A program made the translations under genes and the position numbers. A stretch of 64,000 bases of DNA, from contig MU004194.1 of the NCBI GenBank assembly GCA_010093605.1, positions 977,793-1,041,792 on the forward strand, read 5' to 3'. Source of the DNA: Lophium mytilinum (Eukaryota > Ascomycota > Dothideomycetes > Mytilinidiales > Mytilinidiaceae). The notes under the pieces were generated by a model. It searched no databases and was not told the DNA's origin. It saw only the letters and a list, made by a program, of their open reading frames with translations. Shown piece by piece: positions 1-64,000 of the stretch (position 1 is the first letter of the stretch; each line of letters starts with the position of its first letter).

Positions 1-1
1 G

Positions 2-2860
2 GCACAGGGTGGGTTCCAATGGTTCGGATGGTTCTGGAACGGACGCGACAAGACCACTTCAACTTCCGCTTCAACTTCGTGCTCAACTTCAACTCTGTCC
101 TCGACTTCTAGCTATACTCCCGTCTACGGCTGGGCTGACAAGTCTACTTCAACTTCGTCCTCGACTTCTAGCTCTACTCCCGTCTACGGATGGAATGACA
201 AGTCTACCCCATACGAATCCTCGACTTCATGCTCAACTTCAACTTCGTCCTCGACTTCATGCTCAACTTCAACTTCATCCTCGACTTCTAGCTATACTCC
301 CGCCTACGAAAATGTCAAGTCTACCCCCTACGAGGCCGAGACTCCCACCCCTACTCCCGCCTACGAGAATGCCAAGTCTACCCCCTACGAGGCCGAGACC
401 CCTACTCCTACTCCCGCCTACGAGAATGCCAAGTCCACCCCCGAGGCCGAGACCCCCACCCCTACTCCCGCCTACGTGGAGCCCGCGACGCCTGAGGCCG
501 AGACCCCGACTCCCACTCCCGCCTACGTGGAGCCCGCAACGCCTGAGGCCGAGACCCCGACTCCTACTCCCGCCTGGGTAGATCCCGCCCAGCCCGTAGC
601 CGAGGAAACTCCCGCCACATGCCCAGGCCCTGAGTGCAAGAAGCAACAGAAGCGCGGCGAAGTCCTCATCGAGGAGGCAACTCCCGCCCCCTACAAGGCG
701 GAGGAGACCCCTGTCTACGAAGCTGAGGAAACTCCCTGCAGCAAGAGCGAGTTTGGGAACGGTGGCTATGCCGAGACCCCAACTCCCGCCTACGAGGAGA
801 AGCAGTACGGCAAGCCGACCCCCTATGAAGTCGAGACCCCAACTCCCGCCTACGAGGAGAAGCAGTACGGCAAGCCAACCCCCTACGAAGTCGAGACATC
901 GACTCCCGCCTACGAACAGCAAGGCAAACCCTCCCCCTGCCATCACTGCGAGCACAACGAGGGCTTCGAGACTCCCGCCTTTTCGACCCCTGGCTACGGC
1001 TACCCTGAGGTAACCCCACCACCTGGGCAGTACGGCACCTGGACCTCCACTACCACCGGCACTTTCTCTGATCCCACCACCACCTCCAACACCTTCTCAG
1101 AGTCTGCCACCACCGTCACCGTCTCCACCACCGTGACCGATGCCACCACCGTGACCGATACTGCCATCCCCACCACCGTGACCGTCGCCCTCGAGGCTCG
1201 CGGCGGAGGAGGCGTCGGCGGCTACGGAGGCTACAACAACCATGATTGGGAGACCTCGAGCTCGTCAACTTCGGGCTCCTCGTCCTCGAGCGACCCGGCC
1301 ACGACCACCTCTAGCAGTTCCGCGACCTCAGCATCGACCTTCGACGGCACTGCCACCGAGACTGACATTGTTACTGCCACCGAGACCGACGCCACCACTA
1401 CTGCGACCTCCACCGTAGCCACCGTGACCATGACCGATGCGGCTGGCCTCTTGCCCCGTGGCGGAGGCTACGCCAACGGTTACGGCAATGGCAACGGCTA
1501 CGGCCACTATGGCGATGCGCATGAGTGGACCACTACTGAGTCCTCAAGCTCGAGCTCGTCAACCTCGGGCTCTTCCTCGAGCGATCCGGCTACGACTACC
1601 TCGAGCAGTTCCGCCACCTCAACGTCGACATTCGATGGCACTGCTACCGAGACCGACATTATTACTGCTACCGAGACCGATGCCACCACCACTGCCACCT
1701 CCACCGTAGCGACTGTCACCGTGACCGATGCCGCCGGCCTCTATCCCCGCGGTGGCGGGAAGCATGGCTATGGCAGCTATGATTACGGCTACATTGATCA
1801 CCGCACTGAGTTTTCGTCCACAACCTCGAGCTCCGCAACCTCGAGCTCTGCAACCTCAAGCTCCACAAGCTCCTCAACTTCGAGCGACCCCGCGACGACC
1901 ACGTCCAACTCGAGCCAGTCTAACTCAGCGACCGTGACCGAGACTACAACCTCTACCGAATCCGAGACGGCCACAGTCACTGATGACGTTACTGCTACCG
2001 ATACTGTGACGGCTGCTATCTTCCGCCGTGGCGGAGGAGGCGGCTACGGCAACTATGGCGACGAATGGGCCACACCCACGGAGTCCTCGTCCTCAACCTC
2101 AAGCTCCTCATCCTCGAGCTCGACCGCCAGTTCCACCTCCTCGAGCTCGTCTGACTCGGCCACCGTCACCATGACCACTACCTCGACTGAGACCGAAACG
2201 GCCACAGCGACCGATGACGTTACGGCCACCGACACCGTGACTGCGGCGGCCGCCACACAAGCCCGCGCTTTCTTCCCCCGTGGCGGAGGCTACGGCAACT
2301 ACGGCGGCGAATGGGCCCACCACACCGAAACCGAGTCCTCCACTTCCTCCACTTCCTCCTCCTCCTCCTCGAGCGGCGACCCCACCTCAACCAGCTCCAG
2401 CAGTTCCGCCACCTCTACCGGGACCGGCAGCTCTACCATGACGACCACGGCCACGGCCACAGCCACGGCGACGGCTACCACCACTGCCACTACCACTGCG
2501 GCGGCAGTTGCCTCCGCGGCAGACGGTGTCCTCTTGGCCCGCGGCGCATCCGCCACCGACATCGCTAGCACCTCAACTGGCTGGCCTGCTATGTCGATTA
2601 ATACGAAGCCTGTCAGCGTCCGCCACGCCGTGCTGCCTACTCTGGAGGACCGCGGCCTTTTCTGGGACCGCACCAAAACCGAGCCAGCGGCTAAAACCAA
2701 GGTCTACCCGACGGCGACTTACGAGTACAAGGTCGTGGGGCCGACGGATAACCGCAAGACGGTCGTCGTGGACGCGACCGAGACGCACTGGCCGCAGTAC
2801 TGGGAGCCGACGGAGATCTGGGGCAAGTCAGAGGCGAAAGCGACGGCGACGGCCGCGTGA
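2..2860 (+). CDS. Ser/Thr-rich repetitive surface or secreted protein, 5' end cut by window
   Basis: The frame is open from the window edge to the TGA at 2858-2860, giving at least 952 residues; the true start lies outside. The first third is Ser/Thr/Cys tracts and then Pro-rich repeats built on ETPTPAYE. From about base 1200 five modules of 250-300 bases follow. Each begins with Arg-Gly-Gly-Gly and a Gly/Tyr/Asn patch, runs into a pure Ser/Thr stretch and ends in a TVTVTDAA-like stretch. A non-repetitive tail of about 100 residues, rich in Trp, Tyr and Lys, closes the protein. There is no hydrophobic C-terminus, so no GPI anchor is visible. The composition suggests a heavily O-mannosylated cell-wall or secreted protein. 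Kexin-type sites (LPR, YPR, FRR, FPR before GGG) sit at module joints. The family is not recognised; that this is a real coding frame is near certain. Confidence 0.8.
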   Translation, partial: AQGGFQWFGWFWNGRDKTTSTSASTSCSTSTLSSTSSYTPVYGWADKSTSTSSSTSSSTPVYGWNDKSTPYESSTSCSTSTSSSTSCSTSTSSSTSSYTPAYENVKSTPYEAETPTPTPAYENAKSTPYEAETPTPTPAYENAKSTPEAETPTPTPAYVEPATPEAETPTPTPAYVEPATPEAETPTPTPAWVDPAQPVAEETPATCPGPECKKQQKRGEVLIEEATPAPYKAEETPVYEAEETPCSKSEFGNGGYAETPTPAYEEKQYGKPTPYEVETPTPAYEEKQYGKPTPYEVETSTPAYEQQGKPSPCHHCEHNEGFETPAFSTPGYGYPEVTPPPGQYGTWTSTTTGTFSDPTTTSNTFSESATTVTVSTTVTDATTVTDTAIPTTVTVALEARGGGGVGGYGGYNNHDWETSSSSTSGSSSSSDPATTTSSSSATSASTFDGTATETDIVTATETDATTTATSTVATVTMTDAAGLLPRGGGYANGYGNGNGYGHYGDAHEWTTTESSSSSSSTSGSSSSDPATTTSSSSATSTSTFDGTATETDIITATETDATTTATSTVATVTVTDAAGLYPRGGGKHGYGSYDYGYIDHRTEFSSTTSSSATSSSATSSSTSSSTSSDPATTTSNSSQSNSATVTETTTSTESETATVTDDVTATDTVTAAIFRRGGGGGYGNYGDEWATPTESSSSTSSSSSSSSTASSTSSSSSDSATVTMTTTSTETETATATDDVTATDTVTAAAATQARAFFPRGGGYGNYGGEWAHHTETESSTSSTSSSSSSSGDPTSTSSSSSATSTGTGSSTMTTTATATATATATTTATTTAAAVASAADGVLLARGASATDIASTSTGWPAMSINTKPVSVRHAVLPTLEDRGLFWDRTKTEPAAKTKVYPTATYEYKVVGPTDNRKTVVVDATETHWPQYWEPTEIWGKSEAKATATAA
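290..960 (+). repeat. Coding tandem repeats, ETPTPAYE type
   Basis: The DNA repeats units coding for ETPTP(TP)AYE followed by N-A-K-S-T-P-Y-E-A or E-K-Q-Y-G-K-P-T-P-Y-E-V. At least nine copies of the core can be read. Two successive copies near 780-900 are almost identical at base level, which suggests recent duplication or unequal crossing-over. Confidence 0.75.
1190..2560 (+). repeat. Five long imperfect modules, Gly/Tyr patch plus Ser/Thr mucin block
   Basis: Module starts (Arg-Gly-Gly-Gly) lie near 1200, 1460, 1757, 2031 and 2281, and a sixth degenerate joint (Ala-Arg-Gly-Ala) lies near 2540. Spacing is about 250-300 bases. The modules at 1200 and 1460 are closest to each other in the Ser/Thr and TATETD parts. 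Confidence 0.7.
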
Positions 2861-3754
2861 TTCGAGTGATGACTGAGAAGAAAAAGAGGAGAGCAAGTAG
2901 ACGATGAGATGAAAAGGGGGTGAGGCGAGGTGAGTTTCGGAGTGGAAAAAGCGGGAATGACATGTAGAATTGGTTTTCGGCGAGATTTTTTGAACAAAAA
3001 GGGGGGTACTTTTGGTTAGAGGAGGTCGATGGGGGCCTAAGGTTTTCTTTTGTTAACGTTTTGCGGCAAGGTGCTGGCAGTTGAGGGATTATGTTCCTAA
3101 GGCTGCGGTGCTTCTGTCGAATTTGCGCATCTAATGGTGTTGGAAACTGCTTTTTTCCTTTGTAATCTTAAAAAATGGAAGCGTTGCTTCTGCATGGCTT
3201 TTGTGGTGTTTAGTGAGTGATGTGTGATTGTGGTTGATTATTAGGTACTTGTGATTGTGATTAACCGCCCCTTGCCTACCTGCCCTATCATCATTGGATG
3301 TGGAACCCCCCCTTTCCTTGATGCGAAAAATGAAACCCACTCGACAAGTGGAGCGAGTGTGAAGAACACCCTTTCGGGAGAAGATGCGAGCAGAAACAAA
3401 ACGCCACCCCAGTCTTAAACTTTAAGCAAGAAGCCCAACCCTAGAGAACAGATTGAACATTGAACGGAAGTTAAGAAGCGAACATGGAGAAGTGTCTCTC
3501 CTGAATAAAGAAAAGGTATATCAACGAAAGCAGAGTTGAAGCTTTAAACACAAGAAAGACATGGTACAAACAACGAGAGAAAATACGCGTGCCCCCAGTC
3601 CCGTCCAACCTAATCCACAAAATGCCGCTTTCCCGGAACCAATGCCTTGGCAAATAAAATGATAAGAAGCCAGCTCTGATGCCTCTGCAGATGCCATATA
3701 TACGTTATTAAACTTGATTTGGTGCAAGGATAACTGTGAGCTTGGCGTGGGAGT
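2861..3754. other. Intergenic, no gene seen
   Basis: This is the 3' flank of the repetitive gene and the 3' flank of PIS1, which converge here. The short frames have no recognisable product and no splice logic. Confidence 0.5.
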
Positions 3755-4829
3755 TTACGCGGCCTTCTTCTTCTTTGGCAGCCCTAGTTTCCGCCGTTCC
3801 TCGACGTCACCCTCGGCTAGCCATTTGCTTGCTTCGATAAGCTGAATTACGTTGATGTATTGCTTGATGAGCATAAAGAGGACGGAGATGCCAGCAAGGG
3901 TCCACGGGATCTGGGAGTCCATTTTGTTGGCTCTGCGCGGAGTTATTAGTATGGAATGATAAGGCATGAGGATGTTGGTTGGAGAGCTTACCGTGCCATC
4001 TCCATAGCGCCTGCGGACCAAGGGCTTGTGAACAGGACTGAAGGTTTAGGAGCCGCTGGGCTCCCTGGCTGGAGTGTGGAGGGCGATGTCTGGAGCAGCG
4101 AAGGGGAGAGAATTGGCGAGGAGAAGGAGAGGAGGTATAGAGCAATGAAGAAGAGCTCGTTGAAAAGGCAAAAGGTGAAGAGGACCTTCTGTAAAGCGGG
4201 ATGATTAGCATAGTTCCTGAATAGCCCTCATTTTCTCACAATCTTGACCTTTATGCTTCCTTTTATCCCCGAGTTCGGTGTTTGAAGACTCACATTATTT
4301 GAATAATACACCTTCATGATCCACGGCCTCCCATCAGCAATCTTCTTGTGACTTTGATCGCTCCCGCCCATGGACAGCGTCGCGTACATGTGCATGTAGT
4401 GTGATGCCAAATCCAAGCTGATCAGCATTTGGAACACGATGCTCCACCTCGGGAACGCGCTGCCTAGGAAGACTAGCAGACACGCTGTCGTGCAGCGGTC
4501 CGTCACCATGTCCAGCACGGCACCGAACTTAGTGCTCTGGTGGAAGTAGCGCGCGGCGTAGCCATCGAGGGCATCTAGTAGGCAAGATATACTGTATAGG
4601 ATGGAGCAGGTGCGCGGGTGGAGGGGCATGTAGTAGAGGGATGCGACGGCCAGCACGATTCGGCTGTAGCCTGGGAGAGAGTCAGCGGAGAGTTCGGAGT
4701 ATTTCTGGAGAGGCGGAACATACCTATCATGTTGGGATAGAAGAGGAATATGTTCTCTTTGGGTTCTGGTGCTGCGCGGACCCTGGCGGGGGATTTGGCT
4801 TTCCCGTTACCGTTTGCGTGGGGAGCCAT
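3755..4829 (-). CDS. PIS1: CDP-diacylglycerol--inositol 3-phosphatidyltransferase (phosphatidylinositol synthase)
   Basis: The exons on the minus strand are 4829-4724, 4670-4294, 4188-3992 and 3932-3755, giving 285 residues. The enzyme makes phosphatidylinositol from CDP-diacylglycerol and inositol in the ER membrane. The CDP-alcohol phosphotransferase signature is complete at residues 71-93: D71 G72, A75 R76, G85, D89, D93, with the extra acidic D68 before it. Exon 3 codes for the membrane region around FNELFFIALYLLSF, which corresponds to the NELFYCLLYL region of animal CDIPT. Exon 4 ends in KKKKAA, a KKxx dilysine ER-retrieval signal. The small last-exon frame alone looks like a separate 60-residue protein; splicing in phase shows it is the PIS1 tail. 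The start ATG is followed by a short hydrophilic N-terminus before ENIFLFYPN, typical of fungal members. Confidence 0.93.
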
Positions 4830-5657
4830 GGCCGTGTATGTGCGGTGGGGATGGGTGAAGAAGGTTGTGAGGGGTACTTGGGAGAGTCGAGGGGCGGGTG
4901 AAGGCGTCGGTAGCTGTCTGATGCGCTTCGGGAAGGTCGCAAGAGTAGTTGAAGTGTGCAGGCTTGGGCAAAGTCGCGCGGAGGTCAAGGTGGAGTGAGA
5001 TGCGGTCTGGGGGCGCTCCCGGCGATGTCGGCTTTGTACCGAAGGGACCTGATGGTGTAGTAGTCGCCCTAGCCTCGTATCGCGTCTCGCGGGGGTCCTC
5101 TGGGTATTGGGCCTTGGGGCTTGCGGAGGGTAGTGAGGATCAGATGTTGCTGATAAGGCGATAGCGAGAGCTTTCGACTTCACGAGAGCTAATTTGAGTT
5201 GCTGTTTCGACGTCCGGGCGAAGATGGTGGGATCTGAGAGTGATTAAGGAGTGGAAGTCTTCAGGCGGAAGAGGCGGGCAAAGAACAGGCGATGTGTGGT
5301 GATGTGAGCTTGCGCAATGTTCGTGGTGTCTGAAATTTGGTCCGCTGAATCCGCCGCTAGCACTTCGACCACCCCCCTGCCTAGCTGAACAAGGGGTAGT
5401 TGTTAGCGAATCTTCCCGCTCTGCTAATTTGCAGTCCGACATTCACTGCTTTCGTGGCTTGGCTTGGCTTGGCTTGGCGGATGAAGAATATTGTTGAACG
5501 GAAACCTCGGTTTTCACTGTTCTACGCAGTAACGTATGCCAAGCTTATTTGGAAAAATATCATTAGAATTCGAGCATCTAGTTAAAGTGAAGTACCATCA
5601 GACGAGACTTCATGATGCTAAAGGCTATTTGGACAGGCACACAATGGCAAAGCTCCA
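4830..5657. other. Intergenic: PIS1 promoter/leader and DRS1 3' flank
   Basis: No gene is seen. It holds the upstream region of PIS1 and a short pentanucleotide repeat at 5455-5478. Confidence 0.5.
5455..5478. repeat. Pentanucleotide microsatellite (TGGCT)n
   Basis: Four perfect TGGCT units and a partial fifth lie in the noncoding region upstream of PIS1. Confidence 0.85.
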
Positions 5658-8112
5658 CTACCTCCTCGGCTTCCCAGTCCTTGGCTTTCCTCTACTTTTA
5701 CCATCAGGCGGCCCACTAGCCTTGCCCTTCTTCCCCTTCACGACCGGTTTATCCAATGCCCCCTTACCCGCCCTTTCTGCGCTGCCCTTCTTCCAAACAC
5801 CTCCCTCCTTTCGAACATCATTGAGCTCCAGCTTCTTCCGGTCCTTGCCGCTCAACTTCTTCTTTGCTTTCTTCCGCGAGTCGCCATTAAGCTCCACCGC
5901 GCCCTTCTCTCTCGACGCCTTCTTGTCCTTCTCGTTCTCAAACCAAGTACGTCTAGGCCTCGCCAGAATCTCGCCTTCGTGGTGCACGAGATTCTCGCCG
6001 CGCTTGAGCTCGCGTTCTGTGATGCTCAGCACGCGCTCTTCCTTTTCTTCTTTCAGCACCTCTTCAATTTCTGTCTCCATCTTCTTGAGCTTTTCTACCC
6101 AGGCTTCTGCGTCATCGTTTGGAATCTGCCGGCTAACGACCTTTGCACCTTGAGTTCGTGCCGATTTAACGGCCGCCTTGACGACTTTCCTGTCTGGCTC
6201 CGCAGCAATGGTACACGCACGACCAGTACGTCCAGCACGGGCCGTACGACCAACTCGATGGAGGTAGATCTCGTGAGATTGTGGCGCCTCGTAGTTGAGA
6301 ACAGTGGTAACATTCTTGATATCGAGACCACGAGACGCAATGTCGGTGGCCAAAAGGTAGGAAGCTTTGCCGGATCGGAAAGACTCCACACTTTGGATAC
6401 GCTGTCAAGTAGTTAGCAACCGAGTATAGATGAGATAGAAAATAGCAACATACCTGTTCCTGACTTAGATTACCGTGCAGCTCAGCAGCCTTCATGCCAC
6501 ACAGAGCAAACACCACCCTAACTCTGTGCGCCTCCTTCTTTTGTCGGAAGAAGATAATGACCCTGTCCGTGTATAGCTTCTCACAGAGATACATCAAGTA
6601 CGCAAGTCGTCGGTCCTCCTTTCCGGTCCTGAGACGCACGAACTCTTGAACCAAGCCCTGCACAGTTTGCTTCTTTGCATCAACCATTAATCTGACAGGC
6701 CTGTTAAGTCCAACTCGAATAAGCTTATCAACGGTATCTGTCATAGTAGCGGAAAACAGCATCGTTTGTCTGGACTTGGGGATTGTAGTGAGAATCTCGT
6801 TAAGCTCGTCCGCAAAACCGTCCTCGAGCATGCGATCTGCTTCATCAAGGACCAGGATCTCGAGGGTGTCCACTGCAAAACTGGCTGAGTTGCGCATGTG
6901 ATCGATGAAACGACCAGGAGTAGCAATTACTATATCTGGCCGAGTTTTGAGGACTGCTTCTTGTTCGCGGAGCGAGAAACCACCCACAAGCTGCGCGAAC
7001 GAAATGTCGGTGAAGCTTGCGAGCTTCCGTGCAACGTTGAAGCACTGGACGGCTAATTCTCGAGTTGGCATGAGAATAGCAACGCGGGTAGTCGGGACCT
7101 TCTTCGGTCTATAGAGAAGTCGTTCGAGGATGGGTATAACGAAAGCTGCAGTCTTTCCGGAACCAGTCTCAGCTCCTCCAACGACGTCTTTACCGAGTAG
7201 AGCGACGGGGATAGTCTTCAACTGAATAGGGGTTGGTTCGGTGAACCCCACGGACGCGAGTCCTTTCATGATAGGACGGGACAGAGCCATGCTTTGGAAC
7301 GTGCTCTTCGTCTTCGAAGACGTCTTTTTGAGATCTTCAAGTTTCTCTTCCGGTGCGAAGAACGCTTCTCGTTTCCTAGCTTCCTCGGGATCTTCTCGCT
7401 CATCATCTGAGGAATTGTCGGACTGCTGGTCGAGCGGATGTGGAACGGGCGCGGCAACAGAATCATCGTCCGAGTCTCCTTCATCCTGCCCTTCTCCCAC
7501 ACTCCCGTCCTCGTCACCCTCATCATCGTCCCCTTCTTCGCCTGATTCCTCTTCCTCGTCGCTAGCGACACCCATCCCAAAGCCGTTTTCAGCTAGTAGC
7601 TCGTCATCATCCTCGAACCCCGCGAAGCCTCCCTCTTCCTCATTGTTCTTCTCATCAACTTCCACCACCAACTCCCCCTTCCCCTGTCTCCTCTCAACAA
7701 TCTCATCCAAGTCCACCGCTGTCCCCCTCCCCTCCTCCCTCTTCAACCCCTGCCCCTGCTGTCCCAAACCCCACCCATCAAAGTCCTCCATTACTCCCGT
7801 CTCGACATCGCCTACCACGAACTCGAAATCAGACGCCATAGCCCCATCATCTTTAACTTCATCCACATCCCCATCCTCCTCGTCGTTTCCAACAGCACCA
7901 GGCACAGCTTGCACGCCCCTCACCACAACCTTCTCAACCTTATTCTTACCCTTCTTAGCCTTCTTAGACTTCTTCGAGCCGCCATCGTCGGCGTCGCGCT
8001 TGCGTTTCTTGTCTTTTGCAGAGGACGGTGGGGGAGTGGTTTCGTCTTCGGCGGGGACGTCCTCGGTATCGGAAATTGTGAAGATGAAGTCGTCGTCGAG
8101 GAGGGGTGCCAT
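5658..8112 (-). CDS. DRS1: ATP-dependent RNA helicase, DEAD box, DRS1/DDX27 type
   Basis: Two exons, 8112-6454 and 6401-5658, give 800 residues. This family assembles the 60S ribosomal subunit in the nucleolus. About 270 residues at the N-terminus are acidic and lysine-rich. Then come the Q motif (GFTEPTPIQ), Walker A AETGSGKT near residue 314, PTRELA, TPGR, DEAD near 422, SAT near 453, [17 protein letters not shown] and [11 protein letters not shown] near 603. The C-terminus is a basic Lys/Arg/Gly tail. The intron (GTATGT...TTGACAG) splits the LSQEQ-RIQSVE joint in motif order, and skipping it restores the exact DDX27-type sequence. Length is close to yeast Drs1 (about 750). Confidence 0.95.
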
Positions 8113-8572
8113 TGTAGGCGGCGGGTTCCTGGGCGAGGAATTGCGCTGGCGATTGTAGAGGGGGGAACTTGGAGCTGCGATGTTTCGGAGAGCTTTGAGT
8201 TTTTTGGGATGGAGAAAAAGTTAGGCGGGGCGCGCTAGTGGTGCAGGGATTAGGTGTGGAGCTTCAATATTTCTGGCACGTGAATAGCCATTTTGACGGG
8301 ATTCGAGAATGAATGTTTGCTATTGATGGATTGCAGGTACGACTCTTCAGTCTGTTTATAAGTATAACTTTCCATCAATTGGACAAGGTATGTGCCGGTA
8401 AAGGGTGGTACTAAGTGACGGGGATGCCAAGTATCCAGCTTGAAAATTCACCCAGTCGCGGAGGTCACAGCAGAGCAGTGCACAGTGCACTGAAGAGGAT
8501 AGTGATATACACGTCGTGTAATGTACATAGAACGGAGTAAATGACACTTGGCCACACAAATATAGTACATAG
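8113..8572. other. Intergenic between MSS51 and DRS1
   Basis: It holds the DRS1 promoter and the MSS51 3' end; both genes are on the minus strand. No gene is seen. Confidence 0.5.
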
Positions 8573-10146
8573 CTACTCTTCCTTCCGAGTCGTCTCATAT
8601 CGCTTTCCTCGGAAGGCCCATAGCCCCCAATTTCCACAGCTAACATCTTGAGGATCGAGATCATTCAGGTCCCACCTTAAGCTCCGGAACTTGTTCTCGC
8701 CAGGTTCTAGGAGTAGATCTACCTCTCCGCCCATCTTTTCTTCTACCCATTTCAAGTCTCGCTGCATATCCCATTCCGTGTAGCCCGTTGCTAAGATCGG
8801 AACCTTCGTTTCCAGTAGAAGTGGCAGTGTTTCTTCCCACTCATGCGAGCTGGCGGGGTGGCCAAGTCCGGGATGGAACAGCATGAAACAGTCAAAGTAG
8901 GGATCGTAGGGATAGAAATGACCGGCTTTATGCATGGTGTGATAATATTCCACGAAAGTGCTGATCTTGAGCTCCGGGCTGATCCTGTCCTCAACAATCG
9001 CGCCAAATGGATTGGAAGGCGTTCGAGGCGGTAATGGGAATTCGTCATCACGATTAGCCATCGACTCGGGGCCAATGAATATTATGTGGAATTTGACGCG
9101 GGGGAAGAGGTAGTTGAGTTGTGCCCACACGAGTCGAGGCAAGGAAGATTCGGCGCGCGCGCCAATGATGAAGATTCGAACTGCGGGAGGATTGAGACGG
9201 AGGCCTTTAATATCGCCATCACCACCTGTTCGCGGTGGGTGAAGGGTGTAGCGCAGCGCTAGACGCAAATTAGATAGATCGGAGTGTTTGACTGGTTCTT
9301 AAACTTACCACTTAAGCTCTTAAGTCCCTCCGGCGTCAGTCGGCCACCCTGTCGGATGTTATATGGGCTAAGCTCGTGAAGAACACTTGCAATTGTCACT
9401 GGGTAGGTTAATAGTCTTGTAGCTTGGCGAAGAGGGCGGTCGTTGTTTATAGCGGCAAATTCTCTCGAGTACAAAAAGGTATCCCAGTTCGTCATATTAA
9501 CCAGCGCTTCCTCCATTTGTGGTCCGGGGTATTCGAACTCGTTAAACCGGCGGCCGGAGCGAAGATCGTGATCGTCCTCATTGATCTGGCGAAGTGTATC
9601 GCAGACCTCCAGATGCGACTCGTAGTCATCCGCCCAATGTTCTTCTGAGCAGTATACAGGAATTCCGCAGTCTGGGCACTCGAATCGGACGTGGGCGGGT
9701 GGTGAGCCGCCATTTGGTGATTTCTTTGCTTCGGCATCATCGGGGTTCATTGGTTGGCGCGTCTGCCTGTGATCTGGATGAGGACAATAGGCATGCTGCT
9801 TTGCAAATGCTGCACGCTGTCGAATCTCGGGGACGGGCGAATTGGAGAAGGAATGGAATAGATCGTTGGGCTCGAGGAGAACTCTCGGTTTGGATTCCGG
9901 TTTCCTGAATTCTAGTCCGGGAGGTGTTCTAGGCACGGCAGTCTCACTAACCGTGCTCTGGTCTTTCTTAGAAGTCGAAGAAACCCGTCGCTTTGCTGAG
10001 AGCGGATGTGGTTGTGTGGCAGGCCTGGTGGGCTGACCGCTGGCAGAGGCAATTGACCGGAGGGAGATCCGCGACGTCCTTATTTGAGGACGCAACCCAT
10101 TGCTGAGAGACAGCAGGCATCGCTGACAAGTATGCGAGGGCGGCAT
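8573..10146 (-). CDS. MSS51: Mitochondrial COX1 translational activator Mss51, MYND-type zinc finger
   Basis: Exons 10146-9309 and 9258-8573 give 507 residues. Mss51 activates COX1 mRNA translation and binds newly made Cox1 in mitochondria. The N-terminal 60 residues are rich in Ser, Arg and Thr with few acids, as expected for a mitochondrial presequence. Cys/His pairs of the zinc finger run from about residue 119 (CPHPDH) through ECPDCGIPVYC to HLEVC near 182. The C-terminal domain carries FIIGARAES, FIGPE and LFHPGLGHP, the usual Mss51 blocks. The intron is GTAAGT...GTCTAG, phase 1. It shares a 372-base divergent promoter with PUS7. Confidence 0.9.
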
Positions 10147-10518
10147 ACTGTATTTGGAGGGACGTCGTCGTGGCCGGCGTGAGCAGAAGATGCTCAGCGG
10201 GCGTCATTGGACGCCGCGAGACTTCACTGCCAAGACCGGAGGTGGAAAAACATATGCCGGCGAAGTTTTCAGCGAATTAGAAAAGATTTAGGCCCGAAAT
10301 CACCAGCAATGTATATAAGCCTCAGAGAGACACACGTAAGGAGTACCTAGTACTCTACTTTAAGCTAAGAAACACCTTCAATCGGTTCTACCAAAGAAGT
10401 AGCGGGTGTCTCCTCGCTTTCGATTGGCCCACAGCTCGCCTCGAGCTAGCATCACTCACTTTTCTCCAGCTCTCGCCCCTCACTCCTACAACCCCACTAT
10501 AGCCCCCAAAACTTCACA
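10147..10518. promoter_or_regulatory. Divergent promoter region, MSS51 / PUS7
   Basis: This is the only space between two oppositely transcribed ATGs, so it must hold both promoters. A TATATAA-like string lies near 10313. There is no other clear element. Confidence 0.5.
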
Positions 10519-13041
10519 ATGTCAGAGGGAGACTCCCAGGATCTACACCCAAGAAAGCGCGCGCGATTGACCAGCCCGGACGCCCCCTCACCCGCCGGAC
10601 TCCCAACCAGCAACGAAGCCGCCGCGCGAAATGAGAAGAAGGCGAATGCAGAGATCGGAAAGGAGGTTAGGGCTGGTATAACGGAATACGTGTGTCCGGA
10701 GAATGCGGGGTTCTCGGGGATATTGAAGCAAAGGTTGGCTGGGCTGATATGAACAGTTGGAGAGTGCAAGAAGCTAATGTGTTGGGTGGGATAGGTATAC
10801 CGATTTCTTGGTTAACGAGATTTTACCGAACGGAAAGGTATTGCATCTTGAGAGCTTGCATGTGCCGCGGAACAAGCAGGAGCCGGATGGGAATTTGAAA
10901 CTCGAGAATTCGGCAGGTGGTGAGGCCGTAAAGGCGGAGCTGGAAGCTAAGAAAGAGATTATCAAGGAGGAGCCTTTGATCAAGAAAGAGGCGTTAGTGG
11001 AGGAGAAGCCCGTTATCCCGGAAAATCTTGTCGGGAGGGACGAACCTATCGGAAAGGACGAGCTTGTTGTGAAGGCAGAAGAAAAGGTTGAGGATGTGGC
11101 ACAGGTGAGCACAAAAGCTATCAGCTGGAGGAGATCTGAATGCTAACATGTGCTTTCAACCAGATTCCGGACGGAGACGTCGCAAATCTGAAGGCCATCT
11201 TCGGGGACAAGACTACCTCCTCAATTCTTTCACTACACCGAGCCGTCCTCAAAAGCCCCGAACGAAAAGCTAGAGACTTCAATAGCGTTACGTCTGAAGT
11301 CCTGCCGGATAAGGAGCAGCGTACGAGTGCGCATCAAGCTATACGCCGCATATTTTCCTCCCGACTCGAGACAATTACTGAGAGCGACGAAACGATCACT
11401 ATCAAAGCGTTGCCTCCCAAGAGTAGAGGAAATAAGGCTCAGCAGAATGGCGGAGCTAGGAAGGGGGGCAAGGGTAATAAATTGAGCTGGGAGGAGCTCG
11501 GTGGAGAATACCTCCATTTTACTCTGTACAAGGAGAACAAGGATACGATGGAGGTCGTCTTCTTCATAGGGAGCCAGCTCAAGATGCAACCTAAAAGTTT
11601 CCAATTTGCTGGTACAAAAGACCGAAGAGGAGTGACAGTGCAACGCGTCAGCGCTCGACGGGTTAATGCTCGAACGATGTACGAGAAGTGCAGAAATCTG
11701 TGGAACGCCAAAGTCGGAGACTACTCCTATCATGCCCAGGGGCTGGAGTTGGGCGAACTGCTAGGGAACGAGTTCGTCATCACATTGAGAGACTGTCACT
11801 TCCCCGGTGAGGAAGGCATGAACCCTACACAACGTGTCGAACTAGCAAATTCCGTGCTCTCGAAAGCTATCAGCGACTTCAAGGACAAGGGTTTCATTAA
11901 CTACTACGGCCTCCAGCGCTTCGGCTCCTTCGCAGCGAGTACCGACACCATTGGCGTCAAACTTCTCCAAGACGACGTAAAGGGTGCCATAGACCATATC
12001 CTCGACTTCAGCCCGGACGCGCTGGCCGCCGCGCAGGACCCGAACTCTACCATGATGGTATCAGCAGACGACAAGGCGCGTGCAGAAGCACTGAACCTCT
12101 GGAGGACGACCGGCAAGGCCACAGCAGCTTTAGAGAAGCTCCCGCGCAAGTTTTCGGCCGAAAATAGCATCATCAGACACCTCGGCTTCGTGGACCGTAG
12201 GTCTGGCGAACTTCTCCGCCGAAACGACTTCCAAGGCGCTATCCAGGCGGTTCCACGGAATCTAAGGCTCATGTACGTCCATGCCTACCAGAGTTTTATA
12301 TGGAATATGGTTGCGGGGAAGCGATGGACTACTTTCGGATCTCAGGTTATCGAAGGTGATCTAGTGCTTGTCAATGAGCACAAGGAGAGAGGCGCGCCGG
12401 AGGTCGTAGATCAGACGGTTGATCAGGCGGGCGAGGTCATCATCAAGCCTTCTGGCGATGACAGCGCAGCGGTGGCAGACGACGTGTTTGAGCGCGCGCG
12501 GCCATTATCAAAAGAGGACGTGGAGAGTGGCGAGTATAGTATCTTTGATGTCGTCCTCCCGCTGCCGGGCTTCGACGTCGAATACCCGCCCAATGCGATC
12601 GGAGAGTTCTACAAGGACTTTATGAAGAGCGAGAGGGGTGGAGGGCTAGATCCGCATGACATGCGGAGGAAATGGAGGGATATCAGTCTCAGTGGGAGCT
12701 ATCGGAAGCTCCTAGCCAGGCCGGGAGAGGGGCTCGGTTTCGAGGTCCAGGGCTACGTGAATGAGGATGAACAGATGGTTCAGACGGATTTGGAGAGGCT
12801 ACAAAAGAAGGGGGCGGATTCTGACAGCGCCCTCAGGAACTTCAAGTCGGAAAATGGGATCAAGCAGGAATCAAACGGAGATATCAAGATGGAGGATGGC
12901 GAGGAGAAGACCGCGGTAAAGGTGGCGGTCATTCTGAGGTTGCAATTAGGCTCCAGTCAGTATGCGACTATGGCGCTGCGGGAGCTGATGAAGATGGGTG
13001 GAGTCAAAGCATTCAAGCCAGAGTATGGAGCTGGGAGGTAG
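10519..13041 (+). CDS. PUS7: Multisubstrate tRNA/mRNA pseudouridine synthase, TruD family
   Basis: Exons 10519-10733, 10795-11104 and 11164-13041 give 800 residues. Pus7 isomerises uridine in tRNAs, U2 snRNA and mRNAs. The TruD core motif FAGTKDRRG, carrying the catalytic Asp, lies near residue 327. It is followed by FINYYGLQRFG, HAYQSFIWN and a TruD insertion region. The N-terminus has a basic KRAR nuclear-type signal. Exon 2 codes for a Lys/Glu-rich insert (repeats like KEEPLIKKEALVEEKPV) not needed for catalysis. It is longer than yeast Pus7 (676). Intron 1 uses an atypical GTTGGC donor but keeps phase into YTDFLVNEI, a conserved block, so the model is well supported. Confidence 0.93.
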
Positions 13042-13464
13042 TTGAGGTTTTGAGGCCTCTCATCAGCATTGAGAGGGATCTCCAGAAATGAAACAGTATT
13101 CAAATACAGCCCATCAACGGCAACTCAACGAAAGCCAACTCACTATTGTATGTATAGCGAGTTTACTACCCGATGCCAAGGGACAAGGTCTCGAAGTGTC
13201 GGATTCACGCTCCAGGGTCTCAACCCAGGGGTCCGTGTGTCTTCTAACTATCCCTATTCGAGTATGACGGCTTATCAGTCCGCGTCGGACATCATGGATG
13301 TCCCACCATCTAAAAGTTCGGTGCCGGGAAGCCGCTGACGTGCCTGCATCATGTAACGCGCTGATTGCGGTAGGTCCAGCACAACATGTCGATATAAGAC
13401 TTCTTAGAAGCCTGTACTCCTACGTCTCCTCCGCTCACCTCCGCTCTGTCTTCCCTTCACAGCC
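13042..13464. other. Intergenic, amidase promoter and PUS7 3' end
   Basis: Nothing coding is recognised. The upstream region of the amidase gene holds short pyrimidine-rich tracts just before its ATG at 13465. Confidence 0.45.
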
Positions 13465-15673
13465 ATGGAGACTTTCATATTGCGCTATTTGTTTCTCTTT
13501 TCCGTCTCTCAAAGCCTTGTCACTGCCAGCGTCATTTCGTTAAGTGTCGCCGAGAGCCCTGCGAGCTGTGGTCAGAACTCGTCATGCATTCTTGGGCCAG
13601 ATCCGCTGCAATCGCCGTACCCGTACTACTTCCCCCCCGAAGCGAGTGCGGAGACGCCGGATTTGTTTCCAATGGCGGCGTGTAAGGGCGTGACGCTGGA
13701 AGAGGCAACAATTGATCAGCTGCAGGACGCGATGGGGAAGGGGCTGTTGACCGCGCAGGATCTAGTTACTTGTTATATTCGGAGGATATTGCAGGTTGAT
13801 GCGTATATCAGGTAAGGGAATTCAAGCTGCGACATGTCTTTACTACTTAATCCAAGCTGTAATTTTTATTTTTTATCATGCCTCGAACTGTGATCTAAAG
13901 AAGTGTCAGTTCTCAAGATCACGGATCTGAGCATGCTGCAGCCATGGCCTCAATTGCGTAGTTTCAATGTCTTCGTCCAAATTTCATAGAAGTAGGCAAT
14001 CGTTCATTATTGGCAAGACTAATACTACGCAAGCTCGGTGCTAGAACTCAACCCAGATGCCATGGACATCGCTGCTGCCCTAGATACAGAACGAACGGCC
14101 GGTCAAGTCCGAGGACCGCTTCACGGTATCCCCTTCCTCGTGAAAGACAATATTGCCTCGAAAGACCAAATGGAAACAACAGCAGGAAGCTATGCATTGC
14201 TAGGCTCCGTGGTTCCACGTGATGCGCATGTAGTAGCCAAGCTTCGTCAAGCTGGTGCGGTATTATTGGGAAAAGCTACGCTGAGCGAGTGGGCTGGCAT
14301 GTATATTCTACAACGAGAAAAGCGGTTATTGGAGCTGATTGAGAAAATAGATATGCGCTCCAACAACTACTCAGAAGGTTATTCAGCCAGGGGCGGACAA
14401 GCACGAAGCCCTTACAACCTCACTCTCAACCCGGGAGGAAGTAGCTCAGGTAGTGCAGCAGCTGTCGCGGCTAACGTTGTTACATTCGCTCTCGGGACCG
14501 AAACTGACGGGAGTGGTAAGTCGCTGAATGACTTTTGAGCGGTACAGAGCTAACATCCTACAGTAATCAACCCAGCCGAACGTAATGCTGTCGTGGGCAT
14601 CAAACCAACCGTTGGCTTGACATCAAGAGCAGGGTAATTGTCTCCTACCTGTTCCCCTTACTCCCTCCTAAGACAACAAGACCTAAAATCTACTCAGCGT
14701 AATCCCCGAAAGCACCCATCAAGACACCGTCGGCGCCTTTGGCCGCACAGTTCGCGATGCCGTTTATGCCCTTGACGCAATCTACGGCCCAGACGCCCGA
14801 GACAACTACACGCTCGCGCAAACCGGCAACACTCCCTCTTCTGGCTACACTCCCTATCTGACCTCTTCTGCTGCTCTCGCCAGCGCAACATTCGGTATCC
14901 CATGGTCCAGCTTCTGGGTCTACGCCTCCGAATCCCAAATTGCCACGCTCGTTACCCTCCTCTCCGTTTTAGAGTCCTTCGGCGCCACAATCGTAAACAA
15001 CACTGAACTACCCTCAGCTGCCGAACTCATCTCCCCGGACGGCTGGAATTGGGACTACGGCACCACGCGGGGCTACGCTAACGAAAGCGAGTACACCGTT
15101 GTAAAAGTTGACTTTTACAACAACATCGCGTCGTACCTCTCCGAGCTCTCCAACACCGCTATCAAGAGCCTTGAAGATCTAGTCGCGTACAACATCGCGA
15201 ACGACGGGACTGAGGGTGGAAACCCGTGGCCGAATGGAATTCCCGCGTTCTATTCGGGTCAAGACGGATTCCTAGCTAGTCTAGCGACGAATGGCACGAT
15301 GGACGAGACGTATTTCCAAGCCCTCTCTTTCTGCCACACGAAGAGTAGGGAAGAGGGGATTGACGGCGCGCTCGCGAACGGAGGAAAGCCCGTGGATGCG
15401 CTGCTTGTCCCGCCCGATGTTGGGCAGACGTACCAAGTTGCGGCCCAGGCGGGATATCCAATGGTGACGGTGCCGGCGGGAGTGAGTCCGGAGACTGGGA
15501 TGCCGTTTGGGTTGGCGCTAATGGGGACGGCGTGGAGTGAGGGAAGTCTAGTGAAGTGGGCGAGTGCGATTGAGGATGCGTTGATGAAGAGGGGGAAGGA
15601 GAAGGGTTTGGGGAGGACGCTGCCGAGATGGTATGGTTATTTGCAGAAGAATATACCTGTACTGAATCTTTGA
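13465..15673 (+). CDS. Secreted amidase, amidase-signature family
   Basis: Five exons (13465-13811, 14034-14296, 14351-14515, 14564-14633, 14698-15673) give 606 residues. Amidase-signature enzymes hydrolyse amide bonds with a Ser-cisSer-Lys triad. The Lys is in FLVKDNIAS near residue 151, the cis-Ser in GGSSSGS near 229, and the nucleophile Ser ends TETDGS near 255, split by intron 3. The N-terminus (hydrophobic LRYLFLFSVSQSLVTA) reads as a signal peptide, so the enzyme probably works outside the cell or in the vacuole. Intron 2 has a GC donor; see the separate entry. Exon 1 to 2 joins in phase at an AAG acceptor only 10 bases after a CTAATAC branch site, so that boundary is the least certain. 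The substrate is unknown. Confidence 0.88.
14297..14350 (+). other. GC-AG intron of 54 bases in the amidase gene
   Basis: The donor is G|GCATGT and the acceptor ATAG|AT. Removal joins SEWA to DMRSNNYSEG, the sequence usual for this family. The stretch is a multiple of three and has no stop, so if retained it would add 18 residues without breaking the frame. Confidence 0.75.
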
Positions 15674-16307
15674 TGATGGGGAGGGCTGAGCATGTAGCAC
15701 ACGGAGGTAAGTGTGTATATCTGGTATATATATTCAAGTAATTACGACGAGCGCCTCTCTCAAAATGGATGGCAGAGATATAAGCTCCCTGTGGTCGCGG
15801 CTATAATACCCTGAAGTGAGAGAATTCCATTACAAAGTACGAATCAAGGACCGAAAGAGAACCGTGCATTTTCTTGTCTGTAACTTAACTCATCATAGCT
15901 ACGTATCCAACCTCTAATACATGAAGCAACTATTCAGCTACCTAAGCATATACTTGATTCACGCGCCCGCAAGTATTCTCGTCGAGGCCAAGTTGATATC
16001 GAAGTCCATTTGATATCAAAACTCGTACTTCGTGCCGAGACCGATCACGTGACAAATATTTCATCCATCGGACTTCGTGCCGACCCTTCTCCTTTAGGTC
16101 ATAATCCACTAAAAGTTCGCTATGGTGGTAAGATCTCAGAGTTCTAAATGGCAAGTGCTCCATTTATCGAGGATATATAAATTTCATGTCGTCCTCTTTT
16201 CCTTCTGCACCCAACCAATACTTCCAAACTCACATCACATCTGTACTTTGACTACACGGCGAAAAACGTGAGAATTTAAACCTGTTGCACCATAAAACAT
16301 AGCAATC
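15674..16307. other. Intergenic: promoter of the phosphonate fusion gene
   Basis: No gene is seen. A good TATA box lies at 16174. Confidence 0.5.
16174..16181 (+). promoter_or_regulatory. TATA box (TATATAAA)
   Basis: A perfect TATATAAA lies 127 bases before the ATG at 16308. TATA-type promoters in fungi often belong to inducible genes. Confidence 0.55.
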
Positions 16308-18261
16308 ATGTCAACCACAGTCCTACCTTCAGTTGCCCAATCCGCCCGATCCACTATCGAGTCCATATTCGGCTTCATCAGAGCCCAAGGCTCCTCAGAC
16401 TACCTCGGGGAAGCCGTCTCTCAACTTGAGCACTCTCTCCAAGCCGCAGATCTAGCTCAGAAGGCTGGAGCAGACGAAGAGACTGTGCTCGCCACCCTGC
16501 TCCATGATATTGGGAGGTTCATTCGCCATACCCCCGCAGCGGACGCACTGAAAGGTTTAGACGGTACGCGTATGAGGGCCGCCGAGCACGACGTCCTAGG
16601 CGAAGCCTACCTACGAAGTGTAGGATTCAGTGACAAGGTCGCGCAGCTGGTTGGAGCGCATGTCGTGGCTAAGAAGTATTTGACGGCGGTTGACGAGACG
16701 TATTTTGATAGGCTTTCTTCAGCGAGTAAGGAGAGTCTGATAGGCCAGGTAACACTCACCACCATTCAGGTGACTGTGTAGATGAATGACTGACTGAGCT
16801 TAGGGAGGCAAATTCACTCCGGAAGAGGCGAAAGCAGCGGAGAAAGACCCGCTGCTACAGCTGAAGCTTGCGGTTCGGAGATGGGACGACCAGGCCAAGG
16901 TTGCAGGTGCCAAAACACCGGATCTTGAAAGCTATAATGATCTTGCGGTCAAGTGTCTCATAGGTCTGTGGTCCCCGTGCGACGGTTTTCCTGTCCTCTG
17001 ACTTTGGACAGCTTCTCGAAGTAAAGTAACTTTACACTCACGTTCGTATCTCGTTCCGCGACGGCCGACTGTCGTCATCTGCGTTGATGGCTTCGATCCC
17101 TCATACCTGCAAAAGGGAATCGAAGATGGCATCATCCCAACCTTTTCTTCTTTCGCGCACAACGGTTTTCACGAAACCGCAAAAGTCGCAATGCCGTCCT
17201 TCACAAACCCGAATAATGTCTCCATCATCACCGGAGTGCCTCCAGCAATCCACGGCATAGCTGGCAACTACTTCCTTGACCGCGAGACGGGAAAGGAGAT
17301 CATGATCGTAGATGACAAACTGCTTCGCGGTTCCACCATCCTTGAACAGATGTCTAAAGTCGGTGTACGCATAGCGGCTGTTACCGCGAAGGACAAGCTA
17401 CGCAAGATCTTGACTCACGGCTTAACGCTTGATAAGAACGCTTCTGTCTGCTTCTCCGCTGAGAAGGCTGGGTCCTGCACGCTTGAAGAGAATGGAATCA
17501 GCGATGTGGAAGAGTTCGTGGGGCGACCACAGCCGCCGCAGTTTTCAGGGGAGTTGTCGCTCTTCGTACTCGATGCGGGCATCAGACTGCTTGAGCAAGA
17601 CCGAACAGATCTGTTCTATTTGACTTTATCTGACTTTATTCAACACACGCACGCGCCTAGAGAAGAGGAGTCCGATGAGTTCTACGCAGCGCTCGACGCT
17701 CGAGTCGCACGTCTGGTCGAGTTAGGAGCCAAGGTGGCAATCACCGGCGACCACGGAATGAGTGGAAAGTGCGGTGCGGATGGGAAACCCGATGTCGTTT
17801 TTCTCCAGGACGAAATCGAGGCCAGATTTGGACAGGGCTGCTGTCGCGTTATATGCCCTATCACCGACCCGTTCGTTCGACACCATGCTGGATTAGGCTC
17901 GCTGGTCCGCATCTACGTCGACAAGAACAGGACACAGGATGTAGACGCTATGATCCAGTTCTGCCGAAATTTCTCACAAGTCCAGATTGCGGTCAGTGGC
18001 GCAGAGGCAGCCGAGGAATACGAGATGCCGCTTGATCGAGAAGGCGATATTGTCGTTATTGCGTCACACCATGCGGTCATAGGAGCAACCCGTAAAGACC
18101 ACAATTTGGACGATATCAAGGACCACAAGCTGCGCTCTCATGGAGGCCTGTCAGAGGCTCATGTCCCGCTCATGATGTCCGAACCTATGCAGCATGATGC
18201 GAGTTCAGCTGGGCGGCAATGGAGGAACTTTGACATTTTCGACCTGGTATTGAATCACTAG
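16308..18261 (+). CDS. Fused HD-domain (PhnZ-like) oxygenase and phosphonoacetate hydrolase (PhnA-like)
   Basis: Exons 16308-16748, 16804-16963 and 17012-18261 give 616 residues. Residues 1 to about 200 form an HD-domain protein of the PhnZ/TmpB type, seen from H in LEHSLQ, HD in LLHDIG near 66, AEHDVLGEAYL, GAHVVAKKYL and the closing RRWDDQAK. In bacteria such diiron enzymes split C-P bonds of 1-hydroxyphosphonates. From about 205 on it matches phosphonoacetate hydrolase, an alkaline-phosphatase-superfamily zinc enzyme that makes acetate and phosphate. Visible are the metal-binding CVDGFDP, nucleophile Thr in FTNPNN near 262, DFIQH, TGDHG near 445 and SHGGLSEAHVP near 577. The last intron (GTCTGT...GACAG) joins both halves in phase. 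The second half has no Met before its first beta strand, which supports a true fusion. There is no signal peptide, so it is likely cytosolic. Confidence 0.87.
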
Positions 18262-20442
18262 CGGAGGCCTGACGTTTCGTTGCTGTTTTGAGGACTTGTT
18301 ATTGAGGTGGGAATCTGTTCCGTAGTGTCCCAGGTTCCGATGTCCATCACGGGGTCGAAATCCATGGTATATGGCCAGGACGCAGTAGAGGAAAAGTCGT
18401 TATGCGAAGATAACAGGTCGAAATTCTGCATATTGTCGATCCAGTTGAAGCCTCCGTCCAATGTTTCCGTATGCCCATGGTAGGCTTGTGACTCTTGTAG
18501 CATGCTAGCATGCGAGCCCGCGATTTGCGGGACGGTTGAGGGTCCCTCACATCTTTGCAAAAGCTTATCTACTCCTTCAGCAATAAATCGGAGTAAGTGT
18601 TGGCGATGCATCTTCGCCGCGGCCTTGCGGAGAACAGATGCCATGTCCTTTACAAGGGGCAGGATGTCTACACTACCAGTCCGTACGCTTCGCGAGAATT
18701 TTGTCGCCACTTTGAGGAGGAAGACGACGGCGAAAGCAATCATAGTGTCAAAGTAGAGAGGGAGACCATGAAGGTGAGATTGCACGCTCTTGTGATGAAT
18801 GATTGTGCGCAGGATAGACTTGGCAGAGACGACTGCAGCATTCGCTATCTCCTCCATGTCAGGGTGTAAGTCGTGCGAGTCCGAAGTTACGCCCCGGAAT
18901 GCAAGTGAGCAGAGGAAAACCTTGGCGAAGTGGAAATGTAGTCCTACTCCTATTTGTGAGTAGTCTCCAATAAGGGCATGGGTTTTTAGGCTCTCGCTCC
19001 AGTCTGCGCGCCAGGTGTCTAGCGAAATCATCAGTCTGTGTATCTTTGGAAGATGATCTAGAGAGATTGGTTTCTCTACGTCGACCCCAAAAGTTTCGAA
19101 GACGGAGCTGGATATACGCCAGATGTTGATTTGGCTGACTAGTCTAGCATCATCCTCGCATGCGTGCTTCGTGGCTAGAAACCGAGACGCAGATCTGATC
19201 GAATCGCATTCTCTTGACATCGATGGGCGGCCATATGCCACACTAAAGTGGTGATCGCAAACGTACACTAAGTAGTATAGTCTCGTCTCGTAATAGCTTC
19301 GCAGGTCGTCTTTGAGAGCTGTATTGATGCTGCGGTGAAGCTGAAGTTGAGTAGCAAGTCGAACAGCTACGGTAACATGTTAGTAAAGTCCCATATTTCC
19401 ATTCCGTTCCGAATTTACTTACCACTTGCTACAAGACTCCAAGAGATTTCGCTGAGCCAGAACGCACCAATACATAAACCTCTGATGTCGTCCAATCTGT
19501 TCTCATTCAGAAACATCTGAGCGGCACAGCGATCCATAAAGCCTTTGTAGCAGCGCTCATACAAGTGTCCTAATTCGGCAGAGTGCAAAGCGCCAACCGT
19601 ACAAATTCCCGCCAGGAGAAGAGAAGAATCAAACCTGATGGCATCGAGGTCCTTGTGCTCCCCCAAAATCTGATATAAAAAGTGGTCTAGGCGATTTGAG
19701 TACAGCTCTAAGAGGGTTTGGGCTTGGTCGTAGGTCAACACGCCCTGGTCAATCAGATCTGGTCCGACTCGTGTCCTTCCAGGAGGCCTCGCATATGAAG
19801 TGTGTTCTTCAACGCAAGCAGCGGGGATTGTAGCAGGTCCGCTCTCTTCGTCCATTACTACTTCCCAAGACTGATCGCTTGGGGCGCGAACTGGTGGTGG
19901 CATGGTGACAGACGATGGCCGCACGCCACGTCGTTTGTCTGTCCGAGGCTCTTGAGAGAGAGGAATGCTAGAAGCTTCTGTATTGGGAGGTGTGTGAGAC
20001 TTGTGCAGTCTTCGCTCCCCTCGAAGCTCAGCTAAAGAGCCTTCTAGCCTCTGAATCTTACGTGTGATGGAAGTTTTCCAGCTTTGATATATTAGCCCAT
20101 GCGGTGCGACATGTTTGGCTAGAGGTTTACAACGTACTCTGCGTCTTCTTCCAGGAGCATTTGAAGACTGCGATTGACTGTGCAAGATAGGCCTCGCTTC
20201 TTACACCGTAAACACGGGGCTCGTCCATCCCGCATGTTACATTTAATCTACCACTCCATCAGCGAGTGTGAGTGACGAGGATGCCTTTGGTCTTGAACCT
20301 TTTGCTTACGACAGGCGACGCAGGCAGTGATTTTTCTGCTGATATCCGGGACTTTCCTGTCCCCAAATAGCTCTCGGAGTCCACCCCCATCTACCGGCAG
20401 AGAGATAATCTCCATTGGTTCGTCATCATCAGAACCTGCCAT
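18258..20442 (-). CDS. Zn2Cys6 transcription factor with fungal-specific middle homology domain (PrtT-like)
   Basis: Exons 20442-20299, 20247-20138, 20081-19423 and 19366-18258 give 673 residues. The binuclear zinc cluster is whole: C41, C44, C51, C60, C63 and C70, split after Lys48 by intron 1. A short coiled coil (TRKIQRLEGSLAELRGE, about 90-107) follows and should allow dimer formation. The long middle domain has the RLYYLVYVCDHHFSVAYGRP block typical of fungal trans domains. The overall order resembles activators of extracellular proteases of the PrtT group; that link is by memory of the family and is tentative. The tail is Ser/Asp/Trp rich and may activate transcription. Its stop overlaps the stop of the convergent phosphonate gene. 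An inverted-repeat element ends its promoter 152 bases upstream of the ATG. Confidence 0.87.
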
Positions 20443-20593
20443 GACCTGATCCAGTCTCAAGTGTCGGCAGAGCGCCGAATGCGGTGTGACTTTCCTCCAG
20501 ATCTCCCTGACTGTATTTCAAAGAATCAGGGGACTGCCGATGCGTAGTCGTGAGAGATGTGGGAAGAGAACACGACGTTCATCCAACGAGATG
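20443..20593 (-). promoter_or_regulatory. Short retained promoter of the Zn2Cys6 gene
   Basis: Only about 150 bases of unique sequence separate the ATG at 20442 from the inverted-repeat element. Any farther control sequence has been displaced by the insertion. Confidence 0.4.
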
Positions 20594-21201
20594 ATTTGTC
20601 GAATTCAAAATAGCAGAGACCGCTTGGCGCTTTTTTCTCGGCGTTCCTTACCAAAATTTGTGTATGAACAGCGGGGAGCACCGCCTTATTAAATAACAAC
20701 CTTTTAACGTCCCTAGTAAGACTTGTTGCATATGCTATATCTCTATATAAGAGTAGTTTCTTATAATTATAGTGCCTTAATTATCTCCCTAGTACCTATT
20801 CTAACTAGAAATGCGTCTCCTCCGCACGTAAGAAGAGCCTTGCAATTACTTAAGCGTAAAGATCACTATTAGTAGAAGAAGCGTAAGTACCTACAGTAAA
20901 TAATATTAAGGCCTTAAGAACTTAAGAGAGTTTTAATTACTATAATATGTTGAAGTATAAATAGAAGAGCTCCTATATAAGGCTTAGAATTCTAGATACT
21001 AGATAATATTAGTATATAGCTGTATAGCACGCATTTATAGCCTTACTCTAAACTAACTAGCCTTACTTTATATTATTTAAGGGGACGTTAAAAGGCTAAC
21101 AGTTAATTAGGTGGTGCTCCCTGCGCTGCTTATATAAATTTTGGTAAGGAACGCCAAGAAAAAAGCGCTAAGCGGTCTCTGCTATTTTGAATTCGACAAA
21201 T
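20594..21201. mobile_element. Non-autonomous DNA element with 120-base terminal inverted repeats (element 1)
   Basis: The left arm 20594-20713 and the reverse complement of 21082-21201 match over about 120 bases, starting ATTTGTCGAATTC and ending at AACGTCCC. Several differences between the arms are C/T or G/A. The 370-base centre is very AT-rich, full of TA steps and codes for nothing. Size (608 bases), long inverted repeats and lack of a transposase fit a MITE-like DNA transposon that was hit by repeat-induced point mutation. The ends are shared with the element at 54603. No clear target duplication was found. Confidence 0.8.
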
Positions 21202-21686
21202 TGATTCGTCATCGGACTTCGTACCACCGCCGACGCTCGGCTAACAACCTTCCTACAAAGGCACCATTATACAGTAAATTCATCTCCAACTCACGTCGCA
21301 CCTCAAATCCTTTTTACTCCTCCCACGAAATCGTTCACAGGACCAGCTAGCTAGCTTCTTCTCCTACGCATTACTCCATGCCGTTATCTCTAACCTCTAC
21401 GATATTCTCCCTAAATTTATATTCTGACACGCTTAACGACCAAACCTCGGTGCTTTGCTCCTACACCCCGCTTACAAAACCTTTTCTCGAGAAAGTATCT
21501 TACATTGGCCCTTCTACTCGCATCTTACCGCCCTCTCTAGTGATAAATTCAGCTTGAAATCTCCGTATTATTTGCCCGTCACTCTATATACACCGCGCTT
21601 GAATAACCCACGCCGTCGGCCTCAACATCTCAACTCCGTTTAGAGACACACTAGACTATGCCAGCAATTGCTTCCGTGAATGACCC
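21202..21686. other. Intergenic, 3' flank of SYG1
   Basis: It is pyrimidine-rich on the plus strand with short frames only, and no gene is recognised. It could be old degraded repeat sequence next to element 1. Confidence 0.35.
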
Positions 21687-24600
21687 TCACTCTTGGTGTA
21701 GATTAGCCTTGGGACTTGAATGCTCGGCGCCCTCAGGCAACCTCAACGCATCTCCCTCGGCTCTCATCGTGTCGATCGAATCAATTGCCTCATCGGCTTC
21801 TACGCTGCTTTCCCCCACTGCTTTCGCCTGCCTGATCTGTGCTTCGTCATGCGCATCATCGCTGCTCTCATCCCCAACCTCCACCTCATCGTCATCCGAG
21901 TCATCTTCATCTGCAGATAGCTTCGGCCCCGCCTCTGGCCTCCTCTTGCGTTCAAAATCTTGAGCATGTGCATTGTGCAGTATCGTCCCTACTCTCGAGA
22001 ATCCGAGAGGTCCCGGTGATGGTCGGCCCGCACTCGAGGAATAAGTGCCGCGGCGGCGGCGATGGCCTGTGTTGGAGCGAGTTCGGGAAGCTTCGAGATC
22101 AACACCGCTAGTACGAGCTGCGGTGGCAACACGGCTGAGGGCAGACACAGAGGGAGATGGGCCCCCGTCTTGTTGGCCGGCCGTCGACGGATGATGTGAT
22201 GTGGGGCGGGTGGATATATCTGGGGAGCTTGTGACAGAAGGAAGCTCGTAGGGTAGAGGAATGTCTCTGGATGCTCGGAAGCGGCCGACGCTTTAAGGGT
22301 TATCAGTACGATTCTTGACAATATGTAGTTTTTAGGGGAGTAGAGAAGGGGCATACTTGGTGCAATGTTCGTTTTCGACGCGAAACACGCTCCACATGCC
22401 TCTTCGGAATACTTCAGAGAAGGCAACTACGAAGGACAGGACAGCAGAGTGCTGGAGCTCGATGGGATAAATGGCGTAGAATATCCAATTAAATCGAAGG
22501 ATAGGATCGAGGACCATTGCGACGTAATACATCCAAACCTTTTTATACCCTAGGGTGTCGCGGAGGAACCTGTTTTTGGCATATGGATTGCCGAGACCTG
22601 GGACATTAGTACTAGTATTGGAAGGCCGTGACTTCGTTGACTTACTCCAATCCATGATTACATCCCATATACCTAAGTGTGTCAGAGGCTTGGTCCCTAG
22701 TATATAGGGCGGGGAACTCACTGCAATAGATCGCATTGATTGTAGCAAAGACGATGAAAGCGGCACGATGGTGCGGCGTTTTGCCAATACGATAGATGCT
22801 CAAAGTCACGTAAAATAGGATGGTAGCGATATACTTCCCGCAATTCACCAGATGCGGAAATATATTCCTGGTATCGTAATAACGTCGGATGCATTGCAGC
22901 GCTCGCCAAACACCAGGTAGGGCGGCAAAGAACCCTAGAAGGCGAGAGTGCGTCGAGTTGCACTGACCGGGATTGTTCCATCCATTGGCGTAAAGGCAGA
23001 AGAAGAGTTCGATATTCTGTAATTCGCGTCAGAACCTGAAGAGATGCAATTGGGCTGGATACACATACTCCCATGCTGTATGTAAGGGAACAGAACATGT
23101 CTCCAAGGAAGAAGTCTCTGAACTCTACTGGATACAATCCAGCAAGAGCGAGTCGCCACTGTCTAACTTTAGTGAGCGTTATAGAAACGGGGATATATAC
23201 TAACCAGGGAGTAAAGGAACCATTTACGAGTTCGGTGGTAGAGCATCCGGGCAGGGAAAAACAATATTATCGCGGTGATGCCGATCAGAATGACTGGATA
23301 GTATATATACAGGGAATCACTTCCAAATTGGCTAAAGTTGAGCCACAGGAATATTCCAAGAAGAAACAAGAATGCGCAGGGAAGCTATGATCTGATGAGT
23401 ATTGGAGGAGGGTGGATTGATGTTATACTCACTTCAGCCAGTTGCCTCCAGTCAAGGTGGTGGCGGGTATCAAACTCGAAGACGAAAGCAAAATTAATTT
23501 TGCTAGTCTGCCAAATTCTGCAGACCAGGCAAAACAGTAGCATCAAGAACACCATGAGAAAGTATCCCGCGTAAATCTGCTGTACGTTAGCTTGCTGTAA
23601 TAATAGCATGTTCGAGGAATCGTTACCTGAAGGAGGTAGCTAGTGTCGAGTGCTAAAGTTCGATCGGATGATTGAAGTAGTTCCAGTCCGTAAACAAGAC
23701 CTTCTATCCCGAAGACCAGCCCTGCAGCTACCATAATACCGTTACGGAATGAGTTATCCGTAAAGTCACCGGCTCGGGCAGTCTTGATTCGCAGTTTTCC
23801 AACAGCCACTTTATGGTTGCCTTGTTCAAAGTAACGGGCATACAGATCTTCAACGGCATGTATGTAGCCATCCAATACTTCGCTTTGAACGAACCAAGCC
23901 TTGTTGACTTTTTCCGTCATGTAGCGCCCAGATGGCCTGGCATTCACAGCCTTGTCATATTTCTTTGTGATCTTGCGGAATGCTGTTCGGTTGAGTAGAG
24001 AATAGGATTTGAGCAATTCTAGTCCTCGGTAATACTCTTGGAGTGCAGTCTTGAGTTTCCTCTTGGCACTCCTGTATGGAACTTCGGATAGAACGGGTCG
24101 ACGAGAGTAGTCCCGGCGGTCATCTACAGGTTCCTTGGGTTGCAGTGCCGAGGGCGTTCCCAGCTCCTTCATTGCTTTGGTTCCCTTTCCAAACCGACCC
24201 GACTTCGCTGCTTCCAGGGCGGAGTCGAGGGGTTTCATCCAAGAAGCGTTCATGATTCCGCTCTTGTGATCTGAGTCTGAGCTTGACCCCGGGGCGTTAA
24301 ACAATAAGCTCTGGCCCTCCGAAAGCGTTTTCTTTTTGTTCAATTTCGCAGTCTGATGTGCAACTATCTCGTCCAAGCGACGATCTCGCATAATGTGTAA
24401 TTGCTCTCGTAAAACAGCTAAGCGATCAGTAGCTTCGTCCTCTTTTTCTTTATAGAAAGTCTCGATTTTTTCTAATTGAAGATCCAAGAAGTTGAAGAAC
24501 TCGGCTTGGCGAAAATCGAGTTCACGGTAAGATTCGAGCGGCAAATCTGGCACCCCTGTAGGTACTGATGTCCTTTTGGCGGACAACGAGAACATCCTCT

Positions 24601-25428
24601 TGACTAATGGGCGTGCCCCTTCTGTTCCTGGCATAGAATTTACCCGCTTCGGGGTGAATATACTCTTATATCTCTGAGGTAACGTAGACGCTTGACGATG
24701 TGGAGATTTCGTCTTGCCGACTTCAAAGGCATTGGACGCACTCGGTGGTAGCTGAAAAGGTGGCGCCTTCGCGCTTTTGGTGGGGACTCCGTAGGGCTGT
24801 TTGAGACTCGCATGGTCAGGATCTAGCGCGGGATCTGGCAGCTCCAAATCTGGCGGCTTCTGGTCTTTGCTGTGGTGTCTTTTATGGTCCATTCCCTGCG
24901 CCGTAGGACTCCCAATTATACTCCCATATCTTGTCATGTGTGGAAACCCCGGTTCGTCGTCCTCTCTCAATGGCTGCTCTTCCGGATCGCGCAAATTATA
25001 TCGAGCCTGCAGCGGGCTTTTCCCATTCCCCTTGGACTTCAGGCTAGAACTGCCATTGCGTATAGAGGCGCTCCTGCGATCCAGCGCACCTTCATGCCCA
25101 CCATGTTCACGCCCCGAACGTGAGCGATTCAAGAAGGAGTATGTCGGCGCGGTCGCAGAAGGGTCGGGGATGAGGGTGTTGCCTCTCTGACGGTTACGTG
25201 GGGTTTGGCTGACTGCTTTCACGGCTCGCGAGACATCTTTTAGCTTCTTCTTGCCCAACTGTAGAAACAAGACGTCAGCATCTGAGACCAGGGAATGAGG
25301 GCGGAAGTCGAACCTTGTAGTCGAGGTATTTGATCCTCCATTCTGGAACACAGTCCCGCTCAAGCTCCCTAGAAACAATTAGGGCTGCCTTGATCCCCTG
25401 GAGGAATTGCGTACTTTGCGAATTTCAT
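21687..25428 (-). CDS. SYG1: SPX-EXS protein, SYG1/XPR1-type phosphate exporter or sensor
   Basis: Ten exons (25428-25415, 25368-25314, 25258-23627, 23576-23433, 23384-23205, 23158-23069, 23016-22722, 22672-22646, 22597-22357, 22290-21687) give 1093 residues. The SPX domain begins with MKFAKELE and DYK at 1-23. It is interrupted by a long Ser/Pro-rich insert and resumes with the Lys-rich helix near 420 (inositol-pyrophosphate pocket region in this family). Membrane helices start near 520. The EXS domain carries FEFDTRHHLDWRQLAE, GLYPVEFRDFFLGDM, CNSTHSRLLGF, RYYDTRNIFPHLVN and DPILRFNW. The last 200 residues are an acidic, Ser-rich cytosolic tail. XPR1 relatives export phosphate; in fungi SYG1 is linked to G-protein signalling and phosphate balance. 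A 27-base exon and a CAGCAG acceptor are described separately. Confidence 0.93.
22646..22672 (-). other. 27-base micro-exon of SYG1
   Basis: The exon codes for the middle of SIWDVIMDWS, a conserved EXS block. It has a TTAG acceptor before GTATATGG and a GTAAGT donor. Both neighbours join in phase 1. Confidence 0.8.
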
Positions 25429-25910
25429 TTTGTCGTTGCTTTAGGTTTCCGCGAGGAAATGTACAGCGCCAGTAAGTTGGGTCCGACCTCGACACAACAG
25501 CGTCATTAGAGGTAGAGGTAGAGACGGTATGCAAGGAGCGTTGAGGGTATGTAGGTGGTGCCGCATAGGGACGCGTGAATTTCTCGCGACAATTGATGGC
25601 GAAGTTTCAGGAGTCGTGGAGGGACCGCATTCTGACAGGTGCGGGGGCCATCTCCCAATCCCTGCCCAAGCCGTCGGGACAACGTCATTTGCAAGGGCCC
25701 TTGAAAACCTGCACACCAGAAACAACATCGTGAATTCACAAATACCGTTACACCTCAACGCATCACTTGCACGTAGAAGCTGTCATTTTGTTCATGGTTT
25801 GATATAGATCTAATAGACTGGCGGGTCTGGTTGCAACTCGCCGTCGGCCATCTATCAAACGTCTCCCACCAGTCCCTGAGGCTTGGAAGTGAAGCTATTC
25901 TGCATCCTTT
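25429..25910. other. Intergenic: SYG1 promoter and CipC 3' flank
   Basis: No gene is recognised. Both neighbours are read from the minus strand. Confidence 0.5.
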
Positions 25911-26444
25911 CTACCAGTTCTGGTTCTGGATATGTTGTGGGCGGTCGTATTGGTTGGGGTCATACTGATCGGCACCCTGGTCCTGAACGTAATGCTGGTC
26001 GTACAGCTCCTCAGCGTTGCGCTTTGCTTGGCGCTTCGTCTTCTCCTTGTCGAAGTAGTCCTCGCCCTTGGTCTCGGCGAGTTTGTCGACCTCTGCGCCA
26101 GCAAAGCCAGCGAGGACCTCCTTGGCGAACTGGTGAGAGACGGGCTTGCCTGCTAAGCGTTAGTCAAGCGCCGGTGATGAGTGGACCGGAACGGCACGCC
26201 CGAGTGGACATACCCTCGTTGCGTTGGTGGTCCTCGAAGGCCTTGAAGCCGGCGAAAGCGGCGCCACCAGCTAGCACTTCGTGGCCGAAGCTTGCGGTGT
26301 TCTGCTGGTCCTCATTGTAGACCTGATTGTAGTTGTCCTGAGATTCTCCTGTACGCAAGCTCGCGGTCAGTCACGCCGCGCAATTGGAGAAGCTGGTAAG
26401 CGGGGTAGTAGAAGACAAGGGTGCATACCCCAACCGAAAGGCAT
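25911..26444 (-). CDS. CipC-like stress-response protein (DUF3759)
   Basis: Exons 26444-26429, 26348-26214 and 26149-25911 give 129 residues. The sequence follows the concanamycin-induced CipC family of Aspergillus closely: MPFGWGESQDNYNQVY, then HEVLAGGAAFAGFKAFED, GKPVSHQFAKEVLAGFAGAEVDKLAET and a charged end with QGADQYDPNQ. It is a small soluble protein without signal or membrane segment. The biochemical role is unknown in the family; expression is commonly raised by drugs, infection or stress. All three splice joints are in phase and fall in the first half. The upstream region holds a TATA-like box and an AGGGG stress element. Confidence 0.9.
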
Positions 26445-27199
26445 GATGTCTGATTTGAGAAGTTTGGTTTAGGTGAGATAGTGGTAGGTAGTAGTATGTC
26501 TGGTTGTTGAAGCAAGTGAGGAATTGTGATAGCAGGTCGACTGTCAAGCTGACGGCTCTTGCTATTTATCCTGCGTCTTGAAACCAGCTCGACCGCAGCT
26601 GTGCCCCTCTTTCGTCATCTAGCTCTTTCCAGCCCGTCCGGCGCATCGAAGACGTACACAGGTGGGGCACTTCAGCTGTTCAGGGTCCAATGGTGGTGGC
26701 CGCAGCATGGGGTGAAAGACCTCTGGACCGTGAGAGACAGTGGCATCTGCGTTAGCTCTAAGCGGGCTGGCACGCCGCTGAGGGGCATGCGACGTCAATT
26801 GGCTCCTGCGTCATGCTTCTGAAGCCATCATGCGATGGAGGTGAGGGGCGGATCCCTGTGAATGCTGCATCAATCGCGAAGCTTGGACGTCGAAGCACGC
26901 AACAAAGCTCAGCCAAGTGCTTGGTAGAAGCTTGACCCTGATGCAACACCTCGCAATTCCAAGGCAAGAAGTCGTCAGGGTGTCGCTGGAGTGCTGTGAC
27001 GTTGAAAACCATACGTAGGTTCAATTTGTACCGTGCTTGGAGATGATATGACGCTGCCCAGACGAAGAGATCAGATTCACAGTCGTAACCCAAGCTTTTC
27101 TGACAGCTTGGCAGGGAAGTTGTGCGGGAGATCTTCAGCGGGTGTGGAACCTCAGAAAGACGGCTACCATGCACGCAATAAGCTCGATATACGAACACA
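26445..27199. other. Divergent intergenic region, CipC / hydrolase-fold gene
   Basis: It holds the promoters of both genes. The long frame that begins near 27033 runs into the hydrolase gene but its first 70 codons show no conserved sequence. Confidence 0.45.
26604..26608 (-). promoter_or_regulatory. Possible stress-response element AGGGG upstream of CipC
   Basis: The plus strand reads CCCCT, 160 bases before the CipC ATG. A TATA-like ATAAAT string lies between them near 26563. This is a five-base match and so only suggestive. Confidence 0.25.
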
Positions 27200-27983
27200 A
27201 TGCCAGGTCGTCTTCCGAAGAAGGACGACTTTCTCTCCACAATCACACTCAGCATCACCCCGCGTACGTATTGCTCCTGCCTCTGACGCTCTCGTCGTAC
27301 TGACCTTACCAGCACCTCCCGCACACCCTCCAACTAACGTCCTGATCTTGCTACACGGCCTCGGTGACACCAACGCCTCGTTCACTACTCTCGGCCAGCG
27401 CCTATCCCTCCCCGAAACCGCCTGCATATCCATACAGGCCCCAAAGCCACTACCTTTCGACCTCGGTGGCTTCCACTGGGGCGATGACATCGTTTTCGAC
27501 CAAATGTCCGGCGAGATGGACGTGGACACTGGCTTCAAATCTTCTACGCGTCTAGTCCTCGATGATGTGATACGCAAAGGCCTGGTCGAGAAATGTGGGT
27601 ACAAGCCACGCGAAGTCGTAATCTTCGGATTCGCACAGGGCGCCATGGTTGGACTTCAAGTTGCTGCTGAGCTTATAGAGAATGAACTGGGCGGCGTGAT
27701 ATCTATCGGAGGTGTCATTCCAGCCGGCGCCCCTCTCAAGGCATTGAATGAGAAGAGCAAAACACCCGTCATCGTGTGCAAAGGCTCGAAGAACTCCGCC
27801 GTTACACCGAGTGCTATAACCAGATTGAAGGACACATTCGAGTTCACAGAGGTCAAGGAATGGAAGAAAATCGGGGATGGCATGCCGAGCAATCGAGACG
27901 AGATGCTGCCTATTATGCAGTTCTTCGCCAGGAGACTCCGAAGTGTAAAGGGAGTACCAGCAGGCAGCGTGGAGATAACCTGA
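27200..27983 (+). CDS. Alpha/beta-hydrolase-fold protein of the acyl-protein thioesterase/carboxylesterase family, triad residues absent
   Basis: Exons 27200-27263 and 27313-27983 give 244 residues. The fold is plain: NVLILLHGLGDTNASF oxyanion region, QAPKPLPF, GGFHWGDD and the nucleophile-elbow region near 127-132. That elbow reads GFAQGA where active relatives have GFSQGG, so the catalytic Ser is Ala. The usual acid position (near CKGSKNSAV) lacks the Asp and the usual His block (GMGH) reads GMPSN. The protein may therefore bind rather than hydrolyse. I chose the spliced start because MPGRLPKKDDFLSTITLSI followed by Pro-rich sequence matches the usual N-terminus, while the longer unspliced frame is not conserved. 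The intron is GTACGT...TTACCAG, 49 bases. Confidence 0.82.
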
Positions 27984-28407
27984 ATACGAAGAAAGGCTAA
28001 ATTTCTCTTTGATATCATTTAGCCTGCTCTTCGTCTAAGACGGGTTCTTCCCAAATCCTCACTCGGTACAAAGGGTATAGAGTATTCTGCCCCCATTTGC
28101 TGTGGAGCTTTGCCATTACGCTATCTCTCACGCCAAACAGTGAAACTAGTAAACATCCCTCCGGCTGTAGTTGTCTACACATGTGACACACTCGCAGATA
28201 CTAACGTTAGAACCATACTGGCAGAAAGTTATTTTTGTTTCCAATTGTTTTGTCACGTGCTATATGACCGGGGTCTCGAGGTTAGCAATGACGTTAGGCG
28301 GGGATCTCACAACACTTCTTCCAATGACAACAAATTTCTCAATTCCTCAACCCACGCCCCTAATTAAACATAACTCTCACCTCGGTAAATTCATATGCGA
28401 CAACAAA
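27984..28407. other. Intergenic: exopolyphosphatase promoter
   Basis: No gene is seen. The in-frame upstream codons before 28408 contain no conserved sequence. Confidence 0.45.
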
Positions 28408-29755
28408 ATGTCCATTCCGCGTAGATCACTCAGAACCTTCCTAATCACCGCAAAAGACGCCATTCGAACCGCTGTAGACAACAGCCAAAAGATTACGTTC
28501 GTGATTGGCAACGAATCAGCCGGTACGGCCCAATCAGTAGACTCTTTGTCACTTCCACTAATTTGTAGATCTCGATTCTCTAACCTGCTCGATCCTGTAT
28601 GCTTACCTCCGCTCAAGCTGTCCACCTCCTCATGCATTCACACCGCTCTTCGTCCCCGTCGCAAACATACCGGCCTCGGGGATACAGCTCCGTCCCGAGC
28701 TGCTTGCCCTTCTGCCCCACGCGGACATCGAGGAAAAGCATTTGATTACGCTGGATGACATACCCGAGCTATCTAGCATCAAGTCGAGATTACGCCCGGA
28801 GAATACCAAATGGATACTGGTGGACCACAATGCGTTACAGGGGACGCTTGGCAGCATATACTCGGAACGAGTCGGAGGAGTCATTGACCACCACGATGAA
28901 GAGAACAAGGTTTCGGCAGACACCGCTGATGAGCCTCGCATCATCGAGAAGGCAGGCAGCTGCACAAGCTTGGTCACAGAATACTGTCGTGGAGCATGGG
29001 ATGCCATATCAGATACGAAGCTGTCATCTGGCGCAGCTCATGCACAGGGCGACGAAGCGGTAGGAGATGGAGCGGTGAGAACCCTATGGGACGCGCAAGT
29101 TGCGCAGCTCGGACTGGCCAGCATCTTGATAGACACATCCAATCTGCAGTCGAAAGAGAAAACCACTGGACACGACGTCACCGCGGCTGAGTATCTCGAG
29201 GCCAAAATCATGGCCTGCACGCAGGTAGCCGGCGGATTTGACAGGACCAAGTTTTACAAGGAGATCGATACGGCGAAGAAAAATATTGGGGGCCTCAAGC
29301 TGCAGGACATACTAAGAAAAGACTATAAGCAGTGGACAGAAGGGGGTCTGAAACTCGGCATCAGCTCAGTGGTCAAATCCCTAAATTTCTTGCAGGAAAA
29401 GGCCCAAGCAGAAGCGAATGGGCGGTCCACTGCAGATGCTTTCTACTCAGCCGTGCGCGAATTCGCAGACGAACAGGAGCTTGATATGTACGCCATCATG
29501 ACAACGTCGACGTCCCCCGAGGGCAATTTCCAACGCGAGCTTCTACTTTGGGCATTCACGGCTGACACCGTAGCCACTGCCCAGAAGTTTGAAACGAATG
29601 CCACGGGTGAATTGGGGCTCGAGAGCTGGCACGGCTCGGACGGCAGGTCTCACGATGAGGACAGCGAGAAGGATTGGAGAAAGGTGTGGCGGCAACGCAG
29701 TGTCCAGCACAGCAGAAAGCGGGTCGCGCCGTTGCTCAGGGAAGCCATGAGTTGA
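28408..29755 (+). CDS. PPX1: Exopolyphosphatase, DHH-DHHA2 family
   Basis: Exons 28408-28522 and 28569-29755 give 433 residues. Family members release phosphate from the ends of polyphosphate. Motif I is GNESADLDS near residues 34-42, assembled across the intron (GTACGG...TTGTAG). VDHN is near 124 and the DHH motif in VIDHHDEE near 145. SILIDT (motif IV) and a DHHA2-type C-terminal domain follow. Length is near yeast Ppx1 (397). There is no targeting signal, so it is probably cytosolic. It is one of three phosphorus-related genes within 15 kb. Confidence 0.92.
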
Positions 29756-31435
29756 AACAAGCACCAGGCAGGTAAGCAGATATACGGAGTTCAGAGGGCG
29801 CGATACGCGCTCAGCACCGACCTCTCACAAGCTCGAAGTCGGTTTCGTCGGTCGAGGGTTCTGCAAGACACACCCGAGAGAGATGTGGCGGGAGATCAGC
29901 GGTCCGCTTGCTTGATTAGCAGCACGTTAGGTTCCAACGACAGGTTGGGCGATTCGCACAGTGGCCCAAAATGCAATGCACTGGATGCCCAAGAAGAAAG
30001 TCGATTGAGCGCTGAGGGTTTGTGCCGATCAGAGGGGACAGTGGAGATGCTGGGCTCGCAAACCCCCTTCCGCAAGACTCGTTTGGATGGCAGGCCTGTC
30101 CCGGAAATGGACTCGAAGCACGAGTAAGGGGCCAGGATGATTGGAAATGGAAGCAATGAAATCTTTAATCTACCTAAATCTAATCTTTTACGAAGGGAAA
30201 CGAATGGCTGGAGGCAGGTGGCAGTACGGGGAGACGCACGCAAGCGGGACCACGCCTGGAGAAAGCAGTACCATGTAGGCAGCCGGCAGGACGATGCCGA
30301 TGTCTAGTTCTTGCGCTGATACACAGATTCGGAGGGGTGCAGGCAGGGCGGACAGGTCTCGCCAGCGTCGGCCGTTGATTGCGCGCGGTCAATCGCACGC
30401 GGGTTTAGGTTTCAATCTAACGACGCGCCTCTGGATGCTTAGGGAAACAGTCGTTCTGCACTGGCGTGCAGGAGTGACAGGCTGGCTTGCATGCATCTCT
30501 CTGCCAGCACATCAACCTCGTGCAGGGCCGATCTGCCTGAACCACTGGCGACCCGCAACTTTGAGCGCCTGCGACGGCTTTCGTGCCGCGAAGGGGTCCG
30601 CAGAGGCCGTCGCGAAGGGGTCTGGAGAGCGACAAAAGGGACTGCTGTGGGCGCCGACGTCGGGCTGGGTCGCAGAAGAGGTCGCCAGGGCTGCCAGGCT
30701 GCTGAAGCCACCCGCGGCGGAATCTGGAGCTCGACAGCGCAGACTTGGCCGCGGACCAGGTGGCGGAGCGGGGATGGAGCCTGGTGGGCCTCCAGCTGCA
30801 CCGCCAGAAGAGCCTGAGGCCCGGCTTCAGTGGTGGTGAGCATCGTGGGATTGTTCTGCACCGCGTGGCCGTGGCGGACTGCAGGCAGCCCGAAGCGTCT
30901 GGGAGGGCTCCACGGTGCCTCTCTGTGTGGCCTGTCAGCGCCGGGCAGGCTTCGTGAACAGCGCAGCTTCGGCGTCGTGATTCGCGCGTGCCCACGCAGT
31001 GTGTGCTGGCCTGCTGCAAGTCATCGGCCTCCATGTCCAACCTCCCATGCCAGCCCTCTCCTGCTCGCGCTGAAAGGCCTCTCCAGGGCGGTCAGTCGCC
31101 ACCGCTGCCGTCCAATCTGCCTGCTCGCCGACGAACTTCTGCATCCTGCCATCTCGCTGTCGCCATCGCGTCGCATCGCCGCCGTCGCTGTGCCCGCGCC
31201 TGTGCGGTTGTCTGCTTGTGTCGAGTCAAGACACGCCGCCGCGTCTCGCCCTATCGATAACGGCGGCTGCCAGCACATCTGCCTCTCCACCACCTTCCAG
31301 CCAACTCCAACGCGACTCCGGCCATGCTGCCGTAGACGACGCTGCCCTGACAGCGCGCCCATTGCAATAGAGCCTCGCGATTCCTGATGGCGCAGCATGA
31401 TTAGAAGAAACGACCACTCCGCCTCGCCGGCGGCC
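29756..31435. other. 1.7 kb GC-rich region without a supported gene
   Basis: Open frames exist on both strands at once (for example 30294-30839 plus and 30417-31040 minus), which is a sign of GC-rich noncoding DNA. None shows a known motif. It may be a long 5' leader or promoter of the large gene that follows, or a noncoding RNA. Confidence 0.4.
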
Positions 31436-34400
31436 ATGCTACACTCTACTCCTCGTATGTGGACCACTGCTCTCCCTCTTCCCGCCCTCCTCAAACCTTC
31501 TCCCCCGTGCGCCCAATAGACTGCTCCGTGCGAGAATGCGCACTGTACGATGAGCTGGCATGAGCTAACTGAGCCCTCCGAGTAGCCGTGTCCCCAACCC
31601 TCACCCACGTCTCTTCTAGAACCCATACCCCCTCGCAGTCCGACGTCCATGACCCTCCTCGAGAAGTCCCTCTCCGGTCTGCCAGTCCGCCACGGTCGCC
31701 CTCTCCGTCAAACACCGCCTCAACCATGGGAAGTCGACCTGGCGGACCCCTTGACCATGACCGGACAGCCAACGCCCAGCGGCCTGCCATCAATGCCTCC
31801 ATCTCTGCTCCCGCCGGCCGCCTCCCACGCCTCCTCCCGCAAGACCTATCGCAGTATGCCGAATCGTACTTGCCCACTGCAGCTGTCACAACCTCATCCA
31901 CTTCTCTCGCCGAGTTGGCACATCTGATCCGACTCCAAGGCTACCAGGAGCAGCGCAAGGCTCACTCCCGTGTTAGGCTTCACAGATGGCTGGTGGCAAG
32001 CGCCCTCTCTGCGCGTCTGGTACACTGCGGAGAGCTGGCCCACCGCACTTTGGTTGACAGCTTCAGGTCTGATGATAAGAAAAACTTTGCTACGCTTTAT
32101 AATGCCCTTCACGACGTTCGGAACTCTTGCGACGCCACGAGACGCTATGCATTGCTGGAGCCCGATTTGGAATTTGGAATGTCTAAAAGTGCACGGAATG
32201 AAAAGTCGCAGTCGTTTTCTACGTTTATCAATGAGGTTCCGTCCAAGATTTTAGACGAGCTGCTCGATTTCGTCTCTGAAATCCGCACGAACCCAGGTTT
32301 TCTTGCTACTCGCATTTTGAATTTGTCACAGCAGGAGCTAGCTTCTTTAACGTCATTTCGTCAAGCGTTGGATCCTATTGATTCCGTCATGGCGTTACAG
32401 GCTCGAGGTAAGGTTGTTGGTTCGGCCCCGAAGCCTTCTCAGCCCTCAAGCTCCAGTCCAGTAGAGCGTCTACTGTCTTTTCAACGGCATGATCCTCTTT
32501 CTGCTCTCATCTATACCATCTTTGCAAATTCCTCCGGCCCAGATTCCGCGGAGGATCTTCGCCGAACGGATGCCATGGCCACTACGTGTGCGAGGCTCAT
32601 CACCGAAGGGAAACCCGGAAGTGACAAGTTCATCAAGCATGTCCTGGATGCCTGGGCCGGTATGCGGGAGTGGCCTGGAAAGGCCAATTTGGAGCTCTAC
32701 CTAATGCAGGTTCTCCAGGATGGCCAGTTCCTGATGGAGAAAGCCGAGGACCAGCCAGCGAGGCCAGGGACGCAGCCGGTCCCGCGGAGCACCAAGGATA
32801 CCATTGCTGCTGACGACTTCTACGACAAGGCCATCAAGAGACTTTTCGAGGTTGTTGACGATGAGCCAAGCGCGGGAGGTATCCCGGAAGGTGTTCTAGA
32901 GATTGGTACTGCCATTCTCCGTAAACTTGAAGACTCGAACAAGCATCGCACCGCAGCACGAACTTTCATTGTGTCTCGTTGGTTCTTTTCCACCTACTTG
33001 TTGAACGCAATCATTCATCCAGAGGCATGTCTCACTTTATTCTCGTCCATCCTTGGGTTCTCGTACTGACTCAAAATAGAGCCAGGGTATTATGACTGGT
33101 CATCACATCAGCGAGCATGCGCGTCAAAAGATTCTCAAAGAGATTGCTATCAGGGCTCAGAAGCAGGTATTAGACATGACTTACAATTGGTATGACTGCG
33201 CTCTTCGTTCTCAAAAAACAACGCTAATGGACCGATAGGAAACAAGCTGTTCCCATACTTCCCGAAATACGTACTCATATCGACAACATTCTTGGCCGCT
33301 TCAAGCACACTCGCAATCCGTCAAAGCCTGTCCTTCTTCCCGCCAAAGCCATTACCTCTCCCCGCGAGACGGTAGAGGTTCAGCCTTTCATCGTTGTTTG
33401 CCCTTCGGACATCATTACTTTGGTCAACACGCTGTTTCCGGAACGTCGTCCTCCATCTAGTCATTTCGAAAAAGATTTGCAACGACGTGGGGGGCTAGCA
33501 TCCTCCGCTTCGTCGATTTCTGGAGTTTCGTTACCCTTCCACCCCAATTCAGTCTCCGGAGATGCAAGCTCTGTACTTAGCATTAGCGCGTCGTCAATGA
33601 CGAGCGATACCACATCGCGAGAGCCGCTTCTAGACTCTTCGGGTCACCCTATCGAGAGACACCCATTACTCCCAGGAGAAAATTACCATGAGCTGCCCAA
33701 GATTGCACCGACAGAAGACTATGGAAGGCGCCTGAGAATGGCTTGCTCTGAAATGTCTCGTATCCTTGGTGCGGAAGCGTCCTCGGGGTCTTGCCACCCA
33801 TGCGCAGAACGATGGGCCGTTCTTTATGTTTCTCCGGATGGCAAAGAACTCCGAACTCGAATGCGGAAAGATGCTGATGATGAAGATGAGCACGACGAAG
33901 ATTCACCAGACAGTGACAGTGAAGACGAGGGGCCGTCGGACAGGATCGACCTGGAGAGCGATTATCATCAGCTGAAGGAGGCAATCGGAAAGCTGGTCGA
34001 GGAATACGAGATTCCGAAGGAACTCGCACCCGAAAGCGAATCCAAAGGCTTCAGTAACCGCACTTCGACGCATCGCCGGGATGCGAGGAAGAACTTGGTC
34101 CGATCAGAAAGTGACAACCTCTCTTCAAGAAACCCATACCACAACCAGAGTCAAAGTCAGCTCACCAATCTGATTGCAAGTCAGCGATCTATGCCAGCCC
34201 GACATCGATCACCACAACATCCAAGAAGCAACAGCAACCCAGATTCGAAGGATGCTGCGCAAGACAAAGCATCAGTACTCGTTACGATGCTTGAAGTGGC
34301 AATGCATCAATGTCAAGCTCGGTCAGACTTTGTCAGCGCACACCTTTATTACAAGACCCTACAGACCCTTCGAAAGCTTTCATCTCCGTCTCTCGTCCGA

Positions 34401-36878
34401 AATGGCTACTCTGCTCTTCTCAACTACTTCTCCAGAGGCCCACGGGACTCTCTCGGGAAGTCAGCTAGCGCCATCGAGGAGTTTGAGGCCTGGTTCGTAT
34501 GGCTTAAGCAATCCCAAGAGCGGCACGATACTGCGATTGATGACATGATACTGGGCTTAAAGAACCTTCGCGACAAGATGTGGTATATCACCGACGTCCG
34601 CAACTCTGCCGGCTACGAAGAAGCCAAGAACGTTGCTATCGCCCTAAAAATAATGGGACAGCCGACCAAGACGCTCGATGGCAAGCCAATCCAGACTCCT
34701 CGACCCCGCAACTTCTCCAAGTCTTCCACCAATAATTTCTTGCTCAAGACTGAAGCTCAAGTCGTCGATCTCATGGCGGCTAATTCAGATCATGGTGGTC
34801 CTAACAAGCTAGCCGACGAGCAATCCGAGCTGACCCTCCGCTGGCTCACACAGTACAGTGTCGAGAATTTCTGCAAGGGCGAGGAAAGGATTCATCGATT
34901 TTGTCTTGAAATCGACAAATGCGTCAACAAGCTTGTTGGCGACGGCATTCTCGACGGTCCAGTCCTGTGGTCGTCGGAACTCTACCGCCGTGATAAAGAG
35001 ATACTTGACAGCGGTCGGCAAAAGGGTGATCTTTTCCTGACTGGCGTGGGAACGCTGTCAATTGCCGGCGACGAAGAATACGAAACGCAGCATAACCGTC
35101 CAGGCTCGCGAAGCTTAGACTTCGCCCAACGTCCTAGTCAAAGCAGTCTGCGTTCGATCTCGGACCGTAATGTATCTCAGCAAAGTTTCGAGTCTGGCAA
35201 ATTTGGCTCGGGGAGAAATATGGACTTGATGGATTCCCAAGATTACTTCGGAGGCTCAAGTCCCGTGCTTACCATTGATTCTACAACGACTTTCTGGTCT
35301 CCCTTCCAAACGCAAGCTCAGTCACCTACAAGTGCGACCAGCATTAGGCCTCGGACCGCATCGTCCTCGAAAGGAACAGTGATGCTCAAGCAATCAGCCA
35401 CCGTGAATGAGGACAAGCGCCGATTCTTGCTGGATCTCAAGCAAACATTGACAGGCCTGCTTCTCAGTGATCTTGGGACTATGGTGTTTGGTCATGGTAG
35501 CGAGACGGACGCGTGGTTCTCTGGTGATCTCGGGGAGGAGTGTATTCAACGCAAAGAGGAGGAGGATCGTCGGAGGAAGAGAGCTTTGGCGCGAAAGAAG
35601 AGTATGAAGAGCATGAAGAGTTCTGCTCGCGCCGAGCACCGTTCCGGACCTTTGGACACATTGGGTCGTAACGAACGGAGTCAGCCAGCGGCCCCAGTTG
35701 CAACACTTCAACACGCTGCACCGGACTCGCACCACTCGGCTGGAGAGTATTCCACATCATCCAGTGATGCCACAGCCAGGTCCACGGGCATGGCTGCGGC
35801 CAAGAAAACCGGGCTACTCGAGTTCCCCTACAACATGGCTTTCAGGCGTCTTTTGAACAAATTCGCCACGCATCCCAATCCTTTCTCGAAACTGCACGCC
35901 CTCTACGAGCTAGAACTCCTCATCATTGCATCTTTGACGTCACGCTCGGGCCGATCTTACAACAGCCGTCGCGAGACGCTTCCGACAGTTCCTCAGTCGC
36001 CAACTCTTGGAGCAATGCCAGAACTCAGCTCTCGTGAGCCTGCCGCACATGTTTCACGTGCCCAGAACCTCGAGGAAGCCATCGCCAATTGCGAAGAGCG
36101 TCGATCGCACAGCATGACTGTTCAACACGGCAACGGCACTGCTTCTCCAGTTCCATTCCGCAGTGCTAGTGGCGCTGGAACTCGCTCCCCTGTCGGCCCA
36201 CCCAGCACCGACATGATCGTGGAAGTCTTGCAAGGCTTGTTCCGTGACGCTGAGATTCGCCCCAAGACGCTCTTCCGTGACCTTCAGTACATCGCCTCCT
36301 TCGTCCCAGCTCAGATGCTCGACAAGACGGCCCGTGGCAAAGCCTTCTGGGACGCCGGTCTTGCTGCTCTAGGCTTGAAGCAAGACGTCTGCCGTGTCAT
36401 GGTCGAAATCGCTGATGAGATCGTCGCCCTCAACACCCAGAACCGCTCCACCAGCATCTCAGCGCAGAGTCAAGGCAACGCGAGCCTTAGCACGCCATCC
36501 TCGACGAAACAAACGTCGTCGTCCCCCGCTACTCCTATCCCTGCCGACGACCCACTTGCCCGCTACACGATGGAAGATGCAGCACGCATGCTTATCATTA
36601 CCGCCAAGGAGGGAGACGCTGTAGCAGAGCGTGAACTCGCCATCTTCTACCTCACGCACCCAGATCTCCTTCAGCGGACCGTCTTGCCGCTGACGAAGCC
36701 GCGTGATGTTTTCAAGAGCGAGCTATTGAACAGAGATCGCAAGAGGGAAGACATGGCTCGCAGCGACCCGATGACGATGTGTGTTGCGCAGCACTGGATG
36801 GAAATGAGCAAGAAGGGTGGCGATGTGCTCGCCACCAAGTATCTGCGAGCCCGCGACGAGATGGAGAGGATTCCGTAG
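31436..36878 (+). CDS. Large conserved-looking protein of unknown function, Sel1-like C-terminus
   Basis: Exons 31436-31454, 31586-33024, 33080-33189 and 33239-36878 give 1735 residues. The tiny first exon (GTATGT donor, CTAAC branch, GTAG acceptor) is inferred; the safe alternative start is the ATG at 31726. I do not recognise the family. The N-terminal 450 residues look helical (LAELAHLIRLQGYQEQRKAH, LLSFQRHDPLSALIYTI). Later parts alternate ordered blocks with Ser-rich linkers, an acidic DEDEHDEDSPDSDSEDE stretch and a basic RRRKRALARKKSMKSMK stretch. The end has helix pairs (AARMLIITAKEGDAVAEREL, AQHWMEMSKKGGDVLATKYL) that resemble Sel1 repeats. There is no signal peptide or membrane helix. 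It may be a scaffold, but that is only a guess. Intron 2 is of the GC-AG type. Confidence 0.72.
33025..33079 (+). other. GC-AG intron of 55 bases in the large unknown gene
   Basis: The donor is GAG|GCATGT and the acceptor AATAG|AGC. Joining gives IIHPESQGIMTGHH in frame. Reading through meets a TGA at 33067-33069, so it must be removed; no GT donor nearby keeps the frame. Confidence 0.75.
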
Positions 36879-37954
36879 ATATGCGCAGAGGAAGAAGAAA
36901 GGAGAGATACATGGTGGTGTTGATATTGGCCGGGACAGAGTTCCTGATAATTGGGATCGAATGGGATTGGGTGAGAGGGCGATACCTTTTTTCCTATACC
37001 CCTCCCCCTTCCTCATCTCTCCTTCATCTTGTTTTGTTTTCATTTTTTTATATGAAGTTGCGCGGCATAGCGATTAGGATCGGGTTTGCACAAAGCGAGC
37101 GTCCAAGCGTGCGGGTTCTAGCATTATTCCCCCTCCCTCACCCTTGATGAATTGGTTTTGATACATTCTGAGCTTGTTCATGGTTGTCGGGCTTTTTTCA
37201 ATAACGCGGCAAGGAAACGCAAACGTAATCAATTTCCTTTTTCTTCATTGCTTCGTTTCATATATGGGTGTCGGTGCCGGGGGGCTTTTGGACGTATATT
37301 ATTTTTTGTGTTTCTTCTTGTGCGAATAGATTTTGGGCTTGGATACGGATGGGATTGGGGTGGGCTCATGGTTGAAAAGATGAAGAAGACGGTGTGCGTT
37401 CACGAGTCCCCTTTGGAGTGTTCTAGCTGGGAGATGGGGGGTGGATTGGAGATGAGGGTGGATGGAGATGGGGTGAAGTGCGAGAGGGACTAGCTATATA
37501 CCTTTATCGTATACCATGTTACACTTTGTGGCTCTTCTGCGTGTGATGTTGGCGTGTATGGGAACTGTATCTGCTAGGTATGTACACCACTGGGCCATCA
37601 GTCTAGGCACGCGGACTGACTGCTGCTTGGCTCCGATCCTGCGCACACTGGTATTCTGAGGTTATATACGGTTAAGGCGCCAGCGGCATTCTGCGTAAAG
37701 GCATTGCCGAACGTTGCACCCGTATACGCTGCAGGGACGTCCATTAGAGTGTGTTGGTATCTTGTTTAGGGATACGAATCGTGTTGCTGGCTAGGGGGGG
37801 CAGCGCAGCTTGCGTCCACCGCAAAGCTCTCTAGAACTAGAGGCACCTAAGCTAACTCGACATGACTTATACGGAGAGTAATGTCTAAAGTCGATATCAA
37901 AGCTGCTTAAAGCGTACAGAGTTATTGCAAAGACCTTACTAGCCTTGGTCGACT
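36879..37954. other. Intergenic, no gene seen
   Basis: It holds the 3' flank of the large gene, with pyrimidine-rich T tracts and then GT/GGAT-rich low-complexity sequence near 37330-37480. No coding evidence is found. Confidence 0.45.
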
Positions 37955-38850
37955 TTAGGTTGTAATACCAAGTAGTAGGGCAATCTCAGTGTCTCCGGAT
38001 AGCAAGTCTCCGGGCGTACTCCCATTGCAGTTCTCCAGCTTAGGATCTGCCCCGTTCTCGACTAACCGCCGCACAGCCTCAACGTGACTAAGCACAGCAG
38101 CAACGTGAAGCGCAGCGCCTGGCGGGCCATCAAGGTCCTTCTTGTCAAAGCACTCATTCAAGTCGGCTCCGTATCGCAACAAAGCTTTCAGCACATCGAC
38201 GCGACCGGACCACGCAGCAGCGCGCTGGGCCTTTGACTTCGCGACAATAGCACCATGTTGCAGCAAACACTCGACCATCTCCCAGCAGGCGTACTTGGAT
38301 GCTTTGTATAGGTGCGTCCAACGTTTATCTCCGGGCAAACGCTGATTGGGGTCGGACCCCCATGTCCATCATATGACGCAGGAGTGGAAGACGCACTCGG
38401 GCGTCGCGTTTAGAACCATAGCACACAGTGTCGAGAATATGATGACCCATTGGCATTCGGGTCAAGAAGACCTCGGACTGCAGGCGCCGGAGGACAAGTA
38501 GAAGATCAAATGCGTCTATCACTTGGTGGAGTGCGGTCTTCACGACATTCCTAGTAATCATGTATGGGGCGGCGACGCCTAGCTGCTGGCCGAAGTCGAG
38601 GCGAGCTGAGTGGAGGTCTACGTGACCACCTCGTGCTGTGGCTGCAAGCATGCGCTCGAGGATGAGGTACTTTTGTGTTACGGCGGGAAAGACTATTTCT
38701 GGCCAACGAACGACGGCTTCCTCCACTAAGAACGATCAGGGGTGTTGCATTGTCTTGGAGTAATGGAAAAAGCTGCTCATGTTCTCCATTCTCACAGAGA
38801 GCAAAGAAGACGTGCTACTAGGGCTGAATAAGTCGCCATATCGGCTCGCA
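37955..38850 (-). pseudogene. Broken ankyrin-repeat gene
   Basis: Two minus-strand frames carry ankyrin repeats: 38726-38325 (VDLHSARLDFG, HHILDTVCYGSKRDARVRLPLLRHMMDMGV) and 38338-37955 (KASKYACWEMVECLLQHGA, AALHVAAVLSHVEAVRRLVENGADP). They are parts of one run of repeats, since LLRHMMDMGVDPNQ would continue directly, but one extra C in the string GGGGGTCCGACCCC near 38358 shifts the frame. Farther upstream, about 38850-38740, another frame reads ENGEHEQLFPLLQDNATPL, which also fits an ankyrin unit but is out of phase. I see no good start codon or promoter. It is most likely a host pseudogene; a sequencing error could explain one shift but hardly both. Confidence 0.65.
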
Positions 38851-40348
38851 AGGAGACGCTTTGTGTTGCGTTATTTTGGGTGTGCAAACGAAGAAGAAAT
38901 GAGGTGGTAGAACAATGACAAAAACTTGGACTGGAGAGACTATTCGTTCTTCCTATGATTGTTTAGTCAATACCTATGTTCTCGCAGGGCTGAAGCGCCT
39001 CCGTGTACCTTCGTAAGGTGTAGTTCTCCGCTTGAGATAGGTGAAGGATCCTCTTTCGCGTGAATCCAGATTACTAGAGCTAGCGATACAATTCCAGATT
39101 TCAGAGTGGACCCTCCCGTAGCTGGTGGATATGACATTCGATGAAAGCGTAAATGGGACTCCGCTCATGTAGAATAAGGGTGTACCGATTCTCGGAAGAG
39201 AGCAAATGAATCAAGCTTCATGGCTAAGTATCCACTAGACATCTAAGCCACTGATGTGCCGCAGGGCGTGTTTTGGAAGGAACTGCTGTGCCTCGCACCC
39301 TCGCATAGGCTGCACCAAACCAGGCGGCCCGCTCCCGCTTAGCAAGTTAGCTTTACAAGGGGTAGCTCAAGCTTCTGTTGTCCTCAGTTCATCAGTTCAT
39401 CACTCCACTTTTCACCCTTAGCCTCTTTAAGGTGGGGTAGGCCGCCTCTTCGCCGTATGACTTCTAAGTTTTTCTTCTTTAAATCCGCTTACATACCATA
39501 GCGGCTCTCCAGGACTATGGAAGACGCTTACGGCCGAGTCTGTCGCTGAATATCTTGAGCAGCCAATTCATTCAATGCGTAATCCCCATCTCCTCACAGA
39601 ACGTATCCCGACCCCACACAGATCTCCCCTATTGACTTAAGCACGAAAGCAGGGTCGCTACAAGGATAGCCTTCGGACATATTCCAAAATTCGAGAGGTA
39701 GACAGGATACGCATAGAGCTGGCTGATTCCTTAGCCTGTCGTAACGTAACATTCGGACTTTCTATTCAACACAGGGGCGTAAAGCGGCAGCCGTACACCG
39801 ATTGAAATGCCTCGCAAAACTTCCAGGCTTCTCGGCGTTGTCCTTTTCCGATCTTTTATAAATTAATACGGGAGCTCAAGCGGAGGTACTAGGTACTGTA
39901 CGAAAAGCCTGGCGTGCTGCCTGGCTGCTATTTAGATGCAGTTGGCTGAGATGAGCGGGAAAATCTCAATAGCTTCCTATTTGAGGGTGGAGAAGTCTGG
40001 TCCGTTGTGGATCCTTCGGTGTTTCTTACGTGGAAACACGAGGTCGTGGTCCACTTTAGATGTTTGGAGCTACAGGAAACGAAACACTAGCCACCAAGAC
40101 TTAAGCAGCTTGTGGAATAGCTTGAGCAAACTATACAAATACGCCTAGGTAACGGAATTTCAAATAGAATGACTTCCTGAGATATAGAAATAGCAAGGCA
40201 ACTACTCACCTCATAAGGCCGACTAAGTTCACTGTTACTTTCCTTCAGTCATCAGCTCGTGCTGGTCACCGTCCTCTTCTATCACTCACATTCCTTCCCA
40301 GCCAATCAAAGTCGAAGCCAAATCTTGAAACGAAATTTCTCAACTACT
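38851..40348. other. Intergenic, 1.5 kb, no intact gene
   Basis: The minus frame at 39168-38974 starts with ATG and could be a decayed 5' part of the ankyrin gene (SEIWNCIASS resembles an F-box-like start), but this is weak. The rest shows nothing coding. Confidence 0.35.
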
Positions 40349-41612
40349 ATGCCCAACGCACTCTCGTGGCTCTTGCCGGCGTTGATGCTGGCTCGTAGTC
40401 ACTTGGTCTATTCTGCTCCATATAAGCCTCTCCCAGCTGGGCGTGCCGTCACCGGCTCTTGGGCGGGCAGCAATCTTTACACCCTCCATGCGCTTCCCGC
40501 GGCGGACCAGAAGACTTACATTGAAACCTTGGCGGGAAGAGGTACTAAAGTCCTTCGACTCTGGGGTAAGTTACACTCGAAACCTCCTCAGTAGTGCTTG
40601 TCGCTCCCAATCCGTTAAGCAATCGTTCTACAGTGGTCGGCGGCGACGCTGGATGCGTGAAAGGCAGCCCCGACGTCCAGAAGGTTGCCGATTTGGAAAG
40701 TACTGTCGGGACGTATGACACTTCAGTGCTAGACGCACTTGACAATACGCTCAAAATCATGGCGGACAACGGCATGAAGGCCATAATTTCGCCCCACAAC
40801 GGGAACTCAATCGGTGGGTTCGCTTCCTGCGACGCCTATTGCACCAAGTTCGGGACCGGAACAAACTTCTATACGTCGGATGAAGCAAAGTCAGCCTATG
40901 ATGCCCGCTTGAAGAAGATTGTAACCTACAACTCGCCAAACTTTGGAAAAACCTGGGCCGAGCTTTCGGACGTTATTCTGGCATTTGACCTGCAGAACGA
41001 GCCTATGATCGGAGCGGTGGATTACATGAACGGAAACGACGAGAGCGATTGGCTGTGTGGACGGGCTGGGAACCTCGAAGGCCTCATCAACGGATCAGGC
41101 GTCAAGATTGCCACGGGTGGAATAGGTGGATCCCAGTACGATGGCCACGAGTTCAACTTGCTTGACAAGGCTCTCCGGTGCAGTGCGATAGACATCATGA
41201 GCGTCCACGGATACATGGGCACGGCGGCTAACTGGGCGTACTTCGTTGGAGGTGACAAAGACGTGATATCGGCCGCGAAGAATGCTAACAAGCACGTCAT
41301 GATTGAGGAGTGGGGTGTGGACTCGAAATCTACCGACAACTTCGATAAGCAGGTTGAAGTCTTCAACAAAGCTGGTATTCCATGGGTACGTTGAAGTTAC
41401 TGGCTGCAGAATACATCTCGCATTGCTAATTCCTACCGCAGCTGTACTGGCAGGTGATTCCCGGAAAAGACGAGACCGAATCGGGTCACCAGGAGGACTG
41501 TAGTTATGATGGGTACGAGATTGGACTCGCCAGTTCCAAGGGCGATGTTGCGGGAGCAATCAAGGCTGCTGATGCAGCGTCTGGCGCCCAGGACTGGACT
41601 GGCTTCCTCTAG
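40349..41612 (+). CDS. Secreted glycoside hydrolase family 5 enzyme
   Basis: Exons 40349-40565, 40634-41385 and 41442-41612 give 379 residues. GH5 enzymes cut beta-glucans or mannans. The signal peptide is about 24 residues (LLPALMLARSHLVYSA). The acid/base Glu lies in AFDLQNEPM near 193 and the nucleophile Glu in VMIEEWGV near 296. The early LRLWVV strand and HGYMG on a later strand fit the TIM barrel. Exon 3 adds LYWQVIPG, the usual Trp-containing strand 8. The subfamily and the exact polysaccharide cannot be told from motifs alone. All joints are in phase (GTAAGT...CTACAG; GTACGT...CCGCAG). Confidence 0.88.
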
Positions 41613-42569
41613 AGGTCTTAGGCAACTTATTGTAGGCAAAGCGCTCTATGATGGCTATGTGGGATGCTGTTAGTATCTTAAAAGACGAGACCGTTGATAC
41701 CGCTGACCCCTCTTCTCTTCTTCCTTGTGTTTTACTCTTCGTCCTTGTATTTTACTCTTCTCCCTGCTCTCCTTAAGTTATGCCGCTTCATGCAGATACG
41801 TAGAAGCAGGTAGCCGCGCGGTTTCAGCCAGAAGGATCGCGAGCCTCATATATTATGAACAAGGCGCTACCAGCGCAAGTTGTGAACACGCCACCAAGAC
41901 GGAATGCAAGCATGCGGGACGGGATTGTGGACAAAAGTAGACATCGTGATGGGTTTGTGGTGTTGAGGCCAAGATGCGGTCAGAGCAGGGCCAGGGTTCA
42001 AGGGTCCATAGTCGCCGTGCTCCGATATAGGGGGACAGGACCCTGACGATCAACACCACCACCAGCCTCGAACTCCCGCCTTGTATAGTCACTGTGTGCC
42101 TGGAACGTTGCAACTGGTACTCTTGTCCTTGCAGCCCAGTCAAGGCTTTCAGATCCGCCTTGACCACCCATGTCTTCCTCAGCATCCTCGGCTTCGACAG
42201 GCCAGCACAGGCTCCCTCATGGCTCGGCTGATAGCGCAAGCCACTTCTCAGACCGCGTGCGCCATGGCTTCGAATTATTTCAGCCTCCAGTGGCCACAGC
42301 GAGCTGGCATACCCATCTAGGCACGCTTAGAGCCAAAAAGACCCTTCATTCAAAGCAAAAGTGGCCCTTCCTAGGCTTTGTGGAGCCTCGCCGCCGGAGA
42401 ATCCGTGTGAACATTAGACAGGCGTATATAGACTGGTGATACTTCTCTTTGCCGCCTTTTCTTTCTTGTTTCGTCAATTACATCAATCTGAAAACAACGC
42501 TCAGCGTCTCTCACTCTCATTAATCGTCTTCCGATCGTTAATCTTACATTCGTTCAATCATTATCAACA
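41613..42569. other. Intergenic, no gene seen
   Basis: Short frames only. The promoter of the next gene with a TATA-like box is at its right end. Confidence 0.45.
42425..42430 (+). promoter_or_regulatory. TATA-like box (TATATA)
   Basis: It lies 140 bases before the ATG at 42570 and is followed by a CT-rich stretch and CAATC strings as usual for fungal transcription starts. Confidence 0.4.
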
Positions 42570-44855
42570 ATGCCGCAAATCATATGTGATCGGGCTAGTG
42601 GCTGTGGAGGTGGCGGCGGAGGCGCTCCTCCAGCATCGCTTTTGTGTACCTTCGACAGCCCGTACTTCACCAACAAGGTCGGGAGCGCCATTCCCACTTT
42701 CGGAATCGACGCGATCAACACCAATTTCCTGCAGGCGTCGGGAAGCTTCACGAATGCCTGTAAGTTTACTACCGTTGATCTTAACGTAGCTTTTGGCTGA
42801 CGTGTGCAAAGATGGTACCATCTGCAGTTTTCCAACCATTAACTTGGCTGGACAGACTGCATCGACAAACGTGATTACTGTTAGTAGCCTGGCCTTACAT
42901 CCGTCAGACTGTCGTTGACTTCTCGCTAGCCGAGTTTAATCCCCCCAGGAGGAGCTGCTACGATTTGCTTGGGAGGTGAGATTTTGTTATAGAATGTTCA
43001 TCACATAAAGGACTAACATATGATCACAGGGCTCATTGCTCCACCGTCTACAATCGCCGGTCAATATGGCTCCACTACGTACACTAGTGTCATGTGCCCA
43101 TCCTTCACGTACAACAAGATGGCCACGGGTACCTGGACTTTGCAATTCTCGGAACCGACAGCACTAGGATTCGCGCCCCTGGTATTCGTTGTGGCTTCTC
43201 CTACGTACCTAACAGACTACGTCTACGGCACAATAACAAGCTCCATGACACTGCCTCCAGTCGCATCAAGTACGACGACTACCACCCAGACAACCGGCAC
43301 AACAACCTTGACAAACACTCTTTTACCCGAGCCTTCTTCCACTACTACCGCTACGGCGTATTCTACTACGGTTTTTGCTACGGACTATTCAACTCCACCA
43401 CCTTCATCTACTCAAGTCGTTACTGAATATACGAATACTATCCTATCGACTATTACCTTGTCCGCTGAACCCTCTTCTACCACGACAGTGACGGAATATT
43501 CCGGGACTTCCGTAGCTACCGACCTCAGTACAAGCACTCTCGACAACATCGCAAAGCTCACGGAATACCTATGCTCGAGCTCTTCTTCCAGCTCGAGTGC
43601 ATCTTCCACTCCGGCCGCAACGACTCCTACCCCTCTCTCATGTCCTGGTGACGACGGAACCCCGTATACAGCCGCAGATGGCGCGATCTACACTATCGAA
43701 TGTGCCACCGACCACTACGGCGGAAATCTGGCCATGTCTTATCAAGACAGTCTCGAGAAATGCATCGAGCTATGCGAAAGCAGTGCAGGATGTGTTGATG
43801 TATCGTTCCTCCCGGGTAACCCTAGCGGCCCCTGCTATCTCAAGCAAAGCGTTGGAGAAAAGCAAACGAACAGCGGGGTTTGGGGTGCTCTGAAAGTGAG
43901 CGGCGCTTCAGCTACACCCTCATCCTCCTCTCTGTCTTCGTCTAGTGTCTCGGCCACCAGCTCCCCTACAGGCGTCTCCTCGGCCTGTCCAAACGGAGTA
44001 TTATCTTCCGCACCCTCCTGTCCTAGCTCTGATGGTACCTGTTATGCTGTGAATGGAGACCTGTACAGTGTTTCTTGCTTCACGGGTTCCTACGGAGGCG
44101 ACCTCGCACTGAGCTGGGAATCGACGTTTCAGGCTTGCCTTACCACCTGTTCCACCACCCCCGGCTGCATCGATGTCTCTTATCCTGCGTCAAGCGACGG
44201 CGGAAACGCGCCCTGCTACATGAAATCTGCTATAGGGGAAGCCAGGTCGGATAGCCGCATTTGGGGCGGAAGACTGATCTCATCTGCTGCGAGCTCCACT
44301 ACGTCGACTTCTGATACAGCTGCATCTTCAAGCTCCGCGTCTTCAACCACCCTAACGACGATGGTATCGGTCGTTGTACCTCTCAAGGCACGGGTGACTG
44401 GACCGCCCGCCTTCACCAAGGGGCCTAACTACACCTTCCCGCCTATCCCGCACACTACTGTCACAACAGGCCCAGTAAGCACGCAGACCATCACGCCATC
44501 CCCATCCGGCATCGCAACTGCAACTTCCTACGTCCTCGCGACGACGACTTCGACCCAGACGCCTGCTCCGAGCGGCGTGAAGACGAGCACGCTTACGACG
44601 GCGAGTACGTCGTATACCACGGTGACTTATCCGCCGAGCGTGGCCACTTCGACGCTGCAGACGGATTCGACGAGCTTCACGACCGCGACGCCGGCGAAGA
44701 GTGGATTGGCGAGCACGACGGTGACGCTGGAGGACTATCAGACGAGCGTGGCGGTCACGTGGGTGACGGGGTCGGCGCAGGTGTCGACGGTGACGATAAC
44801 CGGGTGTCCGAGTTCGACTCGGTCGGTAACGCCGCCTGAAGCCAGTACTGTGTAG
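42570..44855 (+). CDS. Ser/Thr-rich protein with two PAN/apple-like cysteine domains
   Basis: Exons 42570-42759, 42812-42879, 42930-42975 and 43030-44855 give 709 residues. The N-terminal 170 residues are Gly/Cys-rich and unique. Two related cysteine domains follow, near 306-391 (CPGDDGTPY, CIELCESSAGCVDVSF, PCYLKQSVG) and 431-516 (CPSSDGTCY, CLTTCSTTPGCIDVSY, PCYMKSAIG), each about 85 residues in PAN/apple style. They are set in long Thr/Ser tracts, and a Thr-rich tail with TxTPSPSG units ends the protein. This is the make-up of fungal surface proteins that bind sugars or other proteins. Oddly, the ATG has a good context but no signal peptide follows, and no GPI signal is seen at the end. 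A missed 5' exon is possible. Confidence 0.77.
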
Positions 44856-45039
44856 GAGCAGTTCCCCACAGGCTTCTAGAAGATGAAATTCTCGAAAAGC
44901 GCTCGCCACGGCTCTGAGAAGTAGTCACGCCTTTACGTCTATCTATTTTATAATGCGATATCTTTTGGCCACCTGCCGAGTACCTATCTCTAAAGCTTTT
45001 CGTCATCTTTCCTATGCCCCTGCCTCCCCCTCTTCCGCC

Positions 45040-46753
45040 CTACCCCTTCTTCGAGCCGTTCCCTCCCTCCCCATTCGTCCTCTTCACCAAAAACGCCCCC
45101 CGCTCAATCGTATTCACAAACACAAACTCCTTCAAAAACGCATAACTACTCCAACTCCCCACAAAATCAATCACGCCCCCATTCGGCTCCCCATCATCCT
45201 CGGGATACACATCGAAGAACCCTAGCTCCTTCACACTGCCGCCCGTCGGATCGCGCGGGATGCTACTCACATCGTAAATCCGCAATCCCGCGCCATAATT
45301 ACTTTGATACGACACGCCGTCTTTGATATACTGGTTATGGTCGATGCTGTACGCGCTGGATTTGTAGTAGCCCGTCTGCACCGGCGCGGTCAGGTTGGCG
45401 ATGTTCCAGATGTAGGTAACGGGGTGCCCGTCGGCGGCGGGCTCGGCGCGGTCGAACTCGTCGTACTCGTCGTCCATGAGGAGGTATTCCTGGTATGTGG
45501 TGTCGAGGAGCCAGCCTTGGTGGGTGTAGGAGGCGCCTTGGTAGGAGGTGCGAGAGAGGATGGTGGGGGCTTTCTTGTCCGTCATGTCGTAGCTGAAATG
45601 CCGGTTTCGTAAGCAAGACTGTGGTGTTTATTAGGAGGGGATGGGGAGCGTACATGGTCAGTGAGTCTTCGTTGTAGCCGTAGCAGATCTCGCGGCCGTT
45701 GTACTGCGTGTCTGGGCCTTTGTAGACGACGCACTGTGCGTCGTGGACGTAGCCGTCTTCTGAAGCGCAGCCTGGGGATGTTGGGTTGGATGGGTCGGAT
45801 AGGTCGATGGCGATCAGGCCGGCTTTGCAGGCAGATGTGCGAGGCGCGGCGCCGTTGGCGTATGCGAATCCGGTGGCCTCGTTGATGCTGACGGTGTGGG
45901 AACGACCGGACGGTAGGCCTTTGAAGATGCCAGTGCAGTCCTTCTCCTTGTCAAACGTAACCGGATTCTTCGGGTCAATATTCAAGAGCTATCACCGTCG
46001 TTAGTGTTCATTGTGATACTGAATAAGGTGGGATCACGTGTGTCATACTTTCTTCATGTCAAAGATCTGAATATTGTGCCCCTTGGCCTCGCTGCCGATG
46101 ACCATGTAGTGCTTGTACGCCCTGATCTCACGCCAGATCGCATTGACCGAGTACGTCGGCAGGCGGCCGAGATAGCTCATCTTGCCCTCTGGCAATATTT
46201 CGATGAAAGCGGCGGCATCAGCCTGGCCGAAGGCAATGAACTCGCGGCCGTCATCCGATGTCCAGCCCCAGGAGGAAGATCCCTCGCCCGTTGTGCTGCC
46301 GAGAGCGGAGTGGCTGAGGAAGTGATACAAATCGACCTAAGTGTTTGAGCTAAAGGGACCGGGGGAGAGTTCGAGATTGGGTTCGTACGTTGTCACATCG
46401 GAAGGTGTTGTTTGCGTCGCCTTTGATGGCGATCGCGAGACCGTCTTTGCAAGGGACGAAGCCGAGTTCTGGGTATTGCTCTGATTTGTACGCGCCGGCT
46501 GCTTTTTGGCGGTCGAAGGTGCTCTTCGGCGGAGCGTCAGTATCGTGCCCGAAAAGCTAGGAAACATAGAGAAATGGAAAAATCAAAATCAGAAAGTAAG
46601 GTAGAGACATACGTATTTCTTCGCCATAATCATCTCATGCATCTTGCCCGATTTGTAAAGCTCGGCATCTTTCACAGCATCAACCGCCATCTCATGGGCA
46701 AGCCCGCATGCCGTGAGAGTGAGGACGCCGAGCGCCGCACGAGGGAACAACAT
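45040..46753 (-). CDS. Secreted LVIVD-type beta-propeller protein (choice-of-anchor B like)
   Basis: Exons 46753-46613, 46556-46389, 46336-46049, 45988-45654 and 45592-45040 give 494 residues. The N-terminus (ALGVLTLTACGLA) is a signal peptide. A short helical part (MAVDAVKDAELYKSGKMHEMI) precedes repeated blades: YMVIGSEAKGHNIQIFDM, GLIAIDLSDPSNP, ICYGYNEDSLTIYDMTDK and TYIWNIANLTAPV. These match LVIVD repeats, found in bacterial and fungal secreted proteins often labelled regulatory P domain. The function is not known. The conserved HTVSINEATGFAYANG strand lies in blade 4. All four introns keep phase. Confidence 0.85.
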
Positions 46754-48472
46754 GACCAAGAGACTGAGTTTGACCTCGACTCGAAATGAATGAGGACGGA
46801 ATAGCACAATGAGAAAGAGCCCAGGCAGCCATCTTTATACTCGCGCTGCACCCACTCATCGCCGCGATCATACAGACTCGCCCAGACAGCACTCTAAAAC
46901 TTAATCGTGTGCCATGGCTTCCTCATGTCTTAGCTGTAGATCTATATGAAAGCAGTGCTGGGCTTTTGCTGCACCCATTCGCTAGAAGTCTCCTTCCGCA
47001 ACGGGTATAGTGCTTGGATGGGGCCGGGTAGGGCGTCTAGGGCTGTGCTGTATAGTGCGAACTCTCCAACGAGCATCGCAGATTCTCAAGATGCTGTCGA
47101 GCTAGACTAGTGATGCTGGCTTAGTGTTTTTCTTCGATAGATCCAATCGCTTACTGTTGCTACTCAAGCTGGTCGTACCATAGCCTCTCTAGTCCTACCG
47201 TGTCTTTCGTATAAATTGGAACCTAAACTTCCGCTTACTACTCGAGAGCCAGCAGGCTGCACCGAGGATAGCCGTTTCTCCTAATTAGCAGTTCATATGG
47301 AAATGGGTGGAGGGAGGCAGGTCACATCTCGCCATCCCAAGGGTCGCTTTGCGCAAGCAAATCGTCTCCAACGTCGCCATCACGACACATCAGCTGCACC
47401 GAGGGTTGAATCGACATTAGGAAGGCCGTTGGACGTAAGGCTCTTCTATGCTTGGCTCTACCTGTTGGGTGTGCTTCAGTGGGTGTTTTGGCAGGTGAGT
47501 TAATCTATGCGACTGGGCGCCCAGAGCCAAGTACGAAATGAGGGCCTATCACTAGAGGCGTTGTCGTATCGCAGACATAGTGACTGCTGGGCAGATTTGT
47601 CTACCGTGGGGCCGGATGAGGTAGTTGTATAGACGACATATCGAACAGGAAGCCAGTCAGGTTTTGTTAGGAAGAGGGGTGGTTGGACGCCGTGGAACTG
47701 TGAGCGACCATGGGCGTGGGGTAGGCCGCCACTCCCGCGACGCGCATGTAACCTTATTTTTCCAAATTTTGATTGGTCAAAGAAGTCTTAGACCATTTTT
47801 GTGAGAGTGTGTATATTGCTTTCGTGATGTTCGGTTTAAAATGCGTCGAGTAAATCAGGTTTCAAGCTCTAAAGTGGAGGTAATTCGAAGTGGCCGGTAA
47901 TGTACTTCGTACTGTGACTGATGCTGAATAATGATCACCTTGGCACTTCCTGGGATCCATGGATGGGTAAGGGCCGACTAGCGGAGCATAATTCCCGATA
48001 ATTCGCCTATTACGCGGATATCAGCATGATCGGTGAACGTACGAGTGGTACGTAGTCAAAGGACCGAAAATAAGTCCTCCGCTGGACTGAGAGATAATAA
48101 TTAAGAAAGAAGAAAGAAACAAGAAAGGACAAGGAAACTGGGGGAAACAAAAACTTACGCACTTCCGAGTTAAAGACATGAAGGTAATATATGCGCAAAG
48201 CAGTGAGAAGGTTCTTGCGGGCAATTGACCGAGTCTCCAGCGCGCTATCCAGTTGTTTTGCCGGCGGTGTCCTAGCCATATACTTGGAGGTGGCTTGACG
48301 ATAAGAATATAGATATTACAAGTATAGTGCAGTGTTAGCATACAGAAACAGAAATGCCCATGATCTTTCCAGAACTCCGGTTTTTATTTACGTCCCAATG
48401 TCTAACCCATAACCGTTCCCAGATCCCGACCATATGAACCATACAAACGAAGTGTATGTTCCATCGTCCATT
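46754..48472. other. 1.7 kb intergenic region, no gene seen
   Basis: It is the promoter side of the LVIVD gene and the 3' flank of the membrane-protein gene. There are only short unsupported frames and no clear repeats. Confidence 0.45.
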
Positions 48473-49756
48473 CTATCGAGCATAATGATGGAGCTCCGCT
48501 GTGCTGCTAGAGGTACTTCTTCCGTCATCTTTGTCCCCTTCCCTGTCATGCGCCCCCTCAGTCACAATTGTCGTTGCAACAGTCTTTATAATGCCGGTCT
48601 GTTCTTCCAAACTGATCGAGTCGTCATCGCGTTTGTTTCCCTTGCTAGCAAACGCGTGTGAGGTGGTCGGATTCCCAAGTGGGTGCTCCGATCTGTGCTT
48701 AGATTTGCCGTGCGAAGTAAGCTCGGTCGTGCCCCCACTACGGCTGTCCGAGTGGAAGGCATCGGTGCGATCAGAGCCCCGCACGACCTTGGAGATGAGG
48801 TCTGCCATGGAGAGTTCGATGTTGAGCTTGACCAGATATGCGAGAGGGTGGAATTGGACGTAGCTGCAAGATTACGCATTAGATGATTGCCCAAAGGCAT
48901 GAAAGGGAGTCCGAACGGAGAAGGTATACTTACATGAATGTGTTTGGCAAAGACATCATTCCCACAATGAGAACCTAGATCCCCGTTCAGTATTTGATAA
49001 CGAAAGCAGGGAAATTAAAAGCTTACATCCATAGCTAGTGACGCCACAATGATGCTAGCGTTGAAGTTGAAAAGCGGCTTATACTTGGTCAACCCCCTCT
49101 GGATCAACTTTGACCGAACGAGCCAAAGGAAGTATCCATTCAGCGCCAAATCGATAAAGAGGAAAATGATCTTCTCTGCGCGATCCCATACGTTGTTGAT
49201 ATGAATAAAGGTTTCAGAGACCTTCATTCGCGCGGGGATCCAGATACAGAACACTGAGACATTGACAATCCCGATCAAGATGAACAGTGCCCACTTCAGC
49301 CTCGTCGCCTTTTGTTTGTCTACCATGACAAGACCAACTCGATTGGCTATGATTTGGAGAATGAGTTGCGTCTATAAATGGATCAGTTTGAAGAAAAATC
49401 AGAAAGAGTCTAATATGCTCACTTGAATCACCCACATGCATACTTGAAGACTCCGTTAGCAATGCATACGAAGCATACCAGCATCAAAGTCCGGGGAACT
49501 CACTAAGACCAAAAAAGAAGCCGAACGACGGCTTGATATTGCCACGAAGGTAGCACCACGTGTAGATGGTCATGACAAGATTGTCGACCAACTCTGCCCA
49601 GATCATCCACGAATAAGGGTTCCATACTCGCTGCGTTCTCTTGTATATCGCAACAGTCTGGCGAGCAGCCTTCATGGATGTAAGGACAAAGAAACCCAGA
49701 CTAAACCCCATGGCAATGCTTGGGACATCCATCTCACTTTCGATGACCTTCCCCAT
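48473..49756 (-). CDS. Seven-helix integral membrane protein of a fungal family
   Basis: Exons 49756-49504, 49442-49423, 49371-49027, 48974-48934 and 48863-48473 give 349 residues. Hydrophobic helices can be read at AMGFSLGFFVLTSM, WMIWAELVDNLVMTIYTW, SFGFFFGL plus CMWVIQTQLILQII, WALFILIGIVNVSVFCIWI, IIFLFIDLALNGYFLWLV, NASIIVASLAMDVLIVGMM and FHPLAYLVKLN. The last 110 residues are a hydrophilic Ser/His/Asp-rich tail, likely in the cytosol and phosphorylated. The layout is that of fungal seven-helix proteins of unknown ligand. Exon 2 is only 20 bases. All joints keep phase. Confidence 0.8.
49423..49442 (-). other. 20-base micro-exon in the membrane-protein gene
   Basis: The acceptor is TTCAAG|TATGC and the donor ATTCAA|GTGAGC. 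It supplies ICMWVIQ in the third helix. Skipping it would shift the frame. Confidence 0.7.
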
Positions 49757-52042
49757 TTTGGAAGAGTGCGACAGTGATGTTGGAAATGAAACGACGGAAA
49801 CTCAGGCTCTGGAGGGAAGGAAAAAGAATGGAATGCAATCTGAAAATTATCGTGTGGGGACGATGGGTGCAAGGTGATCCCTATAACATTCGCAGGAGTG
49901 CAGATCAAGTGTCACGGATGACGGGAGTGAGATTCGTATGCAGGGAGACGCGCAAGATACGAAAGCGGGCAGCGTGAAGAACCCATAACCGGTATGCCCA
50001 TGACACGATGAACTATCTGATGAGAGGAGCCTCGGCGCTTCCTTCCATCCACCGAACATGGGTTGGAGAGTTTGGAACGGTTGGTCGAAGCTATCAAAAA
50101 CGCTATGGGCGGAAGCGGTTCATCCTGACTGAAAATCTGGAGCTGATCTACGATTATCGAGAACAGGGAGGATAGTGTCTTTGCAACCACCTGCATGTAC
50201 ATACAAGGGTATGGCTTGCGGCAGGTTGCGTGGGCTTCCCGTAAAAATGCGGTAGTAGATATACCGGTGTATTTCAGCGGCCCGCTATTTCGCTTTCGGC
50301 CCGATAGACTCGGGTCCACCGAGGCATTTTATAGGTGTTCGTTCTCATTCGGATAAATTTGAAGTGGAAGATAGGAAATATCACTGAGTCGTGCTCTGAT
50401 TTAGCCACGTCCGGTTCATGAAAGGGCCCTTTGATACCACTACTGCGGGCCTGCGGAGGTGGTGGTCTGATCTGTGCTTTAGTTGAAAGGGGAGTTTAAA
50501 CCTTATGTTCAGCCACTCCATTCATGCGAGGTGCCTGAGCGGCCAGGCGTGCTATGCTCGGTTGCTTGAGGTGTCAGATTGGATTTGCGTGGCTGATATT
50601 TGTCCTCGGTCAGACTGTCTAACCCGGAATATCCCATTGCTATGTTAGAGCTTGAATGGGATGTGCATCAACTTCCGCCCGTCGTGAAGGTGTGTTGATA
50701 AAGAGGACTCGTATATGCACATCATGTTGAGGATTCGAGTGGGCCTTTGGACCAAACCCCTGGATCTCAAAGCCCCCGTGTTCAGATCCCCCGGAGTATC
50801 TGTTGTGGGCTGATGTATGCGTCAAACCCGTGGAGAAATCACCAGCCTTACGACCGAAACCGCATGAAATACCGCCACGTACCACGACCACGGGTCTTTG
50901 CGTGCGGATGCTATCTATGTGAGTCCAGATCGACACATGTTTTTGACTTTCGTCTACCTGCCTGCCGTAGTCCAGCATATCTGACGTACACTAGAGCAAG
51001 CCATCCGCCGAAAGTCATCATTTCTCGCCGATAAGAAGCACATCAGGCACGCTTTGACAGCTAGTGCCGCTTTCTCTTCCCTCACTGCGAAAGTTACCGA
51101 GTCATCGTCCACGATGACGAGGTCAGTCGTGAGGAGTGATTCTAAGGCGGCGAAAGATCCGCTTGATTGAAACCCCAGGGTTCAATCGAGCGGTTGACTT
51201 TTTGTCGAGAGGTTGCGATGCTGCCTGCTTGAGTAAGGGCCGCAAGCACCTACGTTGAACTAGTGAACAACCTTCAACGGGCTTCCAGGAAACGCATGAG
51301 GCTTTTTGCAAACTGTCTAATCATATCAAAGAAGAGAAAGCAAGTGCGGCAGAGGCGCGGGGCGAGGGGGAAGGCGTTAGAACGTGGACGCAGTTGGTGC
51401 CATTGGAGTGACCGTTAACGCTACTCCTCTGTCGAAGTCCAAGGACCACCACAAACTGCTTCTGTGATTTCAACGGGGCCTGAGACGGAGCTGACTGCTC
51501 ATGAGGTTTGGCGGCAAGCCACCGACGTTCAATACTCATCCAAACTTGTATTGCTTGCGTTCCATGTTTCCGGGCGATCGATTGGAGGAGAAAATGTCTC
51601 TCGCTATTTACTTACGATTCATGCTTTGCATGTGTGGCAGGGTCTAGATTCCCAGCGCGGGAGAGGCTGCAAGTGTCGCCTAAAGCTTAGTGCGGCTGGT
51701 GTCGCGGACGTGGGATAACCTTCGTCCAACGATGTTCTGGACGTCGAAAGGGATGCCAAGGCGCCATGCCCGAGATGGAGACAGCACGTGATCTTGACCG
51801 GGATGCCCATCAGGACTCTTGATTCCACAACTTGTAAAAAGGTATTGCGATGTTTTGCTTTTCAATATTAGCTTCTCGTCTGAACTTTGCATTTCAAGAA
51901 CAGCGACATGTACGAACCGGAGCAAGTCGGATATTTGAACCTCAGATCAGTTCACTGAAATATCCATCCACATTCAATCCGTAAGGTAATCGTAGATATT
52001 CAATTCTAGGGCCTATCCTGTTCTCAACCCTTCACCGCGATT
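49757..52042. other. 2.3 kb intergenic region, no gene seen
   Basis: It holds the promoter of the membrane-protein gene and the 3' flank of TYW1. Six short frames were looked at; none has a known motif, a signal peptide or a sensible splice partner. Confidence 0.45.
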
Positions 52043-54531
52043 TCATATCTCAACCACTCCCGTCCCATCAATCACCAACCCTCCCGGCCCCACCGTTTCC
52101 ACCCCCTGCTTCTTCGCCTTCTCACTCCCCACTCCTCCACCCCCCACAATAACCCTACCCTTGTTCTTTCCCTTCGTCCATACCCTCGTATCTCTGGGGT
52201 CGAAGCCCCCGTTGCCCCAGAGCGCCCACTCCGGGGTTTCGCCCCCAATATAATCCTCCGGTCTCCACTCGCCGCCGCCCTCGTATAACTCGAAAAACTT
52301 TTCAAAGTCGATGCGCGTAGCCCACTTCCCGTTCCTGAGGAACCTCTCTTCATCCGCGAGCAGCACACAGCAGCTGTGCGCGTGTTCGGCCGCTATGCCG
52401 TAGTGCAAGCCCCTGCTACTCAGCTCTTTCGCGAGTGCCTCGACGAACGCCGCAACCTCCTCGTAGAATGGAACGTTCTCCATCGTTATTCCCGCGCCGC
52501 CGGCAGCAGAAGTACCGCAGTACGTGACGCCCTTCACCTCGACGAACCCCGGTAGGGCACGCTCGACTAGATCCGCGTACCCGCGGACTTCATCGGCCAT
52601 ATTGAAGTTCTTGACGAGGGTAAGACGGAAGACGGTACGCTGTTCGAGTCTCCGCCTCTTCAGGATGTCCAGACACGCGCAGAAGCGCTCCCAGAAGTCT
52701 CGATGGAGGGGTCTGTCGATCTTCCTTAGACTGTCTTTGTTCGATGCGTCGATGGAGACATACAGCTGTGTGACGGGGATTAGGGCCTCGAGTTGGGCGG
52801 GGTGCTGTGCGTTACAGACTAGGAAGGTCGAAATGCGGTTCGCGTGCATAATGGCCACAAGCTCGTTGATGTGTGGGTAGAAAATAGGCTCGCCGACGAG
52901 GGAGAGGGCGCAGTGCCGGATGCGCATGGCTTCTGCAAAGCGCTCGGCGCGGACGCCGGGGACGCCTTTCATCGCTTTGATCTTCTTGTAGTGGGCGGTC
53001 GTAATGCCATCGAATATTACTTCAGGGGCGTCGGTGATCCAGCGCCAGGTTGTTCCTACAGGATTGGTGCCATGGCGCCAGCAGAAGACACATTTATTGC
53101 TGCAGGATAGGGAGGGCGTGGCTTCCATGCAGAGATGGGATGCAATGCCGTAGAACGAGTATTTGTAGCATGATCCACGGCCTCTGAGTGCGGACTTGGT
53201 CCACCGGCAGATTTTTACACCAGAGTGAGAACCGATGATGCTGTAGCCTTGCTTGGTGAGAGAGGCATGGGTCGGAGAGGACGTCGGGACCATTTCTTTC
53301 AGTTGAACTACTGCAGGAGTCTTCCGCTTAGACTTGTATGTCGTGAAGTCGATCGCCAAAGGCGCTGATTCGGCAGCTTCCTCTGTATTGATCATTCGCC
53401 CAAGGTCCTCGAGATCGTCCACTCTTGCGGTTTTCTGAGGCTTCCGCGCTTTCGTGGATTCCTCGTCGCTGTTGTCCACGTCCTCCATATCCTCCTCGTC
53501 GCTCTCTACGGGATTTCCACTCCCTGCCACTCCGTCACCTAGCCCCCTTCCCGCAGCGATCTCGATTACAACCTCTTGTACACCCATTCGCCACTCGTTC
53601 AGCCTCTCTTGCGCAGCACCCTTAACATCTCCCATGCCTAGTGGGAATGCTCGCTTCCTCCCCGTTAGCTTCGCTAACCACTTGTCCACTTGTTTCGCCT
53701 GTGAGCAGAACCCTTCTTCCTCTGTCGGCCATCCTTCCTTGTCCCCAAAGCCGAAAACGCTATACCCAAGTAGCCCAGACAGCGGTGCGGTATCGATGCG
53801 GAAGTCGTTGTGGGTTTCTTGAAGATTCTCGAGGAAAATGTCGAGTACCGTGTCGATGTCATATGAGGGAAGTAGGACGAGATAGACGTATTTCGTGTTT
53901 GGGTCCGTCTTTGGAGGGCTGATAAAGTAGTCATCGTACTCGATGTAGGAAAGGTCAAGGAGCTCGGGCCTTAGTAGAGACTGAATGTCTGAAGTAGCTT
54001 CAATCCATGTCGCCAACTCCTCTGCAAATTTGGTCGCAAAGACTTCCGTAGTCGCTGCGAGTGAGGAGAAGAAAATCAATGGCTGAATCTTATCTGTTGT
54101 GTGGTCGAAGTCTTTGGCTTGTTTCTGCCCTGATTTGAGTTTCACTCCCTTCACCGTCTTCGGCCCTCGATTCCGCAGTTGCACCAATGGGGGTGATGAG
54201 TCCTCGGCGCGAATTTCTGGGAGCAAGGTTTGTTTCTCCGTGCGGCCCTCTAGCTGCCACGGAAGACTGATGTCTTCGTCTTTCTCAGCTGGAGAAGCCG
54301 GGGCTGGCGACAGAGAAAGCCTTTCGCGCTTCCTTCTGGCATTCTGAATCAGTCGTATGGCTGCAATCAGCGATATTGCGGAAAGGATGACGGGCAGTCT
54401 GTGGGCATGCCAGATCTCGAATATCTCTGTTCACTTTGTTAAAGCCGTTTCCGAATAGTCTGGAGGGATCAGAGCAGTTCTGAAAATGCCTTACCGGTAG
54501 GCAATTGCCCAAGTCGCGTTGAGAAATCCAT
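52043..54531 (-). CDS. TYW1: tRNA 4-demethylwyosine synthase (wybutosine pathway), flavodoxin plus radical SAM
   Basis: Exons 54531-54495 and 54426-52043 give 806 residues. TYW1 makes the tricyclic core of wybutosine at position 37 of tRNA-Phe, using pyruvate carbons. A membrane helix near residues 20-37 (LPVILSAISLIAAIRLI) anchors the protein, probably to the ER surface. The flavodoxin-like domain lies near 105-290 (FFSSLAATTEVFATKFAEEL, GYSVFGFGD). An acidic linker follows. The radical SAM Cys triad is in CSNKCVFCWRH near 457. It is followed by WRWITDAPE, GEPIFYPHI, STFLVCNAQ and VKGVTYCGTSAAG. Length is near yeast TYW1 (810). An inverted-repeat element starts only 71 bases before the ATG. 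Confidence 0.94.
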
Positions 54532-54602
54532 TGCGGGGTTGTGTAGTTTCGCTGCAGGTTTCGCCCGTGGAGTTTTGAATGGCGGGGTGGTGCCAAGATT
54601 TC

Positions 54603-55072
54603 AATTTGTCGGATGCGAAATAGCACGGAATCCTCGGCTAAATTATTTGAGCTCCGCATTACAATTTCAACATCCCCACTACAAGATAGAAGCTATAGTC
54701 TTAAATTTTTTATAGTATACTCTTAGTCTATAGTTTACTTAAGCCCTTTAATCTTAGCCTATAATATGTACTAAGAGAGGAGTTATTCTAGTACAAAGTT
54801 GGCCTCGAAAGCTGCCAAGATGTGCTAAATTAGCGCGATTATAACTTATCGCGTCTAATTCTCCTCTACCCTAATTAAAACCGCCAATATTAAATATTAG
54901 AAGCTGAAACCTCTAGTAAGGGCTTCTTATATGTAGATAAGTATCCTAGGAGTGCTGCACCCGTTATTTAGGTCTGCGTTGTGGAGCTAGTTTTAGCACT
55001 CACAGGATTTTTGTGGTGAGAAAGCTCGAAAAAGTCCGCCAAGGATTCCGTGCTATTTCGCATCCGACAAAT
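54603..55072. mobile_element. Non-autonomous DNA element with inverted repeats (element 2), related to element 1
   Basis: The left end reads ATTTGTCGGATGCGAAATAG and the right end 55072 backward reads the same. Near-perfect pairing runs about 34 bases (to CCTCGGC/CCTTGGC) and weaker pairing about 20 more (ATTTGAGCT/TTTTCGAGCT). The 470-base element has an AT-rich noncoding centre with many TA steps. Its ends are clearly related to those of the 20594 element (ATTTGTCG, then AAATAGCA at the same spacing). It lies in the TYW1 5' region. No transposase is present. Confidence 0.78.
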
Positions 55073-55431
55073 GTCATCGATCGCGCTTCAATTACGAATG
55101 GGCAAACTTCTGCGAGTGAATGGAGGTGTACTGAGTTCTTTTTATCAAGTAAGAGCTTTTCCTGTGCTCCTTCCATGCTCTCGTTTAGAGATGCCTTCAT
55201 TTGATCAGAGACGAAGATAGTTAAGGCATCGCTTTGCTACAACGCCAATTCTGATATCGCTTCATATCCGTGCTTTCCAGGCTTTACCCAAGCCGAAACG
55301 CTGAATGTATGTTTACAAATGCCGCCAAGCCTCTACGTCTTTTCTCTCGATGATCCTTTGGAGGGTCTTGCTAAAACGAGCGCTAAGGATATGGAAAAAG
55401 AGAAAGTCGCAGCCCCGCCCGTAGACTTCGA
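55073..55431. other. Intergenic, PAT1 3' flank
   Basis: Nothing coding is recognised. The plus-strand frame at 55319 runs opposite the end of PAT1 and is a shadow. Confidence 0.45.
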
Positions 55432-58079
55432 TCAACCAAGCAGCTCGACATCCAATCCGATTGCCCGCATGAAAAGATTCACGTGTCCTAGCCTCACACT
55501 AGCTAGCTCAGCCGGAAGTGCCTTGCTTACTGCCACAGTGTCCATCACCCGATCCTTGACGCCAAGGACCAGTCTCTGCTGCTGCTCGGGACTAGCACCG
55601 ACACCCATGGCCGCGAGGAACTGCCATACATACACATCCTCTGTGTCATTGACCGACCCTGGGAAGATCAACGGAAGGACGGGCTCAACGGCGTCGAAGA
55701 GTCGGTTGTAAAGCTGCATCCACTGTTCCCAGTCGCCCGGATTCATTTCTGGTGTTGATTGTTTCACTAGCTCAGCTCGCGAGATGAGCATTGTGAGAAG
55801 TGACATGCCGATCTTGGTGCGAGCGACAAGGTGTAGATTCGTGCGATCCAGAATAAGGCCCAAAAGCCCAATGACGATGTTCAAAGGAGATTCTGCGATA
55901 TGGCCAAACAGCGGCGGCATCACTGCATGTGAGAAGAGTTCGACCTCTTCGCGGATCGCAGGAGATAGATTCGGCTCATCCGCAGACGGAATGGCCTTTG
56001 CCACCACTGACAGCATATCAAGGTGGACGACGATCATAGTGAGCATGATGATGCGCTGTTGCTCGTCGATTTGGCGGAAGATTCGTGGAATAGCCTTCTT
56101 GCCCTTTGCATGCGATAGAATCGCGATGAACGGATGAGGCGTAAGAGAGCTGAACAAATCGTTAGAGACTGTACTGAACTCAAAAGATTGCTTGAGCACT
56201 TACTTCGGATTGATAGGCTCCATGATTTTCAGGTCTTGCCACAGTGTCTCATGCAGCTTTTGGGTCTGGGTTTGCCATTCCATGTGTGCCTGGATAGTTT
56301 GCGGATCACTATTCTCAGCTAAAGGTGGAGGCATTCGCCGCTCGTGGTCCTCTAGTTTCATCAGACAGTCGTACACATTCTCGATGTTTCGCAGCGTCGT
56401 CTTGCGATCAATGATGGGTGAACCATGCGCATTCACTCCGCTAGGTCTTCGGCCCGACCCTTGAGTGCCATCTCCATGGTCCGGGCGCTTGATGTTCAGG
56501 AGTGGCTTGGGTGTCTTCGAATTGCTAAAGGATATTTTTCCCAAACTTCCTTCAATCACAAGTTGCTTATTCTTAGGCTTGGCCTTTGCAGCCTCTACAG
56601 CTCGCTGTACCTGCTGCTCCATCCGCTGCATATGGTTGTCTCCGCCTCGGTGGTGTCTGCGACCCATGCCATACCTACCACCGGTTTGGAATAGATATGT
56701 CTGAGCAAACTGGCTAGCGGGCTGATGCGGGTTTTGCCGCGGTGTTCCTCGGATCTGACAATACACCTGGTAGTAAAAGTCTTCTGTGAGCGCCGCTTCT
56801 GGCCCATGCTCTTCAAGACCACCCGTCGCAGCCATGAGCTGCTGCAATTGGATCCGAGTGATGAAATTCTTGTCCTGTGGAGTCATAAGTCCATTATCTT
56901 TGGACAACAGATGAATCTTGTGGTTTCTCTTAGCACGCTTGGCATCTTCGATCAGATACGCGGCTCGTTCTTCTTCGGTGAGGTGGAGGAGTTGCTCTGG
57001 GTGAGTCACGACACCAGGGAAAGAAGGGCCTCGGGCATGAGCAGGCCCCATTTGGGGTCCTCGCTGGAACTCGCCTTGTCTCTGTTGGCCTGGCTGAGTG
57101 ATTGGCTGACCGTGGCCAGAGAGCCTGTTGGGGTTTTGCAAGATCTGTCTCGGCTGAGAAGGGGGACGTTGAGCATGCTGCACTGGCGTGTGCCGCGCAG
57201 ACTGATCAGGTCCTGACTGCCTGCTACGTTGCAGAATCGTCGGCTGCTGTTGGACAGGAGGTGGAACAGCATGACCAGGCAATTCAGCGTGCGCTTGAGG
57301 TGGGGCTCGCGAGGTAGGTGGCTGCTGGGGACGCTGCAATATTTGCGGCGGGCCAGAGAAGCCACCTTGCTGACCAGGAATCTGTCCATATTGTGCAGGA
57401 TATTGCGCCTGTGATGGGAAGGCAGCCGCTTGAGGTGCAGGCTGAGGCGCTGGTTTCTTACTCTGAGAAAGCATCATTGCCTCTACCTCTTCCAGACTCA
57501 TCATCTTCCTCGCCGGAGCAGCAGGTGGAGCTTGGCTTTCCTGTCGCGGGTGTGATTGTTGAGGCTGGGCTTGCCTCTTGGGGTTGATGCCCCAGATGCT
57601 CGCATTGGCCTCTAGATCGGGGATGTAGGTGGGCTGGGCATACGGCTCATAACCACTCTTCGCAGGTTTGGCCGGTTGGGTGTTGTGCCTCGTGGCATGG
57701 ATGTTGGGAGGAGGCTGTTTTGCCTGCCAGAGCAGGCCCTCTCCCTCAATAGCATCGGCGACGCGTGAGGTCTGGCCAGCGAAGTCGAAGTCCTTGCCGA
57801 CAGCCTGCGCAGTATCGTTTCCGAACGTATCATCGTTGAAGGTGTCATCAGTCTCGTCGAGTTGGTCGCCTAGTCCGTCGTAGGTCTCTTCAAAATCGAG
57901 GCTGGGCAGATCAGTACCGTGGGGTTAAAGGCTTGCAGAAAGACTCACGCGTCATCATCGTCTGCCACACCTTTACCAGAGAGACCCGCAAAGGCATCTT
58001 GAGCCTGGCCAAAGCCCGGGGCCTTGGAAGAATGGCCGCGGTCTCTCGGAAGGGTGGCATCGAAGCCGAAGAAGGACAT
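55432..58079 (-). CDS. PAT1: mRNA decapping activator Pat1
   Basis: Exons 58079-57949, 57901-56204 and 56149-55432 give 848 residues. Pat1 links the Lsm1-7 ring, Dhh1 and decapping enzymes in P-bodies. The N-terminus MSFFGFDATLPRD is the usual Pat1 start with the FFGFD motif. An acidic part (DDTFNDDTFGND), the conserved MSLEEVEAMML and a long Pro/Gln-rich low-complexity region follow; such a region favours condensates. The basic segment GRYGMGRRHHRGGDN, the GKISFSNSKTPKPLL block and the C-terminal helical domain (FIAILSHAKGKKAIPRIFR) come last. Joints: GTGAGT...GCCCAG and GTAAGT...GTTCAG, both in phase. Confidence 0.94.
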
Positions 58080-58862
58080 GGTGGGGAGCCCCAGTGGTCA
58101 GAGACGGTGGCTATGGCTCGGTACGTAGGCGTGGCTATGTCCAGGAGTAAGGACGGTACGGGCAGCAGTGCGATGGCAGCTACATGTAAGAAGCTGCAGA
58201 GCTTGGTGGGGTGGCCAGCATATGTCGCGCAGCGGGTGTCTCTAGATGTCGATTGAGACGAATGGGGAACAATATCCTAGATGAATGAAGTCTGTCAGCG
58301 AGTGGTCCGCGCAGCAATGCAGCAGCAGCAGACGGCCACAGTTAGGTGACGGCGACGTCGAGGTTCGTTGGCGACGGGTGGTGTGGGAGCGTGTTTTGAT
58401 GGTGGTGGAGTTGATGACGGCTTTCGCCGTTTCACCCGCCAAGCAGTCACGTGGCAATCCGAACTATGCGTTGCTCCTTGCGCGGCCTCGTCCCTGAGAG
58501 GCGCATCAATCAGCCCAGCTTTATTCGACTCCCTCTCCCTTTTCTCCCCACTCTGCTCTTCTTCTCCTGGTTCTGTGTCGCCCCTCTGCTTCTCTCTCCC
58601 GCCAACCCGCCTCGCATTACCATTGCCCGGCGCATCCTTTGTCTCCTCTCTTCTTTCCTTGGTACCTTTGTCCGTCTGGGCACCCGTGGACCGCGCCCAG
58701 TGCCACTGAGGACAACGAATCCCCCCTTGGCCTCGTGTCCCTCCTAGACCTCGCTCCCACAAACCTCCCTCCTCACATCATCTTCCAGCAACCGTCAAGG
58801 TGGAGGGCAAAACGGGCAACTCCTCTGAAAAGGCCCAGCTGTTCGATCAGCCGCCTTCCAAG
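58080..58862. promoter_or_regulatory. Divergent promoter region, PAT1 / GT15 mannosyltransferase
   Basis: The 783 bases between the two ATGs hold both promoters and leaders. Two CT-rich tracts lie near 58520-58640, typical of leaders of strong fungal genes. There is no supported coding frame. Confidence 0.45.
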
Positions 58863-60222
58863 ATGGCGGGCACGCAGCGATATCTGCGCTACATCATATT
58901 TGCACTTGTGGTACGTCAATTCAATGCGTATCGTTAGCCATTGCATGTGCTGACTCCCTCCAGTGCCTAATCCTTCTCTTCTTCATCTCCTCATCCTCCA
59001 CCGTCCCCTCGACACCGTGGCAGAACGGCAAACCGGAGACAGTGGATGAGCCCGAGATTGGGAACCAGAGCACCTCGCCCAAGACTGCCCCTACGACCCC
59101 GAATACCCAGAACGAGCTTTCCCCGGCCACCGCATCTGGGGACCGTATGAACGCGACCTTTGTCACTCTTGCCAGGAACTCGGATCTCTGGGAGATTTCT
59201 CGCTCCATTCGCCAGGTTGAGGACCGCTTCAATCGCAAGTTCAACTACGACTGGGTCTTCCTCAACGATGATGACTTCGACGACGAGTTCGTCAAGGTTA
59301 CCACGTCCCTAGTCTCCGGCAAAACAAAGTACGGCAAAATCCCCACCGAGCATTGGTCCTTCCCCGACTTCATCGACCAGGACAAGGCTGCTGCAGTCCG
59401 TGAGGAAATGAAGGAGAAGAAGATCATTTACGGTGACTCTATCAGCTACAGACACATGTGTCGATATGAATCCGGGTTTTTCTTCCGTCACCCGTTGATG
59501 CTGGACTACGAGTGGTACTGGCGTGTGGAGCCCAGCATTGAGCTCTTCTGCGACATCAACTACGATACCTTTAAATTCATGGCCGACAACAAGAAGAAAT
59601 ACAGTTTCGTCCTCAGCTTGTACGAATACGTCGAGACCATTCCAACCCTTTGGGACGCCGTCAAGAACTTTACCGCATCACACCCCGAGCACATTGTCAA
59701 AGACAACTCTATGGGCTTCCTGAGTGATGATAACGGCGAATCTTACAACCATTGCCATTTCGTAAGTACCACGAAGCACCCTTACTTCCGTAGATCTAAT
59801 TTTGCTCTCGCAGTGGTCCAACTTCGAGATCGGCAACCTAGACTGGCTGCGCTCGAAGGCATACGTCGATTACTTCGAATCTCTCGACCATTCCGGCGGC
59901 TTCTTCTATGAACGATGGGGCGACGCGCCTGTGCACTCGATCGCGGCTGGTTTGATGCTCCAGAAGGACGAGATTCACTTTTTCAACGACATTGCATACT
60001 ACCACGTGCCCTTCACCCATTGCCCAACGGGCCAGCAGACACGACTGGATCTGAAGTGCCACTGCAACCCTAAGGACAACTTTGACTGGAATGGGTATTC
60101 ATGTAAGTTGAACGCCACCATCATATAATCGAAACGTGTCTCTGACCCTTTGAACAGGCACTTCGCGCTTCTATGAGGTCAATGGAATGACAAAGCCAGA
60201 GGGGTACGAAAAGGAGCAATAA
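58863..60222 (+). CDS. Alpha-1,2-mannosyltransferase, KRE2/MNT1 family (GT15)
   Basis: Exons 58863-58910, 58964-59761, 59814-60102 and 60158-60222 give 399 residues. Family members add mannose from GDP-mannose to O- and N-glycans in the Golgi. It is a type II membrane protein: a short cytosolic end, then a helix at about 8-27 ([16 protein letters not shown]) and a Ser/Thr/Pro stem. The catalytic domain shows [67 protein letters not shown] and [14 protein letters not shown]. The paired Cys near the end (CPTGQQ, CHCNP, YSC) are typical. It might process the Ser/Thr-rich proteins in this window, but that is only a general link. Confidence 0.93.
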
Positions 60223-60973
60223 ATACCGTTAAACCAACACCAGTAATTCCCACTCACCTCCAACTACTCTCCTCGGCAACCCCCTCATCCTCTCCGTATC
60301 ACTCATCATACACCGCGCCCCCCAACTGACTCCTTTGCTGTCGGATAGCGCTCCCGCATCTGCTAAGGAATGGAGTTTCTGGCTCCTCAAACGCATCTTC
60401 CTTGTAATCCTCATCATTGCGGCGTTAGGCACTTGGCTAGGTTCGAAGACAAGGCGGCCCGGGTTCGGTTAAGGAGTGCGTATCACTGGAAACAAAGCCA
60501 GATCTGCATTATCTATTTGCTCTTGGTTGCATCTTTCATTCGCGCTCCGTCGTGTACTTGATGGAATAGGGACTGCTTTGTGGTTTAAGACTACGCTGGT
60601 CGGCAGGTGGCGTTTATGGATGTGCATGGCATTGCACGGCATGGCTTGAGCTGGACAGTTAAGGGAAATGTTTTGCAGTTACGTGTGTATCATCAGCTTC
60701 ACGACAAAAACATCGAGTTCGTCGTGAGCCAAACCAGGTTTCTTCATCTTGCTAAACGGTCTTCAAGCTAGTCTTTGTGGCTAGCTCATATCTAGAGCTG
60801 TCAAATCCTCAGCCGTGCTAGTTCCTCCCCATCCTCAGTCAACTTAATAATTTATATCGCCAACGAGGTCGCCATTTGACTCACTTATCTGGAAAGAAGA
60901 AGAAGTGTATTCATCGTAACACAGGATTCGTGAACCATGTCCTACTACAGGGCGTCTCAAATCCATCTCTCCT
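60223..60973. other. Intergenic between convergent genes, no gene seen
   Basis: It holds the 3' flanks of the mannosyltransferase and the PhyH gene. Near 60225-60480 the short frame 60370-60561 has no known motif. Confidence 0.45.
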
Positions 60974-61885
60974 CTACTCTTCCTTCGAGAAGAACCCAAC
61001 ATCCCCACTCACCTTTCCCAACTCCACTAGCCTCTCCAGCATCCCCTCCGCTCTCACCTTAACCTCTTCCTCCAACGCCCCAAAATCACACCTACCCACC
61101 CACTCCCCAACTCCATGCTGCAGCACATTCCTCGCCCTCCCCTTCCCACCCCTCACACACCCCACACTCCCATGCAACGTCATCCTCTCCCTTCCCTTAT
61201 CATACGCCCCACGATGCAAAATATTATTATCATAAAATACCACATCGCCAGCACCCAACTTCACCTTTATCTCCCCCTCTAACCCCCTCTCATATGGCCC
61301 CGCCGCCCTCTCCTCTTCCGTCCTCGCCCGCCTCTGACTCCCCGGCACCACGATCAAACTCTCATCCTCGTACAGCGGCAGATTCCACTGCGCATGCCAT
61401 GCCGGCCGCCCCAACCTCTCCATCTCCTCTTCCGGCCCCGCGTCCGCCGGCACGTCATCCCGGTGCCACCGCAGCTCGAAGTCTTCGTCAGGCCGGACTA
61501 AGAGATTGTAGAGTTCCATGACCAGCTCGTCCTCAGTGCAGCCCCCGCCGATCAGCTCAGCCACGACGGCGAGCAGCGGCGCGGAGAAGTAGCTTGAGGC
61601 GAAGAGGAGGTGGTCGGGGAGGTCTGGGTGCAAAAGGTGTTGCACGCCCCAGATCCCCGCCGAGGGGTCGGCGGGCCAAGGAGGAAACTGCTTGGGGAGC
61701 GTGCGGATGTAAGGCCAGGCGCCGGAGCGGGCGAGGGCGGTGGTGCGGGCGGCGGCGGCGCGGAGGGCTTCTAGAGTTTCTGGGGGGATGAAGGAGGGGA
61801 GGATGACGAAGCCGTCATGTTCGAGGGTGGCTCGGAGGTGGGATTTGGGGAGAGAGGCGGTTGTTCTGGGTATTTCGGTGGCCAT
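60974..61885 (-). CDS. Phytanoyl-CoA dioxygenase family protein
   Basis: A single exon of 303 residues. Fe(II)/2-oxoglutarate oxygenases of this type hydroxylate small molecules. The iron-binding HxD is in LRWHRDDVP near 139-141 and the distal His in NNILHRGAY near 223. MELYNLLVRPDEDFE before the HxD and the Arg in GRERMTLHGS after the distal His fit 2-oxoglutarate binding. There is no signal peptide. The substrate is unknown; relatives occur both in general metabolism and in secondary-metabolite clusters, and no such cluster is visible here. Confidence 0.88.
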   Translation of the reverse strand: MATEIPRTTASLPKSHLRATLEHDGFVILPSFIPPETLEALRAAAARTTALARSGAWPYIRTLPKQFPPWPADPSAGIWGVQHLLHPDLPDHLLFASSYFSAPLLAVVAELIGGGCTEDELVMELYNLLVRPDEDFELRWHRDDVPADAGPEEEMERLGRPAWHAQWNLPLYEDESLIVVPGSQRRARTEEERAAGPYERGLEGEIKVKLGAGDVVFYDNNILHRGAYDKGRERMTLHGSVGCVRGGKGRARNVLQHGVGEWVGRCDFGALEEEVKVRAEGMLERLVELGKVSGDVGFFSKEE

Positions 61886-62435
61886 TTTGGCAGAGGGAGG
61901 GAAGCTACATTGGAGGGGGTTTGGGGGGGTTATTAGTTGGGTCTACTTAGAGGTGGTATGGCTATGTTGTATCGTGATGTTGAGTTGGAGTTGAGATGGT
62001 TCGGGCGAATGAGGGCCGATTCGATAATGTCGATGCTACTCACGTGACATATCATCTCAGTACCCAGTTGAAGTATTAGGAGGAATATTACGTGCCAATG
62101 GATGAAGTGGTTAGGAGAACAGAAGAAACAACTCTGTAGTGACACACTTAGGTAGTTCATAAATTGATATAGTTTGTGAATGTTTCGATACCAATATATT
62201 GTTCATTGGGTGACGCCTCTTGACGCACGAAAGGGTTTGATAGATACAAGTAATCGCGACGGATCTCGCTTCAGAAGAACGTAATGATCCCATCTCTATT
62301 CGATAATGGGGTTGTAACAGAATGAAAAGCGTCGAGAACTCCGTCCCAACGGCCGTTGATGTTTGCAATGATCAATTGCATATGGTATCCGTGCGAAGCC
62401 TCTTGGGCTAGACACACACTGAACATGATTCTCCT
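61886..62435. other. Intergenic: PhyH promoter and 3' flank of the next gene
   Basis: No coding sequence is recognised. It is AT-rich near 62130-62330. Confidence 0.45.
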
Positions 62436-63031
62436 CTACATGTGAGCACCAGCGTTGCCCCATCTCCTCAAGTTCTCCGGGCCAGCGTGCTCGCCGTCGA
62501 TCCATCGCTTCAGGGTATCCATCCACCACTCCTTAGGCTCGTCCTCTCGCTTTTCGGGAACAGTAGTGGGAACAGGTAGAGGCTTCAAGGCAGTGACAAA
62601 GGTGGAAGGAAAGGGAAAGCCAAAAGAGCCGGTTCCTGTGGGGCCAGCTGTACCGACAGTACCAGTACCAGTTGTAATGAGAGCTCCTCGGCGCTCACGC
62701 CTAGCGCGGCCGGGAGTTGGCTCAGGAACGGCGAAGGGTGCTGAAGTCGGTGCAAGGTCATATCGGACCTTGAGCTTTCTGACGCCAGTGGCTACGGGAA
62801 TGGGTACGAAGCCACTGCTGGCAGTGCCGGTAGGAAAGCCGGTAGGGAAGCCTGTGCTAGCGGTAGCTATAACAGGGCCGTGCTGGTAGCCAAAAAGGTC
62901 GGCGAAGATATCTTTAGGGAGAAGGTCAGCATCTAAGGTTCTTCGTAGGGGTGGCATGGCTATCACGTACCAGCTGATGCTACGCCAACGGATCCAAGGA
63001 TCAAGAAAGATCGGAGAGTGTTGAAGAGCAT
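62436..63031 (-). CDS. Small secreted protein, Gly/Thr/Pro-rich, unknown
   Basis: Exons 63031-62971 and 62911-62436 give 178 residues. Exon 1 codes for a clean signal peptide (FLILGSVGVASA then Gly). The mature part starts DIFADLFGYQHG, goes on with GFPTGFPTG and FVPIPVATGV repeats, a basic GRARRERRG stretch that could be a kexin site, and GTGTVGTAGPTGTG. The end is conserved-looking and charged with three Trp (EWWMDTLKRWIDGEH). It has no Cys in the mature part, unlike most effectors. The family is not recognised. The unspliced frame from 63098 lacks a signal peptide, so the spliced model is preferred. Confidence 0.7.
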
Positions 63032-64000
63032 GGTTGCGGAATTGCTCTATATAATCGGTACTCGGAAAGCGAATGATAAACGGTCTTTCGAATGGCACAG
63101 CCAGAAAGAGTGAAAAAGGAGCAGCGAAAGACAGACTACCTAAGACAAGTCTTAGGATTGAAAGAAGGTGGTGGTAAAGTGAAAGAAAAGAAGCTCAAGA
63201 GCTTGAATAAGTAGAGAACGAGAGTGAGTCCGCGATACTCAAACGGTACAGAAGAAAGCGGATGTACTTGATGAAGCAGCTACATTGCTCCATTTATTGG
63301 CTTTCTAAGGCTATCCCGCCTAGTTGATTGCTTCTCCACAAAAGAAGCAGCAGTACCACGATCTCCTTCCATAACAACCGTTACAAAGCCCTGCAGTACT
63401 ACCCTCAAGCCTCATTGGAAGCACACCAACCCGGTACTTCTGCAGATCGTGAACAGAAACATGTCGGAGAGGCCGGGAGGATGTTTCTGTTTCCGGGTGG
63501 TCGCCCAATCAACGGAGCATCTACTATTCGTGCCGCCAGAAACGATGCATGAGCGACCTCGCCAAGCTCTCTAAGGCAGGAGGACGGTGGTACGCATGCT
63601 CCTTCCATTAAGGTATTCGGCCGTTGAGTTAGATGGCAGTGTACCAGGGAGAGAGGATCTTGCGGCTGTAGGGAAGGCGGCTAGGAAATAAGGAGATTAA
63701 GTCCACTTTTTCGCTTGCCGATCCGTTTCGAGCGCCCCTGTTCACGAAAATGATGGCGAATCACATCCCCATCACGTGTTTCATCCTCCTTCAGCCGATT
63801 ACGAGTCGCATGAACGCTAGGGACCCATTAAAACACTCAACTACAATCGTCTTTCTTCGATTAAGTGCGCCACCGCAATAGGAATGTTCTTGATCAAAGC
63901 ACTGTTGCAGACCAAACTCCGAAGTTAACATCCTTGTTCCTGAGGTGCATTTGGCTATCGACTTCAACGACGGGATCACGCAACAAAAGGTCCTATCTCG
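63032..64000. other. Window end, no gene seen
   Basis: It holds the promoter of the small secreted gene and beyond. Short frames only, with no known motif. Confidence 0.45.

Follow-up and report, generated by a model that had tools for sequence, protein, structure and literature searches.

The closest characterised case to the locus described here is PhoF of the fungus Fonsecaea multimorphosa, which is a fusion of PhnY and PhnZ (PMC10574752). Like PhoF, as it is described in that review, the gene that we analysed in Lophium mytilinum is predicted to encode a fungal single polypeptide, in which a PhnZ-like HD oxygenase is joined to another phosphonate enzyme. The partner enzyme is a different one, however: in PhoF, by the same description, it is the hydroxylase PhnY, which makes the substrate of the HD domain and hence sets up a true sequence of steps, whereas here it is PhnA, an unrelated hydrolase that cleaves the C–P bond. 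Indeed, a PhyH domain was not found in the fusion, for which Pfam gave only Phosphodiest, HD, and HD_4 at E values up to 0.01. The initial annotation of this DNA knew of no characterised example of such a protein; PhoF now serves as a near precedent, and a description of the HD–PhnA fusion itself was not found in open-licence PubMed Central papers among the top matches listed. Also, HD–PhnA proteins may already stand in fungal protein databases under a plain name.

The two enzyme types joined in this gene have both been described. In enzymes of the PhnZ/TmpB type, the metal motif H...HD...H...H...D and the role of the YxxE loop have been described, Glu27 of PhnZ contacts the amine of the substrate, and cleavage by PhnZ yields glycine and phosphate, according to the sections of the report dealing with these enzymes (PMC8177086). 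In PhnA, a Thr residue acts as the nucleophile and two Lys residues serve the carboxylate, and the cleavage yields acetate and phosphate, as summarised in the review cited above for PhoF (PMC10574752). Genes for both types can stand side by side in bacteria; namely, Table 1 of Zangelmi and co-workers records phnZ homologues in 24 of 75 phnWAY clusters (PMC8154272), but as separate genes. Among fungi, furthermore, Penicillium is described as having a monomeric phosphonoacetate hydrolase of 43 kDa that is independent of divalent cations (PMC4133637). The fusion chain, in contrast, has a mass of 67.3 kDa and, judged against the published lines on the Penicillium enzyme, is not obviously the same protein.

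The genome of L. mytilinum comprises 43.2 Mb in 24 contigs, and the gene lies on contig C14 in a stretch of 64,000 nucleotides, hereafter called the window. The short introns, a transcription factor domain of fungal type, and further gene content agree with a filamentous fungus. The features discussed below are collected in Table 1.

Table 1. Positions of the features of the fusion gene and its surroundings (window coordinates, except where another contig is named)
Feature	Position	Strand	Content
Upstream direct repeat, copy 1	16023..16038	+	TCGTACTTCGTGCCGA; candidate regulator site
Upstream direct repeat, copy 2	16068..16083	+	TCGGACTTCGTGCCGA; candidate regulator site
Exon 1	16308..16748	+	residues 1-147, with the larger part of the Phn-HD (PhnZ/TmpB-like) oxygenase domain
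Intron 1	16749..16803	+	55 nt, GTAACA...TTAG
Exon 2	16804..16963	+	remainder of the HD domain, including R172 and D175, the last metal ligand
Intron 2	16964..17011	+	48 nt, GTCTGT...ACAG, at the domain junction
Exon 3	17012..18261	+	predicted phosphonoacetate hydrolase domain (residues 207-616) and stop
TIGR03276 Phn-HD match	16350..16956	+	residues 15-198, split by intron 1; converted from residues
TIGR02335 PhnA match	17029..18258	+	residues 207-616; converted from residues
Neighbouring gene, tail to tail	18258..20517	-	extent estimated from three open frames; product likely a fungal transcription factor
Second phosphonate locus (L001)	contig C13, 1413172-1416729		PhnY*-like PhyH hydroxylase and PhnZ-like HD pair

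Families and catalytic residues of the two halves

In searches with NCBIfam profiles, the C-terminal half matched the PhnA family TIGR02335 with 555.7 bits, which is well placed above the curated cut-off of 407.55, and the best solved relatives by sequence are two bacterial PhnA proteins of known structure (PDB 1ei6 and 3szy), to which it is 45 and 42% identical, respectively. The ten positions that we took as catalytic, with the metal ligands among them assigned partly on what we assume to be the known PhnA pattern, are all occupied as in these bacterial proteins: D226, T265, N269, K327, K329, D408, H412, D447, H448, and H577. Indeed, they were identical in 120 of 120 aligned rows, the fungal row included, where the set, made up of the fungal sequence, 1ei6, and sequences taken from the collected loci, was picked by similarity, which favours conservation. 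With its score over the family cut-off and its residues intact, the C-terminal half is a predicted PhnA phosphonoacetate hydrolase.

The N-terminal half matched the Phn-HD family TIGR03276 with 176.5 bits (E 3.5e-52); this score is under the cut-off of 214.6, and the half is best described as PhnZ-like and not as a formal member of TIGR03276. The scores for the TmpB equivalog (NF049941, 119 bits) and the hydroxymethylphosphonate dioxygenase (NF052439, 133.9 bits) were both far under the cut-off of 300 bits as well. By sequence, the best solved relatives are PhnZ (PDB 4n71) and TmpB (PDB 6npa), and the HD half has the same ligands as these enzymes, while being only about 37–38% identical to them and joined to PhnA. 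Namely, the diiron motif is complete (H42, H66, D67, H94, H118, and D175) and the YxxE substrate loop is intact (Y32 and E35); R70, K122, and S140 are the other HD residues of interest encoded by exon 1.

We compared these positions among 61 HD rows, which were again picked by similarity favouring conservation. The equivalents of Y24, H34, H58, D59, H80, H104, K108, R158, and D161 of PhnZ were identical in all 61 rows, the fusion included; the Ser126 equivalent was kept in 60 of the 61, and the E27 equivalent in 59 of the 61, the fusion being among them in both cases. At the position of PhnZ His62, in contrast to PhnZ and TmpB, the fusion has Arg70; His is found there in 59 of the 61 rows, and Gln in an HD domain encoded on contig C13 of the same genome. 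Both fungal HD domains, that in the fusion and that on C13, depart from the near-constant His at this position, the conservation of which is a column count made here and, as far as we have seen, not a published criterion for membership. With Arg70 in place of His62, therefore, the substrate of the HD half may differ or its activity may be lost. In a tree of the 61 rows, the HD domain of the fusion fell, on a long branch, in a group of six rows together with the C13 HD domain, PhnZ, and the rows L168, L169, and L195 (98/91), and none of three placements, which were named after the tree was seen, was rejected by AU tests (p of 0.504, 0.212, and 0.415).

We consider it unlikely, in spite of these features, that the HD half is no longer of the PhnZ type, having changed its substrate or having become a structural or regulatory domain, which would make the protein in effect a phosphonoacetate hydrolase. 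Such a change would be consistent with the Arg residue, found at the His62 position in no other of the 61 rows, with the long branch in the tree, and with the score under the Phn-HD cut-off; relaxed constraint, however, would be expected to break some of the six diiron ligands, the YxxE loop, and the equivalents of Lys108 and Arg158, and all of these are kept.

Gene structure and bacterial counterparts

When the three exons are spliced, the window gives one in-frame ORF of 1851 nt, encoding 616 residues and a stop. The HD match ends at residue 198 and the PhnA match begins at residues 206–207, which leaves some seven or eight residues unmatched in between; intron 2 lies in codon 201 of this gap. 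Removal of intron 1 re-forms a QGG motif (Q147–G149), which is common to PhnZ and the second HD domain of the genome on C13. One branch-like motif, CTGAC, is present per intron, starting 14 nt before the intron end, and the donors GTAACA and GTCTGT look usable, if not optimal, against what we take to be the usual fungal pattern.

Retention of intron 2 would bring an in-frame TGA at 16999–17001 into the message and would leave an HD-only product of 212 residues. It is accordingly conceivable, but distinctly doubtful, that the locus gives two products, namely, the fusion upon splicing of intron 2 and the 212-residue HD-only enzyme upon its retention. The stop inside an intron that sits at the junction would fit such a dual output, and so would the donor GTCTGT, which does not look optimal by the pattern that we presume; retention of short introns, on the other hand, is often mere noise.

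Before the PhnA nucleophile, in-frame Met residues occur at 1, 89, and 261, with none between 89 and 261. Met261, the first one in the PhnA part, is four residues before the nucleophile Thr265 and already past the metal ligand Asp226, and translation of an intact hydrolase hence could not start within exon 3. An intact in-frame hydrolase therefore needs translation from or before the HD part, unless an unseen exon gives a start. The initial annotation had proposed an HD–PhnA fusion with both of these introns, catalytic residues in both halves, and no start codon of the second half's own; all of this agrees with the spliced frame, the two family matches, and the residues listed above. The case for one gene encoding a fused protein, as read from the DNA, is strong but indirect.

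It would be very improbable that two separate adjacent genes have been wrongly joined here. The stop within intron 2 and the failure to see a fused ORF among the bacterial loci examined might be cited for two genes, but the PhnA domain runs intact from exon 3 without any start codon, barring an unseen exon, and the PhnA match reaches nearly to the acceptor just as the HD match reaches nearly to the donor. As for the bacterial loci, no ORF with both domains was found among 133 PhnA and 69 HD ORFs (some loci overlap, and the ORFs are not all distinct genes), and thus none of the 133 PhnA ORFs, unlike the fungal fusion, shares its frame with an HD domain. Also, none of 48 PhnA rows (E < 1e-80) from 952 genomes spans both halves, in a search that scores the best candidates per genome only and whose negative result is hence not exhaustive. 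The 289 genomes from the class of a Bradyrhizobium contributed 33 of these rows, the 294 from the phylum of a planctomycete contributed 10, and the 369 from the class of a Variovorax contributed 5; for five of the 48 strong rows (G045, G271, G173, G169, and G005), an HD match was located less than 6 kb away in the same strand of the contig.

A tblastn search of plasmids with the fusion as the query gave 143 matching records, nine of which covered at least 80% of the query. In the three of the nine that were inspected (from Ensifer, Ruegeria, and Leisingera), the apparent fusion was an artefact: going backwards from phnA, the aligned region crosses a stop codon and enters the preceding gene, which is phnW or similar to it and carries the annotation phnW in two of these records. 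The remaining six, five from Ensifer adhaerens (H2–H6) and one from Ruegeria (H9), have the same coverage and identity.

In the initial annotation, the two activities were assigned to separate routes in bacteria. The genes are separate, but separate routes are too strong a statement in view of the phnWAY clusters with a phnZ homologue mentioned above and of the bacterial loci that we collected: among the best 80 of at least 574 confirmed PhnA loci, a Phn-HD gene was found within the flanks (up to 8 kb) in 11, being downstream of phnA in nine, opposite to the N-terminal position of the HD domain in the fusion, and some 6.6–7.2 kb upstream in two. Family searches in some of the loci placed phnW before phnA in both of the two tested (L060 and L061) and phnY between phnA and the HD gene in all of the four tested (L060, L061, L071, and L082).

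Origin of the PhnA half and genomic setting

In a tree of the 120 PhnA rows, the fungal row fell in a clade of 24 rows, the remainder of which are bacterial, with 98% SH-aLRT, and this clade is apart from an 80-row clade containing 1ei6; the tree is from a quick search with SH-aLRT as the only support, and the fungal row is a long branch. The two groups of loci differ in their neighbours. Among the loci L006–L085, a PhnW-like ORF was present in none of 20 loci of the fungal-type clade versus 40 of the 60 others, and a PhnY-dehydrogenase-like ORF in two of 20 versus 51 of 60 (E 1e-60, with flank lengths varying among loci).

Some neighbours recurred within 5 kb of phnA among the 23 bacterial members of the fungal-type clade. 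A group of LysR-type regulators was found at 15 loci, and Pfam assigned each of the three members tested to LysR. At 11 loci (L011, L015, L017, L020–L023, L027, L059, L097, and L110), there was a second gene of the alkaline phosphatase superfamily, PF01663, to which each of three tested members was assigned, and at four loci there was a phosphonate-binding ABC protein, for which both members tested were PF12974. An ORF for an MFS transporter adjoins phnA in L007, where its best model scored 171 bits, below the cut-off of that model. The two largest groups from the clustering of neighbours were set aside, as their members overlap PhnA itself out of frame. Because of the LysR, PF01663, and phosphonate-binding ABC neighbours, along with the MFS transporter in L007 and the lack of PhnW in all 20 loci, the evidence points to a fungal-type PhnA lineage that would act in taking up and using phosphonoacetate, and not in the aminoethylphosphonate route.

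The fungal genome itself also differs from the PhnWAY route: neither PhnW (best 52.7 bits, cut-off 400.8) nor PhnY dehydrogenase (232.9 bits, cut-off 635.65) had a match above its cut-off, and PhnX did not either (40.3 bits, cut-off 220), in a profile search performed exon by exon, which lowers the scores of split genes. A second PhnA was not found in the genome, in which one weak match of 40.3 bits lies on C5. On contig C13, however, a PhyH gene is followed, 237 nt downstream of its stop, by the second HD frame, which has its own ATG. Two open frames of the PhyH gene matched a methylphosphonate hydroxylase model with 80.1 and 39.6 bits, which is far under the cut-off of 500. In sequence, the pair looks like the two parts of PhoF, apparently unfused, barring a hidden intron. 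Another dioxygenase of the PhyH family, at 60977–61942 (-) of the window and about 43 kb from the fusion, had no NCBIfam match at E values up to 0.01 and was left out of our reading.

Upstream of the fusion is a 16-nt direct repeat with its two copies 45 nt apart. The pattern TCGNACTTCGTGCCGA occurs twice in the 43 Mb genome, both times at this place, and its reversed control does not occur; the 12-nt core of the repeat is absent, with up to two mismatches allowed, from L001, which covers 3,558 bases with the pair on C13. These results suggest that a regulator specific to this gene, possibly the factor encoded next to it (18258–20517), may act at the repeat, or that the repeat is simply a local duplication. 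In the neighbouring gene, Fungal_trans scored 21.6 bits on 18261–19379, just below its cut-off of 23, and the other two frames had no match; its product is a possible candidate regulator of the fusion.

A phosphate-starvation box, CACGTG, is found at 16046, at a distance of 262 nt from the start codon on its upstream side; with 14 copies in the window versus 14.3 expected by chance, however, it is no evidence of regulation. ORFs with EXS and SPX domains lie at 22721–25378 (-), about 4.5–7 kb downstream of the fusion, and would presumably encode a SYG1/XPR1-like phosphate protein; their proximity may be due to chance. At the left end of the window, furthermore, an open frame of 952 residues (2–2857, +) with a Ser/Thr-rich start reaches the edge and has no Pfam match.

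Proposed function

The product of the locus is probably a single bifunctional enzyme of phosphonate degradation, and its two sites would work independently and in parallel in scavenging phosphate from two phosphonates. The N-terminal half would be a mixed-valent diiron oxygenase of the PhnZ/TmpB type, cleaving an alpha-hydroxylated phosphonate, most likely (R)-1-hydroxy-2-aminoethylphosphonate, into a carboxylate and phosphate, and the C-terminal half would be a zinc phosphonoacetate hydrolase releasing acetate and phosphate. Assuming that both halves are active and the gene is spliced as drawn, a single gene would give the fungus access to the phosphate, and to some of the carbon, of two phosphonates. 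The hydroxylated substrate of the HD site might come from outside or might be made by the PhnY*-like hydroxylase of contig C13. Phosphonoacetate for the PhnA site would probably be supplied from outside, because PhnW, PhnX, and PhnY dehydrogenase have no match above the cut-offs in the genome. One protein handling two phosphonates, as had been envisaged in the initial annotation, is thus plausible.

A bolder version, which we regard as improbable, is that the fused HD half, with its Arg70, has turned to oxygenating an acidic alpha-hydroxyphosphonate akin to phosphonoacetate and no longer an amino compound; one protein would then take plain carboxyphosphonates by hydrolysis and hydroxylated ones with oxygen, under a dedicated switch represented by the promoter repeat unique in the genome. 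The other idea raised at the outset, that the product of one site is passed on as the substrate of the other, is suggested by the fusion itself and is extremely unlikely, because both sites release phosphate and neither carbon product, glycine for PhnZ and acetate for PhnA, keeps a C–P bond.

Phosphonate breakdown in eukaryotes is poorly known. The HD–PhnA protein would be the second kind of fungal fusion built on a PhnZ-type HD domain, and it could be assayed by ordinary enzymology in a laboratory host. One gene with two unrelated C–P cleaving sites would offer a direct test of how fungi obtain phosphate from phosphonates.
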